Assembly: GCF_900090315.1 (NCBI RefSeq)
Contig: NZ_FMHZ01000002.1
Coordinates: forward strand, 4,558,501-4,622,500
Reading direction: 5' to 3'
DNA from: Micromonospora citrea
Lineage (GTDB): Bacteria > Actinomycetota > Actinomycetes > Mycobacteriales > Micromonosporaceae
DNA: 64,000 nucleotides
In this document: positions 1-64,000 of the stretch, piece after piece
Position numbering within the stretch: the first letter of the stretch is position 1
Layout of the letters: each line of letters opens with the position of its first letter
Notes under the pieces: generated by a model
Told to the model about the DNA's origin: nothing
The model's input: only the letters and a program-made list of their open reading frames with translations
Database searches by the model: none
Program-made: the position numbers and the translations under genes

Positions 1-110
1 TCGAAGGTGTGGTGCACGGTGGTGCGGGCGGCGGCGACCGACTGGAGCAGGTTGGCGACGCCGTACGCGATGATCATCGCCGCGAGGAAGCACCAGCCGG
101 AGGAAACCAC
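1..110 (-). CDS. Membrane protein start, DMT-transporter-like (partial, C-terminus off the edge)
   Basis: Only the first 36 codons are in the window. The peptide starts at a GTG (110-108) and reads VSSGWCFLAAMIIAYGV, a hydrophobic segment like the first membrane helix of drug/metabolite-type transporters, followed by NLLQSVAAARTTVHHTF. There is no Shine-Dalgarno sequence. A TATCCT hexamer ends 6 nt before the GTG, so the message is probably leaderless. It lies 26 nt downstream of hisN on the same strand. The family assignment rests on one helix and is weak; that it is a membrane protein is likely. Confidence 0.5.
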   Translation of the reverse strand, partial: MVSSGWCFLAAMIIAYGVANLLQSVAAARTTVHHTF

Positions 111-116
111 CTGGCG

Positions 117-122
117 AGGATA
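117..122 (-). promoter_or_regulatory. Candidate leaderless -10 (TATCCT) of the edge gene
   Basis: TATCCT on the minus strand lies 6 nt before the GTG at 110. This matches the actinobacterial TANNNT -10 with transcription starting at the initiation codon. No convincing -35 was found. Confidence 0.4.
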
Positions 123-136
123 GAGGCTGGCGGAGG

Positions 137-955
137 TCAGTGCTCGGTTGGCCGACCCAGCCGGGCGAGGATGTCGGCGTGCAGCGCGCCGTTGCTGGCC
201 ACGGCGCTGTTCTCGGTGCCGGCGTCGCCCGAGAGGGCCGGCCGGCCGGCCAGGTCGGTGAACGCGCCGCCCGCCTCGGTGACGATCGGCACCAGCGCGG
301 CGACGTCCCACAGCGACAGCTCCGGCTCCACCATCACGTCCAGCGCCCCCTCGGCCAGCAGCATGTAGCCGTAGAAGTCGCCGTACGCCCGGCTGCGCCA
401 GGTGTCCCGCATGAGCTGGAGCATCGCGTCCAGCCGGCCGGCGGACTCCCAGCCGGTCAGGGACGAGTAGCAGAAGCTGGCGTCCGCGAGGTCCCGGACC
501 CCGGAGACCCGGATCGGCGCGCCGCTCGCGGCGTCGGGCCCCGCGTACGCGCCCGCGCCCAGCGCGCCCCACCAGCGGCGGCCCAGCGCCGGGGCGGACA
601 CCAGCCCGACGACCGGGCGGTCGCCCTCCAGCAGCGCGATCAGGGTGGCCCAGACCGGCACGCCGCGGATGAAGTTCTTCGTGCCGTCGATGGGGTCGAC
701 CACCCAACGCCGGCCGTCCGGGCCGCCGGCCGGCTGCTCGCCGTACTCCTCGCCGAGCAGGCCGTCGGCCGGGCGGTGCGTGGCCAGCAGCGCGCGGATC
801 TCCCGCTCGACCGCGGTGTCCGCGTCGGAGACCGGGGTCAGGTCGGGTTTCGCCTCGACGCGCAGGTCGAGCGCGCGGAACCGGGCCGTGGCGACGGCGT
901 CGGCGGCGTCCGCGAGCAGGTGGGCGAGGGCGATGTCGTCGGCGTACCCGGTCAT
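137..955 (-). CDS. hisN: Histidinol-phosphatase / inositol monophosphatase family (HisN-like)
   Basis: 272 aa, Mg-dependent FIG/IMPase superfamily. The conserved metal-site motifs are in order: GEEYGE (the EE pair), WVVDPIDGTKNF (DPIDGT) and, near the C-terminus, LSLWDVAALVPIVTEAGG (the WD signature). In Actinobacteria this branch supplies the histidinol-phosphate phosphatase step of histidine synthesis; an inositol-phosphatase role cannot be excluded from sequence. I chose the ATG at 955 (MTGYADDIALAH) over an upstream in-frame start at 1015: that extension overlaps rsgA by 35 nt, while the ATG has a TACCGT -10 exactly 7 nt before it. It lies just downstream of rsgA on the same strand and is not part of a his operon here. 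Confidence 0.88.
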   Translation of the reverse strand: MTGYADDIALAHLLADAADAVATARFRALDLRVEAKPDLTPVSDADTAVEREIRALLATHRPADGLLGEEYGEQPAGGPDGRRWVVDPIDGTKNFIRGVPVWATLIALLEGDRPVVGLVSAPALGRRWWGALGAGAYAGPDAASGAPIRVSGVRDLADASFCYSSLTGWESAGRLDAMLQLMRDTWRSRAYGDFYGYMLLAEGALDVMVEPELSLWDVAALVPIVTEAGGAFTDLAGRPALSGDAGTENSAVASNGALHADILARLGRPTEH

Positions 956-962
956 GCCGCAA

Positions 963-968
963 ACGGTA
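963..968 (-). promoter_or_regulatory. Leaderless -10 (TACCGT) of hisN
   Basis: TACCGT on the minus strand, 7 nt before the hisN ATG. It supports both the short start and an independent leaderless transcript. It sits between the hisN start and the rsgA stop. Confidence 0.5.
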
Positions 969-980
969 GCGACGCCCCGG

Positions 981-2093
981 TCAGGACCCGCCGTGCGGGT
1001 CGCCCTCGCCGTCACGCGCGCCGGGGCCGCGCTGGTCGGGCTCGCTGCGCGCGTCGCCCTCGCCGGAGCGGGAGGCCAGCAGCCGGCGGTACGAGGCCAG
1101 CCGGCGCGGGTCGGCCTTGCCGGCGGCCACCCAGGAGTCCAGCCCGCAGTCGGGGGCGTCCGGGGTGTGCGGGCAGTTGGCGGGGCAGTCGACGCTGCCC
1201 TCCACCAGGTCGGGGAAGCCGTGCAGCAGGCTGTCGGCGGAGACGTGTGCCAGCCCGAAGCTGCGCACCCCCGGCGTGTCGACGATCCAGCCGGCGGCGG
1301 CGTGCTCGCCGTGCGTCGGGTCCCGGGGCAGGCGCAGCGCGACCGCGCTCGTGGAGGTGTGCCGCCCCCGGCCGATCGCGCTGACCGTGCCGACCGCCCG
1401 CGCGGCGTCCGGCACCAGGCGGTTGACCAGCGTCGACTTGCCCACCCCGGAGTGCCCCACCATGACCGAGACCCGGCCGGCGAGCAGGCTGCGCAGGGCG
1501 TCGAGGTCGGAGTCGGGGCGGATCAGCACGTACGGCAGCTCCAGCTCCGCGTAGTAGCCGAGCACGGTCTCGGGGCCGGCCAGGTCGGCCTTGGTGAGGC
1601 AGAGCAGCGGCTCGATGCCGGCGTCGTACGCGGCCACCAGGCAGCGGTCGACGAACCCGGTGCGCGGCGGCGGGTCGGCCAGCGCGCTGACGATCACCAA
1701 CTGGTCGGCGTTGGCGACGACCACCCGTTCCAGCCGCCCCTCGGCGGTGGTCTCGTCGTCGTCGGCGGTGCGCCGCAGCACAGACGTCCGCTCGGCGATG
1801 CGGACGATCCGGGCCAGCGCCCCGGCCGCCCCGGACGTGTCCCCGACCAGGCCGACGCGGTCGCCGACCACCACCGACTTGCGACCCAGCTCCCGGGCCC
1901 GCATGGCGGTGATCGGGGGCACGTCCGGCCCGGCGTCGGGCGGCACGCACGTGTAGCGGCCCCGGTCGACGGCGATCACGAACCCGTCCACCGCGTCGGA
2001 GTGCCGGGGCCGGGTGCGGGTACGCGGGCGCGACGACTTCCCGGGCCGGACCCGGACGTCGTCCTCGTCGTACTCCCGCCGTCTGGTCGCCAG
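981..2093 (-). CDS. rsgA: Ribosome small-subunit-dependent GTPase RsgA (YjeQ), probable CTG start
   Basis: Circularly permuted GTPase that helps late 30S maturation. The motifs appear in the permuted order: LTKAD (G4), then GHSGVGKSTLVN (G1/P-loop), then DTPGVRSF (G3). The zinc-finger C-terminus has CPANCPHTPDAPDC. No ATG, GTG or TTG lies between the aroA stop and the conserved basic N-terminus (ATRRREYDEDDVRVRPGK). The GTG that reads DGFVIAV sits near 1994 and would delete that N-terminus. A CTG at 2093, 18 nt after the aroA stop and preceded by a G-rich run, restores it and gives 370 aa. Translational coupling to aroA is likely. Function is secure; the start is uncertain. Confidence 0.9.
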   Translation of the reverse strand: MATRRREYDEDDVRVRPGKSSRPRTRTRPRHSDAVDGFVIAVDRGRYTCVPPDAGPDVPPITAMRARELGRKSVVVGDRVGLVGDTSGAAGALARIVRIAERTSVLRRTADDDETTAEGRLERVVVANADQLVIVSALADPPPRTGFVDRCLVAAYDAGIEPLLCLTKADLAGPETVLGYYAELELPYVLIRPDSDLDALRSLLAGRVSVMVGHSGVGKSTLVNRLVPDAARAVGTVSAIGRGRHTSTSAVALRLPRDPTHGEHAAAGWIVDTPGVRSFGLAHVSADSLLHGFPDLVEGSVDCPANCPHTPDAPDCGLDSWVAAGKADPRRLASYRRLLASRSGEGDARSEPDQRGPGARDGEGDPHGGS

Positions 2094-2111
2094 GACCCGC
2101 CCCCCGTCGTG

Positions 2112-3413
2112 TCAGCTCTTGCCGGTCACCATCGCCGACCATAGTGCCGGAAACTCGGGCATGGTCTTCGAGGTGCACGCCACGTCGCTCAGCTCGATGC
2201 CCGGAACGGCCAGGCCGGCCACCGCGGCGGCGTGCGCCATCCGGTGGTCGTGGTAGGTCTCGAAGACCCCGCCGCGCAGCGGCCGGGGCCGGATCTCCAG
2301 CCCGTCGGGGGACTCGGTGATGTCCGCGCCGAGCGCGGCGAACTCCCGCGCCAGCGCGGTCAGCCGGTCGGTCTCGTGGCCCCGGATGTGGCCGATGCCG
2401 GTGAACACCGACGGCGAGTCGGCCAGCATGGCCAGCGCGGTCAGCGCCGGGGTCAGCTCGCTGACGTCGGACAGGTCGGCGTCCAGCCCGTGCACCGCGC
2501 CGGTGCCCCGCACGGTCAGCCCGGCGGTGGAGAGGGTCACCTCGCCACCCATCCGCTGCAGCAGCGCGCGGAGCTGCTCGACGGGCTGCGCGCTGCCGCG
2601 CGGCCAGCCCTGGAGGGTCACCTCGCCGCCGGTGACCAGGGCGGCGGCGAAGAACGGCACCGCGCCCGACAGGTCCGGCTCGATCTCCCAGCCGCGCCCG
2701 GTCAGCGGGCCCGGCTCCACCACCCACACGTCGGGCGTGCCGTCGTCGACCGCCGCGCCGGCCGCCCGCAGCATCTGCACCGTCATCCGCAGGTGCGGCG
2801 CGGAGGGCACCGGCGGGCCGACGTGCCGGACCACGACGCCCCGGTCGAAGCGCGGGGCGGCCAGCAGCAGCCCGGAGACGAGCTGGCTGGAGGCCGAGGC
2901 GTCGATCACCACCTCGCCGCCGGCCACCCGCCCGGCGCCGAGCACGGTCATCGGCAGGCTGCCGGTGGCGGGGGTGTCCACGCGTACGCCGAGGGAGCGC
3001 AGCGCGCCGATCAGCGGGCCGAGCGGCCGGATGCGGGCCTGCGGGTCGCCGTCGAAGGTGATCCGCCCGTCGGCCAGCCCGGCCACGGGCGGGACGAAGC
3101 GCATCACGGTGCCGGCCAGGCCGACGTCGACGTGGGCGGGGCCGACCAGCGGGTGCGGCCGGACCAGCCAGCGCTCGTCGTCGCTGATCGACATGTGCGC
3201 GCCCAGCGCGCGCAGCCCGGCGGCCATCAGTTCGGTGTCCCGCGCGCGCAGCGGCCCGGCCAGCGTCGAGGGGCCGCTGGCCAGCGCGCTGAGCACGAGG
3301 GCGCGGGCGGTCATCGACTTGGAGCCGGGCAGGCACAGCGTGGCCGAGACCGGGTCGGAGGCGGTCGGAGCGGTCCACGGCTGCGGCGGCCGGGTCGCGG
3401 TCAGGTTCCCCAC
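2112..3413 (-). CDS. aroA: 3-phosphoshikimate 1-carboxyvinyltransferase (EPSP synthase)
   Basis: 433 aa, the usual AroA length. It joins shikimate-3-phosphate and PEP in the shikimate pathway. Visible signatures are LCLPGSKSMTARALVLSALASG (substrate-binding PGSKS near the N-terminus), GLAGTVMRFVPPVA (GTxxRF), and GHIRGHETDR with TYHDHRMAHA near the C-terminus. The start is the GTG at 3413 (VGNLTATRPP); the open frame continues far upstream, but only as antisense shadow across the divergent SRAP gene. It leads a probable aroA-rsgA operon. Confidence 0.95.
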   Translation of the reverse strand: MGNLTATRPPQPWTAPTASDPVSATLCLPGSKSMTARALVLSALASGPSTLAGPLRARDTELMAAGLRALGAHMSISDDERWLVRPHPLVGPAHVDVGLAGTVMRFVPPVAGLADGRITFDGDPQARIRPLGPLIGALRSLGVRVDTPATGSLPMTVLGAGRVAGGEVVIDASASSQLVSGLLLAAPRFDRGVVVRHVGPPVPSAPHLRMTVQMLRAAGAAVDDGTPDVWVVEPGPLTGRGWEIEPDLSGAVPFFAAALVTGGEVTLQGWPRGSAQPVEQLRALLQRMGGEVTLSTAGLTVRGTGAVHGLDADLSDVSELTPALTALAMLADSPSVFTGIGHIRGHETDRLTALAREFAALGADITESPDGLEIRPRPLRGGVFETYHDHRMAHAAAVAGLAVPGIELSDVACTSKTMPEFPALWSAMVTGKS

Positions 3414-3503
3414 GGTTACATTCTGCCGTGTCCGGAGGACGATGACGCCGGCCACCGTCCGTGCTCCCGGCCAGCGGGACAGCCGGGCGACGCCCCGCCG
3501 GGT

Positions 3504-3509
3504 TAGCGT
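3504..3509 (+). promoter_or_regulatory. Leaderless -10 (TAGCGT) of the SRAP gene
   Basis: TAGCGT followed by exactly 7 nt and then the ATG of the SRAP gene. No Shine-Dalgarno is present, so a leaderless transcript is expected. Confidence 0.55.
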
Positions 3510-3516
3510 GTGCGAC

Positions 3517-4230
3517 ATGTGCGGGAGGTATGCGACGACCCGGAGCGCGGGCGACCTGAGCGCGCTGTTCGAGTCCCTCGACGAGACCGACGGCCGGCTC
3601 GGCCCCGACCACAACGTCGCGCCCACCGACCCGGTGCCGCTGGTGCGGGTCAGCCCGGAGGGGCACCGCGCGCTGTCTCTTGGGCGCTGGGGGCTGGTGC
3701 CGGCCTGGTCCCGGTCGCCCGCCGGCGCCGCCCGCATGATCAACGCCCGTGCCGAGACGGTCGCCACCAGCCGGGCGTACGCGGGGGCCTTCGCCCGCCG
3801 CCGCTGTCTCGTCCCGGCCGACGGCTGGTACGAGTGGGTCCGCTCGCCCGACGGGCGCAAGCAGGCCTACTACATGACCCCGCTGGACGGCTCGGTGCTC
3901 GCCTTCGCCGGCATCTGGTCGGTCTGGGAGGGCCCGGGCGGGCCGCTGCTGACGTGCAGCGTGCTCACCACGGCCGCCCTGGGCGAGCTGGCCGAGGTGC
4001 ACGACCGCATGCCGTTGCTGCTGCCCGAGGGCCGGTGGGGGGCGTGGCTGGCGTCGACCGGGGAGCCGGCGGAGTTGCTGGCGCCGCCGCCGTCCGACTG
4101 GCTGGCCGGGCTGGAGATCCGCCCGGTGGGGCCGGCGGTGGGCGACGTGCGCAACGACGGGCCGGAGCTGACCGCCCGGGTGCCGGTGGCACGGGCCGTG
4201 ACGCCGGAGCAGGAAATGACGCTCTTCTGA
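3517..4230 (+). CDS. SRAP-domain abasic-site DNA-protein crosslinker (YedK/HMCES family)
   Basis: 237 aa, full-length SRAP protein. The N-terminal MCGRYA places the catalytic Cys at residue 2, which in this family forms a thiazolidine crosslink with abasic sites in single-stranded DNA and shields replication forks. Other family signatures are HNVAPT, INARAET, CLVPADGWYEW and the His of AEVHDRMP. It is transcribed divergently from aroA with only about 100 nt between the genes. The start is fixed by the need for Cys2 after Met removal and by the leaderless -10. Function follows the family; nothing is odd. Confidence 0.93.
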   Translation: MCGRYATTRSAGDLSALFESLDETDGRLGPDHNVAPTDPVPLVRVSPEGHRALSLGRWGLVPAWSRSPAGAARMINARAETVATSRAYAGAFARRRCLVPADGWYEWVRSPDGRKQAYYMTPLDGSVLAFAGIWSVWEGPGGPLLTCSVLTTAALGELAEVHDRMPLLLPEGRWGAWLASTGEPAELLAPPPSDWLAGLEIRPVGPAVGDVRNDGPELTARVPVARAVTPEQEMTLF

Positions 4231-4426
4231 CAGCGGCGGCGCATTGTCGGGTGTGATTTGCCAGAGTTGCGGGTGAAACGTCGGCCGGTTTTTAAACCAT
4301 ATTTGCCGCAGAGTCTTGTCTCCGTGTCCGGAAGTGCGATAGAACACAGCGCCGGTAGTGGGCGGCGATTCGCACGGGGCGAACGGCGTCCACCGATCTT
4401 GCCGGTCCCACGGGGGAGGTGGGTGG

Positions 4427-4819
4427 ATGACACGGGCACGTATGCCCCGCCCGCACGAGGTGGCCGCCGCACGACGAGATCCGCGACTGCTGCGGGCGTT
4501 GCGGGAGCGGCGACATGACGAGGCGTGGCGGACCAGAGGAACCTGCCAGAATGTCGACCCGGAAACATTCTTTCCGGCGCCGAACGAGCCGGCCGACGCG
4601 GCCGTCGCGCTGTGCCGAAGTTGCGATGTGCAGGGCTCCTGCCTCGCCTGGGCGTTGGACGTGGGTGACTGCCACGGAGTCTGGGGCGGCACGACCCCGC
4701 GCGAGCGGCGGGCGATGCTGGTCGCCTGGCGTGACGAGGTGCAACCGGATCCGGACGCCGCCGACGAGGCGGGCCCGCCGGTCCGGGACCGGCTGCTCAC
4801 GCTGGTGCCGCTGAGCTGA
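4427..4819 (+). CDS. WhiB-like (Wbl) [4Fe-4S] transcription factor, paralogue distinct from WhiB1
   Basis: 130 aa. The four cluster-binding cysteines are C40, C63, C66 and C72 (spacing C-X22-C-X2-C-X5-C), followed by the Wbl signature GVWGG at the turn and the basic stretch TPRERRAM. Proteins of this family bind a redox- or NO-sensitive [4Fe-4S] cluster and usually act with the housekeeping sigma factor. The start at 4427 is supported by GGGGGAGG 8-15 nt upstream. The 39-residue N-terminus before the first Cys (PRLLRALRERRH) is longer than in WhiB1, and there is no AT-hook, so WhiB7/WblC is unlikely; I cannot name the subfamily. The AT-richer 196-nt region upstream (4231-4426), including a GGTTT-TT-AAACC inverted repeat at 4287-4298, is probably its promoter region. 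Confidence 0.85.
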   Translation: MTRARMPRPHEVAAARRDPRLLRALRERRHDEAWRTRGTCQNVDPETFFPAPNEPADAAVALCRSCDVQGSCLAWALDVGDCHGVWGGTTPRERRAMLVAWRDEVQPDPDAADEAGPPVRDRLLTLVPLS

Positions 4820-4873
4820 CCGTCGCCCGGTGGGGCGGGGGTGGCGGACGCACCCCGAATCGATCGACCGGTC

Positions 4874-4906
4874 TCAGCCGGCCCGCCATGTCGGTGGGCC
4901 GGCTGA
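4874..4906 (+). terminator. Stem-loop after the Wbl gene
   Basis: Perfect 11-bp inverted repeat, 4874-4884 pairing with 4896-4906, with an 11-nt loop. No T tract follows, as is common in these genomes. The distal arm overlaps a CTGACC hexamer that could be the -35 of the next gene (CAGAAT -10 at 4927-4932, then a 6-nt gap to the ATG). Confidence 0.5.
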
Positions 4907-4938
4907 CCGTCGTGCCTCCCACCTCGCAGAATGGGCTG

Positions 4939-5553
4939 ATGCCCCAGGACGACGAGATCCTCACACCGCGCGGGCCCGCCCGGGTCGACACGGACCTGCC
5001 GCAGGGGCCACCGACGGCGCTGCTGGTGCTCGGTCACGGCGCGGGTGGCGGTGTGGGCGCCCCGGACCTGTGCGCGCTTCGCGACGCGGCGGTCGGTGCC
5101 GGTTCGGTGGTGGCCCGGGTGACCCAGCCCTACCGGGTCGCCGGCCGACGAGCGCCGGCGCCCGCCGGGCACCTCGACGAGGCGTGGGTGGCCGTGCTCG
5201 CCGTGCTGCGGAGGCGGCATCCCGGCGTACCGCTGGTGGTGGGTGGACGCTCCAGCGGCGCGCGGGTGGCCTGCCGGACCGCGCGGGCGGTCGAGGCGGC
5301 CGGCGTGGTCGCGCTCGCGTTCCCGCTGCACCCGCCGGGCCGCCCCGAGCGGTCGCGGGCGGCGGAGCTGGACACCGGCGTCCCGACCCTCGTGGTCAAC
5401 GGCGACCGCGACCCCTTCGGGGTGCCGGAGCCGGGGCCCGGGGTGCGGGTGGTGACCCGCCCGGGTGAGCGACACGACCTGCGGGCGGACCCGGCCGGCA
5501 CCGCCGAGGTCGTGCGCGACTGGCTGCACGGGCAGGGCTGGGCGCGGGCCTGA
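4939..5553 (+). CDS. Alpha/beta hydrolase (Tex30/KANL3-like dienelactone-hydrolase fold)
   Basis: 204 aa. The fold markers are [11 protein letters not shown] (oxyanion-hole HGAGG), [16 protein letters not shown] (nucleophile elbow GRSSGA, Ser nucleophile), [11 protein letters not shown] (the acid strand) and RPGERHDLR (catalytic His near the end). The substrate is unknown. I chose the ATG at 4939 over one at 4888 because 4888 lies inside the terminator stem and because CAGAAT lies 6 nt before 4939. It sits directly upstream of the sigR promoter region on the same strand. Confidence 0.75.
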
Positions 5554-5750
5554 CCATCCCGCCCACGGACGCCTGGCGGGACGACGGGCGGTGCTGCGGT
5601 TCGGCGGCCGTGTCCGGCGGCTGCGGCGGGTCGTTGCATCGGATGGCGCCGGACGCCCGGTCCGGGCGGCGGCGCCGGTCCTCCCAGGCCCTTCCTGGTC
5701 CCAGCGCCGGCTCCCCGTCGGGGCCGGGACCAGGAACGGGAGACGTGGCC

Positions 5751-5777
5751 GGAATGCCCCGCCCATCCCTGGGCGTT
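5751..5777 (+). promoter_or_regulatory. SigR-type promoter (GGAAT-N19-GTT) upstream of sigR
   Basis: GGAAT at 5751-5755 and GTT at 5775-5777, spacing 19. This matches the SigR/SigH consensus GGAAT-N18/19-GTT. Transcription would begin near 5785, upstream of the extended SigR start at 5819, so it is an autoregulatory promoter by position. Confidence 0.7.
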
Positions 5778-5818
5778 GCACCCCCCGGGACGACATTTCT
5801 GGCGAGGGGGGTGACCGG

Positions 5819-6019
5819 GTGCCGATCGAGACGCAGGCCCGGGAACGGGACGAGCGGGGGACGCGGCAGCTGCGGCAGTTGCTGGACGCTCCGGACTGGC
5901 CCGCGACGGTGCCGCCGGTCGGCGCGACCGCGGTGAGCGCGAGCACACCCGCCGGAAGTGAATCTGCGGGCAGGCCGGTGCGCGTATCCTCGGCGGGAAA
6001 GCATCCGACGCGAGGGGAT
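5819..6019 (+). other. In-frame N-terminal extension of SigR (long isoform start)
   Basis: The sigR frame stays open upstream to a GTG at 5819, with GAGGGGGG at 5804-5811 (7-nt spacing) as ribosome binding site. It encodes 67 extra residues rich in Ala, Pro, Arg and Glu (begins [16 protein letters not shown]). In Streptomyces coelicolor a SigR-dependent promoter makes a longer, unstable SigR' isoform; the layout here is equivalent. Whether this form is made is inference. Confidence 0.55.
5953..5978 (+). promoter_or_regulatory. Weaker second SigR-like promoter candidate
   Basis: GGAAG-N18-GGT inside the extension region, ending 41 nt before the short sigR GTG. It deviates from consensus at one base in each element, so it may be chance. 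Confidence 0.25.
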
Positions 6020-6643
6020 GTGCGGTTGACCACCGAGAAGACGGACGAGCGCAGGGCCCGCTTCGAGCGGGACGCGATGCCCTTCGTCGATCAGCTCTAC
6101 GCTGCCGGGCTGCGGATGACCCGCAACCCGGCGGATGCCGAGGACCTGGTCCAGGAGACCTACCTGAAGGCGTACGCCGCCTTCCACCAGTTCGAGCAGG
6201 GCACGAACCTGAAGGCCTGGCTCTACCGGATCCTGACCAACACCTACATCAACACCTACCGCAAGCGGCAGCGCCAGCCCATCCAGGCGCCGACCGAGGA
6301 GATCACCGACTGGCAGCTCGCCGAGGCCGAGTCGCACACCTCCAGCGGGCTGCGCTCCGCCGAGACCGAGGCGCTGGACCGGCTGCCGGACAGCGACGTC
6401 AAGGAGGCCCTCCAGCAGTTGCCGGAGGAGTTCCGCCTGGCCGTCTACCTGACCGACGTCGAGGGCTTCTCCTACAAGGAGGTCGCCGACATCATGGGCA
6501 CGCCGATCGGCACGGTGATGTCGCGGCTGCACCGGGGTCGACGTAATCTGCGCAAGCTGCTCGAGCAGTACGCCGCGGAGCGGGGCTTCAGCGCCGCGTC
6601 GTCGAAGAAGGGCTCAACCGCTGCGGCCGGCCGGGAGGTGTGA
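6020..6643 (+). CDS. sigR: ECF sigma factor SigR/SigH (thiol-oxidative stress)
   Basis: 207 aa from the GTG at 6020, or 205 from a TTG at 6026 that has better spacing to GAGGGG (6012-6017). Region 2 includes the core-binding and -10-recognition segment [20 protein letters not shown] with [19 protein letters not shown]; region 4 has the helix-turn-helix [33 protein letters not shown]. It directs thioredoxin, mycothiol and protease genes in relatives. Next comes the anti-sigma gene rsrA, 1 nt after the stop. An SigR consensus promoter upstream indicates self-activation. A longer isoform from 5819 (274 aa) is possible. Family assignment is firm through the rsrA partner and typical region sequences. 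Confidence 0.93.
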
Positions 6644-6644
6644 C

Positions 6645-6932
6645 GTGAGCTGTGGAGATCCGCACGAGACGGACTGCCGTGAGGTCCTGGCCGAGGTCTA
6701 CCTCTACCTCGACCTGGAGTGCGCGGAGGAGCGGCGGACGCTGATCCGGCACCACCTCGACGAGTGCGGGCCGTGCCTGCGCGAGTACGGCATCGAGCAG
6801 GAGGTGAAGGCGCTGGTCGCCCGCTGCTGCGGCAACGAGACCGCGCCCGACCAGCTGCGCGAGCGGCTGAGGCTGCGCCTCACCGAGATCGTCGTCTTCG
6901 AGAGCACCGAGTCGCGGGAGCTGGCCGACTGA
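6645..6932 (+). CDS. rsrA: Zinc-binding redox anti-sigma factor RsrA/RshA
   Basis: 95 aa. The ZAS motif H37-X3-C41-X2-C44 is present, and Cys11 is at the position of the RsrA trigger cysteine. C3 and C26 are extra, and a CC pair lies at VARCCGNE. Under disulfide stress, oxidation releases zinc and frees SigR. It starts at a GTG 1 nt after the sigR stop with GGAGGT upstream; translational coupling would keep sigma and anti-sigma balanced. The length is normal for the family. Confidence 0.93.
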   Translation: MSCGDPHETDCREVLAEVYLYLDLECAEERRTLIRHHLDECGPCLREYGIEQEVKALVARCCGNETAPDQLRERLRLRLTEIVVFESTESRELAD

Positions 6933-6952
6933 GGTCGGCGACACCGACGAAA

Positions 6953-6990
6953 GCAGGTGGCCCGGGTCGTCTCCGACCCGGGCCACCTGC
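6953..6990. terminator. Bidirectional terminator between rsrA and bL37
   Basis: Perfect 17-bp stem (6953-6969 with 6974-6990) and a TCTC loop, lying 20 nt after the rsrA stop and 44 nt after the end of the convergent bL37 gene. It can serve both strands. Confidence 0.85.
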
Positions 6991-7034
6991 GTTCCGCCGG
7001 CTGATCGACGCCGGGCCGTGGGCCCGGCCGCCGC

Positions 7035-7109
7035 TCAGGAGTTGGGGCGCTTGCCGTGGTTCGCGCCGCTCTTCTTGCGGGCCTTCTTCTTGCGGGCCTT
7101 CTTCGCCAT
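7035..7109 (-). CDS. 50S ribosomal protein bL37 (24 aa)
   Basis: A 24-residue, highly basic peptide beginning MAKKARKKKARKKSG and ending NHGKRPNS. It matches my memory of bL37, the very small large-subunit protein of mycobacterial and other actinobacterial ribosomes. GGAGGT lies 4 nt before the ATG, an unusually clear Shine-Dalgarno for such a tiny gene. A candidate -10, TAGCAT, lies at 7202-7207 on the minus strand, giving a leader of about 85 nt with GC-rich hairpin potential. Convergent to rsrA. Confidence 0.8.
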   Translation of the reverse strand: MAKKARKKKARKKSGANHGKRPNS

Positions 7110-7503
7110 GGTGACCTCCTCGTGATGGTCGGATCCGCCTGCGCACGACCTCGGCGCCGGTGCACGCACCGGTCGTCCCGGCGCCGGGGTCCGACCCGCT
7201 GATGCTAGTGCGGCCGGCACCCGCCGTCGTGCGCCGGGGCGGCCCGCCGCACGACGCGCCGCACGACACGCCCGCCGTCGCCCCGGGCTGTCGCCGTCCG
7301 ACCCGCCGCCCGTGGTGGTCGCCGCCCGGCCGCGGCCGCCGCCGGCCCCCGTGTCGCGCCGCGCGCCGGGCAGGTCGGGGACGTGGTCGGGGCCCGCTCC
7401 GACGGTGGACCGTTCCGGGCGCCCGGGGGCGCTCCGCATCCCCGTGGGCGGTCCGCATGATTGGATACGTCGGCAGGCAAACGCGAGAGAAGGGGCCGTG
7501 GAG
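7110..7503. other. 394-nt divergent intergenic region (bL37 / carrier protein)
   Basis: No credible coding sequence. The left part is the bL37 leader and promoter (see that entry). The right part, around 7456-7475, has an AT-richer patch (CATGATTGGATACGT) that is a plausible promoter for the carrier gene, without a clean consensus. The middle is GC-rich sequence with no recognised feature. Confidence 0.5.
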
Positions 7504-7719
7504 ATGGCCGAGGAGATCCGCGCCGAGATGGTGGCGAACGTCTGGAAGGTCGTCGCGTCGGCCGGGGACACCGTGTCCGAGGGGGACACGCTGGTGATCC
7601 TGGAGTCGATGAAGATGGAGATCCCGGTCGTCGCCGAGTCCGACGGTGTCGTCAAGCAGCTCGCGGTCAACGAGGGCGACGTCGTGCAGGACGGGGACCT
7701 CATCGCGGTGATCGATTGA
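7504..7719 (+). CDS. Biotin/lipoyl attachment domain protein (71 aa, TB7.3-like)
   Basis: A single biotinyl domain and nothing else. The attachment motif ESMKMEIPV is in the middle, with its modifiable Lys between the two Met, and the flanking beta-strands match carrier domains (GDTVSEGDTLVILE; VNEGDVVQDGDLIAVID). Same length as M. tuberculosis Rv3221c, which also lies near sigH-rshA. It probably acts as a free carrier for an acyl-CoA carboxylase, or is an orphan; the partner is not in this window. The stop overlaps the next gene's TTG. Confidence 0.88.
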   Translation: MAEEIRAEMVANVWKVVASAGDTVSEGDTLVILESMKMEIPVVAESDGVVKQLAVNEGDVVQDGDLIAVID

Positions 7720-8225
7720 CCGGCCTGTCGGTCCGGCACGCCGGGCCGGAGGACTTCGCGGCGGTGGCCCGGCTGACGGTCGCCGCGTACGAGGCCGACG
7801 GTCAGCTCAAGGGCGAGCACGGCTACGCCGCCGTGCTCGCCGACGTGGCGGCCCGCGCGGAGCACGGCGAGGTGCTGGTCGCCGTCGACCCGGCCGGCGG
7901 CGAGGTGCTCGGCTCGGTGACGTTCGTCCTCCCCGGCAGCCGGTACGCCGAGCTGTCCCGCGCCGGCGAGGCGGAGTTCCGGATGTTGGCGGTCGACCCG
8001 GCCGCGCAGGGCCGGGGCGTCGGCGCGGCCCTGGTCGAGGCCTGCGTGTCGCGGGCGACCGAGCTGGGCTGCACGGCGGTGACGATCTGCGTGCGCAGCG
8101 GCTTCGCGACCGCGGCCCAGCGGCTCTACGAGCGGCGGGGTTTCGTCCGCGTGCCGGAGCTGGACTGGTCGCCCGTCGTCGGCGTGGAGCTGCTCGGCCT
8201 CCGGCTGGACCTCCCGCACGCCTGA
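7716..8225 (+). CDS. GNAT-family N-acetyltransferase
   Basis: 169 aa, one GNAT domain. Motif A is FRMLAVDPAAQGRGVGAALVEACVSRA (the QGRGVG acetyl-CoA loop), and motif B is AAQRLYERRGFVRV. The best start is a TTG at 7716 that overlaps the stop of the carrier gene, which implies translational coupling. A later start would remove the first beta strand (LSVRHAGPEDFAAV). The substrate is unknown. Confidence 0.82.
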   Translation: MTGLSVRHAGPEDFAAVARLTVAAYEADGQLKGEHGYAAVLADVAARAEHGEVLVAVDPAGGEVLGSVTFVLPGSRYAELSRAGEAEFRMLAVDPAAQGRGVGAALVEACVSRATELGCTAVTICVRSGFATAAQRLYERRGFVRVPELDWSPVVGVELLGLRLDLPHA

Positions 8226-8384
8226 TCCGGCGGCCCTTGCCGAGCCGCGCCGGGCGGCCTGCTGACCGGCCCGTGTCGGGCGGCCCGCGGTTCGGGCCGG
8301 CCGCAGCCCTCTGTGGATCCGGCCGCCCTCGGCCCGCTGCCGATCCGGTCCACCGCGTCCGTTCCGGCGCGGCGGCGACGGGCG

Positions 8385-8984
8385 TCAGGGCGCCCCGGGC
8401 GCGGCTTCGTCGCGCTGCCCGCCGATGGGGGCGAGCAGTTCGTCGGCCATCGTCAGCGCGAGCTCCATCCGCTGGGCGTCGGTGAGCGCCGGGGCGCGGA
8501 CCGCGAACCAGCTGCTGTGCACGGCGAAGATCGCCAGCACGGCGCGGAGCTGCGCAGCCGGTGACTTGTCGTCCCGGCAGAGCAGGTCGGCCAGCCGCAG
8601 CATCCGGCCGCGCATCTGCTGCCCGGCGGAGAGGCTCTTCAGCACGGTCTGGTTCTGCTCGAAGAACCGCATGACGGAGGGTTGGTCGCCGGCGAACATG
8701 GCTTCGGCGTACCGGCCGATCACGGCACGCCGGGTGTCCAGGCCGTCGGGCTGCGACTCGGCCCACTCGATGAGGGCGTCCAACCGGGCCAGCCGGTCCT
8801 CGACGACGCTGGTGACGATCTCGTCCTTGCTCTTGAAGTGGTAGTAGAGCGCGGCCTTGGTCACGTCCAGCCGCTCGGCGATCTCGCGCAGCGAGGTCTT
8901 CTCGTACCCCTGCTCGGTGAAGAGCTCCAGCGCGACGGCCTGGATGCGTTCCCGCGTGCCGCCTGTGCTCTCCCTCACCCGCAC
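8385..8984 (-). CDS. TetR-family transcriptional regulator
   Basis: About 199 aa. The N-terminal helix-turn-helix is clear: TRERIQAVALELFTEQGYEKTSLREIAERLDVTKAALYYHFKSKDEIV. The C-terminal ligand domain is not recognisable. The start is unsure: GTG codons at 8987, 8984 and 8978 are all possible, and a TTG at 9017 would run into the operator. It is divergent from a DHA2-type exporter, the classic arrangement of a repressor controlling an efflux pump; the shared 100-bp gap holds palindromic operators. Confidence 0.88.
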   Translation of the reverse strand: MRVRESTGGTRERIQAVALELFTEQGYEKTSLREIAERLDVTKAALYYHFKSKDEIVTSVVEDRLARLDALIEWAESQPDGLDTRRAVIGRYAEAMFAGDQPSVMRFFEQNQTVLKSLSAGQQMRGRMLRLADLLCRDDKSPAAQLRAVLAIFAVHSSWFAVRAPALTDAQRMELALTMADELLAPIGGQRDEAAPGAP

Positions 8985-9017
8985 CACCCAATCCGCTTGA
9001 CCGATCCTGGTGCCCAA

Positions 9018-9061
9018 CTTACCGTCCGGCTAGTAAGGTGGCTAGCCGGCCGGCAAGTAAG
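9018..9061. promoter_or_regulatory. Candidate TetR operators between regulator and exporter
   Basis: Two 20-bp elements, 9018-9037 and 9042-9061, share CCGGC-NA-GTAAG as a 26-bp-spaced direct repeat. The first is an imperfect palindrome with CTTAC and GTAAG at its ends (7 of 10 positions symmetric). They lie 29-72 bp before the exporter ATG. Confidence 0.5.
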
Positions 9062-9089
9062 TGCGGCACATCTCGGGGGGAGCTTACCC

Positions 9090-10676
9090 ATGACGCAGGC
9101 AAGCCAGGCTCCGGCACGACCCCACGTGCGGGTGGTGCTCTTCGGCCTGATGATCGCCATGATGCTGGCGATGCTCGACAACATGATCGTCAGCACGGCG
9201 CTGCCCCGGATCGTGGGCGAGTTCGGCGGGCTGGACCACTTCACCTGGGTGGTCACCGCCTACGTGCTGGGAACCACCGTCTCCACCCCGATCTGGGGCA
9301 AGCTCGGCGACCTCTACGGGCGCAAGTCCGTCTTCCTCACCTCGGTGGTCGTCTTCCTGGTCGGCTCGGCGCTCTGCGGCATGGCCGGCTCCGACCTGCT
9401 CGGCGGTCCGGACGACGGCATGGTCGAGCTGATCGCCTTCCGGGCGGTGCAGGGCCTCGGCGCGGGCGGCCTGATGGTCGGCGTGATGGCCATCATCGGT
9501 GACCTGGTCCCGCCCCGGGAGCGGGGGCGCTACCAGGGGATGATCGCCGGCATCATGGCCTTCGCCATGGTCGCCGGCCCGCTGGTCGGCGGGTTCATCA
9601 CCGACCACCTCTCCTGGCGTTGGGCCTTCTACGTCAACCTGCCGCTGGGCGGGGTCGCGCTGGCGCTGCTGGTCACCACCCTGCGACTGCCGAAGCACCG
9701 CACCGAGCACCGCATCGACTGGCTTGGCGCGGCGCTGCTCTCGGTCGCCATCACCGCGATCGTGCTGGTCACCACCTGGGGCGGCAACGAGTACGACTGG
9801 ACCTCCGGGCCCATCCTCGGCCTCGTCGCGCTCACGGTGGTCGCCCTGGCGGCGTTCGGCCTCGTCGAACGGCGCGCCGCCGAGCCGATCCTGCCGCTGC
9901 GGCTCTTCGCCAACCGCAACTTCGCCCTGATCTCGGTGATCGGCTTCCTGCTCGGCTTCGCCATGTTCGGCGCGATGAACTTCCTGCCGCTCTACCAGCA
10001 GACCGTGCAGGGCGCCTCGGCCACCAACTCCGGTCTGCTGCTGCTCCCGCTGATGTTCGGCATGCTCGTGGTCTCGCTGGTGGTGGGCCGGTCGATCACC
10101 AGGACCGGGCGCTACCGCGCCTACCCGATCGTCGGCGGTGTCGTGATGGCCGCCGGCATGGCGCTGCTGACCCGGTTGGACGTCGACACCAGCAAGACCG
10201 AGTCGTCGCTCTACATGCTCGTGCTCGGCGTCGGCATGGGCTTCCTCATGCAGACGTCGATGCTGATCGCGCAGAACAGCGTCGAGCAGCGGGACCTGGG
10301 GGCGGCGAGCGGCGCGGCCACCTTCTTCCGGTCGATCGGCGGCTCGTTCGGAATCTCGCTGTTCGGGGCGGTCTTCGCCAACCGGCTGGCGGGTTCGCCG
10401 GGCGGCAACGCGTTCGGCGGCGGCGGCGAGGCCGGCGCCGCCATGGACCTGGAGAAGTTGAAGAACCTGCCGGCGCAGGCCCGCGAGCTGGTGCTGGGCG
10501 GCCTCGCCGACGCGGTCTCGCACGTCTTCTGGTGGGCGTTGCTCTTCAGCGTCGCCGTGCCGGTGCTCGCCTGGTTCGTCCGGGAGGTCCCGCTGCGCAC
10601 CGCGAACGAGCCCCCGGCGCAGCCCGCCGACGGTGAGCAGGCCGAGATCTCCCTGGCGAAGGCCCCCACGGCCTGA
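9090..10676 (+). CDS. MFS multidrug exporter, DHA2 (14-helix, EmrB/QacA) family
   Basis: 528 aa inner-membrane proton antiporter. Helix 1 has the DHA2 signature LDNMIVSTALPRI. The loop 2/3 motif A is GKLGDLYGRKSVF, and motif C (GxxxGPxxGG) is AMVAGPLVGGFITDHLSWRWAFYVNLP. About 14 hydrophobic segments are visible. A Gly/Ala-rich external loop (SPGGNAFGGGGEAGAAMD) precedes the last helices. The ATG at 9090 has GGGGGGAG upstream. Likely repressed by the divergent TetR protein. The exported drug cannot be told from sequence. Confidence 0.92.
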   Translation: MTQASQAPARPHVRVVLFGLMIAMMLAMLDNMIVSTALPRIVGEFGGLDHFTWVVTAYVLGTTVSTPIWGKLGDLYGRKSVFLTSVVVFLVGSALCGMAGSDLLGGPDDGMVELIAFRAVQGLGAGGLMVGVMAIIGDLVPPRERGRYQGMIAGIMAFAMVAGPLVGGFITDHLSWRWAFYVNLPLGGVALALLVTTLRLPKHRTEHRIDWLGAALLSVAITAIVLVTTWGGNEYDWTSGPILGLVALTVVALAAFGLVERRAAEPILPLRLFANRNFALISVIGFLLGFAMFGAMNFLPLYQQTVQGASATNSGLLLLPLMFGMLVVSLVVGRSITRTGRYRAYPIVGGVVMAAGMALLTRLDVDTSKTESSLYMLVLGVGMGFLMQTSMLIAQNSVEQRDLGAASGAATFFRSIGGSFGISLFGAVFANRLAGSPGGNAFGGGGEAGAAMDLEKLKNLPAQARELVLGGLADAVSHVFWWALLFSVAVPVLAWFVREVPLRTANEPPAQPADGEQAEISLAKAPTA

Positions 10677-10781
10677 GCCGCGGCGACGTCCGACCCGCCA
10701 GGTGCCCGCCCGCCGCCGGCACCCGGCCCGCGGAGATGCCAAGGCCCGCGCGTCGCGTCGGTCCCACCGGGCCGGCGCGCT

Positions 10782-10927
10782 GCGGTCCGGGTCGCGTCGG
10801 CCGCGGTCGGGCCGGCACGACGTGGCCCGAGGGCGCGCCGGTGACGGTCCGAGACGGCGCGGCGCGGTCCCGGGTCGTGCCGGTGGCGGACCGGGTCGGC
10901 GCGGCGCGGTCCGGGTCGCGTCGGCCG
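10782..10927. repeat. 22-bp direct repeat in a GC-rich spacer
   Basis: The 22-bp sequence at 10782-10803 recurs exactly at 10906-10927. The second copy lies immediately downstream of the TPR gene stop (minus strand). The whole 250-nt spacer (10677-10928) is built of related GGTCGGG / GCGGTCC blocks and has no coding sequence. Confidence 0.6.
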
Positions 10928-10928
10928 G

Positions 10929-12764
10929 TCAGGGGCGGCGGAGCGGGGCGGTGAGGCGGCGCCAGAGGCGGCGCAGGCGGGAGCCGGGCTCGCGGGGTCG
11001 GGGGACCGGACGGGCGGCGGCCAGCGAGATCGCCAGGGCCGTCGTCTCCGCGTCGAGGGCGGGTGTGGCCAGGGCCAGGTGGGCCAGCGACGCCGCGATG
11101 GGCACCGGGCGGAGCCGGGCCACCGCCGCGACGTCCGCCAGCCGCTCCGCCACCACCGCTGCCACGTCGGGGCGGACGGCCGGGTCGATCCAGGCGGCGG
11201 TGACCACGGCGAACAGCGCCGCCTCGGTGGTCCAGTCCTCCACGCCCCAGACCAGCTCCAGCAGCACCCGCCGGCGGGTCGAGGTCGCCCACGGCTCGTC
11301 CGTGCGGTGGTGCAGCAGGCCGAGGCAGGCCCACACCTGGACGCAGCGCACCCAGAGCGAGGGGTCCTGCGCGAGCACCCGGCCCAGCGCGGTGGGCGGC
11401 GCCTCCGGCGGGTGCGCGAGCAGGCCGAGCAGGTCGGCCAGGTCCAGGGTGGCCAGCCCCACCGCCGCGTCGTACGCCGCCGGGGGGTGCGGCCACGCCG
11501 GATGGGCGAGCTGTCGCAGCCGGGCGGCGGCCTCCGCCGAGGGCGCCGGCACCGCGGCCGTGACCGCCGTGCCGTCCCAGCGCCAGAGCTGTCGGGCGTC
11601 CGGCCGGCGGGGCTCGCGCGGGTCCGGGTCGGGCACGCCGGCCACCTCGACCCGCATCGCCGGCACGGCGGTGGCGACGGTACGCAGGGCGCTCGGCGGC
11701 GCGGGCCGGTCCAGCCGCAGGGCGGCGCCGACCCCGCCGTGGTCGTCGGCGACGGCCCGGCGCAGCGCGTCCACCACCGCCCCGGTGGCCGGGGTGACCT
11801 GCCCCAGCCAGGCCTGGCCGCGGCAGCACTCGGCCAGGTCGCCGTGCTCGTGCGTGTCGTCGGGGTGGTCCCGGACGAAGTCGGCGAGCGCGACCAGGTG
11901 CGCCACGTCGCCGTCGCGCTGGTAGCGCAGCCGGTGGGCGGTGTGCACGGCGCAGTCGAAGGTGGGATCCCGGGCCAGGGCCCGGTCGATCCAGTCCAGC
12001 GCCTCGTCGAGCCGCCCGGTGTCGGCGAGGGTGCCGGCGATGTCGGCGTACACGGCGAGGTCGTCGGGATCGTGCGCGACGGCGCGGCCGAGCGCCGCCA
12101 GCGCCTCGCGGGTGCGGCCGGCACTGCGGTACGCGTACCCGAGCCACACCTCGCCGATCTTCGACGGTTCCGCGCGTACGCCCCGGGCGGCCCACTGGAT
12201 CGCCAGGGCGACCTCGCCGACCCGCCGGGCCAGGGCGGACGCCGCGCCCAGCAGCAGGGCGTGCCCGGCGTGGACGGTGACCGCGTTGCGGGCCAGCGCC
12301 AGGTAGGGGGCGAGCGCCGCCCGGTCGGCCCGGGGCGCCGGGTCGGGCACGGCTGCGCAGACCTGCATCAGGATCCGGGCGGTGCGATCGGGGTCGAGTC
12401 GTTCGGCGAGTTCCGGCGCGGTCACCCAGGGCACGCCGGCCCAGTCCGTGCCCGGCGCGTGACCGGTCGCCGCGACCAGCAGGTCCAGCCCCTCGGCGGG
12501 TCGGCCGGCGGCGGCGAGCAGGTGGGCGCGGGCGACCACGGCGCCGACGAAGGCGTGGTGGTGCAGCGGAAAGAGCTCCACCCCGCCGTTCCCGTCGGCG
12601 GCGGCGAGCCGGGCGAGCGTCTCGTGCACCTCGGGCAGGGTCGGGGCCCGGACCAGCGCGGCGGCGACGTGCCCGGCGGCGTGTTCGAGGTCGCCGGCGT
12701 CCATGGCGAGGCGGGCCAGGGCGAGTTCCTCCGCCGCGGGCAGCGCCCGGTCGTCCTCGGACAC
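10929..12764 (-). CDS. Tetratricopeptide-repeat protein of unknown function
   Basis: 611 aa, soluble, no signal peptide. Tandem alpha-helical TPR-like units are visible, clearest at AIQWAARGVRAEPSKIGEVWLGYAYRSAGRTREALAALGRAVAHDPDDLAVYADIAGTLADTGRLDEALDWIDRALARDPTF. The C-terminal half is helical and Trp-rich (WACLGLL, WGVEDW), ending in a basic tail RLRRLWRRLTAPLRRP. Such proteins are usually scaffolds. It starts at a GTG preceded by GAGAGGA and is divergent from the SIS isomerase gene. No specific function is assignable. Confidence 0.75.
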   Translation of the reverse strand: MSEDDRALPAAEELALARLAMDAGDLEHAAGHVAAALVRAPTLPEVHETLARLAAADGNGGVELFPLHHHAFVGAVVARAHLLAAAGRPAEGLDLLVAATGHAPGTDWAGVPWVTAPELAERLDPDRTARILMQVCAAVPDPAPRADRAALAPYLALARNAVTVHAGHALLLGAASALARRVGEVALAIQWAARGVRAEPSKIGEVWLGYAYRSAGRTREALAALGRAVAHDPDDLAVYADIAGTLADTGRLDEALDWIDRALARDPTFDCAVHTAHRLRYQRDGDVAHLVALADFVRDHPDDTHEHGDLAECCRGQAWLGQVTPATGAVVDALRRAVADDHGGVGAALRLDRPAPPSALRTVATAVPAMRVEVAGVPDPDPREPRRPDARQLWRWDGTAVTAAVPAPSAEAAARLRQLAHPAWPHPPAAYDAAVGLATLDLADLLGLLAHPPEAPPTALGRVLAQDPSLWVRCVQVWACLGLLHHRTDEPWATSTRRRVLLELVWGVEDWTTEAALFAVVTAAWIDPAVRPDVAAVVAERLADVAAVARLRPVPIAASLAHLALATPALDAETTALAISLAAARPVPRPREPGSRLRRLWRRLTAPLRRP

Positions 12765-12813
12765 GTCGTCCTCTCGCTCGTCGGTGCTCCGGTGGGCCGG
12801 GCAAGCCTAGGTG

Positions 12814-12828
12814 ATGTTGGACCGACAT
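12814..12828. promoter_or_regulatory. 15-bp palindrome in the TPR/SIS divergent promoter
   Basis: ATGTTGG-A-CCGACAT, symmetric at 6 of 7 positions per arm. It lies 49 bp upstream of the TPR start and about 100 bp upstream of the SIS start. It looks like an operator; the binding protein is unknown. Confidence 0.4.
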
Positions 12829-12849
12829 GGTGATCAACTGCGCACTCCT

Positions 12850-12904
12850 GCGCGTTCGATTGCTCAGATCAGATCAAAGATGCAAGACTGAGCAGGAAAC
12901 GCGC
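12850..12904 (+). promoter_or_regulatory. Structured leader/inverted repeat before the SIS gene
   Basis: Two nested arms: GCGCGTT (12850-12856) with AACGCGC (12898-12904), and TGCTCAG (12861-12867) with CTGAGCA (12888-12894). They are separated by small internal loops, and the 20-nt apical loop is purine-rich. It ends 15 nt before the Shine-Dalgarno. It could be an RNA switch or attenuator, or a DNA operator. Confidence 0.45.
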
Positions 12905-12931
12905 GGCAACCGCGCAGTGGGAGGAGTTTCC

Positions 12932-13984
12932 GTGACGCGTGCAGGGGCGGGCATGGCCGCCGACATCGACGAGCAGCCGGCGGGCTACGAGCGGTTGCTC
13001 TCCACCGAACACGCCGGGGCGATCGCCCGGGTGGCGGCGGTCGTCGCGGAGCGCCGACCCCGGCACGTGGTCTTCACCGCCCGGGGCACCTCCGACCACG
13101 CCGCCCTCTACGGGGCGTACCTGACCGAGATCCGGCTCGGCCTGCCCGCCGGGCTCGCCTCGCCCAGCGTCGTCACCGTCTACGGCGCGCGGCCGGACCT
13201 CTCCGACGCGCTCGTCGTCGGCGTCAGCCAGAGCGGCGGCTCGCCCGACCTCGCCGAGGTGCTGCGCACCGCCCGCGCCTCCGGCGCGCTGACCCTCGCC
13301 GTGACCAACGCGCCCGACTCCCGGCTGGCCGACGTCGCCGAGCTCAGCGTCGACATCGCCGCCGGACACGAGCGCGCGGTGGCCGCCACCAAGACGTACA
13401 CCGCCGAGCTGCTCGCCCTGCTGATGCTCGTCGAGGGCGTCCGGGCCGGCGACGGGGCGCTGCCCGCCGACGAGCGCGCCGCGCTCGCCGCCCTGCCCGA
13501 GCTGGCCGCCCGCACCCTGGCCGACCAGACCCCGGCCCAGCTCGCGCCCCGCTACCGCTTCGCCGGCCAGCTCGTCACCACCGGCCGCGGGTACGCGTAC
13601 CCGACCGCCAGGGAGGCCGCGCTGAAGCTGATGGAGACCTCCTACCTGCCGGCGCTCGCCTTCTCCGGCGCGGACCTGCTGCACGGGCCGCTCGCCATGA
13701 CCGACCCGGACGTGCCGGTGCTCGCCGTGGTCGGCTCCGGGCCGGGCGGCCGGTCGATGGGTGAGGTGCTGCCCCGGCTCGGCGAGCGCCGCGCCGACGT
13801 GGTGGTGGTCGGCTCCGCCGACGTCGAGGGCGCCACCCGGATCGCCGTCCCCGAGGTCGACGAGCGGTACGCGCCGCTGCTGGACATCCTGCCGTTGCAG
13901 CGCCTCGCGCTGGCGCTGGCGCTGGCCCGGGGCGAGGACCCGGACGCGCCCCGGGGGCTGAAGAAGGTCACCGCGACGATGTGA
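12932..13984 (+). CDS. SIS-domain sugar-phosphate isomerase/deaminase (GlmS C-terminal-like, AgaS/NagB-II type)
   Basis: 350 aa with two SIS domains and no glutaminase domain. The first SIS domain has VVFTARGTSDHAALYGAYLTE and VVGVSQSGGSPDLAEVL; the second has GRGYAYPTAREAALKLMETSYLPALAFSGADLLHGPLAM, the signature shared with GlmS. Stand-alone proteins of this kind act on amino-sugar phosphates, typically deaminating glucosamine-6-P. The GTG at 12932 has GGAGGA 6 nt upstream. The leader carries an unusual stem-loop. No pts or nag genes lie nearby, so the substrate is open. Confidence 0.82.
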   Translation: MTRAGAGMAADIDEQPAGYERLLSTEHAGAIARVAAVVAERRPRHVVFTARGTSDHAALYGAYLTEIRLGLPAGLASPSVVTVYGARPDLSDALVVGVSQSGGSPDLAEVLRTARASGALTLAVTNAPDSRLADVAELSVDIAAGHERAVAATKTYTAELLALLMLVEGVRAGDGALPADERAALAALPELAARTLADQTPAQLAPRYRFAGQLVTTGRGYAYPTAREAALKLMETSYLPALAFSGADLLHGPLAMTDPDVPVLAVVGSGPGGRSMGEVLPRLGERRADVVVVGSADVEGATRIAVPEVDERYAPLLDILPLQRLALALALARGEDPDAPRGLKKVTATM

Positions 13985-14009
13985 CGCCCGGCGTGGCACG
14001 CTGGTCGAC

Positions 14010-15569
14010 GTGTCCACGCTGCGCGACCTCGCCGAGGAGCACACCCGCCTCCGTCCGGCCGACATCGACCACCTGCACCGGATCGCCGGCGACTGGCAGT
14101 TGCTCTCCGACCTGTCCTTCGCCGACCTGCTGCTCTGGGTGCCCGTGGACGGTGACGGGACGTACCTCTGCGTCGCCCAGGTCCGGCCGACGACCGCCCC
14201 CACCGCGTACCTGGACGACCAGGTGGGGCGGATCGTCGGCGGGCCGGAGGTGGCCCACCTGGAGGTGGCCCACCGGCAGGGCCGGATCTGGCGGGAGGGC
14301 GACCCGGTCTGGTACGGCGACGTGCCCGCCCGGCACGAGGCGATCCCGGTCCGGCTGCGCACCACCGACGGCGAGGCCGGCGAGGTGATCGCCGTGGTGG
14401 GGCGGGACACCAACCTCTCCACCGCGCGCACCCCGAGCCAGCTGGAGCTGAACTACCTCACCACCGCCGACGACCTGGCGCAGATGATCGCCGACGGCAC
14501 CTTCCCGCCGCCGCGCCATCCCGGCGAGACCACGTCGGCCCCGCGCGTCGGCGACGGGCTGGTCCGGCTCGACGCCGGCGGCAAGGTCACCTACGCCAGC
14601 CCGAACGCGCAGTCGGCGTACCGGCGGCTGGGCTACGCCTCGCACCTGGTGGGGGAGGACCTGGCGGCGCTGCACCGCCGGCTGGCCGGCGACCCGCTGG
14701 AGGGCACGGACGCGGCGAACGGGATCCTCGCCGCGCTGCGCGGCGAGGCGCCGCCCCGCCGGGAGATCGACGCGCGGGGCGCGACCATGCTCACCCGGGC
14801 GCTGCCGCTGATGCCCGCCGGGGTGCCGATCGGCGCGCTGGTGCTGGTCCGCGACATCACCGAGGTACGCCGCCGCGACCGCGCCCTGATCACCAAGGAC
14901 GCGACCATCCGGGAGATCCACCACCGGGTGAAGAACAACCTCCAGACCGTCGCCGCCCTGCTGCGCCTCCAGGCGCGCCGGGTGTCCATGCCGGAGGCCC
15001 GGGTCGCGCTGGAGGAGTCCGTACGCCGTGTCGCCTCCATCGCGCTGGTGCACGAGACCCTCTCCATGTCCAGCGACGAGGCGGTCGAGTTCGACGGCAT
15101 CGTGGACCGGGTGGCGAGCGCGGCGACCGAGGTGGCGGCGACCGAGTCGACCGTCGGCATGCGCCGGCTGGGCAGCTTCGGGGTGCTTCCCGCCGAGGTC
15201 GCCACCTCGCTGGTGATGGTGCTGAACGAACTGTTGCTCAACGCCGTCGAGCACGGCTTCCCGCCCGCCGCCGAGCCGGCCGGTGCCCCCGACGCCGGCG
15301 ACGCGGCCGGCGGACCGCCCGAGGTGGTGGTGTCGGCGCACCGGTTCCGCAAGATGCTGCACGTCTCGGTGACCGACAACGGCCGGGGGCTGCCGCCCGA
15401 CTTCGACGCCGAGCGGGGCGGCAACCTCGGCCTGCAGATCGTCCGGGCGCTGGTCACCGGCGAACTGCGCGGCACCATCGAGCTGCGCGACGGCGCGAAC
15501 GGCGGCACCGAGGCGACGCTCGTCGTCCCGCTGGCCCGCAACGCCCCGGAGGGCCGCTCCACCGCCTGA
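14010..15569 (+). CDS. pdtaS: Cytosolic sensor histidine kinase PdtaS-like (GAF-PAS-HisKA_2-HATPase)
   Basis: 519 aa, no membrane helices. The N-terminal GAF domain spans roughly residues 1-150, a PAS domain 180-290, the HisKA_2 dimerisation domain REIHHRVKNNLQT about 300-370 (phospho-acceptor His304), and the ATPase has NELLLNAVEHGF (N box) and VTDNGRGLPPDF (G1). This is the PdtaS family, whose partner PdtaR is an RNA-binding ANTAR regulator acting as an antiterminator; no ANTAR gene is in the window, as in mycobacteria where the pair is unlinked. The GTG start has CACGCT 7 nt upstream, a possible leaderless -10. It follows the SIS gene by 25 nt. Confidence 0.88.
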   Translation: MSTLRDLAEEHTRLRPADIDHLHRIAGDWQLLSDLSFADLLLWVPVDGDGTYLCVAQVRPTTAPTAYLDDQVGRIVGGPEVAHLEVAHRQGRIWREGDPVWYGDVPARHEAIPVRLRTTDGEAGEVIAVVGRDTNLSTARTPSQLELNYLTTADDLAQMIADGTFPPPRHPGETTSAPRVGDGLVRLDAGGKVTYASPNAQSAYRRLGYASHLVGEDLAALHRRLAGDPLEGTDAANGILAALRGEAPPRREIDARGATMLTRALPLMPAGVPIGALVLVRDITEVRRRDRALITKDATIREIHHRVKNNLQTVAALLRLQARRVSMPEARVALEESVRRVASIALVHETLSMSSDEAVEFDGIVDRVASAATEVAATESTVGMRRLGSFGVLPAEVATSLVMVLNELLLNAVEHGFPPAAEPAGAPDAGDAAGGPPEVVVSAHRFRKMLHVSVTDNGRGLPPDFDAERGGNLGLQIVRALVTGELRGTIELRDGANGGTEATLVVPLARNAPEGRSTA

Positions 15570-15610
15570 CCCGACGGACTCCCGGTCCGCCGCGCGGCGG
15601 CCTCGCCGGC

Positions 15611-15696
15611 CCGGCTGTCGGGCGGGCGGTCTGCGTCAGCGGTGGGCGGCGCGACGGCCGGCGCTGGTCCGGCTGTCGGGCGGTCTGTGTCAGCGG
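15611..15696. repeat. Duplicated 3' end of the glycosyltransferase gene
   Basis: The stop-codon region of the minus-strand GT gene (15669-15696) is repeated at 15611-15642: CCGGCTGTCGGGCGG, a 4-nt insertion, then TCTGYGTCAGCGG. The stop triplet (TCA on the plus strand) is included in both copies. Confidence 0.6.
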
Positions 15697-17306
15697 GTGA
15701 GCAGCGCGACGGTCAGCCCGGGGCGGTGCCAGACCCGGTCGACGGTGTAGCCGGCGCGCAACGCGTCCCCCTTGGCGCCGGGTACGGCGGCCAGCGGGTC
15801 CTCTCGGCGGCCGGCCACGACCAGCCAGATCCGGTCCGTGCCGGCCAGGCACGCGGCCGGCCGGTCGCACTCGGCGGCCCACAGGTCGCCCCGGCTCACC
15901 TGGTCCCGCGTGGCCAGCACGTCCCGGGGGCGGTGGTCGAGGTGGTAGGCGAGACCGAGATCGAGGAAGAGCCAGCTCTCCCGGGGCGAGTAGACGACCG
16001 CGTCGCCCGGTCGCTGGCCGTCGCCGACGATGCGGGCCACGCCCCGGTAGTCGACCGGGGCGCTTCGCGGCCACTCGTGGGTGCGCCGCAGCGCCGCCTG
16101 CTCCGGCAGGCCGAGCAGCCCGGCGAGCGCCACCACGGCCAGCGCGGCGGGCAACCGCACCGTGGCCAGCGCCGCCCCGGCCAGCAGGCACGCGAACGGC
16201 ACGACGAAGACCAGGTAGCGGGGCACCCACAGGGGTACGACGGCGGCGGCGGCGAAGACCAGCAGCACCGGCAGCAGCACCGCGCACCCGGGCAGCAGGG
16301 CGCGCCGACCCAGCCCGGCCGCCCCGAGCGCGGCGAGGCCGACCAGCAGCCCGCCCACCACGCCGCTCTGCGCCACCCCGCCCGGCAGCGCGGCCAGGTC
16401 GTCGAGGCGGGCGGGGTCCACCCAGTCGAGTTGCCGGGACCGCTGCCGCGCGGCCAGCAGCACCAGCGGGGTCACCAGCAGCGCCGCGGGCACCAGGGCG
16501 AGCACCCAGCTCAGTGGACGACGCCACGACCGGGCCGCCCGCACGGGGCCGCCGCTCCCCGTCGGCGGCTCGGTGCGTTCCCGCCCTCGGTGGTCGCGGC
16601 GTTCCCGCCCCCGGTGGTCGCGGCGTTCCCGCCTCCGGTGGTAGGTGCCTTCCCGTCCCCGGTGGTCGGCCAGCACGGCCACCGCGTGCGCGGCCAGCAG
16701 GGTGAGGGCCATCAGGTGGGTCAGCCCGAGGGCGGCGACGGCGGCGGCGTACCCGGCCCAGCGCGCCCAGCCGGGTCGGCGCAGCGCCTCGACGAGCAGC
16801 AGGGTCGCCAGCACCGCGAAGAGCGTGGCCAGCGCGTACGGTCGGGCCTCCTGGCCGTACCGGGACGTGCCCGGGAGCACCGCGAGGAGCAGCCCGGCGA
16901 GCAGCCCCGCGCGGGCGTCGACGAGCCGTTGGCCCAGGAACGCGGTCAGCCCGGCCGCGGCGGCCATGGCCAGCGCGGCGGGCAGCCGCAGCGCGGTGAC
17001 CGAGTCGCCGGCGAGCGCCACCCAGCCGTGCATGAGCAGGTAGTACGGGCCGGTGGCGGCATCGATGGTGCCGGCGAGGCGGAGCAGGTCGTCCACCGGG
17101 CGGGTGGCCGCGCTCCAGGTGGCCAGCTCGTCGCGCCACGGTTGGGCGCGGCCGATCCCGGTGCCGGTCACCGACAGCGTCAGCAGCGCCGGCCACGGCC
17201 AGACCGGCAGCGGCCGGCGGGCCGGATCAGGCCGGGGGCGGTCCCCGCCGGTCCTGGCGGATCGCCACCTTCCGGACAATCTGCCCACGGACCGAGCCTT
17301 CCACAC
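15690..17306 (-). CDS. Membrane glycosyltransferase, family 39-like (dolichyl/polyprenyl-phosphate-sugar user)
   Basis: About 538 aa with 10 or more hydrophobic segments. The first luminal loop has QPWRDELATWSAATRPVDDLLRL, containing the DE pair diagnostic of GT39/GT-C enzymes, followed by GPYYLLMHGWVALAGDS and GQEARPYALATLFAVLATLL (the EARPYAL motif). They transfer sugars from polyprenyl phosphates to cell-wall or protein acceptors. A repeated Arg-rich cytosolic insert (RERRDHRGRERRDHRGRER) interrupts the helices and looks like slippage expansion. The start is uncertain: GTG at 17306 or 17285; the open frame continues upstream only through tandem repeats. The acceptor is unknown. Confidence 0.8.
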   Translation of the reverse strand: MWKARSVGRLSGRWRSARTGGDRPRPDPARRPLPVWPWPALLTLSVTGTGIGRAQPWRDELATWSAATRPVDDLLRLAGTIDAATGPYYLLMHGWVALAGDSVTALRLPAALAMAAAAGLTAFLGQRLVDARAGLLAGLLLAVLPGTSRYGQEARPYALATLFAVLATLLLVEALRRPGWARWAGYAAAVAALGLTHLMALTLLAAHAVAVLADHRGREGTYHRRRERRDHRGRERRDHRGRERTEPPTGSGGPVRAARSWRRPLSWVLALVPAALLVTPLVLLAARQRSRQLDWVDPARLDDLAALPGGVAQSGVVGGLLVGLAALGAAGLGRRALLPGCAVLLPVLLVFAAAAVVPLWVPRYLVFVVPFACLLAGAALATVRLPAALAVVALAGLLGLPEQAALRRTHEWPRSAPVDYRGVARIVGDGQRPGDAVVYSPRESWLFLDLGLAYHLDHRPRDVLATRDQVSRGDLWAAECDRPAACLAGTDRIWLVVAGRREDPLAAVPGAKGDALRAGYTVDRVWHRPGLTVALLTR

Positions 17307-17323
17307 CCGCGTCCACCCCGTGC

Positions 17324-17440
17324 CTCGCGCCGCAGATCGCGCGAGGACTCGCGCCGCAGATCGCGCGAGGACTCGCGCCGCAGATCGCGCGAGGACTCGC
17401 GCCGCAGATCGCCCCGTGCCTCGCGCCGTAGATCCCGCAA
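17324..17440. repeat. 24-bp tandem repeats (3 perfect plus 2 degenerate copies)
   Basis: Units start at 17324, 17348 and 17372 (identical), with degenerate copies at 17396 and 17420. Each unit has CTCGCG and CGCGAG at its ends, so each can form its own hairpin. They lie just upstream of the glycosyltransferase start and continue the minus-strand reading frame without a stop. Confidence 0.85.
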
Positions 17441-17441
17441 G

Positions 17442-17492
17442 TTCCGGGCAGTAGCGCCCTCTCGGGGCGAGGAGGCCCACTACTGCCCGGAA
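17442..17492. repeat. 13-bp perfect inverted repeat with 25-nt loop
   Basis: TTCCGGGCAGTAG at 17442-17454 pairs with CTACTGCCCGGAA at 17480-17492. The loop contains a GCCC(T)CTC-GGGGCGAGG secondary stem. It directly abuts the 24-bp tandem repeats. Function unknown; it could insulate or terminate between the divergent genes. The rest of the gap (17493-17662) is GC-rich and featureless. Confidence 0.6.
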
Positions 17493-17671
17493 GTTGCCGT
17501 CCTCCAGCCGAGGGAGGGCGGGAGCGCGGAGGCCGACGACGCCGCGTCCCGGCACCGGTGCCCGGGGGTGGATCGGGCGGTGCGGCGGGCGGCCCCGGCG
17601 CGTCGCCCGTGATGTGGGATCCCGCACGCGGTCGTTGGCCGGCCCGCACCGGGTGTGGCAGCATGACGTCC

Positions 17672-17758
17672 ATGACCGCCGCTGTCGTCCGCCGCTTCGT
17701 GGCTCGTCGCCACGTCGATTACGGCCGCGTGCGCAGCGCGATCTGTCCGGCCCACTGA
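17672..17758 (+). CDS. Small leader peptide upstream of the sulfate-assimilation operon
   Basis: 28 aa (31 if the in-frame ATG at 17663 is used), reading VARRHVDYGRVRSAICPAH near the end. The RRHVDxxRVxSAIC pattern is the hallmark of actinobacterial leader peptides found before cysteine/sulfur genes, where translation stalling at the Cys codon when cysteine is short controls the downstream genes. It ends 134 nt before the sulfite reductase ATG. CAGCAT lies 7 nt before the ATG at 17672 and could be a leaderless -10. The short size makes it easily missed. Confidence 0.7.
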   Translation: MTAAVVRRFVARRHVDYGRVRSAICPAH

Positions 17759-17892
17759 CGACGCCCGACCAATCTGTCTCGGGCGCGCCCCCGCGCCGGC
17801 TGTTCCGACACCGTTGTCCCCAGCCCGTTCTCCACGGGCCGGCCGCCGCGCCCGCGCACCCCGAGGCACCGCAGACAACGGAGGACGCCGCC

Positions 17893-19608
17893 ATGGCGGT
17901 CAGCAGCATTCCGGCGCGGGCCGGGGACCCGACTGCCCCCCGACCGGCCCGGGCCCCGCGCCGCCCGCGCGGCGAGGGCCAGTGGGCGCTCGGCCACCGC
18001 GAGCCGCTCAACGCCAACGAGCGGATCAAGAAGGACGACGACCCGCTGAACGTACGGGCCCGGATCGAGAACATCTACGCCCGCCACGGGTTCGCCTCGA
18101 TCGACCCGCAGGACCTGCGCGGCCGGTTCCGCTGGTGGGGGCTCTACACCCAGCGCAAGGCGGGCATCGACGGCGGGCGTACGGCCGTGCTGGAGCCGCA
18201 CGAGCTGGAGGACGAGTTCTTCATGCTCCGGGTCCGGGTGGACGGGGGCGAGCTCAACCTGGCGCAACTGCGGGTGGTGGCGGACATCTCCCGCGAGTTC
18301 GCGCGGGACACCGCCGACATCACCGACCGGCAGAACATCCAGTACCACTGGATCCGGATCGAGGACGTGCCGGAGATCTGGCGCCGGCTGGAGTCCGTCG
18401 GCCTGCAGACCACCGAGGCGTGCGGCGACTGCCCCCGGGTCGTGCTGGGCAGCCCGGTCGCCGGGGTGGCCCGCGACGAGGTGGTCGACCCGACGCCGGC
18501 GCTCGACGAGATCGTCCGCCGGTACGTGGGCGACAAGGCGTACTCCAACCTGCCGCGCAAGTTCAAGACCTCCATCTCCTGGCTGGTCGACACCCCGTAC
18601 GAGGCGAACGACGTCGCGTTCCTCGGCGTCGACCACCCGGACCACGGCCCCGGTTTCGACGTCTGGGTGGGCGGCGGCCTGTCCACCAACCCGATGCTGG
18701 CCCAGCGGCTCGGTGTCTGGGTGCCGCTGGCGGAGGTGCCGGACGTGTGGGCCGGCGTGGTCGGCATCTTCCGCGACTACGGCTACCGCCGGCTGCGCAA
18801 CCGGGCGCGACTGAAGTTTTTGGTCGCCGACTGGGGCGTGGCGAAGTTCCGCGAGGTGCTGGAGAAGGAATACCTGGGCCGCGCCCTGCTCGACGGGCCG
18901 GCCCCGGAGCTGCCGGACAGGCCGGTGGACCACATCGGCGTGCACCCGCAGCGCGACGGGCGCAACTACGTCGGGGCCTCCCCGGTGGTCGGGCGGGTCT
19001 CCGGCGGGCAGCTGGCCCGGCTCGCCGACGTGGCCGAGGCGCACGGCAGCGACCGGGTGCGGCTCACCCCGTACCAGAAGCTGCTGGTGCTGGACGTGGC
19101 GCCGGAGCGGACCGACTCGCTGGTGCGCGAGCTGCGGGGGATCGGCCTGGAGGCGCAGCCGTCGGCCTGGCGGCGCGGCACCATGGCCTGCACCGGCATC
19201 GAGTACTGCAAGCTGGCCATCGTCGAGACGAAGGCGCGCGGCGAGGAACTGGTGGCCCGGCTGGAGGAGCGGCTGCGCGACTTCGACGCCGACATCTCGA
19301 TCCACCTCAACGGCTGCCCCAACGCCTGCGCCCGCACCCAGGTCGCGGACATCGGCCTCAAGGGCCAGCTCGTGGTCGGCCCGGACGGCCGGCAGGTGGA
19401 GGGCTTCCAGGTCCACCTCGGCGGCGGGCTCGGCATGGCCGAGGGGCGGACGGCCGGGTTCGGTCGCAAGCTGCGCGGCCTGAAGACCACCGCCGAGGAG
19501 CTTCCGGAGTACGTGGAACGCCTCGCCCGGCGCTACCTGGCCGGCCGGGAGCCGGGCGAGACGTTCGCCAACTGGGTGATCAGGGTCGACGAGGAGGAAC
19601 TCCGATGA
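17893..19608 (+). CDS. sir: Ferredoxin-dependent sulfite reductase (NirA/Sir, siroheme [4Fe-4S])
   Basis: 571 aa. It reduces sulfite to sulfide with ferredoxin electrons. The siroheme/[4Fe-4S] cysteines are C433, C439 (CTGIEYC), C475 and C479 (NGCPNAC). In M. tuberculosis NirA a Tyr-Cys crosslink sits by the siroheme; matching residues here are Y85 (WGLYTQRKAG) and C177 or C180 (ACGDCPR). The ATG at 17893 has ACGGAGG upstream. It is the first enzyme gene of a tightly overlapping operon (sir, small ORF, zinc ribbon, cysH, chelatase). Likely controlled by the Cys leader peptide. Confidence 0.94.
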   Translation: MAVSSIPARAGDPTAPRPARAPRRPRGEGQWALGHREPLNANERIKKDDDPLNVRARIENIYARHGFASIDPQDLRGRFRWWGLYTQRKAGIDGGRTAVLEPHELEDEFFMLRVRVDGGELNLAQLRVVADISREFARDTADITDRQNIQYHWIRIEDVPEIWRRLESVGLQTTEACGDCPRVVLGSPVAGVARDEVVDPTPALDEIVRRYVGDKAYSNLPRKFKTSISWLVDTPYEANDVAFLGVDHPDHGPGFDVWVGGGLSTNPMLAQRLGVWVPLAEVPDVWAGVVGIFRDYGYRRLRNRARLKFLVADWGVAKFREVLEKEYLGRALLDGPAPELPDRPVDHIGVHPQRDGRNYVGASPVVGRVSGGQLARLADVAEAHGSDRVRLTPYQKLLVLDVAPERTDSLVRELRGIGLEAQPSAWRRGTMACTGIEYCKLAIVETKARGEELVARLEERLRDFDADISIHLNGCPNACARTQVADIGLKGQLVVGPDGRQVEGFQVHLGGGLGMAEGRTAGFGRKLRGLKTTAEELPEYVERLARRYLAGREPGETFANWVIRVDEEELR

Positions 19609-19667
19609 GCGAACCAGTCAGCCGGCCCGGCGGCGCGGCGTCCCGGCCCGGCGAGGTGGCGCGATGA
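19605..19667 (+). CDS. Putative 20-aa ORF bridging sir and the zinc-ribbon gene
   Basis: Reads MSEPVSRPGGAASRPGEVAR. Its ATG overlaps the sir stop (ATGA) and its stop overlaps the next ATG (ATGA), forming an unbroken start-stop chain. It may be a translated coupling element rather than a functional peptide. No domain. GAGGAGG before the ATG gives a ribosome site. Confidence 0.35.
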   Translation: MSEPVSRPGGAASRPGEVAR

Positions 19668-19822
19668 GCGAGAGCCGTTCTGTGCCGCTCTACTGCCCCT
19701 ACTGCGGCGAGGAGGACCTGCGGCCGAGCGAGGCCGGCCACGGCGCCTGGGAGTGCCACGCCTGCGCCCGGGTGTTCTCGGTGAAGTTCACCGGCCTGCT
19801 CGGTCGGGCGGTGGCCCGGTGA
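19664..19822 (+). CDS. Small zinc-ribbon protein of the sulfite reductase operon
   Basis: 52 aa with two CPYC/CHAC knuckles: LYCPYCGEEDL and WECHACARVFSVKF. This is a conserved small protein found between sulfite reductase and APS reductase genes of actinomycetes; its role is unknown, possibly an electron-transfer or chaperone partner. It overlaps both neighbours by 4 nt (ATGA with the ORF before; GTGA with cysH). Confidence 0.8.
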   Translation: MSESRSVPLYCPYCGEEDLRPSEAGHGAWECHACARVFSVKFTGLLGRAVAR

Positions 19823-20601
19823 GCGGGGGGGCCGACCGGCCGGGCCTCGTCTCCGCGGCCGGCCTGGGCCTGGTCGGCGTGGGCGGTGCCGAGCCGGCCG
19901 ACCCGGCCCGGCGGGGCCCCGACGAGCTGCGCGCGCTGGCCGAGGAGGCGGGCCGGGAACTGGAGGGCGCGCCGGCGCTGGAGATCGCGCGCTGGGCGGC
20001 CGAGACCTTCGGCGACCGGTTCTGCGTCACCAGCTCGATGGCCGACGCCGTGCTGGCCCACCTGGTCAGCCGGGTGGCGCCCGGGGTCGACGTGGTCTTC
20101 CTCGACACCGGCCTGCACTTCCCCGAGACGCTGAAGGTCCGCGACGAGGTGGCCCGGACGCTGCCGGTCAACGTCCGGTCGATCCGGCCGAGGCTCACCG
20201 TGGGCCAGCAGGACGGCCAGTACGGCCCCCGGCTGTTCAACAAGTCCCCGGACGACTGCTGCCAGCTGCGCAAGGTCGAGCCGCTGGAGCGGGCGCTCGC
20301 CGGCTACGACGCCTGGGCCGCCGGGCTGCGCCGGGACGAGTCGCCGACCCGGGCGAACACGCCGGTGGTGACGTTCGACGCCCGCCGGGGCAAGGTCAAG
20401 GTCAACCCCATCGCGGCCTGGCGGCAGGCCGACGTGGACGCCTACGTCGCCCGCTGGAACGTGCCGGTCAACGAGCTGTTCAAGCAGGGCTACGGCTCGA
20501 TCGGCTGCTGGCCCTGCACCCGCCGCACCAGGGCGGGGGAGGACCCGCGCGCCGGCCGCTGGGCCATGTTCGAGAAGACCGAGTGCGGCCTGCACGTCTG
20601 A
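19819..20601 (+). CDS. cysH: APS reductase (CysH, [4Fe-4S] type)
   Basis: 260 aa. It reduces adenosine 5'-phosphosulfate to sulfite. The cluster cysteines typical of APS (not PAPS) reductases are present: DCCQLRKVEPL (CC) and GCWPCTRR (CxxC). The catalytic Cys is in the C-terminal KTECGLHV. The P-loop-like region is VTSSMADAVLAHL, with GVDVVFLDTGLHFPET. The GTG overlaps the zinc-ribbon stop. No sulfate adenylyltransferase gene is adjacent. Confidence 0.94.
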   Translation: MSGGADRPGLVSAAGLGLVGVGGAEPADPARRGPDELRALAEEAGRELEGAPALEIARWAAETFGDRFCVTSSMADAVLAHLVSRVAPGVDVVFLDTGLHFPETLKVRDEVARTLPVNVRSIRPRLTVGQQDGQYGPRLFNKSPDDCCQLRKVEPLERALAGYDAWAAGLRRDESPTRANTPVVTFDARRGKVKVNPIAAWRQADVDAYVARWNVPVNELFKQGYGSIGCWPCTRRTRAGEDPRAGRWAMFEKTECGLHV

Positions 20602-21449
20602 CCGGGCCGGTCCCGGGCACTCCCGCGTCGGGGGTGTCCGGGCCGTCGGAACCGGCGGGGCCGTCGGAACCGGCCGGCCCGTCGGGGGCGCCCGGGCCGT
20701 CGGAGATGGCCGACCCGGTGGTGCTGGTCGCGCACGGCAGCCGGGACCCGCGCGCCGCCGAGGCGACCCGTGCGCTGGCCCGGGCGGTGTCGGCCGCCCG
20801 GCCCGGCACGCCGGTGCTGGCGAGCTGGCTGGACCACACCGACCCGGGACCGGCAGCGGTGCTGCGGGACCTGGCCGCCGCCGGTCGGCAGCGGGCGGTG
20901 CTGGTGCCGCTGCTGCTCACCGCCGCGTACCACCGGCGGGTGGACATCCCGGCGGCGGTGGCGGCGGCCCGCGCGCAGGGCCCGCCGATGGCGGTTCGGG
21001 TGACCGACGTGCTCGGTCCCGTCGAAGGAGAGGTCGACGCCGGGCTGCTGGCCGGCCTGCGCCGGCGGCTGGGCGAGGCGGGGCCGGGGCGGTTCGACGG
21101 GCTGGTGCTCGCGGCGGCGGGCACCCGGGACGCCCGGGCGCGCGCATCGGTGGGGCGGGTGGCCGCCGCGCTGCGCGCCGGTCTCGGGGTGCCCACCCGG
21201 GTGTCGTACGCCTCGGCAGCCCCGCCGGCCGTCGACGCCGCGGTGGCCCGGCTGCGGTCGCGGGGCGCCCGGAGGGTGGCGGTGTCGGCGTACTTCCTGG
21301 CACCCGGCCTCTTCCACGACGGCGTGGCCGCGGCGGCGCGGGACGCCGGCGCGGTGGCGGTGTCGGCGCCGCTCACCGACGCCCCGGAGCTGGCCGACCT
21401 GGTCCTGCGCCGCGTCGACGAGGTGGCCGGGGTCACGCCCCGGCCGTGA
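20583..21449 (+). CDS. Sirohydrochlorin chelatase (CbiX/SirB type)
   Basis: 288 aa from the GTG at 20583, 247 aa from the ATG at 20706. Two CbiX repeats: VVLVAHGSRDPRAAEATRAL with a metal-binding HGS, and the second half with VLAAAGTRDARARA; YHRRVDIP carries a further conserved His. It inserts Fe(II) into sirohydrochlorin, the last step in making siroheme for the sulfite reductase upstream, so the operon is self-contained. The long start overlaps cysH by 19 nt and adds a low-complexity (EPAGPS) leader; the core domain starts at MADPVVL. Confidence 0.86.
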   Translation: MRPARLTGPVPGTPASGVSGPSEPAGPSEPAGPSGAPGPSEMADPVVLVAHGSRDPRAAEATRALARAVSAARPGTPVLASWLDHTDPGPAAVLRDLAAAGRQRAVLVPLLLTAAYHRRVDIPAAVAAARAQGPPMAVRVTDVLGPVEGEVDAGLLAGLRRRLGEAGPGRFDGLVLAAAGTRDARARASVGRVAAALRAGLGVPTRVSYASAAPPAVDAAVARLRSRGARRVAVSAYFLAPGLFHDGVAAAARDAGAVAVSAPLTDAPELADLVLRRVDEVAGVTPRP

Positions 21450-21547
21450 TCGGAAGGGGCGCCACGCGGGTAGGTGACCGGTGTGCGGACAGCAGTACGC
21501 CCCGGCGGGCGGACCCGGCCGGGGCGTGACGCTGTGGTGCGGGGGGA

Positions 21548-21805
21548 TCAGGCGGAGTGAGCGCGCAGCACCCGGAGGCCACCGCGGCGCTTCACGGCGC
21601 GCCGCTCCTCCTCGCTCATCCCGCCCCAGACGCCGGCGTCCTGACCGGACTCCAGCGCCCACTGCAGGCACTGGTCGGTCACGGAGCAGCGCCGGCAGAC
21701 GGCCTTGGCCTGCTCGACCTGCAGGAGAGCCGGTCCGGACGTCCCGATCGGGAAGAACAGCTCCGGGTCCTCGTCGCGGCAGACAGCATGGTGACGCCAG
21801 TCCAT
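21548..21805 (-). CDS. whiB1: WhiB1-type (WblE) [4Fe-4S] regulator
   Basis: 85 aa. Cluster ligands are C9, C37, C40 and C46, with GVWGGMSEEERRAVKRR following. The N-terminus MDWRHHAVCRDEDPELFFP is very close to M. tuberculosis WhiB1, an essential NO-sensing protein that binds the housekeeping sigma factor. The ATG at 21805 is the canonical family start; GAGGAG lies 11-16 nt upstream. The promoter region is long and AT-rich with a CRP-like site. Confidence 0.95.
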   Translation of the reverse strand: MDWRHHAVCRDEDPELFFPIGTSGPALLQVEQAKAVCRRCSVTDQCLQWALESGQDAGVWGGMSEEERRAVKRRGGLRVLRAHSA

Positions 21806-22255
21806 GGCGGCAACACTCCTCATTCTGGGTGGGTGGCAGATATTGCTTTGGTGCTTTTCCTATATGCATCCGCAGCGCCGATGGTGACGGTTCGCGTCCG
21901 CTTATTCGGCAGTGCGTGAGCAGGCTGTGTCGGCCCCGCGGACCTGCTGGAACAGCTCAACCTGACGAGCATATCCAGGCAATGTCCCGGTAACTCAAGT
22001 TCGCTTGTGAATACTTTCACGAACGCCCGGGATGTCAAGGGGTGACGCTCGGAAAAACTCCGGGCGGTGAGCAAGCCCACAACCCATTTGTCCGGATTCC
22101 AGTGCCTTCCTGGTTACCCGGTGTACCACAGTCGAGGATCAATATAGTACGGTCCGCGTGACAATGCTGACATTTCCGGCACCTGCCTCTCGGTGTGGCG
22201 GCCACCTCGTCGGTGCGCGCTCGTCGTCGCGTCGACCTAGGGCAGTACCCGAGAC
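21806..22255. other. 450-nt AT-rich regulatory region upstream of whiB1
   Basis: Markedly richer in A/T than the rest of the window and without a convincing gene. On the minus strand it has a promoter (see 21968-22021) that would give a leader of about 155 nt. A second AT-rich patch near 21855-21870 (GCATATAGG) might be a proximal -10. The part from 22022 to 22255 holds further AT-rich patches with no motif I recognise. The lipid kinase gene ends at 22256. Confidence 0.6.
21968..22021 (-). promoter_or_regulatory. whiB1 promoter with CRP-like site
   Basis: On the minus strand, TTGAGT (-35, 21998-21993), a 17-nt spacer and GATATG (-10, 21975-21970). Just upstream lies TGTGA-ATACTT-TCACG (22006-22021), 9 of 10 positions of the CRP consensus TGTGA-N6-TCACA, centred about 50 bp upstream of the expected start site. 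M. tuberculosis whiB1 is known to be under Crp control. Confidence 0.65.
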
Positions 22256-23206
22256 CTAGCAGATTACTCTCAGTGCGGCGGGAACGGATGTGAATCTGAC
22301 TTTCTCCCGCTCGCCGAGGTAGTCGCCGTCGAGCTGGAACGCCTGCGGACGGGCCGAGACCAGGGTGAACTCCGCGACGTCGTGCAGCCGCAGCACCTGA
22401 CGGCCGTGCGGGTCGGGCGTCCGGGAGAAGAACTGCGTCACGGTGCGTGTCGTACTGGCGACCCGGAGCTGCCGCAGCGCCAGCACGTCCAGGCCCAGGT
22501 CGAACGACGCCTCCGGGTTCGGGTTGACCTCCCGGTCGCCCAGGTAGGTCCACGGCGCGGTGTTCTGGATGATGACGGTGGCCAGCTCGCCCTCCGCCGC
22601 CTCGCCCGGCCGCTCCAGGCTGATGGCGGGATGGCGCCGGTCGGAGCCGAGGAAGTACTGGGCGACCGTGGAGCGGAAGTAGAGCGCGGGGGTGGAGACC
22701 CGGCCCCGCCGGCGTGCCTGCTCCACCCGGTGGATGACGGCCGCGTCGACGCCGAAGCCGGCGCAGAACGTGAAGTAGCGGTCGTCGGCCCGGCCGAGCC
22801 CGATCGTCCGGTACCGGCCCAGCCGCAGGCCCTCCAGGATCATGCTGGTGCCGTCCGGCCAGTCGCGGGGCAGGCCCAGCGCGCGGGCGAAGACGTTCGT
22901 CGAGCCCCCCGGTACGGTCGCCAGGGCCGGCAGCCGCTCGGCCGGCGTGGCCGCGCCCGGCACGGTCGGCGGCTGCGCCGCCATCAGGCCGTTGACCACC
23001 TCGTTGACCGTGCCGTCGCCACCGAGCGTGACGACGACCTCGACGCCCTCCTCGGCCGCCTCGCGCGCCAGGTCGGTCGCGTGCCCCCGCCGTCGGGTGT
23101 AGCGCACGGAGAGGTCGACTTCGCTGCGCAGCGCCCGGACCAGGACGTCCCGGCTGCGCTCGCTGGTGGTGGTGGCCTTCGGATTGACCACCAGGACGGC
23201 CCGCAT
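22256..23206 (-). CDS. Diacylglycerol/lipid kinase (DagK/YegS family)
   Basis: 316 aa. The catalytic domain has VVTLGGDGTVNEVVNGL (the GGDGT nucleotide signature) and LATVPGGSTNVFARALGLP. The C-terminal beta-rich domain ends with FQLDGDYLGEREKVRFTSVPAALRVIC. It phosphorylates a lipid, probably diacylglycerol, to recycle it to phosphatidic acid. The ATG gives MRAVLVVNPKATTTSERS, the usual start; the open frame continues upstream only as shadow. Divergent from the small membrane gene. Confidence 0.9.
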   Translation of the reverse strand: MRAVLVVNPKATTTSERSRDVLVRALRSEVDLSVRYTRRRGHATDLAREAAEEGVEVVVTLGGDGTVNEVVNGLMAAQPPTVPGAATPAERLPALATVPGGSTNVFARALGLPRDWPDGTSMILEGLRLGRYRTIGLGRADDRYFTFCAGFGVDAAVIHRVEQARRRGRVSTPALYFRSTVAQYFLGSDRRHPAISLERPGEAAEGELATVIIQNTAPWTYLGDREVNPNPEASFDLGLDVLALRQLRVASTTRTVTQFFSRTPDPHGRQVLRLHDVAEFTLVSARPQAFQLDGDYLGEREKVRFTSVPAALRVIC

Positions 23207-23236
23207 GGGCGGCACTGTACCCCGCCGGAGCCCGGG

Positions 23237-23242
23237 TATCGT
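23237..23242 (+). promoter_or_regulatory. Leaderless -10 (TATCGT) of the small membrane gene
   Basis: TATCGT followed by 7 nt and the GTG at 23250. Fixes the start of that gene. Confidence 0.5.
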
Positions 23243-23249
23243 GGCGCGC

Positions 23250-23639
23250 GTGACCATCGACTCGGACCCGATTCCCGTCACCCTCCGCTGGGCGGTCCGG
23301 CTGCTGCGGGGCGAGGCGGTCGCCGTGGGGCTGGTCGCCGCGTGGCTGGTCTGGGCCGATCTCACCGCCACCACCACCGACCTGACGTCGGCGCTGCTGG
23401 TCACCGCGTTCGCGGTCGGCGCGGCGGCGGCGCTCTGGGCGCTGGGCGGCGCGCTGGCGCGCCGCCGGGCCGGCGCCCGGGCCCCGGCGATCGTGTTGCA
23501 GCTCATGCTGCTGCCGGTCGGGTGGTTCATGGTGCAGGGCGGGGTGGGCTGGTTCGGCGTACCGCTGATGGCGCTCGGCCTCGGCGTCACCGCGCTGTTG
23601 GTGAGCACCCCCACCACCCGGGCCCTCGGCTTCGAGTGA
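23250..23639 (+). CDS. Small four-helix membrane protein, conserved next to whiB1 loci
   Basis: 129 aa with about four hydrophobic helices: AVAVGLVAAWLVWADL, ALLVTAFAVGAAAALWAL, APAIVLQLMLLPVGWFMV and PLMALGLGVTALLV. No known motif. By size and location it resembles the M. tuberculosis membrane protein Rv3217c, but I cannot verify this. The GTG start is set by the leaderless -10. Function unknown. Confidence 0.75.
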   Translation: MTIDSDPIPVTLRWAVRLLRGEAVAVGLVAAWLVWADLTATTTDLTSALLVTAFAVGAAAALWALGGALARRRAGARAPAIVLQLMLLPVGWFMVQGGVGWFGVPLMALGLGVTALLVSTPTTRALGFE

Positions 23640-23691
23640 CGCCCGGCGCCCGGGGCCGGCCGACGGCGCGGGAACGGCGGCCGGCGTCGGA

Positions 23692-24102
23692 TCAGTAGCC
23701 GGAGGCGCGCCGGGTCAGCAGCGAGATGGTGGCCCGGCCGTCGGCGGCGCTCGCGGAGGCCGAGGTGGTCAGCGCGGTGAGCACCTTCCACGCGAAGGAC
23801 GACTCCGCCGGCAGCGTGGCGCCCCGGACCGTCGGCACCGTCACCTCGACGGTGAGCGCGTCGTCGGTGACCGCGAACCGGCAGTCGAGCTCGGCGTCGC
23901 GGGTGGCGATGGCGAGCAGCATCGCGCACGCCTCGTCCACGGCGATGCGCAGGTCCTCGATCTCGTCGAGGGCGAACTGTAGCCGCGCCGCGAGCCCGGC
24001 GGTGGCGGTACGCAGCACCCCGAGGTAGCCCCCGTCCGCGGGCACGGTGAGGTGCACGACGTCGTCGTCGATCGTCGGCTGCCCGGTCAGTTGAGTCACC
24101 AC
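23692..24102 (-). CDS. RsbW-like anti-sigma ATP-binding protein (GHKL)
   Basis: 136 aa, a lone histidine-kinase-like ATPase. The N-box region reads ARLQFALDEIEDLRIAVDEACAMLLAIA, as in RsbW/SpoIIAB anti-sigma kinases, which sequester SigB/SigF-type sigma factors. The C-terminal part FAWKVLTALTTSASASAADGRATISLLTRR lines up with the G2 region, although a clear G-box glycine motif is missing. No sigma gene is adjacent. GTG start; two in-frame GTGs in a row. Confidence 0.7.
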   Translation of the reverse strand: MVTQLTGQPTIDDDVVHLTVPADGGYLGVLRTATAGLAARLQFALDEIEDLRIAVDEACAMLLAIATRDAELDCRFAVTDDALTVEVTVPTVRGATLPAESSFAWKVLTALTTSASASAADGRATISLLTRRASGY

Positions 24103-24123
24103 TCATCCCCCCGGTCGGGGACT

Positions 24124-24705
24124 CTACCCGCTCGGCCGGACCGACGTGTGGGGGCCGCCACGTGCCTGCGCCGCCAGGTCGGCCAGCGCGTCCCCGCTGA
24201 GCCGGTACGGCACCCACTCGGAGATCTGCCGCGCCCCGATGGCGGCGTAGAAGCCGGCGGCCGGGTTCCAGTCGATCATCGACCACTCCAGCCGCCGGTA
24301 GCCCCGCTCGACGCAGATCGCGGCGAGGGTGGCCAGCAGCCGCCCCGCCCCGGTGCCCCGGGCGGCCGGCCGGACGTAGAGGTCCTCCAGGTGGATGCCG
24401 TGCACGCCGGCCCAGGTGGAGAAGTTGAGGAACCACAGCGCGAACCCCAGCGGCCGGTCGTCCGCGTCGACGGCCACGTGGCCGTACAGCGCCGGGGCCG
24501 GGTCACGGCCGCTGCCGTTCGGCGCGTCCGGCGCCGCGTCGCGGGCCGGGGCGGTCCCGAACAGGGCGGCGGTGAGCTGCTCCTCGGTGAGGTGGCACTG
24601 GTCGGGTGCGCGTTCGTACTCCGCCAGCTCGTGCACCATGGCGACGACGGCCGGCACGTCCTCGGGACGTGCCGGCCGGATCGTCGGCGGACCGGTGAGG
24701 GTCAC
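24124..24705 (-). CDS. GNAT acetyltransferase translationally coupled to sodN
   Basis: 193 aa. Motif A is LEDLYVRPAARGTGAGRLLATLAAICVERGYRRLEW, close to polyamine (SSAT-like) acetyltransferases (LxDLYV, RGTGAG, WNxPAxxFY-like WNPAAGFYAAIG). An Ala/Pro-rich insert (GTAPARDAAPDAPNGSGRDPAP) splits the N-terminal half. Its GTG overlaps the sodN stop (GTGA). Coupling of a GNAT to Ni-SOD is noteworthy, but the substrate is unknown. Confidence 0.83.
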   Translation of the reverse strand: MTLTGPPTIRPARPEDVPAVVAMVHELAEYERAPDQCHLTEEQLTAALFGTAPARDAAPDAPNGSGRDPAPALYGHVAVDADDRPLGFALWFLNFSTWAGVHGIHLEDLYVRPAARGTGAGRLLATLAAICVERGYRRLEWSMIDWNPAAGFYAAIGARQISEWVPYRLSGDALADLAAQARGGPHTSVRPSG

Positions 24706-25106
24706 GCCTTCTTGGTCTCCCAGAAGATCTTCGAGATCTCGTCGATCTTCTGCAGCAGCTCGTCGGCCTTGGACGGGTCGGTGCCGCCCTTCGCGCCGGC
24801 GGCGCCGGCCAGCTTGGTGGCCTCGTTGAACAGCTGGTGCAGGTGCGGGTACTTCTCGAAGTGGGCCGGCTTGAAGTAGTCGGTCCAGAGCACCCACAGG
24901 TGGTGCTTCACCAGGTCGGCGCGCTGCTCCTTGATGAGGATCGCGCGGGTGCGGAACTCGGGGTCGGTGTTGGCCTGGTACTTCTCGCAGATCGCCTTCA
25001 CCGACTCGGCCTCGATCCGGGCCTGCGCCGGGTCGTAGACGCCGCACGGCAGGTCGCAGTGGGCGCTGGCGGTCACGCGGGGCGTAAGGATGCGCGGAAG
25101 TCGCAT
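24702..25106 (-). CDS. sodN: Nickel superoxide dismutase (SodN) with propeptide
   Basis: 134 aa. The N-terminal propeptide MRLPRILTPRVTASA is followed by the mature nickel hook HCDLPCGVYDP: His1, Cys2 and Cys6 bind nickel after processing. The rest is the four-helix bundle of Ni-SOD (ESVKAICEKYQANTDPEFRTRAILIKEQRADLVKHHLWVLWTDYFKP). GGAGGAT lies 6 nt before the ATG at 25106. The protease SodX needed for processing is divergent from it, a conserved arrangement. Cytosolic superoxide defence. Confidence 0.96.
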   Translation of the reverse strand: MRLPRILTPRVTASAHCDLPCGVYDPAQARIEAESVKAICEKYQANTDPEFRTRAILIKEQRADLVKHHLWVLWTDYFKPAHFEKYPHLHQLFNEATKLAGAAGAKGGTDPSKADELLQKIDEISKIFWETKKA

Positions 25107-25191
25107 CGGGATCCTCCATGGGAAGTTTGCGATGATCCAACACGACATTACTCCTGGAGGCGCGCCGCGAGGCCGGGTGGAGGTGAAACCC

Positions 25192-25542
25192 GTGGAGGCC
25201 GATCACCCGGCCGGAGCACCCCGGCTGCGCTGGCCCCTGACCGCCGTGCTGGTCACCGGACCGTCCATGTCGCCGACGCTGCGGCACGGCGACGCGGTGC
25301 TGGTCCGCCCCGGCGGGCGGGCCGTCCGCCCCGGCGACGTCGTGGTCGCGGTGTTCCGCAGCCGCCCCGACCTGCTCGTGGTCAAGCGCGCGGTCCGCGC
25401 CCAGGACGGCGGCTGGTGGCTGACCGGGGACAACGACCTGGTCACCGACGACTCTCGGGCGTACGGGGTGGCGGACGTGCGGGGGCGGGTGGTGGCGCGC
25501 TACTGGCCCCGCCCGGGACGGGTCCGGCCGCGTCGGTTATGA
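25192..25542 (+). CDS. sodX: Nickel-type SOD maturation protease SodX (S26 signal-peptidase-like)
   Basis: 116 aa. The S26/S24 catalytic Ser lies in VTGPSMSPTLRHGDAVLVRPG and the general-base Lys in LLVVKRAVR; TGDNDLVTDDSR is the third box (GDN). It removes the SodN propeptide to expose His1. The GTG at 25192 has GGAGGT with 7-nt spacing, better than the upstream ATG at 25132. It is divergent from sodN; the 85-nt gap between the two starts (25107-25191) contains both promoters, but I saw no clear nickel-regulator (Nur) box. Confidence 0.9.
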   Translation: MEADHPAGAPRLRWPLTAVLVTGPSMSPTLRHGDAVLVRPGGRAVRPGDVVVAVFRSRPDLLVVKRAVRAQDGGWWLTGDNDLVTDDSRAYGVADVRGRVVARYWPRPGRVRPRRL

Positions 25543-25683
25543 CCCTGCTCACATCGGCGTCCCGGCGGCGACACTATGCTCGGGTACGTGCCCGGGTGAC
25601 CCCCGCACCGCGTGTCGCCGCCCGACGCCTCAACCCGCGCCCGCGCCGGCCGCTCCGTCTGCTCGACAGATCCTGGAGTCACC

Positions 25684-26859
25684 ATGTCATCGTCCACCGT
25701 GGACCCCGCTGATCCCGTCTTCCGGCTGCACCGGGGCGGCAAGATGGCCGTCGCCTCGACCGTCCCGCTGACCAGCCGGGAGGACCTCTCCCTCGCGTAC
25801 ACCCCGGGTGTGGCCCGGGTGTGCGAGGCGATCGCCGCCGACCCGAGCCTCGCCGACGACTACACCTGGGCGTCGCACACCGTCGCGGTCGTCACCGACG
25901 GCTCGGCCGTACTCGGGCTGGGCAACATCGGCCCGCGCGCGGCGCTGCCGGTGATGGAGGGCAAGGCGGTGCTGTTCAAGCAGTTCGCCGGGGTCGACGC
26001 CGTGCCGGTCTGCCTGGACACGCAGGACGTGGACGAGATCGTCGCGGTGGTGCGGGCGCTGGCGCCGTCCTTCGGCGGGATCAACCTGGAGGACATCAGC
26101 GCCCCGCGCTGCTTCGAGGTGGAGCGCCGGCTCGACGAGGCCCTCGACATCCCCGTCTTCCACGACGACCAGCACGGCACCGCGATCGTGGTGCTCGCCG
26201 CGCTGCGCAACGCCGCCACGCTGCTCAACCGCAAGCTCGGCGACCTGCGGGTGACCGTCAGCGGAGCCGGCGCGGCCGGCGTGGCGGTGACGAAGATGCT
26301 GGTCGCGGGGGGCGTCAACCCCGACCAGGTGGTGGTCTGCGACTCCAAGGGCATCATCGGCCGACACCGGGAGGGGCTGACCGGCACCAAGGCCGAGCTG
26401 GCCGCCAGCACCAACGCCGACGGCCGCGAGGGCGACGTCACCGAGGCGCTGCGCGGCGCCGACGTGCTGATCGGCGTCTCCGGCGGGCAGATCCCGGAGC
26501 GGGCGGTGGCCGGCATGGCCTCCGGCGGCATCGTCTTCGCCCTGGCCAACCCGACGCCCGAGGTGCACCCCGAGGTCGCCGCCCGGCACGTGGCGGTCGT
26601 CGCCACCGGCCGCAGCGACTACCCCAACCAGATCAACAACGTGCTGGCGTTCCCGGGCGTGTTCCGGGGCGCGCTGGACGCCCGGGCCACCCGGATCACC
26701 GACGGGATGAAGGTGGCCGCCGCCGACGCCATCGCCGGCGTGGTGGCCGAGTCGCTCACCGCCGAGGCGATCGTGCCGTCCCCGCTCGACCCCCGGGTCG
26801 CCCCCGCGGTGGCCGAGGCGGTCGCCGAGGCCGCCCGACGCGACGGCGTCACCCGCTGA
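25684..26859 (+). CDS. NAD(P)-dependent malic enzyme
   Basis: 391 aa, the short bacterial malic enzyme without the C-terminal phosphotransacetylase-like domain. Signatures include SLAYTPGVARVCEAIA, LFKQFAGVDAVPVCLDT, INLEDISAPRCFEVERRL, FHDDQHGTAIVVLAAL (metal-binding D-D), VSGAGAAGVAVTKML (nucleotide-binding GAGAAG) and GRSDYPNQINNVLAFPG. It decarboxylates malate to pyruvate. It ends in a strong symmetrical terminator. Confidence 0.94.
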   Translation: MSSSTVDPADPVFRLHRGGKMAVASTVPLTSREDLSLAYTPGVARVCEAIAADPSLADDYTWASHTVAVVTDGSAVLGLGNIGPRAALPVMEGKAVLFKQFAGVDAVPVCLDTQDVDEIVAVVRALAPSFGGINLEDISAPRCFEVERRLDEALDIPVFHDDQHGTAIVVLAALRNAATLLNRKLGDLRVTVSGAGAAGVAVTKMLVAGGVNPDQVVVCDSKGIIGRHREGLTGTKAELAASTNADGREGDVTEALRGADVLIGVSGGQIPERAVAGMASGGIVFALANPTPEVHPEVAARHVAVVATGRSDYPNQINNVLAFPGVFRGALDARATRITDGMKVAAADAIAGVVAESLTAEAIVPSPLDPRVAPAVAEAVAEAARRDGVTR

Positions 26860-26862
26860 GCC

Positions 26863-26908
26863 GGGAGGGGCCCTTCCTGTCACCCGGGTGACAGGAAGGG
26901 CCCTTCCC
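26863..26908. terminator. 46-bp near-perfect palindromic terminator after malic enzyme
   Basis: Arms 26863-26885 and 26886-26908 match at 22 of 23 positions with no spacer (centre CACCC/GGGTG). GGGCCC blocks near the base are typical of intergenic palindromes I recall from Micromonospora genomes. Confidence 0.8.
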
Positions 26909-26943
26909 GCGCCGGGGCACTTCTTAACGACCGCTCAGCTTGT

Positions 26944-26949
26944 TACCGT
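26944..26949 (+). promoter_or_regulatory. Leaderless -10 (TACCGT) of the quinone-oxidoreductase gene
   Basis: TACCGT, 7 nt before the ATG at 26957, with TTCTTA 17 nt upstream as a possible -35. Confidence 0.55.
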
Positions 26950-26956
26950 GCCGATC

Positions 26957-27910
26957 ATGCGTGCCGCCTTCGCCACCCGATTCGACGACGCCAACCCGCT
27001 CGCCGCGCTCACCGTCGGCGAGCGGCCCGAGCCGACCCACCCCGCCGACGACTGGGTGACCGTGCAGGTGCGGGCCAGCTCCCTCAACCACCACGACCTC
27101 TGGTCGCTGCGCGGGGTCGGGCTGCGCGCGGAGCAGCTGCCGATGATCCTCGGCTGCGACGCCGTCGCGGTCGACCCGGACGGCAACGAGGTCGTCGTCT
27201 ATCCCGTGGTCGCCACCCCGGGCGACCCGCGCGGCGTCTCCATCCTCTCCGAGCACTTCCCCGGCACGCTGGCCGAGCGGGTCGCCGTACCCCGGTCGAA
27301 CCTGCTGGCCCTGCCGGCGGGCCTGACGGCCACGGACGCGGCGTGCCTGCCGACCGCCTGGTTGACCGCGTGGCGGATGTTGACCACCAAGGGCCGGGTC
27401 GACGAGGCCGACGCCGTGCTGGTGCAGGGCGCCGGCGGGGGCGTGGCCACCGCGGCCGTCGCGCTCGCCGCCGCGATGGGCAAGCGGGTGTACGCGACCA
27501 GCCGCGACGCCGCCAAACGGGAGCGGATCGCCGAGCTGGGCGCCACCGCCGTCGAGCCCGGCGCCCGGCTGCCGGAACGCGTCGACGTCGTCATCGAGAC
27601 GGTCGGGGCGGCGACCTTCGACCACTCGCTGAAGTCCGCCGCGCCGATGGCCCGGATCGTGGTGTCCGGGGCCACCGCCGGGCACGAGCCGAAGGTGAAC
27701 CTGCGCCGGGTCTTCGCCATGCAGCTGGAGATCCTGGGCACCTCGATGGGCACCCCCGACGAACTGGCCGCCCTGCTCGCGTTCTGCGCCGAGCGGAGCG
27801 TGCGTCCGGTGGTGGACACCGTGGTCCCGTTCAGCAGGGTCGCCGACGCCTTCGCCCGCCTGCACTCCGGCGACGTCTTCGGCAAGGTCGTCGTCGACCA
27901 CACCGCCTGA
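26957..27910 (+). CDS. Zinc-less alcohol dehydrogenase / quinone oxidoreductase (MDR family)
   Basis: 317 aa. The N-terminal GroES-like domain has SSLNHHDLWSLRGVG and PMILGCDAVAV; the Rossmann domain has VLVQGAGGGVATAAVALAAAMGKRVYATSRD (GAGGGV). The structural zinc cysteines of true alcohol dehydrogenases are absent, which fits NADPH:quinone/enone reductases. The start is set by the leaderless -10. Substrate unknown. Confidence 0.88.
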   Translation: MRAAFATRFDDANPLAALTVGERPEPTHPADDWVTVQVRASSLNHHDLWSLRGVGLRAEQLPMILGCDAVAVDPDGNEVVVYPVVATPGDPRGVSILSEHFPGTLAERVAVPRSNLLALPAGLTATDAACLPTAWLTAWRMLTTKGRVDEADAVLVQGAGGGVATAAVALAAAMGKRVYATSRDAAKRERIAELGATAVEPGARLPERVDVVIETVGAATFDHSLKSAAPMARIVVSGATAGHEPKVNLRRVFAMQLEILGTSMGTPDELAALLAFCAERSVRPVVDTVVPFSRVADAFARLHSGDVFGKVVVDHTA

Positions 27911-27940
27911 CGCCGCCTTCCGCACCGCGCGCCGCCCGCG

Positions 27941-27980
27941 TCGCGTCGCGTCGCGTCGCGTCGCGTCGCGTCGCGTCGCG
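27941..27980. repeat. Pentanucleotide tandem repeat (TCGCG)8
   Basis: Eight exact tandem copies of TCGCG followed by degenerate copies. It lies 30 nt after the oxidoreductase stop. Prone to slippage; no coding role on either strand. Confidence 0.9.
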
Positions 27981-28030
27981 CCTCGCGTCGCACTCCGCAC
28001 GCGTCGCGCTTGGGGCGGGGCGGGATCGCG

Positions 28031-28073
28031 CTCTTTCGCGGAAAGAGTGGCCTCCCCGCGTCGGGAGGCCACT
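28031..28073. terminator. Double hairpin between convergent genes
   Basis: Hairpin 1: CTCTTTC (28031-28037) with GAAAGAG (28041-28047), loop GCG. Hairpin 2: 28046-28056 with 28063-28073 (11 bp, 6-nt loop). They share two bases, so only one can form fully. Likely bidirectional termination. Confidence 0.65.
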
Positions 28074-28218
28074 ATTTCCGGGTAGTTGTGGGGTCGTTGC
28101 GGGCAGCGGCATCACCGGGTCACCGATGCCCGAGAGGGCCGACCTGGTGCTGCGCCGCGTCGACGCCGCCGACCGGGTGGCCGGGGCCGGCGGCTCCGGG
28201 GAAGGGCGAGGGCGCCGG

Positions 28219-29190
28219 TCAGAGGCGGTTGTCGAGGGTGGCGATGTCGTCGCGGGCGGCGTCGGTGGGAATGCGGCCCTTGGCGGCCTCGTCGCCGTAG
28301 AGGGACCAGCGCAGGAACTCGACGGTGGTGTCCGAGACCACCCGCAGCGCGGTGCCGTCGCTGAGCAGGGCCCGGCCGTGGTCGCCCTTCGGCAGGCTCA
28401 GCATGGCCTTCGGCCAGGGCACCTTGTCGTAGGCGGCCCGCCCGGCGGCGTACTCGACCACCTCGTCGGCCTCGCCGTGCACGAAGAGCTGCGGGGCGGC
28501 GGCGCCCGCGAAGGCGGTGCCGACGCCGAGCGCGGTGCCGGCGAAGACCACGCCCGCGTCCAGCCGCTCGTCCCGGCCGGCCGTGAAGAGGCCGATCGTG
28601 GTCACCCCACCCGCCGAGTGCCCGGCCGCCGCCACCCGGTCGGTGGCCAGCCGGCCGCGCAGCGGGTCGCCGGCCTCGGCGTCGAGGGCGAGCACCCGGG
28701 TCAGCGCGTACGACACGTCGGCGGGCTGGTTGAGCACGTCCAGCACGTTGCCGTCGCCGCCCCGGGCCGTGTGCGGGAAGGTCGGCGCGGCCACCACGAA
28801 CCCGGCCGCCGTCCAGCGGGTGAGCAGCGTCTCGTAGTCGGCCGGTCGTCCGTTCAGCCCGTGGCTGAACATCACGACGGGAAACCTGCCCTCGGCCGCC
28901 GCCGCCGACCGCTGCGGCTGCCCGCCGGCTTTCCCGGCCGCCGGGTACCACACGGTCACCGGCAGCGGCCGGTCCCCGTCGCGGTTCAGCTTCAGCTGCC
29001 GTACGCCGACGGCGAAGGCCTTGTCGGGCGCGGTGCCGGCGGGTACCCGCGGGGTGGGGACGGCTGCCTGCGGGGGAGCGGTCGGCTGCGGCGCCGCCTG
29101 CGGGGCCGGCCCGGCGTCGCGGGAGCAGCCGACCAGGCCGGCGGCGAGCAGAGCGGTGGCGAGCAGGGCGGGGGTGACACGACGCGGCAT
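28219..29190 (-). CDS. Secreted lipoprotein alpha/beta hydrolase (PAF-acetylhydrolase/cutinase-like), paralogue 1
   Basis: 323 aa. The signal peptide MPRRVTPALLATALLAAGLVGC ends in a lipobox (LVGC), so the protein should be lipid-anchored outside the membrane. A Pro/Ala-rich linker follows. Catalytic motifs: VVMFSHGLNGRPADYETLL (oxyanion hole), AAAGHSAGGVTTIGLF (Ser in GHSAGG), FVHGEADEVV (acid) and LPKGDHGRALL (His). The ATG at 29190 has CACAAT 7 nt upstream (leaderless -10, first base off consensus). It is a paralogue of the protein at 35253-36143. Substrate probably an ester or lipid. Confidence 0.85.
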   Translation of the reverse strand: MPRRVTPALLATALLAAGLVGCSRDAGPAPQAAPQPTAPPQAAVPTPRVPAGTAPDKAFAVGVRQLKLNRDGDRPLPVTVWYPAAGKAGGQPQRSAAAAEGRFPVVMFSHGLNGRPADYETLLTRWTAAGFVVAAPTFPHTARGGDGNVLDVLNQPADVSYALTRVLALDAEAGDPLRGRLATDRVAAAGHSAGGVTTIGLFTAGRDERLDAGVVFAGTALGVGTAFAGAAAPQLFVHGEADEVVEYAAGRAAYDKVPWPKAMLSLPKGDHGRALLSDGTALRVVSDTTVEFLRWSLYGDEAAKGRIPTDAARDDIATLDNRL

Positions 29191-29197
29191 GGAACCG

Positions 29198-29203
29198 ATT
29201 GTG
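29198..29203 (-). promoter_or_regulatory. Leaderless -10 (CACAAT) of lipoprotein hydrolase 1
   Basis: CACAAT on the minus strand, 7 nt before the ATG at 29190; first base deviates from TANNNT. Confidence 0.35.
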
Positions 29204-29262
29204 CCTCGCGGCGTGCCGCCACCCTCCGCTGATCGACCGGTGTGCTCGCCGTCCCCGGCCCC

Positions 29263-29328
29263 CATGATCGGTTGACGCCGACCCGGGCGGACGCGCTCCC
29301 AGGCCCGGCGGAGCGTCAACCGGTCATG
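29263..29328. repeat. 16-bp inverted repeat, 34-nt loop
   Basis: 29263-29278 and 29313-29328 are complementary at 15 of 16 positions (CATGATCGGTTGACGC and its partner). The right arm runs over the stop of the nucleotidyltransferase gene. It resembles a terminator or a dispersed palindrome; a related TGATCATGAAGTTG arm occurs at 39822-39835. Confidence 0.6.
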
Positions 29329-29857
29329 AACGCCCCTCCGGGACCCCGGCGGCGCGGAGGCGGGCCAGGTCGGCGGCGTCCTTCGCCCGCCGGGGTCGGT
29401 CCGGCATCCAGACGGGGAACATCTCCTTGAACTCGACCTGAGCGGCGACCGAGATCATCGGGACGGTCAGCGGGCCGATCCGACCGGGCGGGCCGGCCAG
29501 CATCCGGTCGGGCAGCGCCGTGCCCGCCCACGGTCCGGCGCCCACCACGACCCGCCCGGCCGCGTCCCGCGCCAGGTACGCGACGCTCACCTCGACGTCG
29601 TCGCGGAGCAGGTCGAGTTGCAGGTCGACGGGCATCGCCGGGTCGGGACGCCAACCGCGGGCGTGGAGCAGCCCGGCCAGCCGCCGCGCGTCGGCGGCCC
29701 AGCAGTACCAGTCGACGTCGACGTGCGGCCGGGTCACCTCGCCGAGGTGGAAGTCCATCGCCCAGCCGCCCCGCAGCCACACCTCGACGCCCGCCGCCGA
29801 CGCCGCCTCGGCCAGCTCGGCGATGCTGCCCAGTTGCCGCCTCGCCAGATCGTCCAT
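29324..29857 (-). CDS. Nucleotidyltransferase-fold protein (lincosamide/aminoglycoside nucleotidyltransferase-like)
   Basis: 177 aa. The fold signature is VEVWLRGGWAMDFHLGEVTRPHVDVDWYCW: a GGWAMD turn followed by a DVDW pair of acidic residues for metal binding, as in ANT(2'')/LinB-type enzymes. A real resistance function cannot be claimed; many chromosomal homologues have unknown substrates. The start is supported by TACGTT 6 nt before the ATG (29869-29864). It lies downstream of the ABC permease with its own promoter. Confidence 0.72.
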   Translation of the reverse strand: MDDLARRQLGSIAELAEAASAAGVEVWLRGGWAMDFHLGEVTRPHVDVDWYCWAADARRLAGLLHARGWRPDPAMPVDLQLDLLRDDVEVSVAYLARDAAGRVVVGAGPWAGTALPDRMLAGPPGRIGPLTVPMISVAAQVEFKEMFPVWMPDRPRRAKDAADLARLRAAGVPEGRS

Positions 29858-29879
29858 CCCGCCAACGTAACGGCGCCGC

Positions 29880-32171
29880 CTACTCGTTGTGCAGCACCGT
29901 GGCGATGGTGAGCCGGGCGGCCGACCGCGCCGGCACGAACGCGCCGAGCACGGCGATCGCGACGCCCGCCAGACCCAGTCCGACCAGCTGGGGCGCGTGC
30001 CAGACGTCCTTCATCGACTCGGGGAACGAGACGATGCCGACGTTGTCGACGAGCAGCCGGTGCGCGGCGATGCCGAGGGGGATCCCGAGCAGCCCGGCGA
30101 TCACGCCCAGCGCCGTCACGGACGTCAGGGTCATGGCCACGACCTGGCGCGGGGTCATCCCGATGGACTTCAGCACGCCGAGGTCCCGACGCCGTTCCCG
30201 GGTGGTGAGCAGCACGGTGTTGAACACGCCGAGCGCGGCCACGCTGCTCAGCAGCACGGTGAACACGGTGGCGAAGCCGACCACGGTGGTGGTGACGGCG
30301 TCGCCGGAGCCGAACACCGACGGGTGCAGACCGGGATCGGCCGCGCTGACCGCTTCGGCGTAGGCGTGGGCGTCGACGCCGGGTGCGAGCGTGACGGTGT
30401 ACTCGACGGCCGGGGTGCCCGGGGCGAGGTCGGCCAGGCTCTCCCAGGTGGCTTCCACCGCGCGCGGGTTGCCCGCCACGAGTTCGCCGACGATCGTCGC
30501 GGAGGTCAGCCGGCCGTCGACGGTGAGGGTGATCCGGTCACCGAGCGCGAGCCCGCGCTGGACGAGGAACGCCGGCCCGGCGGCGACCTGGCCGGGCCCG
30601 TCGGGCCAGTGTCCGGCGACGACCCGGGAGGCGGCGGTCTGCGGTCGCCCCCGGTAGACGTCGACGAAGACGGGCTGCGGGTAGCCGACGATTCCGGCCC
30701 GGACGAAGGTGCGGGCGGTCACCTCGCGCGCGCCGGGCAGCGCGCGCAGCAGCGCCTCGATCTGGGCGTCCCCGAGTTCGGTCGGTGTCCCGCGGTTGTC
30801 GGGGTTGCCGGCCTGCACACCGACGCGGGCGCCGTCCCCGGCGTCGCCGTAGGCGATCATGGTGGCGCTCAGCCCGGTGGCCAGCGTGACGGTGGCCACC
30901 CCGAGCAGGATCGTCGCCATGGTCATCGCGGTGCGGCCGGGGCGCGCGAACGGCTGGCCCAGGCCGAGGCAGACCGGGCGGGGCAGCCGGGTGCCGCTGA
31001 GCCAGCGCTGGGTCCGCAGGCCGCGCGCGGTGCGCGGCGCGCTGCCGGCGCTGATCGCCCGCGCCGCGGGGAGTCGGCGGGCGCGCAGCGCGGGGATCAG
31101 CGCGGCGGCCGCGACGAGGGCGGGCATGCCCACCAGGGACACGACCGGCACCCAGGAGCCGACGGCGATGGTGGCGGTGCCGGTCTCGATGCCGGAGAAC
31201 GCGACCGCCAGGATCGGCCGGGCCGCCAGGCTGCCGAGCAGCGTGCCGAGCAGGCAGCCGACGAGGGCGGGTACGGAGACCATCGCGAGGTAGACGGCGG
31301 TCACCTGGTCGGGGGTGAAGCCGAGGGCCTTGAGCACGCCGATGTGCCGGTACCCGGAGACGACCGCGCCGCTGACCACGTTGCCGACGATCAGGACGGA
31401 CACCAGCAGACCCAGTACGCCGAACACGGTCATGAACGGCAGGAAGGCGTCGGCCTGCGCCGAGAACGCCCGCTTGAGGTCGAGGTGCGACTGCGCGGTC
31501 GCCAGGGCGTCGTCGGGCAGCCCGGCGGTGACCGCGGCCAGGCCGGTGCCCGCCTCGCGGTCTGTCGTGGCCGCGTGGAAGCGGTACAGCATCTGCCAGG
31601 CGGTCGGCCGTAACGCGGCGACCTGCTCCGGCGTCACCCACCCGCCGGCCGACCTGCTCATGCTGCTGGCGAAGCCGACCACGGTCAGCGGCGGGCCGCC
31701 GCCGACGTCCAGCCGGGTGCCCAGCGCGTCGGGGTGCCCGCCGTGCGGCATGTCGATGACGATCTCGCCGGGCGCGCTGGCCCACCGTCCGGCCAGGATC
31801 TCGATGTTGTCGACCGGGCCGGCGGAGTCGGCGCGACCCACCACGGTCAGCGGCCCGGCCGAGCGGCCGAGCCAGTCCTCGCGGACGTGCACGACGGTCT
31901 GGCCGAACGGTCCGGCGGCGGCCCGGACCTCCGGCTGCCGGGCGGTCCGGGCCAACCGTGGCCCGGTCACCTTCGCGGCGTCGAAGGAGGCGACCAGATG
32001 CGCGCCCCGCTGCCGGGCGAAGGACTTGTCGAACGGCGACGAGGCGGCGTCGAGCAACCCCAGGGTGATGACGGTCGCGGTGGTGGCGGCCAGGACGACG
32101 AGGCCGATGACGAAGGTCTGGAGCCGGCGGCGCCTGACGGCGGCGCGGGAGGATCGCCACACGGCCCTCAT
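29880..32171 (-). CDS. FtsX/MacB-like ABC transporter permease
   Basis: 763 aa. N-terminal helix FVIGLVVLAATTATVITLGLL, a large extracytoplasmic MacB-PCD-like domain, then two FtsX domains each with about three helices (FMTVFGVLGLLVSVLIVGNVVSGAVVSGYRHIGVLKALGFTPDQV and TVFTVLLSSVAALGVFNTVLLTTRERRRDLGVLKSIGMTPRQV). The duplicated E/H-x-GVLK-x-G coupling helix identifies the family. Its ATG overlaps the ATPase stop (ATGA). Probably exports or extracts lipids or peptides; the neighbouring two-component system suggests envelope-stress or antibiotic sensing. Confidence 0.9.
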   Translation of the reverse strand: MRAVWRSSRAAVRRRRLQTFVIGLVVLAATTATVITLGLLDAASSPFDKSFARQRGAHLVASFDAAKVTGPRLARTARQPEVRAAAGPFGQTVVHVREDWLGRSAGPLTVVGRADSAGPVDNIEILAGRWASAPGEIVIDMPHGGHPDALGTRLDVGGGPPLTVVGFASSMSRSAGGWVTPEQVAALRPTAWQMLYRFHAATTDREAGTGLAAVTAGLPDDALATAQSHLDLKRAFSAQADAFLPFMTVFGVLGLLVSVLIVGNVVSGAVVSGYRHIGVLKALGFTPDQVTAVYLAMVSVPALVGCLLGTLLGSLAARPILAVAFSGIETGTATIAVGSWVPVVSLVGMPALVAAAALIPALRARRLPAARAISAGSAPRTARGLRTQRWLSGTRLPRPVCLGLGQPFARPGRTAMTMATILLGVATVTLATGLSATMIAYGDAGDGARVGVQAGNPDNRGTPTELGDAQIEALLRALPGAREVTARTFVRAGIVGYPQPVFVDVYRGRPQTAASRVVAGHWPDGPGQVAAGPAFLVQRGLALGDRITLTVDGRLTSATIVGELVAGNPRAVEATWESLADLAPGTPAVEYTVTLAPGVDAHAYAEAVSAADPGLHPSVFGSGDAVTTTVVGFATVFTVLLSSVAALGVFNTVLLTTRERRRDLGVLKSIGMTPRQVVAMTLTSVTALGVIAGLLGIPLGIAAHRLLVDNVGIVSFPESMKDVWHAPQLVGLGLAGVAIAVLGAFVPARSAARLTIATVLHNE

Positions 32172-32875
32172 ACGGCGGCCGCCAGGGCGCGTTCGCGGAC
32201 CACGCGGCCGTCCGCCATCTCCACCAGCCGACTGGCGCACCGCTGGGCCAGGCGCGGGTCGTGGGTGACGATCAGCAGGGTCTGGCCGGCACGGTGCAGG
32301 TCGGTCAGCAGCTCCATCACCTGCTCGCCGGCGCGGCTGTCCAGCGCGCCGGTCGGCTCGTCGGCCAGCAGCAGGGCCGGGCGGTTCACCAGCGCCCGCG
32401 CCACGGCGACCCGCTGCCGTTGCCCGCCGCTGAGCGTGGCCGGGTATGCGTCGGCCCGGTCGGCGACGCCGAGCCGGTCGAGCATCTCCAGCGCCCGCGC
32501 GCGGGCCTGCCGGGCGGGGACGCCGGTCAGTTGCGCGGCGAGGGCCACGTTGTCCACCGCCGGCAGGTCGTCGAGCAGGTTGAAGAACTGGAAGACGATG
32601 CCGACGCGCCGCCGGCGGTACCGGGCCAGCCCGGTCTCGTTCAGCGCCGTCAGGTCCTCGCCGCCGACGGTGACGGTGCCGGCCGTCGGCCGGTCCAGGC
32701 CGGCGACCATGTTGAGCAGGGTCGACTTGCCGCAGCCGGACGGCCCCATCACCGCGACGGCCTCACCGGCGGTCACCCGCAGCGACACGCCGTCGAGCGC
32801 GGTGGCGCCGTCGTACTCCTTGCGCACGTCGTCGAGTCGTACGACGACGTGGCCCGGGTTGTCTCTCTCGGTCAT
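32168..32875 (-). CDS. ABC transporter ATPase (MacB/LolD type) partner of the permease
   Basis: 235 aa, one nucleotide-binding domain: Walker A GPSGCGKSTLLN, Q-loop VFQFFNLLDDL, signature LSGGQRQRVAVARAL, Walker B ALLLADEPTGALD, H-loop VTHDP. It energises the permease it overlaps. The ATG at 32875 follows TAGCGT by 6 nt, so the operon message starts leaderless at this gene. A motif shared with the kinase promoter lies upstream. Confidence 0.95.
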   Translation of the reverse strand: MTERDNPGHVVVRLDDVRKEYDGATALDGVSLRVTAGEAVAVMGPSGCGKSTLLNMVAGLDRPTAGTVTVGGEDLTALNETGLARYRRRRVGIVFQFFNLLDDLPAVDNVALAAQLTGVPARQARARALEMLDRLGVADRADAYPATLSGGQRQRVAVARALVNRPALLLADEPTGALDSRAGEQVMELLTDLHRAGQTLLIVTHDPRLAQRCASRLVEMADGRVVRERALAAAV

Positions 32876-32881
32876 GCCACG

Positions 32882-32954
32882 ACGCTATGGAGACCGGTGG
32901 CGCGCGGCGTCCGGCTGCGGAGCCAACTCCGCGCGTACCTCTCGGGAGCTAGCC
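32882..32954 (-). promoter_or_regulatory. ABC operon promoter with shared regulator motif (copy A)
   Basis: -10 TAGCGT at 32887-32882. The 24-bp motif at 32931-32954 starts 44 bp upstream of the -10; it reads GCGCGTAC then CTCTCGGG then CTAGCC around a variable pair. It agrees at 18 of 24 positions with copy B in front of the histidine kinase gene, at the same distance from that -10. Confidence 0.6.
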
Positions 32955-33629
32955 GGGTCGGCCGCCGGCCGGGCGCACCACACCCGTCTCGTACGCGAAG
33001 ACGGCCGCCTGGGTGCGGTCGCGCAGGCCGAGCTTGGTCAGGATGCGGCTCACGTGGGTCTTCACGGTCTGCTCGGCCACCACCAGGTGCTCGGCGATCT
33101 CCGCGTTCGACAGGCCCTGCGCGACGAGGGCGAGCACCTCGGTCTCGCGTCCGGTCAACTCGCCGACCCGCTTCCGCAGCGGGGCACGTGGGGTGGCGGA
33201 GAGCCGGGAGAACTCAGTGATCAGTCGCCTGGTGACCGTCGGCGCGAGCAGCGCCTCGCCGGCCGCGACGACCCGTACGGCGTGCGCGAGGTCGGCGGCG
33301 GAGGCGTCCTTGAGCAGGAAGCCGGAGGCGCCCGCGCGCAGCGCCTCGTAGACGTACTCGTCCAGGTCGAAGGTGGTCAGCATCAGCACCCTGACGGCGG
33401 AGTCGGCGGCCTCCGTGAGGCGTCGGGTGGCCTCGATGCCGTCGACGACGGGCATGCGGACGTCCATGAGGACCACGTCCGGCGCCAGCTCGGCGACCTG
33501 GGCCACGGCGTCCCGGCCGTCGACCGCCTGGCCGACCACCTCGATGTCGGGTTCGGCGTTCAGCAGCACCGTGAAGCCCTGCCGCACCATGACCTGGTCG
33601 TCGGCGATCAGGACGCGGATCGTCGTCAT
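32949..33629 (-). CDS. NarL/LuxR-type response regulator
   Basis: 226 aa. The receiver has VLIADDQVMVRQGF (acid pair DD), DVVLMDVRMPVVDG (phospho-Asp) and GFLLKDA (Lys). The C-terminal LuxR helix-turn-helix is LTGRETEVLALVAQGLSNAEIAEHLVVAEQTVKTHVSRILTKLGLRDR. Its ATG overlaps the kinase stop (ATGA). It probably controls its own operon and the adjacent ABC genes through the shared motif at 32931 and 35091. Confidence 0.94.
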   Translation of the reverse strand: MTTIRVLIADDQVMVRQGFTVLLNAEPDIEVVGQAVDGRDAVAQVAELAPDVVLMDVRMPVVDGIEATRRLTEAADSAVRVLMLTTFDLDEYVYEALRAGASGFLLKDASAADLAHAVRVVAAGEALLAPTVTRRLITEFSRLSATPRAPLRKRVGELTGRETEVLALVAQGLSNAEIAEHLVVAEQTVKTHVSRILTKLGLRDRTQAAVFAYETGVVRPAGGRPG

Positions 33630-34918
33630 GCGGCTTCCTCGGCGGTTGGTGCGCAGGTGGGTGCGGGCAGGTCGGCGGTCACCTCGTATCCCCCGTCGGG
33701 GGTCGGTCCGGCGGTCAGCGTCCCGCCGAGCATGGCGGCCCGTTCCCGCATGCCGAGCAGGCCGTGGCCCTCGTGCGCGGACGGCGGGGCGGGTCGCGTC
33801 GGCGGGGTGTTGCCGACCTGGACGACCAGGCTCGTCGGATGGTAGGCCAGCTCGACCCGGACGGTGGCGCCGGGCGCGTGCCGGATCGCGTTGCTGAGCG
33901 CCTCCTGCACGATGCGGTAGGCGGACAGCTCGACACCGGGGGGCAGCGGGCGTGGCCGGCCGGTGGTCCGCGTGGTGACGTCGAGCCCGGCGTCGCGTAC
34001 GTTGCCGACGAGTTCGGGCAACCGCGCCAGGGTGGGCTGCGGCGCGTGGCCGGCGTCGGCCGGACGCTCCACGCGCAGCACCCCCAGCACCCGGCGCAGT
34101 TCGGTCAGCGCCTCCAGCGCGTTGCCGCGGATGCCGGCGAGGTTCTGCCGCAGCTCCTCGGGCGGGTCGGTGACCAGGTGCGGGGCCACCTGCGCCTGGA
34201 TGGAGATGACCGACAGGTGGTGGGCCACCACGTCGTGCAGCTCGCGGGCGATCCGGGCGCGTTCCTCCAGCAGGGTGCGCCGGGCCCGCTCCTCGGCCGA
34301 CACCAGCTCCTGGGCCACCAGCCGGGTACGGGCCACCCGTCGGGCGCGCACCATCCCGCCCAGGCACGCCGCCAACCCGCAGATCGCGACGACCTGGCCG
34401 ACGTCGGTGTGGAGCGGGCGGAAGGGCCAGCCGGCGTCGGGACTGTGGTTGTGGACGTGGAACCCGACGCTGGCCAGGCCGGCGAGGACGCTGACCCCCA
34501 GCGCCGTGAACACCGCCAGGGGCCGGGTCCGCAGCGCGAGCAGGAAGAGCACCCCGGCGAGGGCGGCGATCGTGGCGCGACTCCACGGGGACGGGGCGTC
34601 GACGGCGAGGGGACCGACGACCGCGGTCACGGTGACCGCCCACCAGGCCGGCACCGGTCGGAACATCGCCAGCACGACCGCCGCCGCCTGCACCCCGGTG
34701 AGCACGACCGTGGGCCGGCCGATGCCGTGGAACGCCACGAACAGCAGTGCCGCGTAGACCACCACCAGCACGTGCGGCAGCCCGGCCGCCCAGCGCGGCC
34801 ACGGCAGAGGCGGCAGCGGGTCGGCGGCCACCGTCCACAGCTCACGCGGGGCCGGCGGCAGCCACCGTGCCCGGGATCCCCGACGCCGTCCGGCATCCGG
34901 GTCGTCGCTCATGTTCAT
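33626..34918 (-). CDS. Membrane sensor histidine kinase (HisKA_3, NarX/DesK-like)
   Basis: 430 aa. About five to six N-terminal helices with short loops (intramembrane-sensing type), HisKA_3 box ERARIARELHDVVAHHLSVISIQAQ (the phospho-acceptor His in ELHDVVAH), and a GHKL ATPase with VQEALSNAIRHAPGA (N) and GHGLLGMRERAAMLGG (G2). Such kinases near ABC-type permeases often sense envelope or membrane stress. Start at ATG 34918; a second ATG follows two codons later. Confidence 0.92.
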   Translation of the reverse strand: MNMSDDPDAGRRRGSRARWLPPAPRELWTVAADPLPPLPWPRWAAGLPHVLVVVYAALLFVAFHGIGRPTVVLTGVQAAAVVLAMFRPVPAWWAVTVTAVVGPLAVDAPSPWSRATIAALAGVLFLLALRTRPLAVFTALGVSVLAGLASVGFHVHNHSPDAGWPFRPLHTDVGQVVAICGLAACLGGMVRARRVARTRLVAQELVSAEERARRTLLEERARIARELHDVVAHHLSVISIQAQVAPHLVTDPPEELRQNLAGIRGNALEALTELRRVLGVLRVERPADAGHAPQPTLARLPELVGNVRDAGLDVTTRTTGRPRPLPPGVELSAYRIVQEALSNAIRHAPGATVRVELAYHPTSLVVQVGNTPPTRPAPPSAHEGHGLLGMRERAAMLGGTLTAGPTPDGGYEVTADLPAPTCAPTAEEAA

Positions 34919-35040
34919 CGCGTCCGTCCTCGCCGTCGCCGGTCAGAGACGACCCGGGTGCCAGCCCCGGCCCGTCCGCCCCTCCGCGGACCCGGTGCGT
35001 GGACCCGGCCGCCGCGCTGTCGGCCCCGTCTCCGGGCACG

Positions 35041-35114
35041 AGGCTACGGGCGACGCGGGATGGTCCGCGTCCCGCCCCGGAGCGCGATTCGCGCGTAGCT
35101 CTCCGGGACTACGC
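35041..35114 (-). promoter_or_regulatory. Kinase operon promoter with shared regulator motif (copy B)
   Basis: -10 candidate TAGCCT at 35046-35041. The motif at 35091-35114 starts 45 bp upstream of it and contains perfect 7-bp arms CGCGTAG (35092-35098) and CTACGCG (35109-35115) 10 bp apart. Same distance to the -10 as copy A. Confidence 0.55.
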
Positions 35115-35252
35115 GGGCGCGCCCATCGCCCCCGCGCTGTCCCTTCCGGCGGTCCCGCCCGGCGTAGTCGCGCACGACCGCGCTGACGGCCCCACCCGTC
35201 CCGCGCCCCGTCGGACCGCCTGGCGCCGCGGTCGGCCGCCCCCGTTTCCGGT

Positions 35253-36143
35253 TCAGCGGGCGGGGCGGGTCTCGTAGACCGTCACGCCGGGGGAGCGGGC
35301 GTCGCCGGGCAGGCGGCGGCCGGCGGCCGGGTCGCCGTAGAGGGTCCAGCGGAGGAAGTCGGTGGTGGTGGCCAGGACCTGGTCGAAGCCGGGCCGCCCG
35401 GGGGTCAGGTACTCGCCGTGGCCCTGCCCGAGCAGGCTCAGGAAGGCGGCCGGCCCGCCCGTGCGGCGGTACGCGGCCCGCCCGACCGACGCCGGCACGA
35501 TCGGGTCGGCCGTTCCGTGCACGAACAGCAGGGGCGCCGCCGGCCCGGCGAAGCTGCCGGCCATCCCGCCACCGGCGATCACGATGCCGGCCCGCAGCCG
35601 CCCCGACCGGCCCGAGGTGAACATGCCCGCCGTGGTGAAGCCCCCCGCCGAGTGCCCGGCGGCGGCGAACCGGGTGACGTCGAGGTGCCCGGCGAGCGGG
35701 TCGCCGCCCCGGGCGTCGAGCCGCACCAGGTGCCGGATCAGCCGCCAGCCGTCGGCGGGCTGGCGGCGTACGTCGGCGCGGCTGAACCGGTGTGTGCCGC
35801 GCCGGGTGTGCGGGTAGGCCGGGGCGGCGACCACGAACCCGGCGGCGGCCCATCGGGTGGTCAGCCCCGCGTGCAGCTCGGGCAGGCTGTCCAGCCCGTG
35901 GCTGTAGACCACCACCGGGAACCGCCCCGCCGCCACCCCGTCGTCGTCCGCCGGGTACCAGACGGTCACCGGCAACGGCCGCGCGGAGGCGGGGTCGACG
36001 GTGAACGTGCGCACCCCGACGTCGTACGCCACCGCGGGGGCCGGGCGGGCCGGCGGCGCGCCGGCTCCGGGCGCGGCGGTGGCCTGGGCGCAGCCCGCCA
36101 GCAGCGCCGTCATCAGCACGGCGACCAGCCGCTTGACCCCCAC
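35253..36143 (-). CDS. Secreted lipoprotein alpha/beta hydrolase, paralogue 2
   Basis: 296 aa. Signal peptide with lipobox: MGVKRLVAVLMTALLAGC. Motifs: VVVYSHGLDSLPEL, AAAGHSAGGFTTAGMF (Ser), FVHGTADPIVPA and LLGQGHGEYL (His). Clear paralogue of the protein at 28219-29190 (shared PLPVTVWYPA, RWAAAGFVVAAP-YPHT, GDPLAGHL). The GTG at 36143 is preceded by TACCGT 6 nt upstream, which also excludes the much longer open frame. Surface ester hydrolase by family. Confidence 0.85.
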   Translation of the reverse strand: MGVKRLVAVLMTALLAGCAQATAAPGAGAPPARPAPAVAYDVGVRTFTVDPASARPLPVTVWYPADDDGVAAGRFPVVVYSHGLDSLPELHAGLTTRWAAAGFVVAAPAYPHTRRGTHRFSRADVRRQPADGWRLIRHLVRLDARGGDPLAGHLDVTRFAAAGHSAGGFTTAGMFTSGRSGRLRAGIVIAGGGMAGSFAGPAAPLLFVHGTADPIVPASVGRAAYRRTGGPAAFLSLLGQGHGEYLTPGRPGFDQVLATTTDFLRWTLYGDPAAGRRLPGDARSPGVTVYETRPAR

Positions 36144-36149
36144 CGTTCC

Positions 36150-36155
36150 ACGGTA
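36150..36155 (-). promoter_or_regulatory. Leaderless -10 (TACCGT) of lipoprotein hydrolase 2
   Basis: TACCGT on the minus strand, 6 nt before the GTG at 36143. Decides the start of the gene. Confidence 0.5.
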
Positions 36156-36289
36156 GGTGCCCGGCTGCCCGGATCGTCCCCGCCGTCCGGTCCGGACCGC
36201 CCCGCCACCCGGGCCGGATCGGGTCGACCGGCCGGCCGGACCTGCCGCCCGCGAGCGCGTGGGGGACGGCGGCGGGGGAGCGGTTTGGC

Positions 36290-36295
36290 TAGGGT
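36290..36295 (+). promoter_or_regulatory. Leaderless -10 (TAGGGT) of the 56-aa membrane gene
   Basis: TAGGGT followed by 7 nt and the ATG at 36303. It supports that this very small gene is expressed. Confidence 0.55.
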
Positions 36296-36302
36296 CACCG
36301 GC

Positions 36303-36473
36303 ATGCCTGAGAACCACACCGACCCCAGCGGCAACACTGCGGCGTTCCGCGCCTTCGCCGAGACCGCCGAGCCCGAGGCGCCCGCCGGCGCGTCCCGCAC
36401 GCCGCTGCTCGTCGGCGCGGCGGTCGTCGCGGTCGTGCTGGTCGCCCTGCTCGCCTGGCTCGCCCTGGGCTGA
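36303..36473 (+). CDS. Small single-pass membrane protein (56 aa)
   Basis: The N-terminal 30 residues are polar and acidic (MPENHTDPSGNTAAFRAFAETAEPEAPAG), followed by one helix (PLLVGAAVVAVVLVALLAWLALG) that ends the protein. It is a predicted C-tail-anchored protein. It has a leaderless -10. Function unknown. Genes on both sides run on the opposite strand. Confidence 0.72.
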   Translation: MPENHTDPSGNTAAFRAFAETAEPEAPAGASRTPLLVGAAVVAVVLVALLAWLALG

Positions 36474-36541
36474 GCCCCGCCGTCGCCGCCGGCCGCGACG
36501 CCCGCGTCGTCTGCCGCCGCTCCCGACGCCGGCGGATCGGT

Positions 36542-37696
36542 TCAGCCGGCGGCCTCGACCACCGCGCGGGTCTGGAGGGCGATCTCGCGTTCCTCGTCGG
36601 TGCCGACGACGCAGACCGTCACCTCGGCCCCGTCTGGCGAGATGACCCGGTCGCCGCTGCCGGCGTTGCGCTCCGGGTCGACCGCGACACCGAGCCGCTC
36701 CAGGCCGGCGAGCGCGGCGGCGCGGACCGGGGCGGCGTGCTCGCCGACGCCGGCCGTGAAGGTGATCGCGTCCACCCGCCCGAGCAGCGCGTAGTACGCC
36801 CCGACGTAGCCGGTGATCCGCCGGCAGTAGACGTCGAAGGCGAGCCCCGCCGCCGGGTCGCCGGCCGCCCGGCGGGCCAGCACCTCGCGCATGTCGTTGG
36901 CGCCGGTCAGCCCGAGCAGGCCGCTGCGGTGGTTGAGCAGGTCGTCGATCTCGTCGACGGAGAGCCCGCCCTCCCGGCGCAGGTGGAAGATGACGGTCGG
37001 GTCGAGGTCGCCGCTGCGGGTGCCCATGACCAGGCCCTCCAGCGGGGACATCCCCATCGAGGTGGCCACGCTCCGGCCGCCGGCCACCGCGCAGGCGCTG
37101 GCCCCGTTACCCAGGTGCAGGGTGATCGTGTTGACCTCCGCGTACGGGCGGCCGAGCAGTTCGGCGGTGCGCCGGGACACGTACGCGTGCGAGGTGCCGT
37201 GGAAGCCGTACCGTCGGATGCCGTACCGCTCGGCGGTGGCCCGCTCGACCGCGTAGGTCGCGGCGGCCTCGGGCAGCGTGGTGTGGAACGCGGTGTCGAA
37301 GACGGCGACCTGCGGCACGTCCGGCAGCGCGGCCAGGGCGACCTCGATGCCGGTCAGGTTCGCGGGGTTGTGCAGCGGCGCGAGCGGGATGAGGTCGCGG
37401 ATCGCGGCCAGCACCGCGTCGTCGACCAGGACGGGCTCGCCGAAGCGCTTCCCCCCGTGCACGACCCGGTGCCCGACGGCGGTCAGCCCGGCCAGGTCGA
37501 GCCCGGCGAGGATCTGCCGGACGGCGGCGTCGTGGTGGGCCGGGCCGCCACCGGGCTCGCCGACCCGCTCCACGGTGCCCTTGCCGAGCACCCTGTCGCC
37601 GTCGAAGAGCCGGTACTTGACCGACGACGACCCGCAGTTGAGCACGAGCACCCGGCCCGTGTCCTCGGCGGCGGCCCCGCCGACCGGTACGTTCAT
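36542..37696 (-). CDS. ackA: Acetate kinase
   Basis: 384 aa. ASKHA-fold motifs: VLVLNCGSSSVKYRLFD (N-terminal signature), HRVVHGGKRF, VFDTAFHTTLPEAA, RRYGFHGTSHAYVS, LHLGNGASACAV and FTAGVGEHAAPVR. Interconverts acetyl phosphate + ADP with acetate + ATP. The ATG at 37696 overlaps the pta stop (ATGA), so it is the second gene of a pta-ackA operon. Confidence 0.96.
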   Translation of the reverse strand: MNVPVGGAAAEDTGRVLVLNCGSSSVKYRLFDGDRVLGKGTVERVGEPGGGPAHHDAAVRQILAGLDLAGLTAVGHRVVHGGKRFGEPVLVDDAVLAAIRDLIPLAPLHNPANLTGIEVALAALPDVPQVAVFDTAFHTTLPEAAATYAVERATAERYGIRRYGFHGTSHAYVSRRTAELLGRPYAEVNTITLHLGNGASACAVAGGRSVATSMGMSPLEGLVMGTRSGDLDPTVIFHLRREGGLSVDEIDDLLNHRSGLLGLTGANDMREVLARRAAGDPAAGLAFDVYCRRITGYVGAYYALLGRVDAITFTAGVGEHAAPVRAAALAGLERLGVAVDPERNAGSGDRVISPDGAEVTVCVVGTDEEREIALQTRAVVEAAG

Positions 37697-39765
37697 GACG
37701 ACTCCTCGCTGGCCGCGGCCTGGATGGCGGTGATCGCCACGGTGTTCACGATGTCCGGCACGGTGGCTCCCCGCGACAGGTCGTTGACCGGCCGCCGCAG
37801 GCCCTGCATCACGGGCCCGACGGCCACCGCTCCGGCGGAGCGCTGCACCGCCTTGTACGTGTTGTTGCCGGTGTTGAGGTCCGGGAAGATGAAGACCGTG
37901 GCCCGGCCGGCGACCTCGCTGCCGGGCAGTTTCGTCGCCGCCACCGCCGGGTCGATCGCCGCGTCGTACTGGATCGGCCCCTCGACGAGCAGGTCGGGGC
38001 GGCGCTCCCGGACGAGCTTGGTGGCCGCCGCGACCTTCTCCACGTCGGCGCCCGCCCCGGAGCTGCCGGTGGAGTAGGAGAGCATCGCGACCCGTGGCTC
38101 GATGCCGAACCGGGCGGCGGTGTCGGCCGAGGAGATGGCGATGTCGGCGAGCTGGGCGGCGTCCGGGTCGGGGTTGACCGCGCAGTCGCCGTAGACCAGC
38201 ACCCGGTCGGCGAGCAGCATGAAGAAGACGCTGGAGGCGACCGAGACGCCCGGCACGTTGCGGATGATCTCGAACGCGGGACGGATGGTGGCGGCGGTGG
38301 TGTGGGTCGCGCCGGAGACCATCCCGTCGGCGTGCCCGGTCTGCACCATCAGGGTGCCGAAGTAGTTGGGCTGGGCGACGATGTCGTGCGCCAGCTCGAC
38401 CGTGATCCCCCGGTGGGCGCGCAGCCGCGCGTACGTGGTGGCGAACTCGTCGCGCCACTCGCTGGTGACCGGGTCGACGATCTGCGCGCCGGCGATGTCG
38501 ATGCCCAGCTCGCGGGTCCGCCGCGCGATGTCGTCGGGGCGCCCGAGCAGGGTGATGTCGGCGACGCCCCGGCGCAGGAGGATCTCGGTCGCCCGCAGGA
38601 TCCGTTCCTCCGCCCCCTCGGGCAGCACGAGGTGGCGGCGGCGCGTCCGGGCCCGGTCGATCAGGTCGTACTCGAACATCAGCGGGGTCACCCGCTCGGA
38701 CCGGCTGACCCGCAGCCGGCGGGCGAGGTCGTCGGTGTCCACGCAGCGTTCGAACGCGCCGAGGGCGGCCTCGACCTTGCGCGGGTTGTCGGCGCTGGGG
38801 CGGCCCTCGATCCGGCTGGACGCGGCCACCGTGTCGTAGCTGTCGCTGGTCACCGAGAGCACCGCGAGGCCGGGCTTCAGCCCCTCCACCAGCCGCATCG
38901 CCCGTGGATCCGGCTGCTCGCCGAGGGTGAGCACCAGCCCGGCGACCGACACCTGGCCGGCCACGTGCGCGGCGCTCGTGGCCACCAGCAGGTCGTCCCG
39001 GTCGCCGGGCATGATCACCAGGGCGCCGTCGGTGAGGTGGTCCAGCAGGGTCGGCACGTGCGCCGCCCCGACCACGTAGTCGAGCACGTCGCGGGTGAGC
39101 GCGTCGTCGTCCCCGGCGAGCAGGGTGGCGCCGAGCGCCGCCGCCACCTCGGCCACCGTCGGCGCCGACACGGTCGGCACCTCGGGGATGGCGTACGTGG
39201 GCACGGGCAGTTCGGGCAGCGTCATCTGGCCGGGCACCCGGTTGGCGATCACCGCCAGCACCGTCGCCCCGAGGTCCTCCAGATCGTGGTACGCCCCGCG
39301 CGCCGCCGCCGCGATGGCCGCCGGCTCCTGCCCGAAACCGTCGATCACGGGCACCACGACGCTGCCGAACTCGGTCGCCAGCCGGGCGTTGAAGGCCAGC
39401 TCGCGGGGCCCGGCCCCGTCGCCGCCGTCGGCGAAGTCGCTGCCCACCACGACCACGGCGGGGCAGCGCCGCTCGACCTCCCGGTAGCGCTCGACGATGC
39501 CGCTGACGAGTTCCTCGCGCCGTCCGTCGGCCACCAGCGCGGTCGCCTCGGCGTACGTGGTGCCGCTCAGGTCGGCCAACGGCAGCTCGATCCGGTAGCG
39601 GTCGCTGAGCAGGGCGAGGATCGGGTCGGGGCCGTGCCCGCGCACGAGCGGCCGGAACGCGCCGATCCGCTCGACCTGCCGGGACAACAACTCCGCGAGC
39701 CCGAGGGCGACGGTCGACTTCCCGCCGCCGGACCCCACACTGGTCAGGTACACACTCCGCGCCAC
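37693..39765 (-). CDS. pta: Phosphate acetyltransferase (long form with DRTGG domain)
   Basis: 690 aa. The N-terminal P-loop/DethioB-synth-like domain begins SVGSGGGKSTVALGLAELL; a DRTGG domain follows; the catalytic PTA_PTB domain occupies the C-terminal half (GVADITLLGRPDDI, NYFGTLMVQTGHADGMVSGATHTTAATIRPAFEII, DCAVNPDP). Makes acetyl-P from acetyl-CoA. First gene of the pta-ackA operon. Confidence 0.96.
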   Translation of the reverse strand: MARSVYLTSVGSGGGKSTVALGLAELLSRQVERIGAFRPLVRGHGPDPILALLSDRYRIELPLADLSGTTYAEATALVADGRREELVSGIVERYREVERRCPAVVVVGSDFADGGDGAGPRELAFNARLATEFGSVVVPVIDGFGQEPAAIAAAARGAYHDLEDLGATVLAVIANRVPGQMTLPELPVPTYAIPEVPTVSAPTVAEVAAALGATLLAGDDDALTRDVLDYVVGAAHVPTLLDHLTDGALVIMPGDRDDLLVATSAAHVAGQVSVAGLVLTLGEQPDPRAMRLVEGLKPGLAVLSVTSDSYDTVAASSRIEGRPSADNPRKVEAALGAFERCVDTDDLARRLRVSRSERVTPLMFEYDLIDRARTRRRHLVLPEGAEERILRATEILLRRGVADITLLGRPDDIARRTRELGIDIAGAQIVDPVTSEWRDEFATTYARLRAHRGITVELAHDIVAQPNYFGTLMVQTGHADGMVSGATHTTAATIRPAFEIIRNVPGVSVASSVFFMLLADRVLVYGDCAVNPDPDAAQLADIAISSADTAARFGIEPRVAMLSYSTGSSGAGADVEKVAAATKLVRERRPDLLVEGPIQYDAAIDPAVAATKLPGSEVAGRATVFIFPDLNTGNNTYKAVQRSAGAVAVGPVMQGLRRPVNDLSRGATVPDIVNTVAITAIQAAASEESS

Positions 39766-39827
39766 GCACCCACCCTAGGAGATCTTCGGATCCCCGGCTC
39801 GGGTCCTTCGCCCTCTCTCGTTGATCA

Positions 39828-39868
39828 TGAAGTTGTTGCGGCGACACGTCGGGCGGACGGCAACTTCA
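39828..39868. repeat. 8-bp inverted repeat upstream of pta
   Basis: TGAAGTTG at 39828-39835 with CAACTTCA at 39861-39868, loop 25 nt. It includes the TTGATCATGA string that recurs in similar form near 29263. It may terminate the DUF6104 transcript or be a dispersed palindrome. Confidence 0.4.
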
Positions 39869-39916
39869 CGGGCGTCAGCGGGCGGACGCCGGGGCGGGTG
39901 GGGGCGTTCGGGTGGG

Positions 39917-40096
39917 TTACTCGTCGTCGGGGTCGTCGAGGCGGGCCAGCCAGGTGGCGAAGCGCTCGATCGGCGTCTCGAACTCCGGGTTCAGGTCGAC
40001 GAAGTCGCGCAGGCGCTCGCCGAGCCACTCCATGCTGACCTGCTCGTCGCCCCGGCGCTCGACCAGTTCCTCGATACCGCGGTCGGTGAAGTACAT
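39917..40096 (-). CDS. DUF6104 family protein (59 aa)
   Basis: Begins MYFTDRGIEELVERRGDEQVSMEWL, continues FVDLNPEFETPIERFATWLARLDDPDDE. Matches the actinobacterial DUF6104 family by its start and acidic end. All-alpha, cytosolic, function unknown. GAGGAAC lies upstream as ribosome binding site. Conserved position next to the kgd gene in actinomycetes, as I recall. Confidence 0.82.
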   Translation of the reverse strand: MYFTDRGIEELVERRGDEQVSMEWLGERLRDFVDLNPEFETPIERFATWLARLDDPDDE

Positions 40097-40163
40097 GCTG
40101 TCCGTTCCTCGTTCGTTCCGGATGGTGCGGCGGCGGTCGGTGGCCGGGCGGGGCCGCCGACGG

Positions 40164-40207
40164 CGACCGGGGCAGAGCCGTCGTGGTGACGGTCCCTGCC
40201 CCGGTCG
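40164..40207. terminator. Terminator after kgd
   Basis: Perfect 12-bp arms 40164-40175 and 40196-40207, with a small inner hairpin CCGTC/GACGG in the loop. It lies 16 nt past the kgd stop. Confidence 0.75.
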
Positions 40208-40222
40208 GCGGTGCTGCTCAGG

Positions 40223-43957
<3,735 letters not shown>

Positions 43958-44185
43958 GGCCGGTAATCGCCTCTTTCACGCGGGTTTGTGTGTCACGCGG
44001 CGTCCGGTGACGCCCTGCCTGCGAGCGCACACGAGACGGCTCCCAGGCTACGCCGTGCGGATCCCGCAGGCATTTCCGGCTCCGCCCCGTGGCCGGTTTC
44101 ACAGAAGATGCCAGAAGTTCGCCAAACGCTGCGTGTCCGGCCGGCTGCTGGTAGGGGCCGGTGTGTCGCCGCCCCCCGGGAGAAA

Positions 44186-44218
44186 GCGGGCGGGGGTGGC
44201 GCCTCGCGCCACCCCCGC
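44186..44218. terminator. Terminator after the ABC-2 exporter operon
   Basis: Perfect 15-bp stem 44186-44200 with 44204-44218, CTC loop. Lies 20 nt past the permease stop (minus strand). Confidence 0.85.
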
Positions 44219-44237
44219 CCCGTCCCGCCGAGGTGCG

Positions 44238-45046
44238 TCAGGAGACGTCGCGGCGGCGGGTGATCATGATGCCGACGGCCCCGCTGACCACCGCGTAGCC
44301 GATGAGCACGAGCGCGCCGACCCACCACGCGGGGGCGAAGTCGTTCTGGCCCTCGCTCACCATCACGGTCGAGGCGACGGCGGGCCAGATCACCTGCCAC
44401 TTGACCACGGCCTCGTTGTCGAGCACGTTCGCCAGCAGCATGAACAACAGCCCCACCACCTGCGTGCCGACCAGGTAGAGCACCGCGGAGGTGATCACCG
44501 CGCCGAGCTGGTTGGTGATGAGCGTGCCGATGCCGACGCCGAGGACGGTCCAGATCGCGTACGCCAGCAGGTTGAGCAGCAGCGCCCGCTGCACGGCCCA
44601 CTCGTCGAGCAGGGTGCCGTAATCGTTGAGGGACAGGAACGTGGCCCCGGCGATCAGGTCGATCACCGTGGTCACCAGCCAGAAGGCGAAGCCCAGCAGG
44701 CTGGCCGCGACGAGCTTGCTGAGGATCACCGAGGTGCGCCGCGGCGTGGACAGGAACGTCGTGGTCGCCGTCTGGTGGAAGAACTCGTTGGTGACCATCA
44801 GGATGCCGATCAGCATCACGAACATCAGGCCCAGGTACTGCCCGGAGGTGTAGAGGTTGGCGGCCTGCGCCGCCGCGGTCGCCTGGTCGCCGGTGATGCC
44901 CAGGTTCTCGCCCTCGCCGCTGAGGGTCTCGTCGGCGACCCAGGCGTTGAAGGCGAAGGCGAGCGCGATCGACAGGAACGCGCCGATGGCCAGCCACCAC
45001 CAGGTGCTGGTGGTGCGGATCTTGAGCAGCTCGGATCGGACGAGGT

Positions 45047-45050
<4 letters not shown>
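44238..45050 (-). CDS. ABC-2 type transporter permease
   Basis: 270 aa with six hydrophobic segments (WWWLAIGAFLSIALAFAFN, LGLMFVMLIGILMVTNEFF, LLGFAFWLVTTVIDLIAGATFL, LLAYAIWTVLGVGIGTLI, AVLYLVGTQVVGLLFMLL and WWVGALVLIGYAVVSGAVGIMI). Its N-terminus MNLVRSELLKIRTTSTWWW is typical of these permeases. Its ATG overlaps the ATPase stop. Substrate unknown. Confidence 0.9.
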
Positions 45051-45982
<932 letters not shown>

Positions 45983-46077
45983 TGCTCTCCTTCGTGCGGG
46001 GGCGTCGGGGTACGCCGTTACACAGCGTGGCGGTCCGGCGCAACGAGGTCAATCAGGCGCGCTCCGTAGATCCACCT

Positions 46078-46112
46078 CCCCCTCAGGCAGGAGGCCCTCC
46101 TCCCCGAGGGGG
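46078..46112. terminator. Stem-loop at the end of the hotdog-like gene
   Basis: CCCCCTC (46078-46084) with GAGGGGG (46106-46112), with an inner AGGAGG/CCTCCT stem. It overlaps the first bases of the neighbouring stop on the low side of 46114. Confidence 0.5.
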
Positions 46113-46113
46113 A

Positions 46114-46776
46114 TCAGCCGGCGTGGGCCGCCACGGCGATCCAGGTCGCGCGGGCCCAGGCCAGGAGCGTGCCGTCGGGGGCGTACAGGCTGGTGTGCAC
46201 GAGCGCCTTGCGGCCCTCGCCGCCGACCATCGCGCCGGTCACCACGCACTCGTCGCCCGGCGCGGGCAGCGCCGCGACCGTCGCGGAGATCCGGCCGAGG
46301 ACGTACGGGCGGCCGGGGGCGATGACCGCCCAGCCGCCGGGGCAGTCCAGCGCGGCCCAGACCGTGGCGGCGGTGACCGGGCCGGGCACCCGGAACGGCG
46401 CGGCGGTCCGGCCGTCCGGCAGCCGGCCGGGGAAGATCCGCAGCCCGTCCGGCCGGTCGGGGCCGCACACGTAGCAGCCGGGGAAGGGGTGGTCCACCAG
46501 CCCGGGGTACGCCGCCGACGCGGCCCGCGCCGTCGGCAGGTCCACCGGCGGCACGACCGTCCGGGCGTCCTGCGCCGGGCGGACCTGCGCGACGACCACG
46601 CCGTCGGGGCCGCGTACCTCCCCGTCGACCACGGTCAGCGGGGTCTCCAGCGGCGGTGGCCGGCGCAGCGTCACCTCGACCGGCCCGGGGGCGCCGGACG
46701 CGGCGGCGAAGACGCCGGCGCTCCAGCCGCCGTTGCCCGAGCCGGGCGGCCCGTTGAAGCGCGACTCGATGATCAT
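46114..46776 (-). CDS. Hotdog-fold (thioesterase-like) protein
   Basis: 220 aa. N-terminus SRFNGPPGSGNGGWSAGVFAA is typical of acyl-ACP/CoA thioesterase-like hotdog proteins (GxGNGGxxAG); the second half has PGCYVCGPDRPDGLRIFPG and AALDCPGGWAVI followed by a second hotdog (VTGAMVGGEGRKALVHTSLYAPDGTLLAWARATWIAV). Two hotdog halves in one chain. Substrate unknown. Divergent from the OlsB-like gene; GGAGG lies upstream of the ATG. Confidence 0.7.
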   Translation of the reverse strand: MIIESRFNGPPGSGNGGWSAGVFAAASGAPGPVEVTLRRPPPLETPLTVVDGEVRGPDGVVVAQVRPAQDARTVVPPVDLPTARAASAAYPGLVDHPFPGCYVCGPDRPDGLRIFPGRLPDGRTAAPFRVPGPVTAATVWAALDCPGGWAVIAPGRPYVLGRISATVAALPAPGDECVVTGAMVGGEGRKALVHTSLYAPDGTLLAWARATWIAVAAHAG

Positions 46777-46929
46777 CAGACATCCTCCGTGGCGTGGCGC
46801 CCGGCCCCGTCGCCGGCACGCGCCGCCGGCAGCCTCGCACGCCGTCGGCCCGACACCGGCACGGGCCGTTCACCTCATCGACACTCCTCACCCCGCCGCC
46901 CGGCAACCCGGACCGCCTACACAGGTGCC

Positions 46930-47700
46930 ATGGCCGTTCTGCACGCCGCTGGCACACCCCTGACGACCAGCGGATACACCTTGCTGATCGCCGACGACCC
47001 GAGTGCGGTCGCGGCGGCGCAACGTCTGCGTCACGAGGTGTTCGGCGCCGAACTCGGCGCCACCCTCCGCCCGGGCGACGTCGGGCTCGACGTCGACGAG
47101 TTCGACGCGTACTGCGACCACCTGATCGTCCGTCGGGAGGGCACCGGCGAGGTCGTCGGCACGTACCGTCTCCTGCCGCCGGGCCGCACCGACCGCCGGT
47201 ACGCCGAGACCGAGTTCGACCTCGCGGCGCTCGACCCGCTCCGCGACCAACTCGTCGAGGCCGGCCGGTCCTGTGTGCACCCCGACCACCGCTGCGGCGC
47301 GGTGATCAACCTGATGTGGGCCGGCATCATCCGCTACCTGCACCTGCGCGGGTCGCGCTGGCTCGGCGGCTGCGCCTCGGTGCCGGTGGCCGACGGGGGC
47401 GGTGCCGCCGCCGCGGTGTGGCGGGAGGTCCGAGGCCGGCACCTGGCCCCGCCGCCACTGCGGGTGCGCCCGCACCGCCCCTGGTTCGCCGAGCCGGACG
47501 CGGCGTCGGCGCCGGTCGACGGGCCGGCCGGCCGGGCCGCGCTGCCGCCGCTGCTGCGCGGCTACCTGCGCCTCGGGGCGTGGGTCTGCGGCGAGCCCGC
47601 GTACGACCCGGACTTCGGGGTGGCCGACTTCTACGTGCTCTTCTCCCTGGACCGGATGAGCCCCCGCTACCTGCGGCACTTCCTCGGGACGCGACGGTGA
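46930..47700 (+). CDS. OlsB-like GNAT N-acyltransferase (hemolysin-like, COG3176 type)
   Basis: 256 aa. Reads LRHEVFGAELGATL…GLDVDEFDAYCDHLIVRR…GTYRLLPP…YAETEFDLAALDPLRDQLVEAGRSCVHPDHRCGAVINLMWAGIIRYLHLRGSRWLGGCASV, the pattern of ornithine:acyl-ACP N-acyltransferases. It would attach a 3-hydroxyacyl chain to an amino acid, most simply ornithine. Its stop overlaps the start of a PlsC-type acyltransferase (GTGA), as in OlsB-OlsA systems. Ornithine as substrate is inferred. Confidence 0.8.
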   Translation: MAVLHAAGTPLTTSGYTLLIADDPSAVAAAQRLRHEVFGAELGATLRPGDVGLDVDEFDAYCDHLIVRREGTGEVVGTYRLLPPGRTDRRYAETEFDLAALDPLRDQLVEAGRSCVHPDHRCGAVINLMWAGIIRYLHLRGSRWLGGCASVPVADGGGAAAAVWREVRGRHLAPPPLRVRPHRPWFAEPDAASAPVDGPAGRAALPPLLRGYLRLGAWVCGEPAYDPDFGVADFYVLFSLDRMSPRYLRHFLGTRR

Positions 47701-48605
47701 GCGCCGCGCCCCTGTGGCTACCCGCGTCGGGGTGCGGTCCCGCCTGCCTCCCGGTGGCCGGCGAGGTGCCGTCCGTGCCGGTGCTCCGCCGGGCGGGCCG
47801 GCTGCTGGCCGTGCTCGGGATGCTGGGGGCGGGCGCCCTGCTCGCCCCGCTGCTGCCGGTGCTGCCGGCGGGGGAGCGGGCGGCGGCCGTGCGCGGCTGG
47901 GCCCGCGGCACGCTGCGCGCCCTCGGCGTACGGCTGGCGGTGCGCGGCCGGGCACCCCGACGGGCGGCGCTGCTGGCCGCCAACCACGCCTCCTGGCTGG
48001 ACGTGCTGGCGCTGCTGGCGGTCGCGCCGGCCCGGATGGTGGCCAAGCGGGAGGTGCGGTCCTGGCCGCTGGTCGGGCTGCTCGCGGCGGCCGCCGGCAC
48101 CGTCCTGGTCGACCGGTCCCGCCCGCGCGACCTGCCGGCGACGGTCGCCCGCGTCGCCGCCGCGCTGCGTGCCGGCCGCCCGGTGGCGGTCTTCCCGGAG
48201 GGTACGACGTGGTGCGGCGCCGCCGACGCGCCCGGCTGCCGGCCCCGCCGAGGGTTCCGGCCGGCGCTGTTCCAGGCCGCCGTCGACGCCGGGGCGCCCG
48301 TGGTGCCGGTGCGGATCGGCTACCGGTGCGCCGCGACGGGCGCGGCGACCACGGCAGCCGCCTTCGTCGGCGACGACGACCTGCTCCGCTCGCTGACCCG
48401 GGTGCTCGCCGCCCGGGGGCTGGAGGTGCGGGTGGCCGTCTCCGCCGCGCTGTACCCGGCCCGGGACGCCGACCGGCGGCTGCTCGCCCGGGCCGCCGAG
48501 TCGGCCGTGCACCTCGTGCCGCCGCCCGCCCGCCCGGCGGAGACCCGGCGGCCGGCCCGGCCACGCCGCCCCGGCCGCGTCCGGGGGCTGGGTCTGGCCG
48601 CCTGA
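47697..48605 (+). CDS. OlsA/PlsC-type 1-acyl-glycerol(or lyso-ornithine-lipid) acyltransferase
   Basis: 302 aa. The acyltransferase boxes are NHASWLD (H-X4-D), then KREVRSWPLVGLLAAAAGTVLVDRS and VAVFPEGTTW (EGT box). One or two N-terminal helices (AGRLLAVLGMLGAGALLAPLL). Coupled by GTGA overlap to the OlsB-like gene; together they could make an ornithine-type aminolipid. The 3' end, including the stop codon, is tandemly repeated downstream. Confidence 0.85.
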   Translation: MSAAPLWLPASGCGPACLPVAGEVPSVPVLRRAGRLLAVLGMLGAGALLAPLLPVLPAGERAAAVRGWARGTLRALGVRLAVRGRAPRRAALLAANHASWLDVLALLAVAPARMVAKREVRSWPLVGLLAAAAGTVLVDRSRPRDLPATVARVAAALRAGRPVAVFPEGTTWCGAADAPGCRPRRGFRPALFQAAVDAGAPVVPVRIGYRCAATGAATTAAAFVGDDDLLRSLTRVLAARGLEVRVAVSAALYPARDADRRLLARAAESAVHLVPPPARPAETRRPARPRRPGRVRGLGLAA

Positions 48606-48745
48606 TCGCGCGTTCGGCCTGACCGCGCCGCCCGACCGCGCCGCTCCGACCGTGCCCGAGGGCTGGGTCTGGCCGCCTGATCGCGCGTTCGGCCCGGCCG
48701 CGCCGCCCCGACCGTGCCCGGAGGGCTGGGCCTGGCCGCCTGACC
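48585..48745. repeat. Tandem duplication of the 3' end of the PlsC-type gene
   Basis: An exact 35-nt copy of 48585-48619 (including stop codon TGA at 48603) lies at 48660-48694, and a degenerate third copy starts at 48723. All copies contain the CCGCCTGA stop region. The 3' flank of the gene has been duplicated two times. Confidence 0.8.
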
Positions 48746-48764
48746 CGGCGTCCGGCTGTCGCGC

Positions 48765-48794
48765 TTGCTGTATCGCGATGTATCGCGTTACTGT
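48765..48794 (+). promoter_or_regulatory. Promoter of the DUF4097-padR operon with operator repeats
   Basis: -35 TTGCTG (48765-48770), 18-nt spacer, -10 TACTGT (48789-48794). Two copies of TGTATCGCG (48769-48777 and 48779-48787) fill the spacer. TATCGCG motifs suit PadR regulators, and a PadR gene is in this operon, so this is its probable operator. Confidence 0.65.
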
Positions 48795-48843
48795 CGTGGG
48801 ACACGCCGCGCCGCCTCCGGCGCGCCGCCGGAAGGAGGGCGCC

Positions 48844-49674
48844 GTGACCGCCTGGACCGTGGCCGCCCCGCGGCGGCTCACCCTGGACGAGCCGGTCACC
48901 CGGCTCGACGTCCGACTGCTCGGCGGCAGCCTCAACGTCGTGGCCAGCGACGGCCCGGCCCGGGTCGACGTCACCCGGGTCGGACGCCGGCCGGTACTGG
49001 TGGAGCACCGCGACGGCCGGCTCTCCGTGCGCCAGGAGCGGCACCGACGGTGGTCGGAGTTCGCCTGGTGGCTGGGACCGCTGTCCCGGCTGCTCCGGGT
49101 CGACGTCTCCGTCGCGGTCCCCGCCGACGTGCTGGCCGAACTGGAGCTGGTGGACGGCTCGCTGGTCGCGTCGGGCCTGCGTGGCCGCACCAGGGTCGAG
49201 GTGAGGGCGGGCCGGATCACGCTGATGGGGCTGCGCGGCGACACCTCGGCGAAGATCACGTCGGGCCCGGTCGAGGCGCTCGGCGTGGCGGGCGACCTCG
49301 ACATGGAGACGGTCTCGGGCGAGGTGACCCTCGCCGACAGCGCGGCCGGGCAGGTGCGCGCCCGGACCGTCTCCGGCGCCATCACCTGCGACCTGGACAA
49401 CCCCCGACGCAGCGACATCCGGCTCAGCACGATCTCCGGCAGCATCACCGTCCGGGTCCGCGAGGACAGCGACCTCGCCGTCCGCCTGCACACCGCCGCG
49501 GGCCGGATCACCAGCGGCTTCGCCCAGGTGCGCGGCAGTGCCGCGCCCGGGGCCGTGGTCGACAGCGAGGGAGTGCTCGGCGCGGGCGAGGGTAGGCTCT
49601 GGGCGTCCGCCACGTCGGGCAGCATCGCGCTGCTCGCGCGCCCCGCGGGCACCGACGAGGAGGAGCTGCCGTGA
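48844..49674 (+). CDS. DUF4097-family beta-helix protein
   Basis: 276 aa. A C-terminal repeated beta-strand pattern (VRAGRITLMGLRGDTSAKITSGPVEALGVAGDLDMETVSGEVTLADSAAGQVRARTVSGAITCDL…ISGSITVRVRE) typical of DUF4097 domains, without a signal peptide or a membrane helix. Function unknown; often next to PadR genes. GTG start with GGAGG upstream. Stop overlaps the PadR start (GTGA). Confidence 0.82.
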   Translation: MTAWTVAAPRRLTLDEPVTRLDVRLLGGSLNVVASDGPARVDVTRVGRRPVLVEHRDGRLSVRQERHRRWSEFAWWLGPLSRLLRVDVSVAVPADVLAELELVDGSLVASGLRGRTRVEVRAGRITLMGLRGDTSAKITSGPVEALGVAGDLDMETVSGEVTLADSAAGQVRARTVSGAITCDLDNPRRSDIRLSTISGSITVRVREDSDLAVRLHTAAGRITSGFAQVRGSAAPGAVVDSEGVLGAGEGRLWASATSGSIALLARPAGTDEEELP

Positions 49675-50276
49675 CCGCCGTGTTCAGTCACGGGCGGCTC
49701 CGGCTCTACCTGCTCAAACTCCTCGACGACGGCCCGAAGCACGGCTACGAGCTGATCCGTCTGCTGGAGGAGCGCTTCCTCGGCCTCTACGCGCCCAGCG
49801 CCGGCACCATCTACCCCCGCCTGCAACGCCTGGAGGCCGACGGGCTCGTCGCCCACACCGCCGTCGGCGGCCGCAAGGTATACGAGATCACCGACGCCGG
49901 CCGGGCCGAGCTGCGCCACCGGGCCGGCGAGCTGACCGCCCTGGAGTCGGACATCGCGGCCTCGGTCGAGGACCTGTCCGCCCTGGCCGGGGAGATCCGG
50001 GCCGAGGTACGCGGCTCCGTCCGCGACCTGAAACGGGAGCTGCGGGAGGCGGCCCGACAGTCCCGCCAGGCCCGGTCGACGCCCTCGGCGCCCGCCCCGA
50101 CCCACCCGCCCGCGCCGCAGACGGCCCCGCTCGCCGAGTTCGACCAGCGGCTGGCCGCCTTCACCGTCGAGATGGGCGCCCTGGTACGGTCCCGCCGGCT
50201 CACCGACTCCCAGGTGCGTACGGCGATCCGGCTGCTCGACGGCGCGCTGGACGGCCTGCGCCGGCTGCTGCGCTGA
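49671..50276 (+). CDS. PadR-family transcriptional regulator
   Basis: 201 aa. Winged-helix domain: SHGRLRLYLLKLLDDGPKHGYELIRLLEERF…PSAGTIYPRLQRLEADGLVAH, then the wing GGRKVYEITDAG. A long helical C-terminus with Arg/Ala and a PAP-rich linker follows. Coupled to the DUF4097 gene; probably represses this operon through TGTATCGCG repeats in the promoter. Confidence 0.9.
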   Translation: MTAVFSHGRLRLYLLKLLDDGPKHGYELIRLLEERFLGLYAPSAGTIYPRLQRLEADGLVAHTAVGGRKVYEITDAGRAELRHRAGELTALESDIAASVEDLSALAGEIRAEVRGSVRDLKRELREAARQSRQARSTPSAPAPTHPPAPQTAPLAEFDQRLAAFTVEMGALVRSRRLTDSQVRTAIRLLDGALDGLRRLLR

Positions 50277-50326
50277 CTCCGGGCGGCGCGCCGCGCGGTG
50301 ACCGGCCCCCGCCGCCTCCACCGGCC

Positions 50327-50381
50327 TCACAGGTTTTTTTCAGCGACCGCCCAGCGCGGACGCAGCGACGGCGCGGATGAT
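50327..50381 (+). promoter_or_regulatory. Tandem PhoP-type direct repeats and -10 of the response-regulator gene
   Basis: Four 7-bp repeats on an 11-bp period: TCACAGG (50327), TTTCAGC (50338), GCCCAGC (50349), ACGCAGC (50360). The last ends 9 nt before the -10 GATGAT (50376-50381), itself 7 nt before the ATG at 50389. It resembles the PhoP box of M. tuberculosis (TCACAGC-N4). Confidence 0.75.
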
Positions 50382-50388
50382 GGGCGGC

Positions 50389-51090
50389 ATGGCCGCTACC
50401 CAGACCGAGGCGCGACTGCTCGTCGTCGAGGACGATCCCAACATCCTCGAACTGCTCTCCGCGAGCCTGCGCTTCGCGGGCTTCGACGTGGCCACCGCGA
50501 CCAGCGGCAGCGCCGCCCTGCACGCCGCCAAGGACCACCGGCCCGACCTCGTCGTGCTGGACGTGATGCTGCCCGACCTGGACGGCTTCGAGGTCATCCG
50601 GATGCTGCGCGAGGGCGGCACCCGCACCCCGGTGGTCTTCCTCACCGCCCGCGACGCCACCGACGACAAGATCCGCGGGCTGACCCTGGGCGGCGACGAC
50701 TACGTCACCAAGCCGTTCAGCCTGGAGGAGCTCACCGCCCGGATCCGGGCGGTGCTGCGCCGCACCAGCACCGGCGAGCAGGCGCCCTCCCGGCTCACCT
50801 TCGCCGACCTGGAGCTGGACGAGGAGACCCACGAGGTGCACCGGGCCGGCCAGCGGGTGCAGCTGTCGCCGACCGAGTTCAAGCTGCTGCGCTACCTGAT
50901 GCTGAACGCCAACCGGGTGCTGTCCAAGGCGCAGATCCTCGACCACGTGTGGAACTACGACTTCCGCGGCGACGACAACATCGTCGAGTCGTACATCTCC
51001 TACCTGCGCCGGAAGGTGGACAACACCCAACCCCGGCTGATCCACACCCTCCGGGGCGTGGGCTACGTGCTGCGCAAGCCGGCGGCGTGA
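50389..51090 (+). CDS. OmpR/PhoP-type response regulator
   Basis: 233 aa (two further in-frame ATGs at 50377 and 50380, but the -10 fits 50389). Receiver: LLVVEDDPNILELL (acid pair), LVVLDVMLPDLDG (phospho-Asp), DDYVTKPFSLEELTARI (Lys). The C-terminal OmpR winged helix has LSPTEFKLLRYLMLNANRVLSKAQILDHVW and NIVESYISYLRRKVDNTQPRLIHTLRGVGYVLRK. Closely resembles M. tuberculosis PhoP and TrcR in my memory. Coupled with the kinase (GTGA overlap). Probably autoregulated through the tandem repeats. Confidence 0.93.
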   Translation: MAATQTEARLLVVEDDPNILELLSASLRFAGFDVATATSGSAALHAAKDHRPDLVVLDVMLPDLDGFEVIRMLREGGTRTPVVFLTARDATDDKIRGLTLGGDDYVTKPFSLEELTARIRAVLRRTSTGEQAPSRLTFADLELDEETHEVHRAGQRVQLSPTEFKLLRYLMLNANRVLSKAQILDHVWNYDFRGDDNIVESYISYLRRKVDNTQPRLIHTLRGVGYVLRKPAA

Positions 51091-52646
51091 ACCCGGTACA
51101 CCAGGGGAAGACATGGCTGCGCGGCGTCCCGCTGCGGGTGAAGCTGGTCGCCGCGGTGCTCGCCCTGGTCGCCGCCGCCCTCCTGGTGATCAGCTCGCTG
51201 ACCACCGTCTTCCTCCGGGGCTACCTCATCGAGCAGGTGGACGAGGAACTGAGCCGCACCACCGGCTCAGTGGCCGCGGTGTTGAACCTGTACAAGGAAG
51301 GCCGGAGAGGCACCACCACGCTGCCCAGCGACTTCATCATTTCGTTGGCCCAGCCGACCGGGGTGATGTCGCCCGAGTACGACAGCCGCAACATCCGCCC
51401 GGAACAGTTGCCGCGACTACCGAGCACCACCGAGGGGTTCGCTGCGCTGGTCGGCGAGCCGCGCACCGTGACCGCGCAGGACCACAGGTCTCGCTGGCGG
51501 ATGCTCTACACCCAGTTGGACGACGGTGAGGTCCTGGCCGTCGGGCAGCACCTCACCGACGTCGACCTGGCGGTCAAGCGCCTGGTCTGGATAGACCTGC
51601 TGGTCGGCGGCGCGGTGCTGATCCTGCTCGCCTCCATCGGCGCGGCGATCGTCCGGACCAGCCTGAAACCGCTGGTGGAGATCGAGCGTACGGCCGCCGC
51701 GATCGCCGGCGGTGATCTCACCCGGCGGGTGCCCGACCCGGAGGAGGGGCAGCCCGTCCCGACCTCGGAGCTGGGCCGGCTCTCCCGGGCGTTGAACGCC
51801 ATGCTGACGCAGATCGAGGCCGCCTTCACCGCGCGCGCCGCCTCCGAGACGGCCGCCCGGGCCGCCGAGGCCGGCGCCCGGGACGCGGCCGGCGCCGCAC
51901 GCGCCTCGGAGGCGCGGGCCCGGCGCTCCGAGGAGCGGATGCGGCAGTTCGTCGCGGACGCCTCGCACGAGCTGCGGACCCCGCTGACCACCATCCGGGG
52001 CTTCGCCGAGCTGTACCGGCAGGGCGCGGCGAGCGCGCCGGAGCAGACCGCCGACCTGCTGCGCCGGATCGAGCAGGAGGCCGCCCGGATGGGCCTGCTG
52101 GTGGAGGACCTGCTGCTGCTGGCCCGCCTGGACCGGGAACGGCCGCTCTCCCTCGCCCCGGTGGAGCTGCCCGTGCTGGCCAGCGACGCGGTCGAGGCCG
52201 CCCGGGTGATGGCGCCGGAGCGCAGGGTGGAACTGGAGATCGAGCCCGGCTCCGGGCCGCTGGTGGTCTACGGCGACGACGCCCGGCTCCGCCAGGTGAT
52301 CGGCAACCTGATGACCAACGCCCTCACGCACACCCCGCCGGAGGCCTCGGTGACGCTGCGGCTGCGGGCCGAGGCGGGGAACCTCGCCGTGGCGGAGGTG
52401 GCGGACACCGGCCCCGGGCTCACCCCCGACCAGGCGGAGCGGGTCTTCGAGCGCTTCTACCGCGTCGACGCGGCGCGTACCCGGCGAGCCGGCGGAAACA
52501 CCGGCACCGGGCTCGGCCTGGCCATCGTCGCGGCACTGGTGCGGGCCCACCACGGCACCGTCGAGGTGACCGACACCCCGGGCGGAGGCTCGACCTTCCG
52601 GGTCCGGCTGCCGCTCGCGCCCGACACCGAGGGCGACGGCGAGTGA
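51087..52646 (+). CDS. Membrane sensor histidine kinase (HisKA-type)
   Basis: 519 aa. Two membrane helices bracket an external sensor domain (first LVAAVLALVAAALLVISSLTTVFL, second LVWIDLLVGGAVLILLASIGAAIVRTSL), then a HAMP domain, an Ala-rich helical linker, the H box FVADASHELRTPLTTIRGFAELYRQG and the ATPase (NLMTNALTHTPPEASV, VADTGPGLTPDQAERVFERFYRVDAARTRRAGGNTGTGLGLAIVAALV). Signal unknown. The GTG overlaps the regulator stop. The next gene, a periplasmic-type protease with its own PhoP-type repeats, suggests envelope stress. Confidence 0.94.
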   Translation: MNPVHQGKTWLRGVPLRVKLVAAVLALVAAALLVISSLTTVFLRGYLIEQVDEELSRTTGSVAAVLNLYKEGRRGTTTLPSDFIISLAQPTGVMSPEYDSRNIRPEQLPRLPSTTEGFAALVGEPRTVTAQDHRSRWRMLYTQLDDGEVLAVGQHLTDVDLAVKRLVWIDLLVGGAVLILLASIGAAIVRTSLKPLVEIERTAAAIAGGDLTRRVPDPEEGQPVPTSELGRLSRALNAMLTQIEAAFTARAASETAARAAEAGARDAAGAARASEARARRSEERMRQFVADASHELRTPLTTIRGFAELYRQGAASAPEQTADLLRRIEQEAARMGLLVEDLLLLARLDRERPLSLAPVELPVLASDAVEAARVMAPERRVELEIEPGSGPLVVYGDDARLRQVIGNLMTNALTHTPPEASVTLRLRAEAGNLAVAEVADTGPGLTPDQAERVFERFYRVDAARTRRAGGNTGTGLGLAIVAALVRAHHGTVEVTDTPGGGSTFRVRLPLAPDTEGDGE

Positions 52647-52647
52647 C

Positions 52648-52702
52648 TTTCAGCCAACATTCAGGCCGGTTCCAGGCTGGTCGCAGTGGCACGAGCGAAG
52701 CT
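52648..52702 (+). promoter_or_regulatory. Tandem PhoP-type direct repeats and -10 of the HtrA gene
   Basis: Four 7-bp repeats on an 11-bp period: TTTCAGC (52648), ATTCAGG (52659), TTCCAGG (52670), TCGCAGT (52681). The last ends 9 nt before the -10 GAAGCT (52697-52702), which is 6 nt before the ATG. Geometry identical to the repeats before the regulator gene. Confidence 0.75.
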
Positions 52703-52708
52703 GGATCC

Positions 52709-54715
52709 ATGACCGAGTACGAGTCCGACCCGCAGCGCCGGCCGGCCGCCACCGACGCCGAGCCGTCGCACCCCACCGCCGAGCTGCCCCGCGCCGAGCG
52801 CGCGCAGTCCGACTCCCCGTCGGCCGCCGACACCGTGGCCATGGAGACCGTGGCCTCCGGCCCCGGCGGTTCCGCCCCGGCGCCCGGCGAGGCGTCCCGT
52901 ACCGCCGGGCCCGGCGCGACCGCCGAGCTGCCGGCCGCCTCCGACGCGGCCCTCCGTGCCCCGGAGCCGGTTCGCGCGCCCGACGCGGCCCCTGCCGCCC
53001 CGGCCTCCGCCGGCCCGGCCCCGGCCTCCACCGGCCCGGCCCCGGCCTCCACCGGCCCGGCCCCGGCCTCCACCGGCCCGGCCCCGGCCTCCACCGGCCC
53101 GGCCCCGGCCTCCACCGGCCCGGCCCCGGCCTCCACCGGCCCGGCCCCGGCCTCCACCGGCCCGGCCCCGGCCTCCGCCGGCCCGGCCCCGGCCTCCGCC
53201 GGCCCGGCCCCGGCCTCCGCCGGCCCGGCCCCGGCCTCCGCCGGCCCGGCCCCGGCCTCCGCCGGCCCGGCCCCGGCCTCCGCCGGCCCGGCCCCGGCCT
53301 CCGCCGGCCCGGCCCCGGCCTCCGCCGGCCCGGCCCCGGCACCCGGGTCGCCGGTGCCGGGCTCCTCCGCCGCCCCGGCCGCCTGGTCCGCCCCGGCGGG
53401 CCCGTCGGCCCCGGCGGGCCCGTCCGCCCCCGCCGGCCCGTTTGCGCCGGCGGCCACCCCGTCCTATCCGGGCGGGCCCCGGCCCGCGGGGCACCCCCAG
53501 GGCCAGCCCGGCCACCCGCCGGCCGCCGCGCACCCCGGCGCGCCGTATCACGGCCAGCAGCAGTCCGGCTGGAGTGGGGGACAGCCGGGCCCGGGCTACG
53601 GCCAGCACGCGGGCCAGTACCAGCCGGGCCAGCCCTGGGCGCCCGCGCCGGCGGCCGCTCCCCGGCCGGGCCGGATCGCCAAGCTCGCCGGCGCCGGCGT
53701 CGCGGTCTTCGCCCTGATGCTCGGCTCGGGCGTGGCCGGCGGCGCGCTCGCGCTCGCCGTCGACGACGACTCCGGGATCACGCGCACCTACTCGGCGGCT
53801 CCCGTGATCAACGGCGCCGACCTGCCCCGGATCGCCGCCGCGGTCCAGCCCAGCGTGGTCTCCATCGCCACCGACAGCGGCGAGGGTTCCGGCGTGATCC
53901 TCACCGCCGACGGTTTCGTGCTCACCAACAACCACGTGGTGGCCTCCGCCGGCCGGGACAGCGTCCGGGTGGTCTTCGCCGACGGCAAGACCGCCGAGGC
54001 GCGGATCGTCGGCACGGACCCGAAGACCGACCTCGCGGTGGTGCGGGCCACCGGCGTCAGCGACCTGAAGCCGGCGACGTTCGGCGACAGCGACGGGATG
54101 CAGGTCGGCGACCAGGTGCTCGCCCTCGGCAGCCCGCTGGGCCTGCAGGGTTCGGTCACCGCCGGCATCCTCAGCGCCCGGGACCGCACCATCCAGGCCG
54201 GCAGCGGCCAGCAGCGGCAGGAGCCGGGCCAGGGCGCCAGCTCGATCGCCGGGCTGCTCCAGACCGACGCGCCGATCAACCCGGGCAACTCCGGCGGCGC
54301 CCTGGTCAACACCCGCGGCGAGGTGATCGGCATCAACACCGCGATCGCCACCGCCGGTCAGGGCAGCACCGGCAACATCGGCGTCGGGTTCGCGATCCCC
54401 AGCAACAAGGCCAAGGACGTCGCCGGCAAGCTCCAGCGCGGCGAGAAGGTGAGCCACCCGTCGCTCGGGGTCAGCGTGACGGCCGCCGAGGGCGGCGGGG
54501 CCCTGGTCGCCGCCGTCACCTCCGGCAGCGCCGCCGAGAAGGCCGGGCTCCAGCGCGGCGACGTGATCACCCGGTTCGGCGACAAGGTGGTCAACGACTC
54601 CGACGACCTGGTCGGCGCGGTGCAGGCCGGCAAGGTCGGCGACCGGGTCGAGGTGACCTACAAGCGCAACGGCGCCGAGTCCAGGGCAACCGTGACGCTC
54701 GCCGAGACGTCGTAA
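52709..54715 (+). CDS. HtrA/DegP-type membrane serine protease with long low-complexity N-terminus
   Basis: 668 aa. The cytoplasmic N-terminus (about 320 residues) is Ala/Pro-rich, including 16 near-identical GPAPAS(T/A) units and a Pro/Gly/Gln/Tyr stretch. One helix follows (LAGAGVAVFALMLGSGVAGGALALAV). The trypsin-like domain has the triad H409 (LTNNHVV), D441 (KTDLAVV) and S528 (NPGNSGGAL). A C-terminal PDZ domain (HPSLGVSVTAAEGGGALVAAVTSGSAAEKAGLQRGDVITRF) completes a DegP-like protease. It should sit in the membrane with the protease outside. Regulation by the adjacent PhoP-like system is inferred from the repeats. Confidence 0.92.
   Translation: MTEYESDPQRRPAATDAEPSHPTAELPRAERAQSDSPSAADTVAMETVASGPGGSAPAPGEASRTAGPGATAELPAASDAALRAPEPVRAPDAAPAAPASAGPAPASTGPAPASTGPAPASTGPAPASTGPAPASTGPAPASTGPAPASTGPAPASAGPAPASAGPAPASAGPAPASAGPAPASAGPAPASAGPAPASAGPAPASAGPAPAPGSPVPGSSAAPAAWSAPAGPSAPAGPSAPAGPFAPAATPSYPGGPRPAGHPQGQPGHPPAAAHPGAPYHGQQQSGWSGGQPGPGYGQHAGQYQPGQPWAPAPAAAPRPGRIAKLAGAGVAVFALMLGSGVAGGALALAVDDDSGITRTYSAAPVINGADLPRIAAAVQPSVVSIATDSGEGSGVILTADGFVLTNNHVVASAGRDSVRVVFADGKTAEARIVGTDPKTDLAVVRATGVSDLKPATFGDSDGMQVGDQVLALGSPLGLQGSVTAGILSARDRTIQAGSGQQRQEPGQGASSIAGLLQTDAPINPGNSGGALVNTRGEVIGINTAIATAGQGSTGNIGVGFAIPSNKAKDVAGKLQRGEKVSHPSLGVSVTAAEGGGALVAAVTSGSAAEKAGLQRGDVITRFGDKVVNDSDDLVGAVQAGKVGDRVEVTYKRNGAESRATVTLAETS
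53001..53340 (+). repeat. 21-bp coding minisatellite in the HtrA gene
   Basis: Sixteen tandem 21-bp units encode GPAPAS plus T or A. The variant codon comes in blocks: A (first unit), then T in seven units, then A in eight. The otherwise near-identical nucleotide sequence points to recent expansion or gene conversion. Confidence 0.95.
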
Positions 54716-54745
54716 CCCGTAACCGGAACTTTCCTCCTCCCTCCG

Positions 54746-54790
54746 GCGGCGGGTGGCGGGGCCAAGGGGGTTGGCTCCGTCACCCGCCGC
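54746..54790 (+). terminator. Terminator after the HtrA gene
   Basis: Arms GCGGCGGGTG (54746-54755) and CACCCGCCGC (54781-54790) with a further stem GGGGCCAA/TTGGCTCC inside. It lies 30 nt past the stop. Confidence 0.75.
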
Positions 54791-54891
54791 TCTCTCCTCG
54801 GACGGCGGTTCACCCGGTGCGGGTGAACCGCCGTCACCCGTCCTGGCGGCAGGGTCGGTGGCAGACCCGGCGAGGCGTACGGAGGGGTGCG

Positions 54892-55563
54892 ATGACCACG
54901 GCAGCGGCCGTCCGGACCGACGAGCGGATCCAGCGGGACGTGCTCGACGAGCTGGCCTGGGACGCCCAGGTGCAGCCGAACGACATCGGGGTGACCGTGG
55001 CCGACGGCGTGGTCACCCTGACCGGATGGGTGGACGGCTACGCCCGCAGGTGGGCGGCGCAACGCTGCGCCCAGCGCGTACGCGGGGTGCGGGCGGTCGC
55101 CGACGACATCGAGGTGCGCCTGCCGGGCGAGGCGGGGCGTACGGACGCCGAGATCGCGATCGCCGCGAGCCGGGCCCTGGAGTGGGACAGCTTCGTCCCC
55201 GCCGAGCGGCTGGACGTCACCGTGGCCAACGGCTGGGTGATGCTGCGGGGCGAGGTGGAGTTCGGCTGGCAGCGGCGTACCGCCGAACGGGAGCTGCGCC
55301 GGCTGCGCGGCGTACGCGGGGTGACCAACCTGGTCGAGGTGCGGCCCGCCGGCCGCCCCGACACCGAGCGGATCCGGCACGACCTGCGGCGGGCGCTGCT
55401 GCGGGGCATCGGCACGGAACGCGTGACCGTCGAGCTGGACGGCGACACGGTCGTCCTCGGCGGGGTGGTCCGGTCCTGGTGGGAGCGGGACGAGGCGGAG
55501 CGGATGGCCTGGTCGACCGAGGGCGTGCGGGCGGTGCGGGACCAGCTCCTCGTGGGCGGGTGA
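54892..55563 (+). CDS. Triple BON-domain protein
   Basis: 223 aa with three BON repeats: VTVADGVVTLTGWVDGYARRWAAQRCAQRVRGVRAVADDIEV; VTVANGWVMLRGEVEFGWQRRTAERELRRLRGVRGVTNLVEV; VTVELDGDTVVLGGVVRSWWERDEAERMAWSTEGVRAVRDQLLV. No signal peptide; cytosolic. BON domains bind phospholipids or other small hydrophobic ligands; the role is unknown. GGAGGGG lies just before the ATG at 54892. Confidence 0.87.
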   Translation: MTTAAAVRTDERIQRDVLDELAWDAQVQPNDIGVTVADGVVTLTGWVDGYARRWAAQRCAQRVRGVRAVADDIEVRLPGEAGRTDAEIAIAASRALEWDSFVPAERLDVTVANGWVMLRGEVEFGWQRRTAERELRRLRGVRGVTNLVEVRPAGRPDTERIRHDLRRALLRGIGTERVTVELDGDTVVLGGVVRSWWERDEAERMAWSTEGVRAVRDQLLVGG

Positions 55564-55697
55564 GCGCCCGGCCTGTCCGGTTTAGTGGTGCGCCCCGTCG
55601 GGAAGACGTCGCCGATCCCGCCGAGGGCGGGAACCGGTCGCGGCGCCCGTCCGGGCCGTCCACCACACCAGTGACCGACGGGGGAGGACTCGTGGCC

Positions 55698-56810
55698 ATG
55701 AACCACCTGCCGACCGACCGCGTGGCGCGCCGGCCGCTGCGGATCGCGATGGTGGTCCCGCCGTGGCTGTCGGTGCCGCCGCCGGGCTACGGCGGGCTGG
55801 AACAGGTGGTGACCGGGCTGGTGGACGCGTTGGTCGACCGGGGCCACGCGGTGACCCTCTTCGGCGCGGGCCGGGAGCACGGGACCAGCGCCGCCTTCGT
55901 CTCCACGGCGCCCGACCTCCAGTACGAACGCCTCGGCGAGTCGCTGCCCGAGCTGGCCCACCTGGCCCGGGTCAACCACCTCGTCGACGCGGCCGACTTC
56001 GACGTCGTCCACGACCACACCACGATCGGCCCGCTGGTCGCCGGTCGCCGGGCCGTGCCCACCGTGGCCACCGTGCACGGCAACCCCGTCGGCGAGTACG
56101 GCGACGTGCTCAGCGACACCGACCGGGGCGTCGGGCTGGTCGCCATCTCCCACGCCCAGCGCCGGCTCAACCCGCGGCTGCCCTGGGTCGGCACCGTGCA
56201 CAACGCGATGGACGTCCGGGGCATCCCGCACAAGACGGCGCCCAGCCACGGGCCGGTCCTCTGGCTGGCCCGCTTCAGCCCCGACAAGGGCCCGGACGCC
56301 GCGATCCGCGCGTGCCGGGCGGCAGGCCTGCCGCTCGTGCTCGCCGGCAAGTGCAACGAGCCCGCCGAGCGTCGCTACTTCGACCAGGTGGTCCGGCCCA
56401 TGCTCGACGACGACGTCCGCGTCGTGCTCGACGCCGACCGGGCCGAGGCGCTGCGGCTGCTGGTCGAGGCCCGTTGCCTGATCATGCCGATCCAGTGGGA
56501 GGAGCCGTTCGGCATGGTGATGGTGGAGGCCATGGCGACCGGCACGCCGGTGGTGGCGCTGAACCGGGGGGCCGTGCCGGAACTCGTCCGGCCCGGGGTG
56601 ACGGGCGTGATCTGCGATCGCCCGGACGACCTGCCCGGCGCGCTGCGCGCCGCGCCCGACCTCGACCCGGCGGCCTGCGTCGCGCACGTGGCACGGAACT
56701 TCACCACCGAGCAGATCGCCGCCGGCTACGAGCAGGTGTACCAGCGTTTCACCGCCGCCGCGGCCCGCTCCGGCGAGGTCCGGGAGCCGGTTCGCGCGGC
56801 GGCGCGCTGA
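55698..56810 (+). CDS. Glycosyltransferase family 4
   Basis: 370 aa. GT-B fold: N-terminal VPPWLSVPPPGYGGLEQVVTGLVDALVDRGHAVTLFGAG, then HGNPVGEYG and ISHAQRRLNP; the nucleotide-sugar domain has LWLARFSPDKGPDAAIRACRAAGLPLVLAGK, and the C-terminal E-X7-E region is WEEPFGMVMVEAMATGTPVVALNRGAVPELV. Donor and acceptor unknown. An upstream in-frame GTG at 55692 is an alternative start (GGGGAGG is 4 nt before it and 10 nt before the ATG). Confidence 0.9.
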   Translation: MNHLPTDRVARRPLRIAMVVPPWLSVPPPGYGGLEQVVTGLVDALVDRGHAVTLFGAGREHGTSAAFVSTAPDLQYERLGESLPELAHLARVNHLVDAADFDVVHDHTTIGPLVAGRRAVPTVATVHGNPVGEYGDVLSDTDRGVGLVAISHAQRRLNPRLPWVGTVHNAMDVRGIPHKTAPSHGPVLWLARFSPDKGPDAAIRACRAAGLPLVLAGKCNEPAERRYFDQVVRPMLDDDVRVVLDADRAEALRLLVEARCLIMPIQWEEPFGMVMVEAMATGTPVVALNRGAVPELVRPGVTGVICDRPDDLPGALRAAPDLDPAACVAHVARNFTTEQIAAGYEQVYQRFTAAAARSGEVREPVRAAAR

Positions 56811-56901
56811 CCTGGGTCGGTGGCGGGCGTACGGCCCGGTCGGGTCTGGGTGGCGGCGAGCGCGGTGAGCGCGCGGTCGAGGCGGCGGGCGTACGGCCCG
56901 G

Positions 56902-58500
<1,599 letters not shown>

Positions 58501-58666
58501 GGAATCGCACCTGCCTCGCTGTGGGAGCGCTATCAGGTTGCGTGAATGTGTCCGGCCTGTCAACGCCCGCCGCACCAGCGCGAGGAAGGCCCCCCTGCTC
58601 GGGGACGAGGCACGTTCCGCACGCCTGTCGGAAGGGGCGGTGCGGGCGCGTGCCAGGATGGGGCGC

Positions 58667-59500
58667 ATGGCGCGGGGACCGGTGGCGTTCGTGCTCGGGG
58701 GCGGGGGAGTCCTCGGCGCGGTCGAGGTGGGGATGCTGCGTGCCCTGTTCCGGGCCGGGATCCGGCCCGACATGGTGCTCGGCACGTCGATCGGGGCGGT
58801 CAACGGCGCGCTGGTCGCCGCCGAACCCTCCGAGTCGGTCACCGACCGGCTGGTCCGGCTCTGGGCCTCGCCGGAGGCCAGCGAGGTCTACGGCGACTCG
58901 GTGGCGCGGCAGCTGCGCCGGTTCGCCGCCCGGACCCACCTGCACTCGCCCCGCCCGCTGCGCAAGCTGCTGGAGAGCGAGCTGGGCGCGGAGACCACCT
59001 TCGCCGACCTCCAGGTGCCGTTCCGCTGCTGCGCGGCCAACATCGAACGCGCCGCCGAGCACTGGTTCCACAGTGGGCCCCTGGTGCCGGCCGTGCTCGC
59101 GTCCGCCTCGGTGCCGGGGCTGCTGCCGCCGGCCCGGATCGGCGACGAGCACTTCGTCGACGGCGGGATCGTCAACTCGATCCCGATCGGCGAGGCGGTC
59201 GCGGCGGGCGCCGGCCGGATCTTCGTACTTCAGGTGGGCCGGATCGAACGGGAGCTGAGCCCGCCCCGCCGGCCCTGGGAGATCGCGCAGGTCGCGTTCG
59301 AGATCGCCCGGCGGCACCGGTTCGCCCGCGAGATGGCCGCCCTGCCCGACGGGGTCGAGGTGCACGTGCTGCCCACCGGCGGGCTGAACCCACGCGACGA
59401 CACCCCGTGGGCCTACCGCGACATGGCGGCGGTGGGACGGCGGATCAGCCGGGCCTACACGGCCTCGCGGCACTACCTGGCCACCCAACTGGAGCGCTGA
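58667..59500 (+). CDS. Patatin-like phospholipase
   Basis: 277 aa. Oxyanion hole VLGGGGVLGAVEVG, nucleophile GTSIGAV (Ser), DGGIVNSIP (Asp of the dyad) – complete patatin catalytic site. A cytosolic lipid acyl hydrolase in this family. Start ATG 58667 (MARGPVAF) with CAGGAT 7 nt upstream, or ATG 58658 two or three codons earlier. Its stop and the next start overlap (TGATG), pointing to joint membrane-lipid function. Confidence 0.88.
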   Translation: MARGPVAFVLGGGGVLGAVEVGMLRALFRAGIRPDMVLGTSIGAVNGALVAAEPSESVTDRLVRLWASPEASEVYGDSVARQLRRFAARTHLHSPRPLRKLLESELGAETTFADLQVPFRCCAANIERAAEHWFHSGPLVPAVLASASVPGLLPPARIGDEHFVDGGIVNSIPIGEAVAAGAGRIFVLQVGRIERELSPPRRPWEIAQVAFEIARRHRFAREMAALPDGVEVHVLPTGGLNPRDDTPWAYRDMAAVGRRISRAYTASRHYLATQLER

Positions 59501-60516
59501 TGCCCCTCCCGCCGCGGTGGGTACGCCGGCTGATCCTGGCCCCCGGCGCGGTGCTGCTCGCCTTCCTCGTGGTGACCACCCTGCCGGTGTGGGCGCTCCT
59601 CGCGGCGGCGGCCTCGCCGCTGGTCCCGGGCCGGCTGCGGCCGCTGCGACTGCTCTGGATCGGCTGCGTCTACCTGGTCTGGGACGCGGCGGCGCTGCTC
59701 GCGCTCTTCGGGCTCTGGGTCGGCTCCGGCTTCGGCTGGCGGGTCCGCTCGCCGGCCTTCCAGCGGGCGCACTACCTGCTCGCCGGCTGGTTCCTGCGGG
59801 TGCTCTTCTGGCAGGCACGCTGGACGCTGCACCTGAACATCGACGTGGTGGGCACCGACCCGGACACGGCGCTGCCCGGGCGGCCCGAGCTGGTGCTCTG
59901 CCGGCACGCCGGGCCCGGCGACTCGTTCATCCTGATCCACGCCCTGGTGAACTGGTTCAACCGGGAGCCGCGGATCGTGCTCAAGGACAGCCTCCAGTGG
60001 GACCCGGCGATCGACGTGCTGCTCAACCGCCTGCCCAACCGCTTCCTCGCGCCCGGCCCGGACGGGCGGGGCTCGGTGACCGAGCAGATCGGGCACCTGG
60101 CCGAAGGGCTGGACGACGACGACGCGTTCGTGATCTTTCCGGAGGGCGGCAACTTCACCCCCGGTCGCCGGCTGCGGGCCATCGCCCGGCTGCGCGGGCT
60201 GGGCCTGGAACGGATGGCGCTGCGCGCGGAGCGGATGCGGCACGTGCTCGCCCCGCAGCCCGGTGGGCTGCTCGCCGCGCTGGAAGCCGCCCCCGACGCC
60301 GGGGTGATCTTCGTGGCGCACACCGGACTGGACCGGATGCTCACCGTCGCCGACGTGTGGCGGGAGCTGCCGATGGACAAGCGGATCGTGATGCGGTTCT
60401 GGTCGGTGCCGCCGGAGCAGGTGCCGACCGGCAGGCAGGAGCGGATCGACTGGCTCTTCGACTGGTGGGCGCGGATCGACGAGTGGATCGCGGCCAATCG
60501 GGACGGCGCCGCGTAG
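59500..60516 (+). CDS. 1-acylglycerol-3-phosphate O-acyltransferase-like membrane protein
   Basis: 338 aa. Two N-terminal helices (LILAPGAVLLAFLVVTTLPVWALLAAAASPL; LLWIGCVYLVWDAAALLALFGLWV). Acyltransferase boxes: CRHAGPGDSF (H-X4-D), KDSLQWDPAIDVLLNRLPNRFL and VIFPEGGNFTPGRRLRA (EG box), VAHTGLD near the end. Overlaps the patatin gene by 1 nt. Together they could remodel phospholipid acyl chains, the patatin removing and this enzyme adding a chain. Exact substrate unknown. Confidence 0.87.
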   Translation: MPLPPRWVRRLILAPGAVLLAFLVVTTLPVWALLAAAASPLVPGRLRPLRLLWIGCVYLVWDAAALLALFGLWVGSGFGWRVRSPAFQRAHYLLAGWFLRVLFWQARWTLHLNIDVVGTDPDTALPGRPELVLCRHAGPGDSFILIHALVNWFNREPRIVLKDSLQWDPAIDVLLNRLPNRFLAPGPDGRGSVTEQIGHLAEGLDDDDAFVIFPEGGNFTPGRRLRAIARLRGLGLERMALRAERMRHVLAPQPGGLLAALEAAPDAGVIFVAHTGLDRMLTVADVWRELPMDKRIVMRFWSVPPEQVPTGRQERIDWLFDWWARIDEWIAANRDGAA

Positions 60517-60519
60517 GGT
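60514..60519 (+). promoter_or_regulatory. Leaderless -10 (TAGGGT) of cutA overlapping the upstream stop
   Basis: TAGGGT begins on the TAG stop of the acyltransferase gene and lies 6 nt before the cutA GTG. One sequence serves as stop codon and promoter. Confidence 0.5.
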
Positions 60520-60525
60520 GCGCTC

Positions 60526-60846
60526 GTGGACCAGATCTGCGTGGTGACGACGGTGGTGGACGCGCGGTCGGTCGCCGACGTGCTGGCGGCCGCGGCCGTC
60601 GCCGGGCGGCTGGCGGCCTGCGCGCAGGTGGGCGGCCAGGTGGACAGCACCTACTGGTGGCGTTCGGGGGTGGAGACCAGCACCGAGTGGTCGGTGCAGT
60701 TCAAGACCGCGCCGGACCGGGCCGCCGCGCTGGTGGAGCAGATCCGGGCCAGCCATCCGTACGAGGTGCCGGAGATCCTCGTGAGCCGGGTGGACAGCGG
60801 CGACCCCGCGTACGCCGCCTGGGTGCACGAGCACACCCGCCCCTGA
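60526..60846 (+). CDS. cutA: Divalent-cation tolerance protein CutA
   Basis: 106 aa, the usual CutA1 length. Signature regions: [81 protein letters not shown]. Trimeric, ferredoxin-like, binds copper and other ions; exact role debated. Read from a leaderless GTG. It lies downstream of the lipid genes but has its own promoter. Confidence 0.92.
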   Translation: MDQICVVTTVVDARSVADVLAAAAVAGRLAACAQVGGQVDSTYWWRSGVETSTEWSVQFKTAPDRAAALVEQIRASHPYEVPEILVSRVDSGDPAYAAWVHEHTRP

Positions 60847-60893
60847 GTACGCGCACTCTGGGCCGGTGACGGCCGCCGGCCGAGAATGGCCGG

Positions 60894-63800
60894 GTGCAGA
60901 ACCTCGGCTACCCCTGTCCCGCCTGCGGCGCGCCGGCCGACCTCGCCTCCGGCTGCTCCGGTTGCGGGCTGCCGCCGTATCCGCGGGCCGCCGAGGTGAT
61001 CCGACTCGACGGGGAGATCGTCGCGCTCGTCGGCGAGACCGAGCGGGCCCGTGCGGCGTACCAGGGGCTGGTCGACCGGCTGGCGGCGAGCCGGCGGCGT
61101 CGCGCGGAGCTGGCCGCCGCGATCAGGGCGGAGTTCCCCGGCCCGGCCGCGCGCCCGACGCCGGCCGCGCCTCCGATGCCCGCCCACCCGACGCCCGCCG
61201 CGCGCCCGGTGCCGGCCCACCCGACGCCCGCCGCGCGCCCGGTGCCGGCCCACCCGGTGCCGGCCCACCCGGTGCCGGCCCACCCGGTGCCGGCCCACGC
61301 GGGGGCGGCGTGGCCGGGGCGAGGGCCGGTCGCGCCGGTTCCCGCGTCGGTCGGCGCGGTCGTGGGCGGGGCGGAGACCTCGACCCGGACGGTGCAGAGC
61401 CTGCTGTTCGTCCTCGGCGGACTGCTGCTGGGCACCGCGGCGGTGGTCTTCACGGCGGTCGCCTGGGCGGCGGTCGGGGTCGCCGGCCGGGCCCTGATCC
61501 TGGCCGCGTTCACCGCGCTCGCCCTGGCCGCGCCCCTGGTGGCGGTGCGTCGGCGGCTGCGCGGCACCGCGGAGACGTTCGCCGCGGTGGGGCTGCTGCT
61601 GGTGCTTCTCGACGGGTACGCCGCCTGGTCGGTGGACCTGTTCGGGGTGGCCGGCTGGCCCGCCACCCGCTACGCCGCGCTGGTCGGGGGGGCCGGCGCG
61701 GCGGTCGCCGTCGGGTACGCCCGGCTCAGTGGGCTGACCGTGCCGTGGTTCGCGGCGCTGGTGACCGCGCAGCCGGTGCTGCCCCTGCTCGCCGCCGGCG
61801 CCCGGCCGGACGCCGCCGGCTGGGCGGTGGTCCTCGTCGGAGTGGCGCTGCTGAACCTGGCGGTGCTGGCCGCGCTGCGCCGCCGGAGCCAGCCGGCGGG
61901 CGGAACGGGGGAGCGTCCGGCGGTCCTCGCCGGGCGCGTCCTCGCCTGGGTCGGGTACGCCGCCGCGCTGGCGTTCGCCGCGGGCGGCGCGCTGGTGCCG
62001 CTGACCGTCGGCCGGGCCGCCGGCACCCCGCTGCTGGCCGGTGCGCCCCTGCTGCTGGTGGCGCTGACGCTGCTCGGCGCGGCGCTGCTCACCGGCGGGC
62101 GGGTGTTCCGCGCCGTCGCCGCCGGGGCGCTGGTGCCGGTGCTGGCCGGCGTGGTCGTCCGCCCGATCGCGGAGCTGTGGCCCTCGCCGGCGCCGCTGCT
62201 CGCGGCGCTCGTCGTGGTGGCGCTCGCCGGCGCGGTGCGGCTGCTGCCCGCCGGGTGGCGGACCGGTCCCCGGTTCGGCGCGCTGCTGGTGGCCGGCGGG
62301 ACGGCCCAGCTCACCGTGCTGGTGGTCGTCCTGCTCGCCGGCGCCACGGCGGTCCGGTCGCTGCCCCCGTGGCAGGACGCCGCCGCCGGCCCGGACCTCG
62401 CGCGGGGATGGCAGTTGCCGCTGACTGTCGCGTTGGCGCTCGCGGCCCTGGGACTGCTGCTGCCCCGCGCCGCCCGGTCGCCGCTCGCCGCGTTCGGCGT
62501 GGCGGCAGTCGTGCTCGCGGCGCCCGCGGCCTGGCCGTCGCCGTGGCCGGCGGTGGTGGCCCTGGACCTGGCGGCGGGGGCGGGCCTGCTGGCCGTCGCG
62601 GTGGGTCGGGCGGGCGTCCGGTCCTGGACGGTGGCGACCGCGGCGACGTCCGGGGTCGTCCTGCTCGGGCACGGGCTGCTGGTGGGGCTCGCGGCCCCCG
62701 TCGGCGCGGGGGCGGCGCTCGCGGTGCTCCTCGCCGTCGGGCTCGCCGCGGCCGCCGCCGGACGGCGGGGCACGGCCGTCCAGCGTGGGGTCGCCGGGGT
62801 CTCCCTGGCCGTCGCGCCGCTCGCGGCGCCGGCCGGCGCGGCCGTCGCCCTGATCGCCGCCGGGGCACCGGCCTGGTGGCAGGCGCGGGCGGCGCTCGCC
62901 GCCGTCGTGCTGCTGCCGGCCGGGCTGCTCGCGGTCCGTCGGCACTGGCCCGACCTGCGGGCGTACGGCGGTGTCGCGCTCGCCGTGGCGGTCACGCTGG
63001 TCGGGTCGGCGCCGCTGGTCGTGCCGGCTGACGAGCCGGTGACCCTCTACGCCGCCGTGGCGGTCCTGCTGGCGGCGCTGGGCGGTGCGGCGTGCCCGGG
63101 CGTCGTCCTGCGGGTGGCCGGCGTCGGACTGCTGGTGATCTCCGTCGTCGCCGCCGCGCCGGTCGCGCTCACGGTGCTCCTCGCCCCGTACGGCGGGGTG
63201 GCGCCCTGGTCCGGTGCGCCGGACGTCGAGCCCGCGCCGGAGGCGTTCCCCGCCGGCGTGGCGCTGGCCGCGCTGGCGGTGGCCGCGATCCTGGCCGCCC
63301 GCCCCGGTGCGGGCGTGCCGGAAGCCGCCGGGCCCGGCGCTGGGGAGCCGGGTGTGACGCGCCCGCACCCGGGTGCGTCGGGGGTCGCCCGCCCCGACGC
63401 GAACGGCCCGCACGCCGCCGGGTCCGCCGCGCCCGCGCGCGCCGGGCGGTGGCGGGCCCCGCTGGCCGCGCTGCCGTTCGCCGCGACCGCGCTGCCGGTG
63501 CTGCTCGTGGCCGCCGGCACGCCGTGGCCGGTGGCGCCGGCCGTCACGCTGGTCGTCGGGGTGGCCGTGGTGCTGGTCGCCGCCCTGGCCGCGCCCCGCC
63601 CGTTGCTCGTCCCGGTCGGGGTGCCGGTGGGGCTGGCGCTGACCGGCTCCGGGCTGCTGGGGCTGCTGGCCACCCGGGCGGGCACCCTCGCCGGCCTGGG
63701 GGTGCTGGTGGTGGCGGCGACCGTGGTCGGTGTGGCCGCGCGCCGGGACGAGGCTCGGCTCGCCGGCTGCCTGGTGGCGGTGACCGCCGCGACGGGTCTG

Positions 63801-64000
63801 GCGGTGACCGCCCCGCCGGCCGGCGGGCTGCCGCTGCGGACGGCCGCGTTCAGCGTGCTCGCGGTCGCGGTGCTCACGCTGGGCGCCGCCGCGCTGCTCG
63901 GCGGTCCCCGGGCCGCCGTCGCGGCCGGTCAGGCACGGCGGGGAGCCGCCACGGCGGCGGCGCTGGACGCGGTCGCCCAGGCGGTGGCGCTGGTCGCGCT
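60894..64000 (+). CDS. Very large zinc-ribbon polytopic membrane protein (partial, runs off the window)
   Basis: More than 1035 codons without a stop. The N-terminus has a double zinc knuckle (YPCPACGAPADLASGCSGCGLPPYP), a short coiled segment (DGEIVALVGETERARAAYQGLVDRLAASRRRRAELAAAI), a PVPAH-rich linker with repeats at 61185-61298, and then dozens of hydrophobic segments rich in Ala, Val, Leu, starting SLLFVLGGLLLGTAAVVFTAVAWAAVGVAG. No transporter signature. Related to large actinobacterial proteins annotated only as membrane proteins with a zinc ribbon. GTG start with GAGAAT 6 nt upstream. Function unknown; C-terminus not seen. Confidence 0.75.
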   Translation, partial: MQNLGYPCPACGAPADLASGCSGCGLPPYPRAAEVIRLDGEIVALVGETERARAAYQGLVDRLAASRRRRAELAAAIRAEFPGPAARPTPAAPPMPAHPTPAARPVPAHPTPAARPVPAHPVPAHPVPAHPVPAHAGAAWPGRGPVAPVPASVGAVVGGAETSTRTVQSLLFVLGGLLLGTAAVVFTAVAWAAVGVAGRALILAAFTALALAAPLVAVRRRLRGTAETFAAVGLLLVLLDGYAAWSVDLFGVAGWPATRYAALVGGAGAAVAVGYARLSGLTVPWFAALVTAQPVLPLLAAGARPDAAGWAVVLVGVALLNLAVLAALRRRSQPAGGTGERPAVLAGRVLAWVGYAAALAFAAGGALVPLTVGRAAGTPLLAGAPLLLVALTLLGAALLTGGRVFRAVAAGALVPVLAGVVVRPIAELWPSPAPLLAALVVVALAGAVRLLPAGWRTGPRFGALLVAGGTAQLTVLVVVLLAGATAVRSLPPWQDAAAGPDLARGWQLPLTVALALAALGLLLPRAARSPLAAFGVAAVVLAAPAAWPSPWPAVVALDLAAGAGLLAVAVGRAGVRSWTVATAATSGVVLLGHGLLVGLAAPVGAGAALAVLLAVGLAAAAAGRRGTAVQRGVAGVSLAVAPLAAPAGAAVALIAAGAPAWWQARAALAAVVLLPAGLLAVRRHWPDLRAYGGVALAVAVTLVGSAPLVVPADEPVTLYAAVAVLLAALGGAACPGVVLRVAGVGLLVISVVAAAPVALTVLLAPYGGVAPWSGAPDVEPAPEAFPAGVALAALAVAAILAARPGAGVPEAAGPGAGEPGVTRPHPGASGVARPDANGPHAAGSAAPARAGRWRAPLAALPFAATALPVLLVAAGTPWPVAPAVTLVVGVAVVLVAALAAPRPLLVPVGVPVGLALTGSGLLGLLATRAGTLAGLGVLVVAATVVGVAARRDEARLAGCLVAVTAATGLAVTAPPAGGLPLRTAAFSVLAVAVLTLGAAALLGGPRAAVAAGQARRGAATAAALDAVAQAVALVA

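Follow-up and report, generated by a model that had tools for sequence, protein, structure and literature searches.

The locus studied here raises the question of whether a two-component regulator of the PhoP kind acts on its own operon and on an adjacent protease gene through one type of operator. In the window (the whole stretch of Micromonospora citrea DNA that was analysed, 64,000 nucleotides long), two arrays of four short direct repeats stand before a regulator gene and before an htrA gene, and the original prediction regarded the regulator as PhoP-like, autoregulated and in direct control of the protease. Mycobacterium tuberculosis PhoP binds as a tandem dimer to direct repeats of the 7-bp TCACAGC separated by 4 bp (PMC4832192, PMC3413638, PMC4038636), which agrees with the likeness to a PhoP box seen in the original prediction. 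The 4-bp spacer is strictly needed, and tri- and tetra-repeats are bound more tightly (PMC4832192). Control of HtrA-like proteases by two-component systems is also known from Streptomyces, in which CssRS (SCO4156-4155), next to htrB (SCO4157), acts under secretion stress (PMC3498368) and CutRS controls htrA genes (PMC12802291).

RESULTS

Two predicted promoters of the same build at one locus

The locus comprises the following features.

50327..50366, + strand: predicted four-repeat PhoP-type operator of the regulator gene (sequence, orthologues, shuffles)
50376..50381, + strand: predicted -10 GATGAT of the regulator promoter, 9 nt 3' of the array
50389..51090, + strand: PhoP-like OmpR-family response regulator, 233 aa, leaderless-type start at ATG 50389
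51087..52646, + strand: sensor histidine kinase (HAMP, HisKA, HATPase_c), probable GTG start
52648..52687, + strand: predicted four-repeat PhoP-type operator of htrA (sequence, orthologues, shuffles)
52697..52702, + strand: predicted -10 GAAGCT of the htrA promoter, 9 nt 3' of the array
52709..54715, + strand: HtrA-family serine protease (Trypsin_2 and PDZ), leaderless-type start at ATG 52709

The regulator has the Pfam-type domains Response_reg and Trans_reg_C and lies below the curated cut-off of every NCBIfam family among the 25 matches listed. Its stop codon is overlapped by the presumed GTG start of the kinase gene, and the two-component pair is adjoined by the gene for the HtrA-like protease, a protein with a long, low-complexity N-terminus.

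Re-reading of the sequence confirmed both arrays at exactly the positions first given for them. The regulator array consists of TCACAGG (50327), TTTCAGC (50338), GCCCAGC (50349) and ACGCAGC (50360), and the htrA array of TTTCAGC (52648), ATTCAGG (52659), TTCCAGG (52670) and TCGCAGT (52681), each with N4 spacers and an 11-bp period, and with CAG at bases 4 to 6 in 8 of 8 repeats. Repeats 3 and 4 depart from TCACAGC and are looser than repeat 1. The claim that each array ends 9 nt before a -10 of the form NANNNT, with a start codon 6 to 7 nt later, was equally accurate: the regulator promoter reads array, 9 nt, GATGAT (50376-50381), 7 nt and ATG (50389), and the htrA promoter reads array, 9 nt, GAAGCT (52697-52702), 6 nt and ATG (52709). 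Both -10 hexamers are weak, and their distance of 6 to 7 nt to the start codon would suit leaderless transcripts. The htrA array begins a single base after the kinase stop codon, and the putative operator, the -10 and their spacers thus take up the 62 nt that lie between the two genes for kinase and protease. A scan for consensus sigma-70-type promoters gave no -35/-10 pair, which is a weak test in this G+C-rich region, with 0.1 pair expected by chance.

The arrays are not chance repeats

The spacing shared by the two promoters had been called far beyond chance, and it is: none of 20,000 dinucleotide shuffles of either upstream region (50277-50392 and 52621-52712) gave the array. A search of the organism's own 7.2-Mb genome for the exact pattern (CAG-N8) x3-CAG-N11-A-N3-T returned three matches, two of them the window arrays, and the control, the same pattern reversed, returned 0; with at most one mismatch there were 7 matches and still none of the reversed control. 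In the family sample, 106 of 121 genomes had an exact match (reversed control, 6/121), and in the phylum sample the pattern was present in 38 of 396 genomes (reversed control, 9/396). Together with the regions placed by the kinase stop codon that are described below, the genome, family-sample and shuffle tests exclude chance as the origin of the arrays.

Several further matches in the genome were not taken as targets. The third exact one (L003, C2:6053172) was set aside, as it overlaps long unrelated frames and has no start codon 6 to 7 nt after the -10. Among the matches with at most one mismatch, L058 and L060 lack a suitably spaced start codon, and the frame behind L059 is 33 aa long. Searches allowing two mismatches and requiring an ATG, run on 7 genomes, gave no further secure target in the organism's own genome. 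Three TGTCAG repeats at C2:170930 (L212), accompanied by an 11-aa frame, are at most a candidate. A cluster of TTCAG arrays (L210) was rejected for want of start codons at the right distance and probably belongs to a different system.

Conservation before the regulator gene

We compared 42 stretches, namely the window and the best regulator match in one genome per genus from 41 further genera; 2 of 50 genomes had no regulator match at E <= 1e-70, and one stretch (L187) was short. At least three in-phase CAGs were found within 150 nt before the regulator in 39 of 42 stretches (shuffle mean 0.18, maximum 2), and all four repeats had CAG in 24. At least three CAGs with NANNNT exactly 9 nt after repeat 4 were found in 30 stretches (shuffle mean 0.01), and array, -10 and a correctly spaced start codon together in 29. 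The array was absent in 3/42 (L199, L206 and L207, at 67 to 77% identity). Distances between CAGs gave the same picture: counts of 102, 66 and 31 at 11, 22 and 33 nt, where about 3 each were expected, no count above 6 at any other distance from 4 to 45 nt, and 6, 2 and 3 at 11, 22 and 33 nt for CTG as control. Among the distinct exact arrays in L001-L057, ATG lies 6 or 7 nt past the -10 in 55 of 60 (28 and 27, respectively).

Conservation before htrA

When the best array anywhere 3' of the regulator was taken, 29 of the 42 stretches had at least three CAGs, a -10, a start codon and a frame of more than 60 aa, for most of which HtrA identity was checked by similarity; all four CAGs were present in 13 of 42, and repeat 4 on this side often reads AAG instead of CAG. 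An earlier spacing test on 34 regions was tilted to the positive because each region had the best array found at its centre. We therefore rely on a stricter test in which 220-nt regions were placed by the kinase stop codon alone, blind to the motif; the stop was found in 41 of 42 stretches, L198 being left out for its incomplete kinase frame, and the counts were lower than in the earlier test. At least three in-phase CAGs were present in 20 of these 41 regions (shuffle mean 0.34, maximum 3), and at least three CAGs with a -10 at 9 nt in 18 (shuffle mean 0.02, maximum 1), an array with a -10 within 200 nt after the kinase being missing in the other 23. CAG-CAG distances of 11, 22 and 33 nt occurred 59, 35 and 20 times against about 5 expected, the next highest count being 15.

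The comparison of orthologous regions thus answers the doubt whether the repeats are conserved: arrays are kept at both genes across the family, and non-conservation is refuted. The four-step layout recurs in many related soil bacteria, and the putative control circuit is therefore readable from the sequence alone.

The regulator, PhoP and a paralogue

The best relatives of the regulator in the PDB are M. tuberculosis PhoP structures (9ji3 and 3r0j, E ~1e-97), in line with the PhoP-like character first proposed for it. In PhoP, bases are contacted by N212, V213, E215, S216, Y217 and Y220, R237 enters the minor groove, and the tandem interface includes L113 and Y205 (PMC4832192). With residue numbers transferred through the alignment of the two proteins, the window regulator is identical to PhoP at D71, L113, Y205, N212, E215, S216, Y217, Y220, R222, R223 and R237, and the only listed contact that differs is V213, replaced by I.

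A quick tree (100 of 143 rows, SH-aLRT support without bootstrap, some long branches, no row chosen as MprA) placed the window clade and mycobacterial/nocardial PhoP in one 37-row fork (SH-aLRT 91, unstarred), 34 rows of which are joined at SH-aLRT 81. A paralogue from the same genome (62% identity, contig 2 position 6,740,013) falls in a separate 37-row clade (starred, 100); upstream of its gene, too, an array of four repeats (three CAG, one CAA) precedes a start of the leaderless type. Residues were counted in 22, 11 and 21 chosen rows. In the window clade, S216 is found in 22/22 rows and L113 in 19/22, N212 is replaced by G in 6/22 and Y220 by V in 2/22; in the paralogue clade, position 216 is L in 21/21 and position 113 is A or V in 21/21. 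These differences at 113 and 216 suggest that the paralogue is insulated from the window regulator. In relatives of the species (L213, L214 and L222), arrays precede both the regulator gene of the paralogous system and, in weaker form, a PMT-type gene that comes after its kinase gene; no array was found in the organism's own stretch that matches this PMT-type region (L211).

The same promoter grammar elsewhere in Actinomycetota

A matrix trained on the family arrays was applied to 80 named actinobacterial loci, of which 78 were testable at the regulator gene (L134 and L160 were dropped, being without upstream sequence). The full geometry was found at the regulator start of 43/78, with a gap of 9 nt in 36, 10 in 4 and 8 in 3; the strict geometry was not found at the regulator gene of the remaining 35. 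The antisense background was 3 matches in 601 kb. There were 18 other distinct matches on the sense strand, 11 of which stand at the start of a glycosyltransferase or PMT-type relative 3' of the regulator (genera include Williamsia, Mycobacterium, Streptomyces, Cellulomonas, Amycolatopsis and Nocardia) and one of which is the Micromonospora htrA. The other six are without such an explanation (L092, L093, L104, L107, L135 and L160). At L104 the match leads into a second frame that resembles a response regulator; at L092 the -10 sits 39 nt ahead of the htrA ATG.

An HtrA, GT2 or PMT relative lies within 5.5 kb 3' on the same strand in 17 named loci, and 12 of these have a strict array at that gene, namely 11 of 13 with GT2/PMT and 1 of 4 with HtrA; L095, L139, L153 and L155 have no strict array at the downstream HtrA, GT2 or PMT gene. 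Since only one of the four HtrA-bearing named loci has a strict array, good support for the HtrA site is confined to the family of the window. Example targets carry the Pfam domains Glycos_transf_2 and GtrA_DPMS_TM (L077, L146 and L218), PMT_2 and YkcB_C (L213) or Rieske (L221). In genomes whose PhoP groups with Mycobacterium and Gordonia, the array stands before a glycosyltransferase (L216 and L218); L217 has the array likewise, but there the ATG opens a frame of only 35 aa. In the mycobacterium-like L216 and L217, phoP itself has three CAG repeats and no NANNNT at 9 nt. The genome of L216 also contains L077, where the genes for kinase and glycosyltransferase are separated by one of opposite orientation.

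DISCUSSION

We propose, with a probability of roughly 80%, that the regulator, once phosphorylated, forms a head-to-tail stack across the -35 position and thereby switches on two leaderless promoters, that of its own operon and that of htrA. The kinase would phosphorylate the regulator encoded at 50389-51090, possibly in response to secretion or envelope stress, and both arrays would be its operators. Four copies would bind head-to-tail, one per 7-bp subsite, on the same face of the DNA, as the 11-bp period is close to one helical turn. If transcription starts at the A of ATG, the array spans about -62 to -22 and the -10 about -13 to -7. The regulator would replace the -35 contact because the array sits at -35 and its last subunit would end 9 nt before the -10, and it would recruit RNA polymerase as in class II activation of the PhoB type, presumably by touching sigma region 4, the mRNA beginning at or beside the ATG. 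The operon of regulator and kinase would thereby be under positive feedback, and htrA would be raised from the second, like-built promoter in the gap between kinase and htrA.

Autoregulation with direct control of htrA is the best reading because the arrays are conserved and the nearest relative, PhoP, has a published tandem mode of binding; the central claim of the original prediction is to this extent supported, arrays being conserved at both genes. Activation is probably the best explanation of the geometry because an operator over the -35 position at a conserved distance of 9 nt from the -10 corresponds to the class II layout of the PhoB type, as proposed for M. tuberculosis lipF and pks2, where DR1/DR2 lie over the -35 and class II activation was suggested (PMC3413638).

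The same regulator could, less plausibly, bind both arrays as a repressor, its subunits over the -35 blocking RNA polymerase until a signal-driven change of state releases them. PhoP-family regulators are able both to activate and to repress, and the case for activation comes from geometry only. Moreover, the repeats at phoP of M. tuberculosis are reported to lie 3' of the start site (PMC3413638), so that the geometry of autoregulation is not uniform. We consider repression unlikely, however: the promoters look activator-dependent, no -35 consensus having been found (in a weak test), and the gap is 9 nt in 36 of 43 named matches although 8 to 10 was allowed, a fixed distance from which contact with polymerase is expected rather than simple blocking. 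Slightly less probable again is that another OmpR-family regulator, e.g., the 62%-identical paralogue, or both paralogues together, mainly bind the arrays. The paralogue has a four-repeat array of its own before a leaderless-type start and has most of the PhoP DNA-contact residues in common with the window regulator, but the arrays stand at the operon of the window regulator across genera, and the two clades part at positions 216 (L in 21/21 versus S in 22/22) and 113 (A or V in 21/21 versus L in 19/22). As for the htrA array, translation could begin at GTG 52643, which is in frame and overlaps the kinase stop, so that the repeats would encode N-terminal residues; this is very improbable, and we rejected a coding origin, given that across genera the distance from array to -10 stays at 9 nt while that from -10 to ATG varies by 1 to 2 bases, and that conserved peptides (MTE, MNE, MSE and others) start at the ATG. 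A CutR-type site was rejected as well, the published motif TAWATAAA (PMC12802291) being unlike the CAG repeats.

With M. tuberculosis PhoP, the window shares the regulator family, the DNA-contact residues, the length and period of the repeats, and sites overlapping the -35 (lipF and pks2); unlike there, the window has four repeats abutting a leaderless-type -10, at the regulator gene and at a gene 3' of the kinase. This gene encodes HtrA in the window, in contrast to the glycosyltransferase found 3' of the pair in the genomes grouping with Mycobacterium and Gordonia. PhoB class II promoters of E. coli have head-to-tail sites in place of the -35, as proposed here (PMC3413638), but the regulator and the signal are others, and there are two repeats instead of four. 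Streptomyces CssRS has in common with the window a two-component system adjoining an HtrA-like protease gene; in the main text of its description, 'motif' and 'direct repeat' occur 0 times (PMC3498368). For CutRS, an SPR assay showed no binding at the cutRS promoter itself (PMC12802291).

In M. tuberculosis MprAB-PepD, too, the kinase gene of a two-component system is followed by a gene for an HtrA-like protease.

Already published are thus the binding of PhoP to repeats of 11-bp period, including tetra-repeats (PMC4832192), and two-component control of an adjacent HtrA-like gene by Streptomyces CssRS (PMC3498368). What appears to be new is the conserved layout of four repeats, 9 nt and a leaderless-type start at the regulator and at a gene 3' of the kinase, kept across genera with exchanged targets: among the open-access matches listed, no title or abstract start dealt with this operator layout, and the open-access papers searched included none on an HtrA-linked two-component response regulator of Micromonospora.

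Beyond this locus, we lean towards the view that the grammar (four subsites, 9 nt, -10, 6 to 7 nt, ATG) is ancient in PhoP-family modules of Actinomycetota. It would mark, in each module, the regulator gene itself and an envelope gene 3' of the kinase, and this envelope gene would have been exchanged between lineages (HtrA, glycosyltransferase with a GtrA domain, PMT/YkcB-type mannosyltransferase; a Rieske-domain protein elsewhere), with coexisting paralogues separated by positions 113 in the dimer interface and 216 in the recognition helix.

If right, our reading would allow direct PhoP-family targets to be read off the raw sequence of many actinobacteria at a low rate of false matches, and would provide a defined promoter pair for studying a four-subunit response-regulator stack on a leaderless promoter. 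It would also yield residue-level hypotheses on how coexisting paralogues escape cross talk, and it would connect PhoP-type systems with the quality control of envelope proteins in soil bacteria that produce antibiotics.

Arrays at other loci

The M. citrea genome itself encodes a paralogous PhoP-type system (62% identical; contig 2, position 6740013), which bears its own array, with one CAG replaced by CAA. Downstream of the paralogous kinase, an array follows in three relatives, whereas none was found 3' of this kinase in the corresponding own-genome stretch (L211). TGTCAG occurs three times at an 11-bp period, followed by a -10 and an ATG, both in M. citrea (contig 2, position 170930; position 331 of stretch L212) and likewise in a relative (position 317 of stretch L215), where the site precedes an ABC transporter ATPase gene.

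A four-repeat array (L208, L221) also stands 5' of the coding sequence of a Rieske [2Fe-2S] domain protein in a different genus of the family, and the fetched stretch contained no match to the regulator. Farther away, in a different family of the same phylum, a 20-kb stretch of genome G294 (L210) holds five exact four-repeat 11-bp arrays of the TTCAG/CTCAG type and one with three CAGs. These arrays adjoin a two-component system, the regulator of which is 44% identical, and no start codon lies at the expected distance from them in the 20-kb stretch. They perhaps belong to a different regulator of the same kind.

Gene context of the regulator

Within the low-complexity N-terminus of HtrA, a coding minisatellite (21-bp unit, 16.4 copies, 99% matches) encodes peptide repeats of the form APAS(T/A)GP. 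The features concerned are as follows:

48652-50276, DUF4097/LiaG-like gene and PadR-family regulator gene, directly 5' of the PhoP-like regulator
52997-53340, minisatellite in htrA

The DUF4097/LiaG-like and PadR-family neighbours give an additional hint of an envelope-stress context for the PhoP-like regulator.
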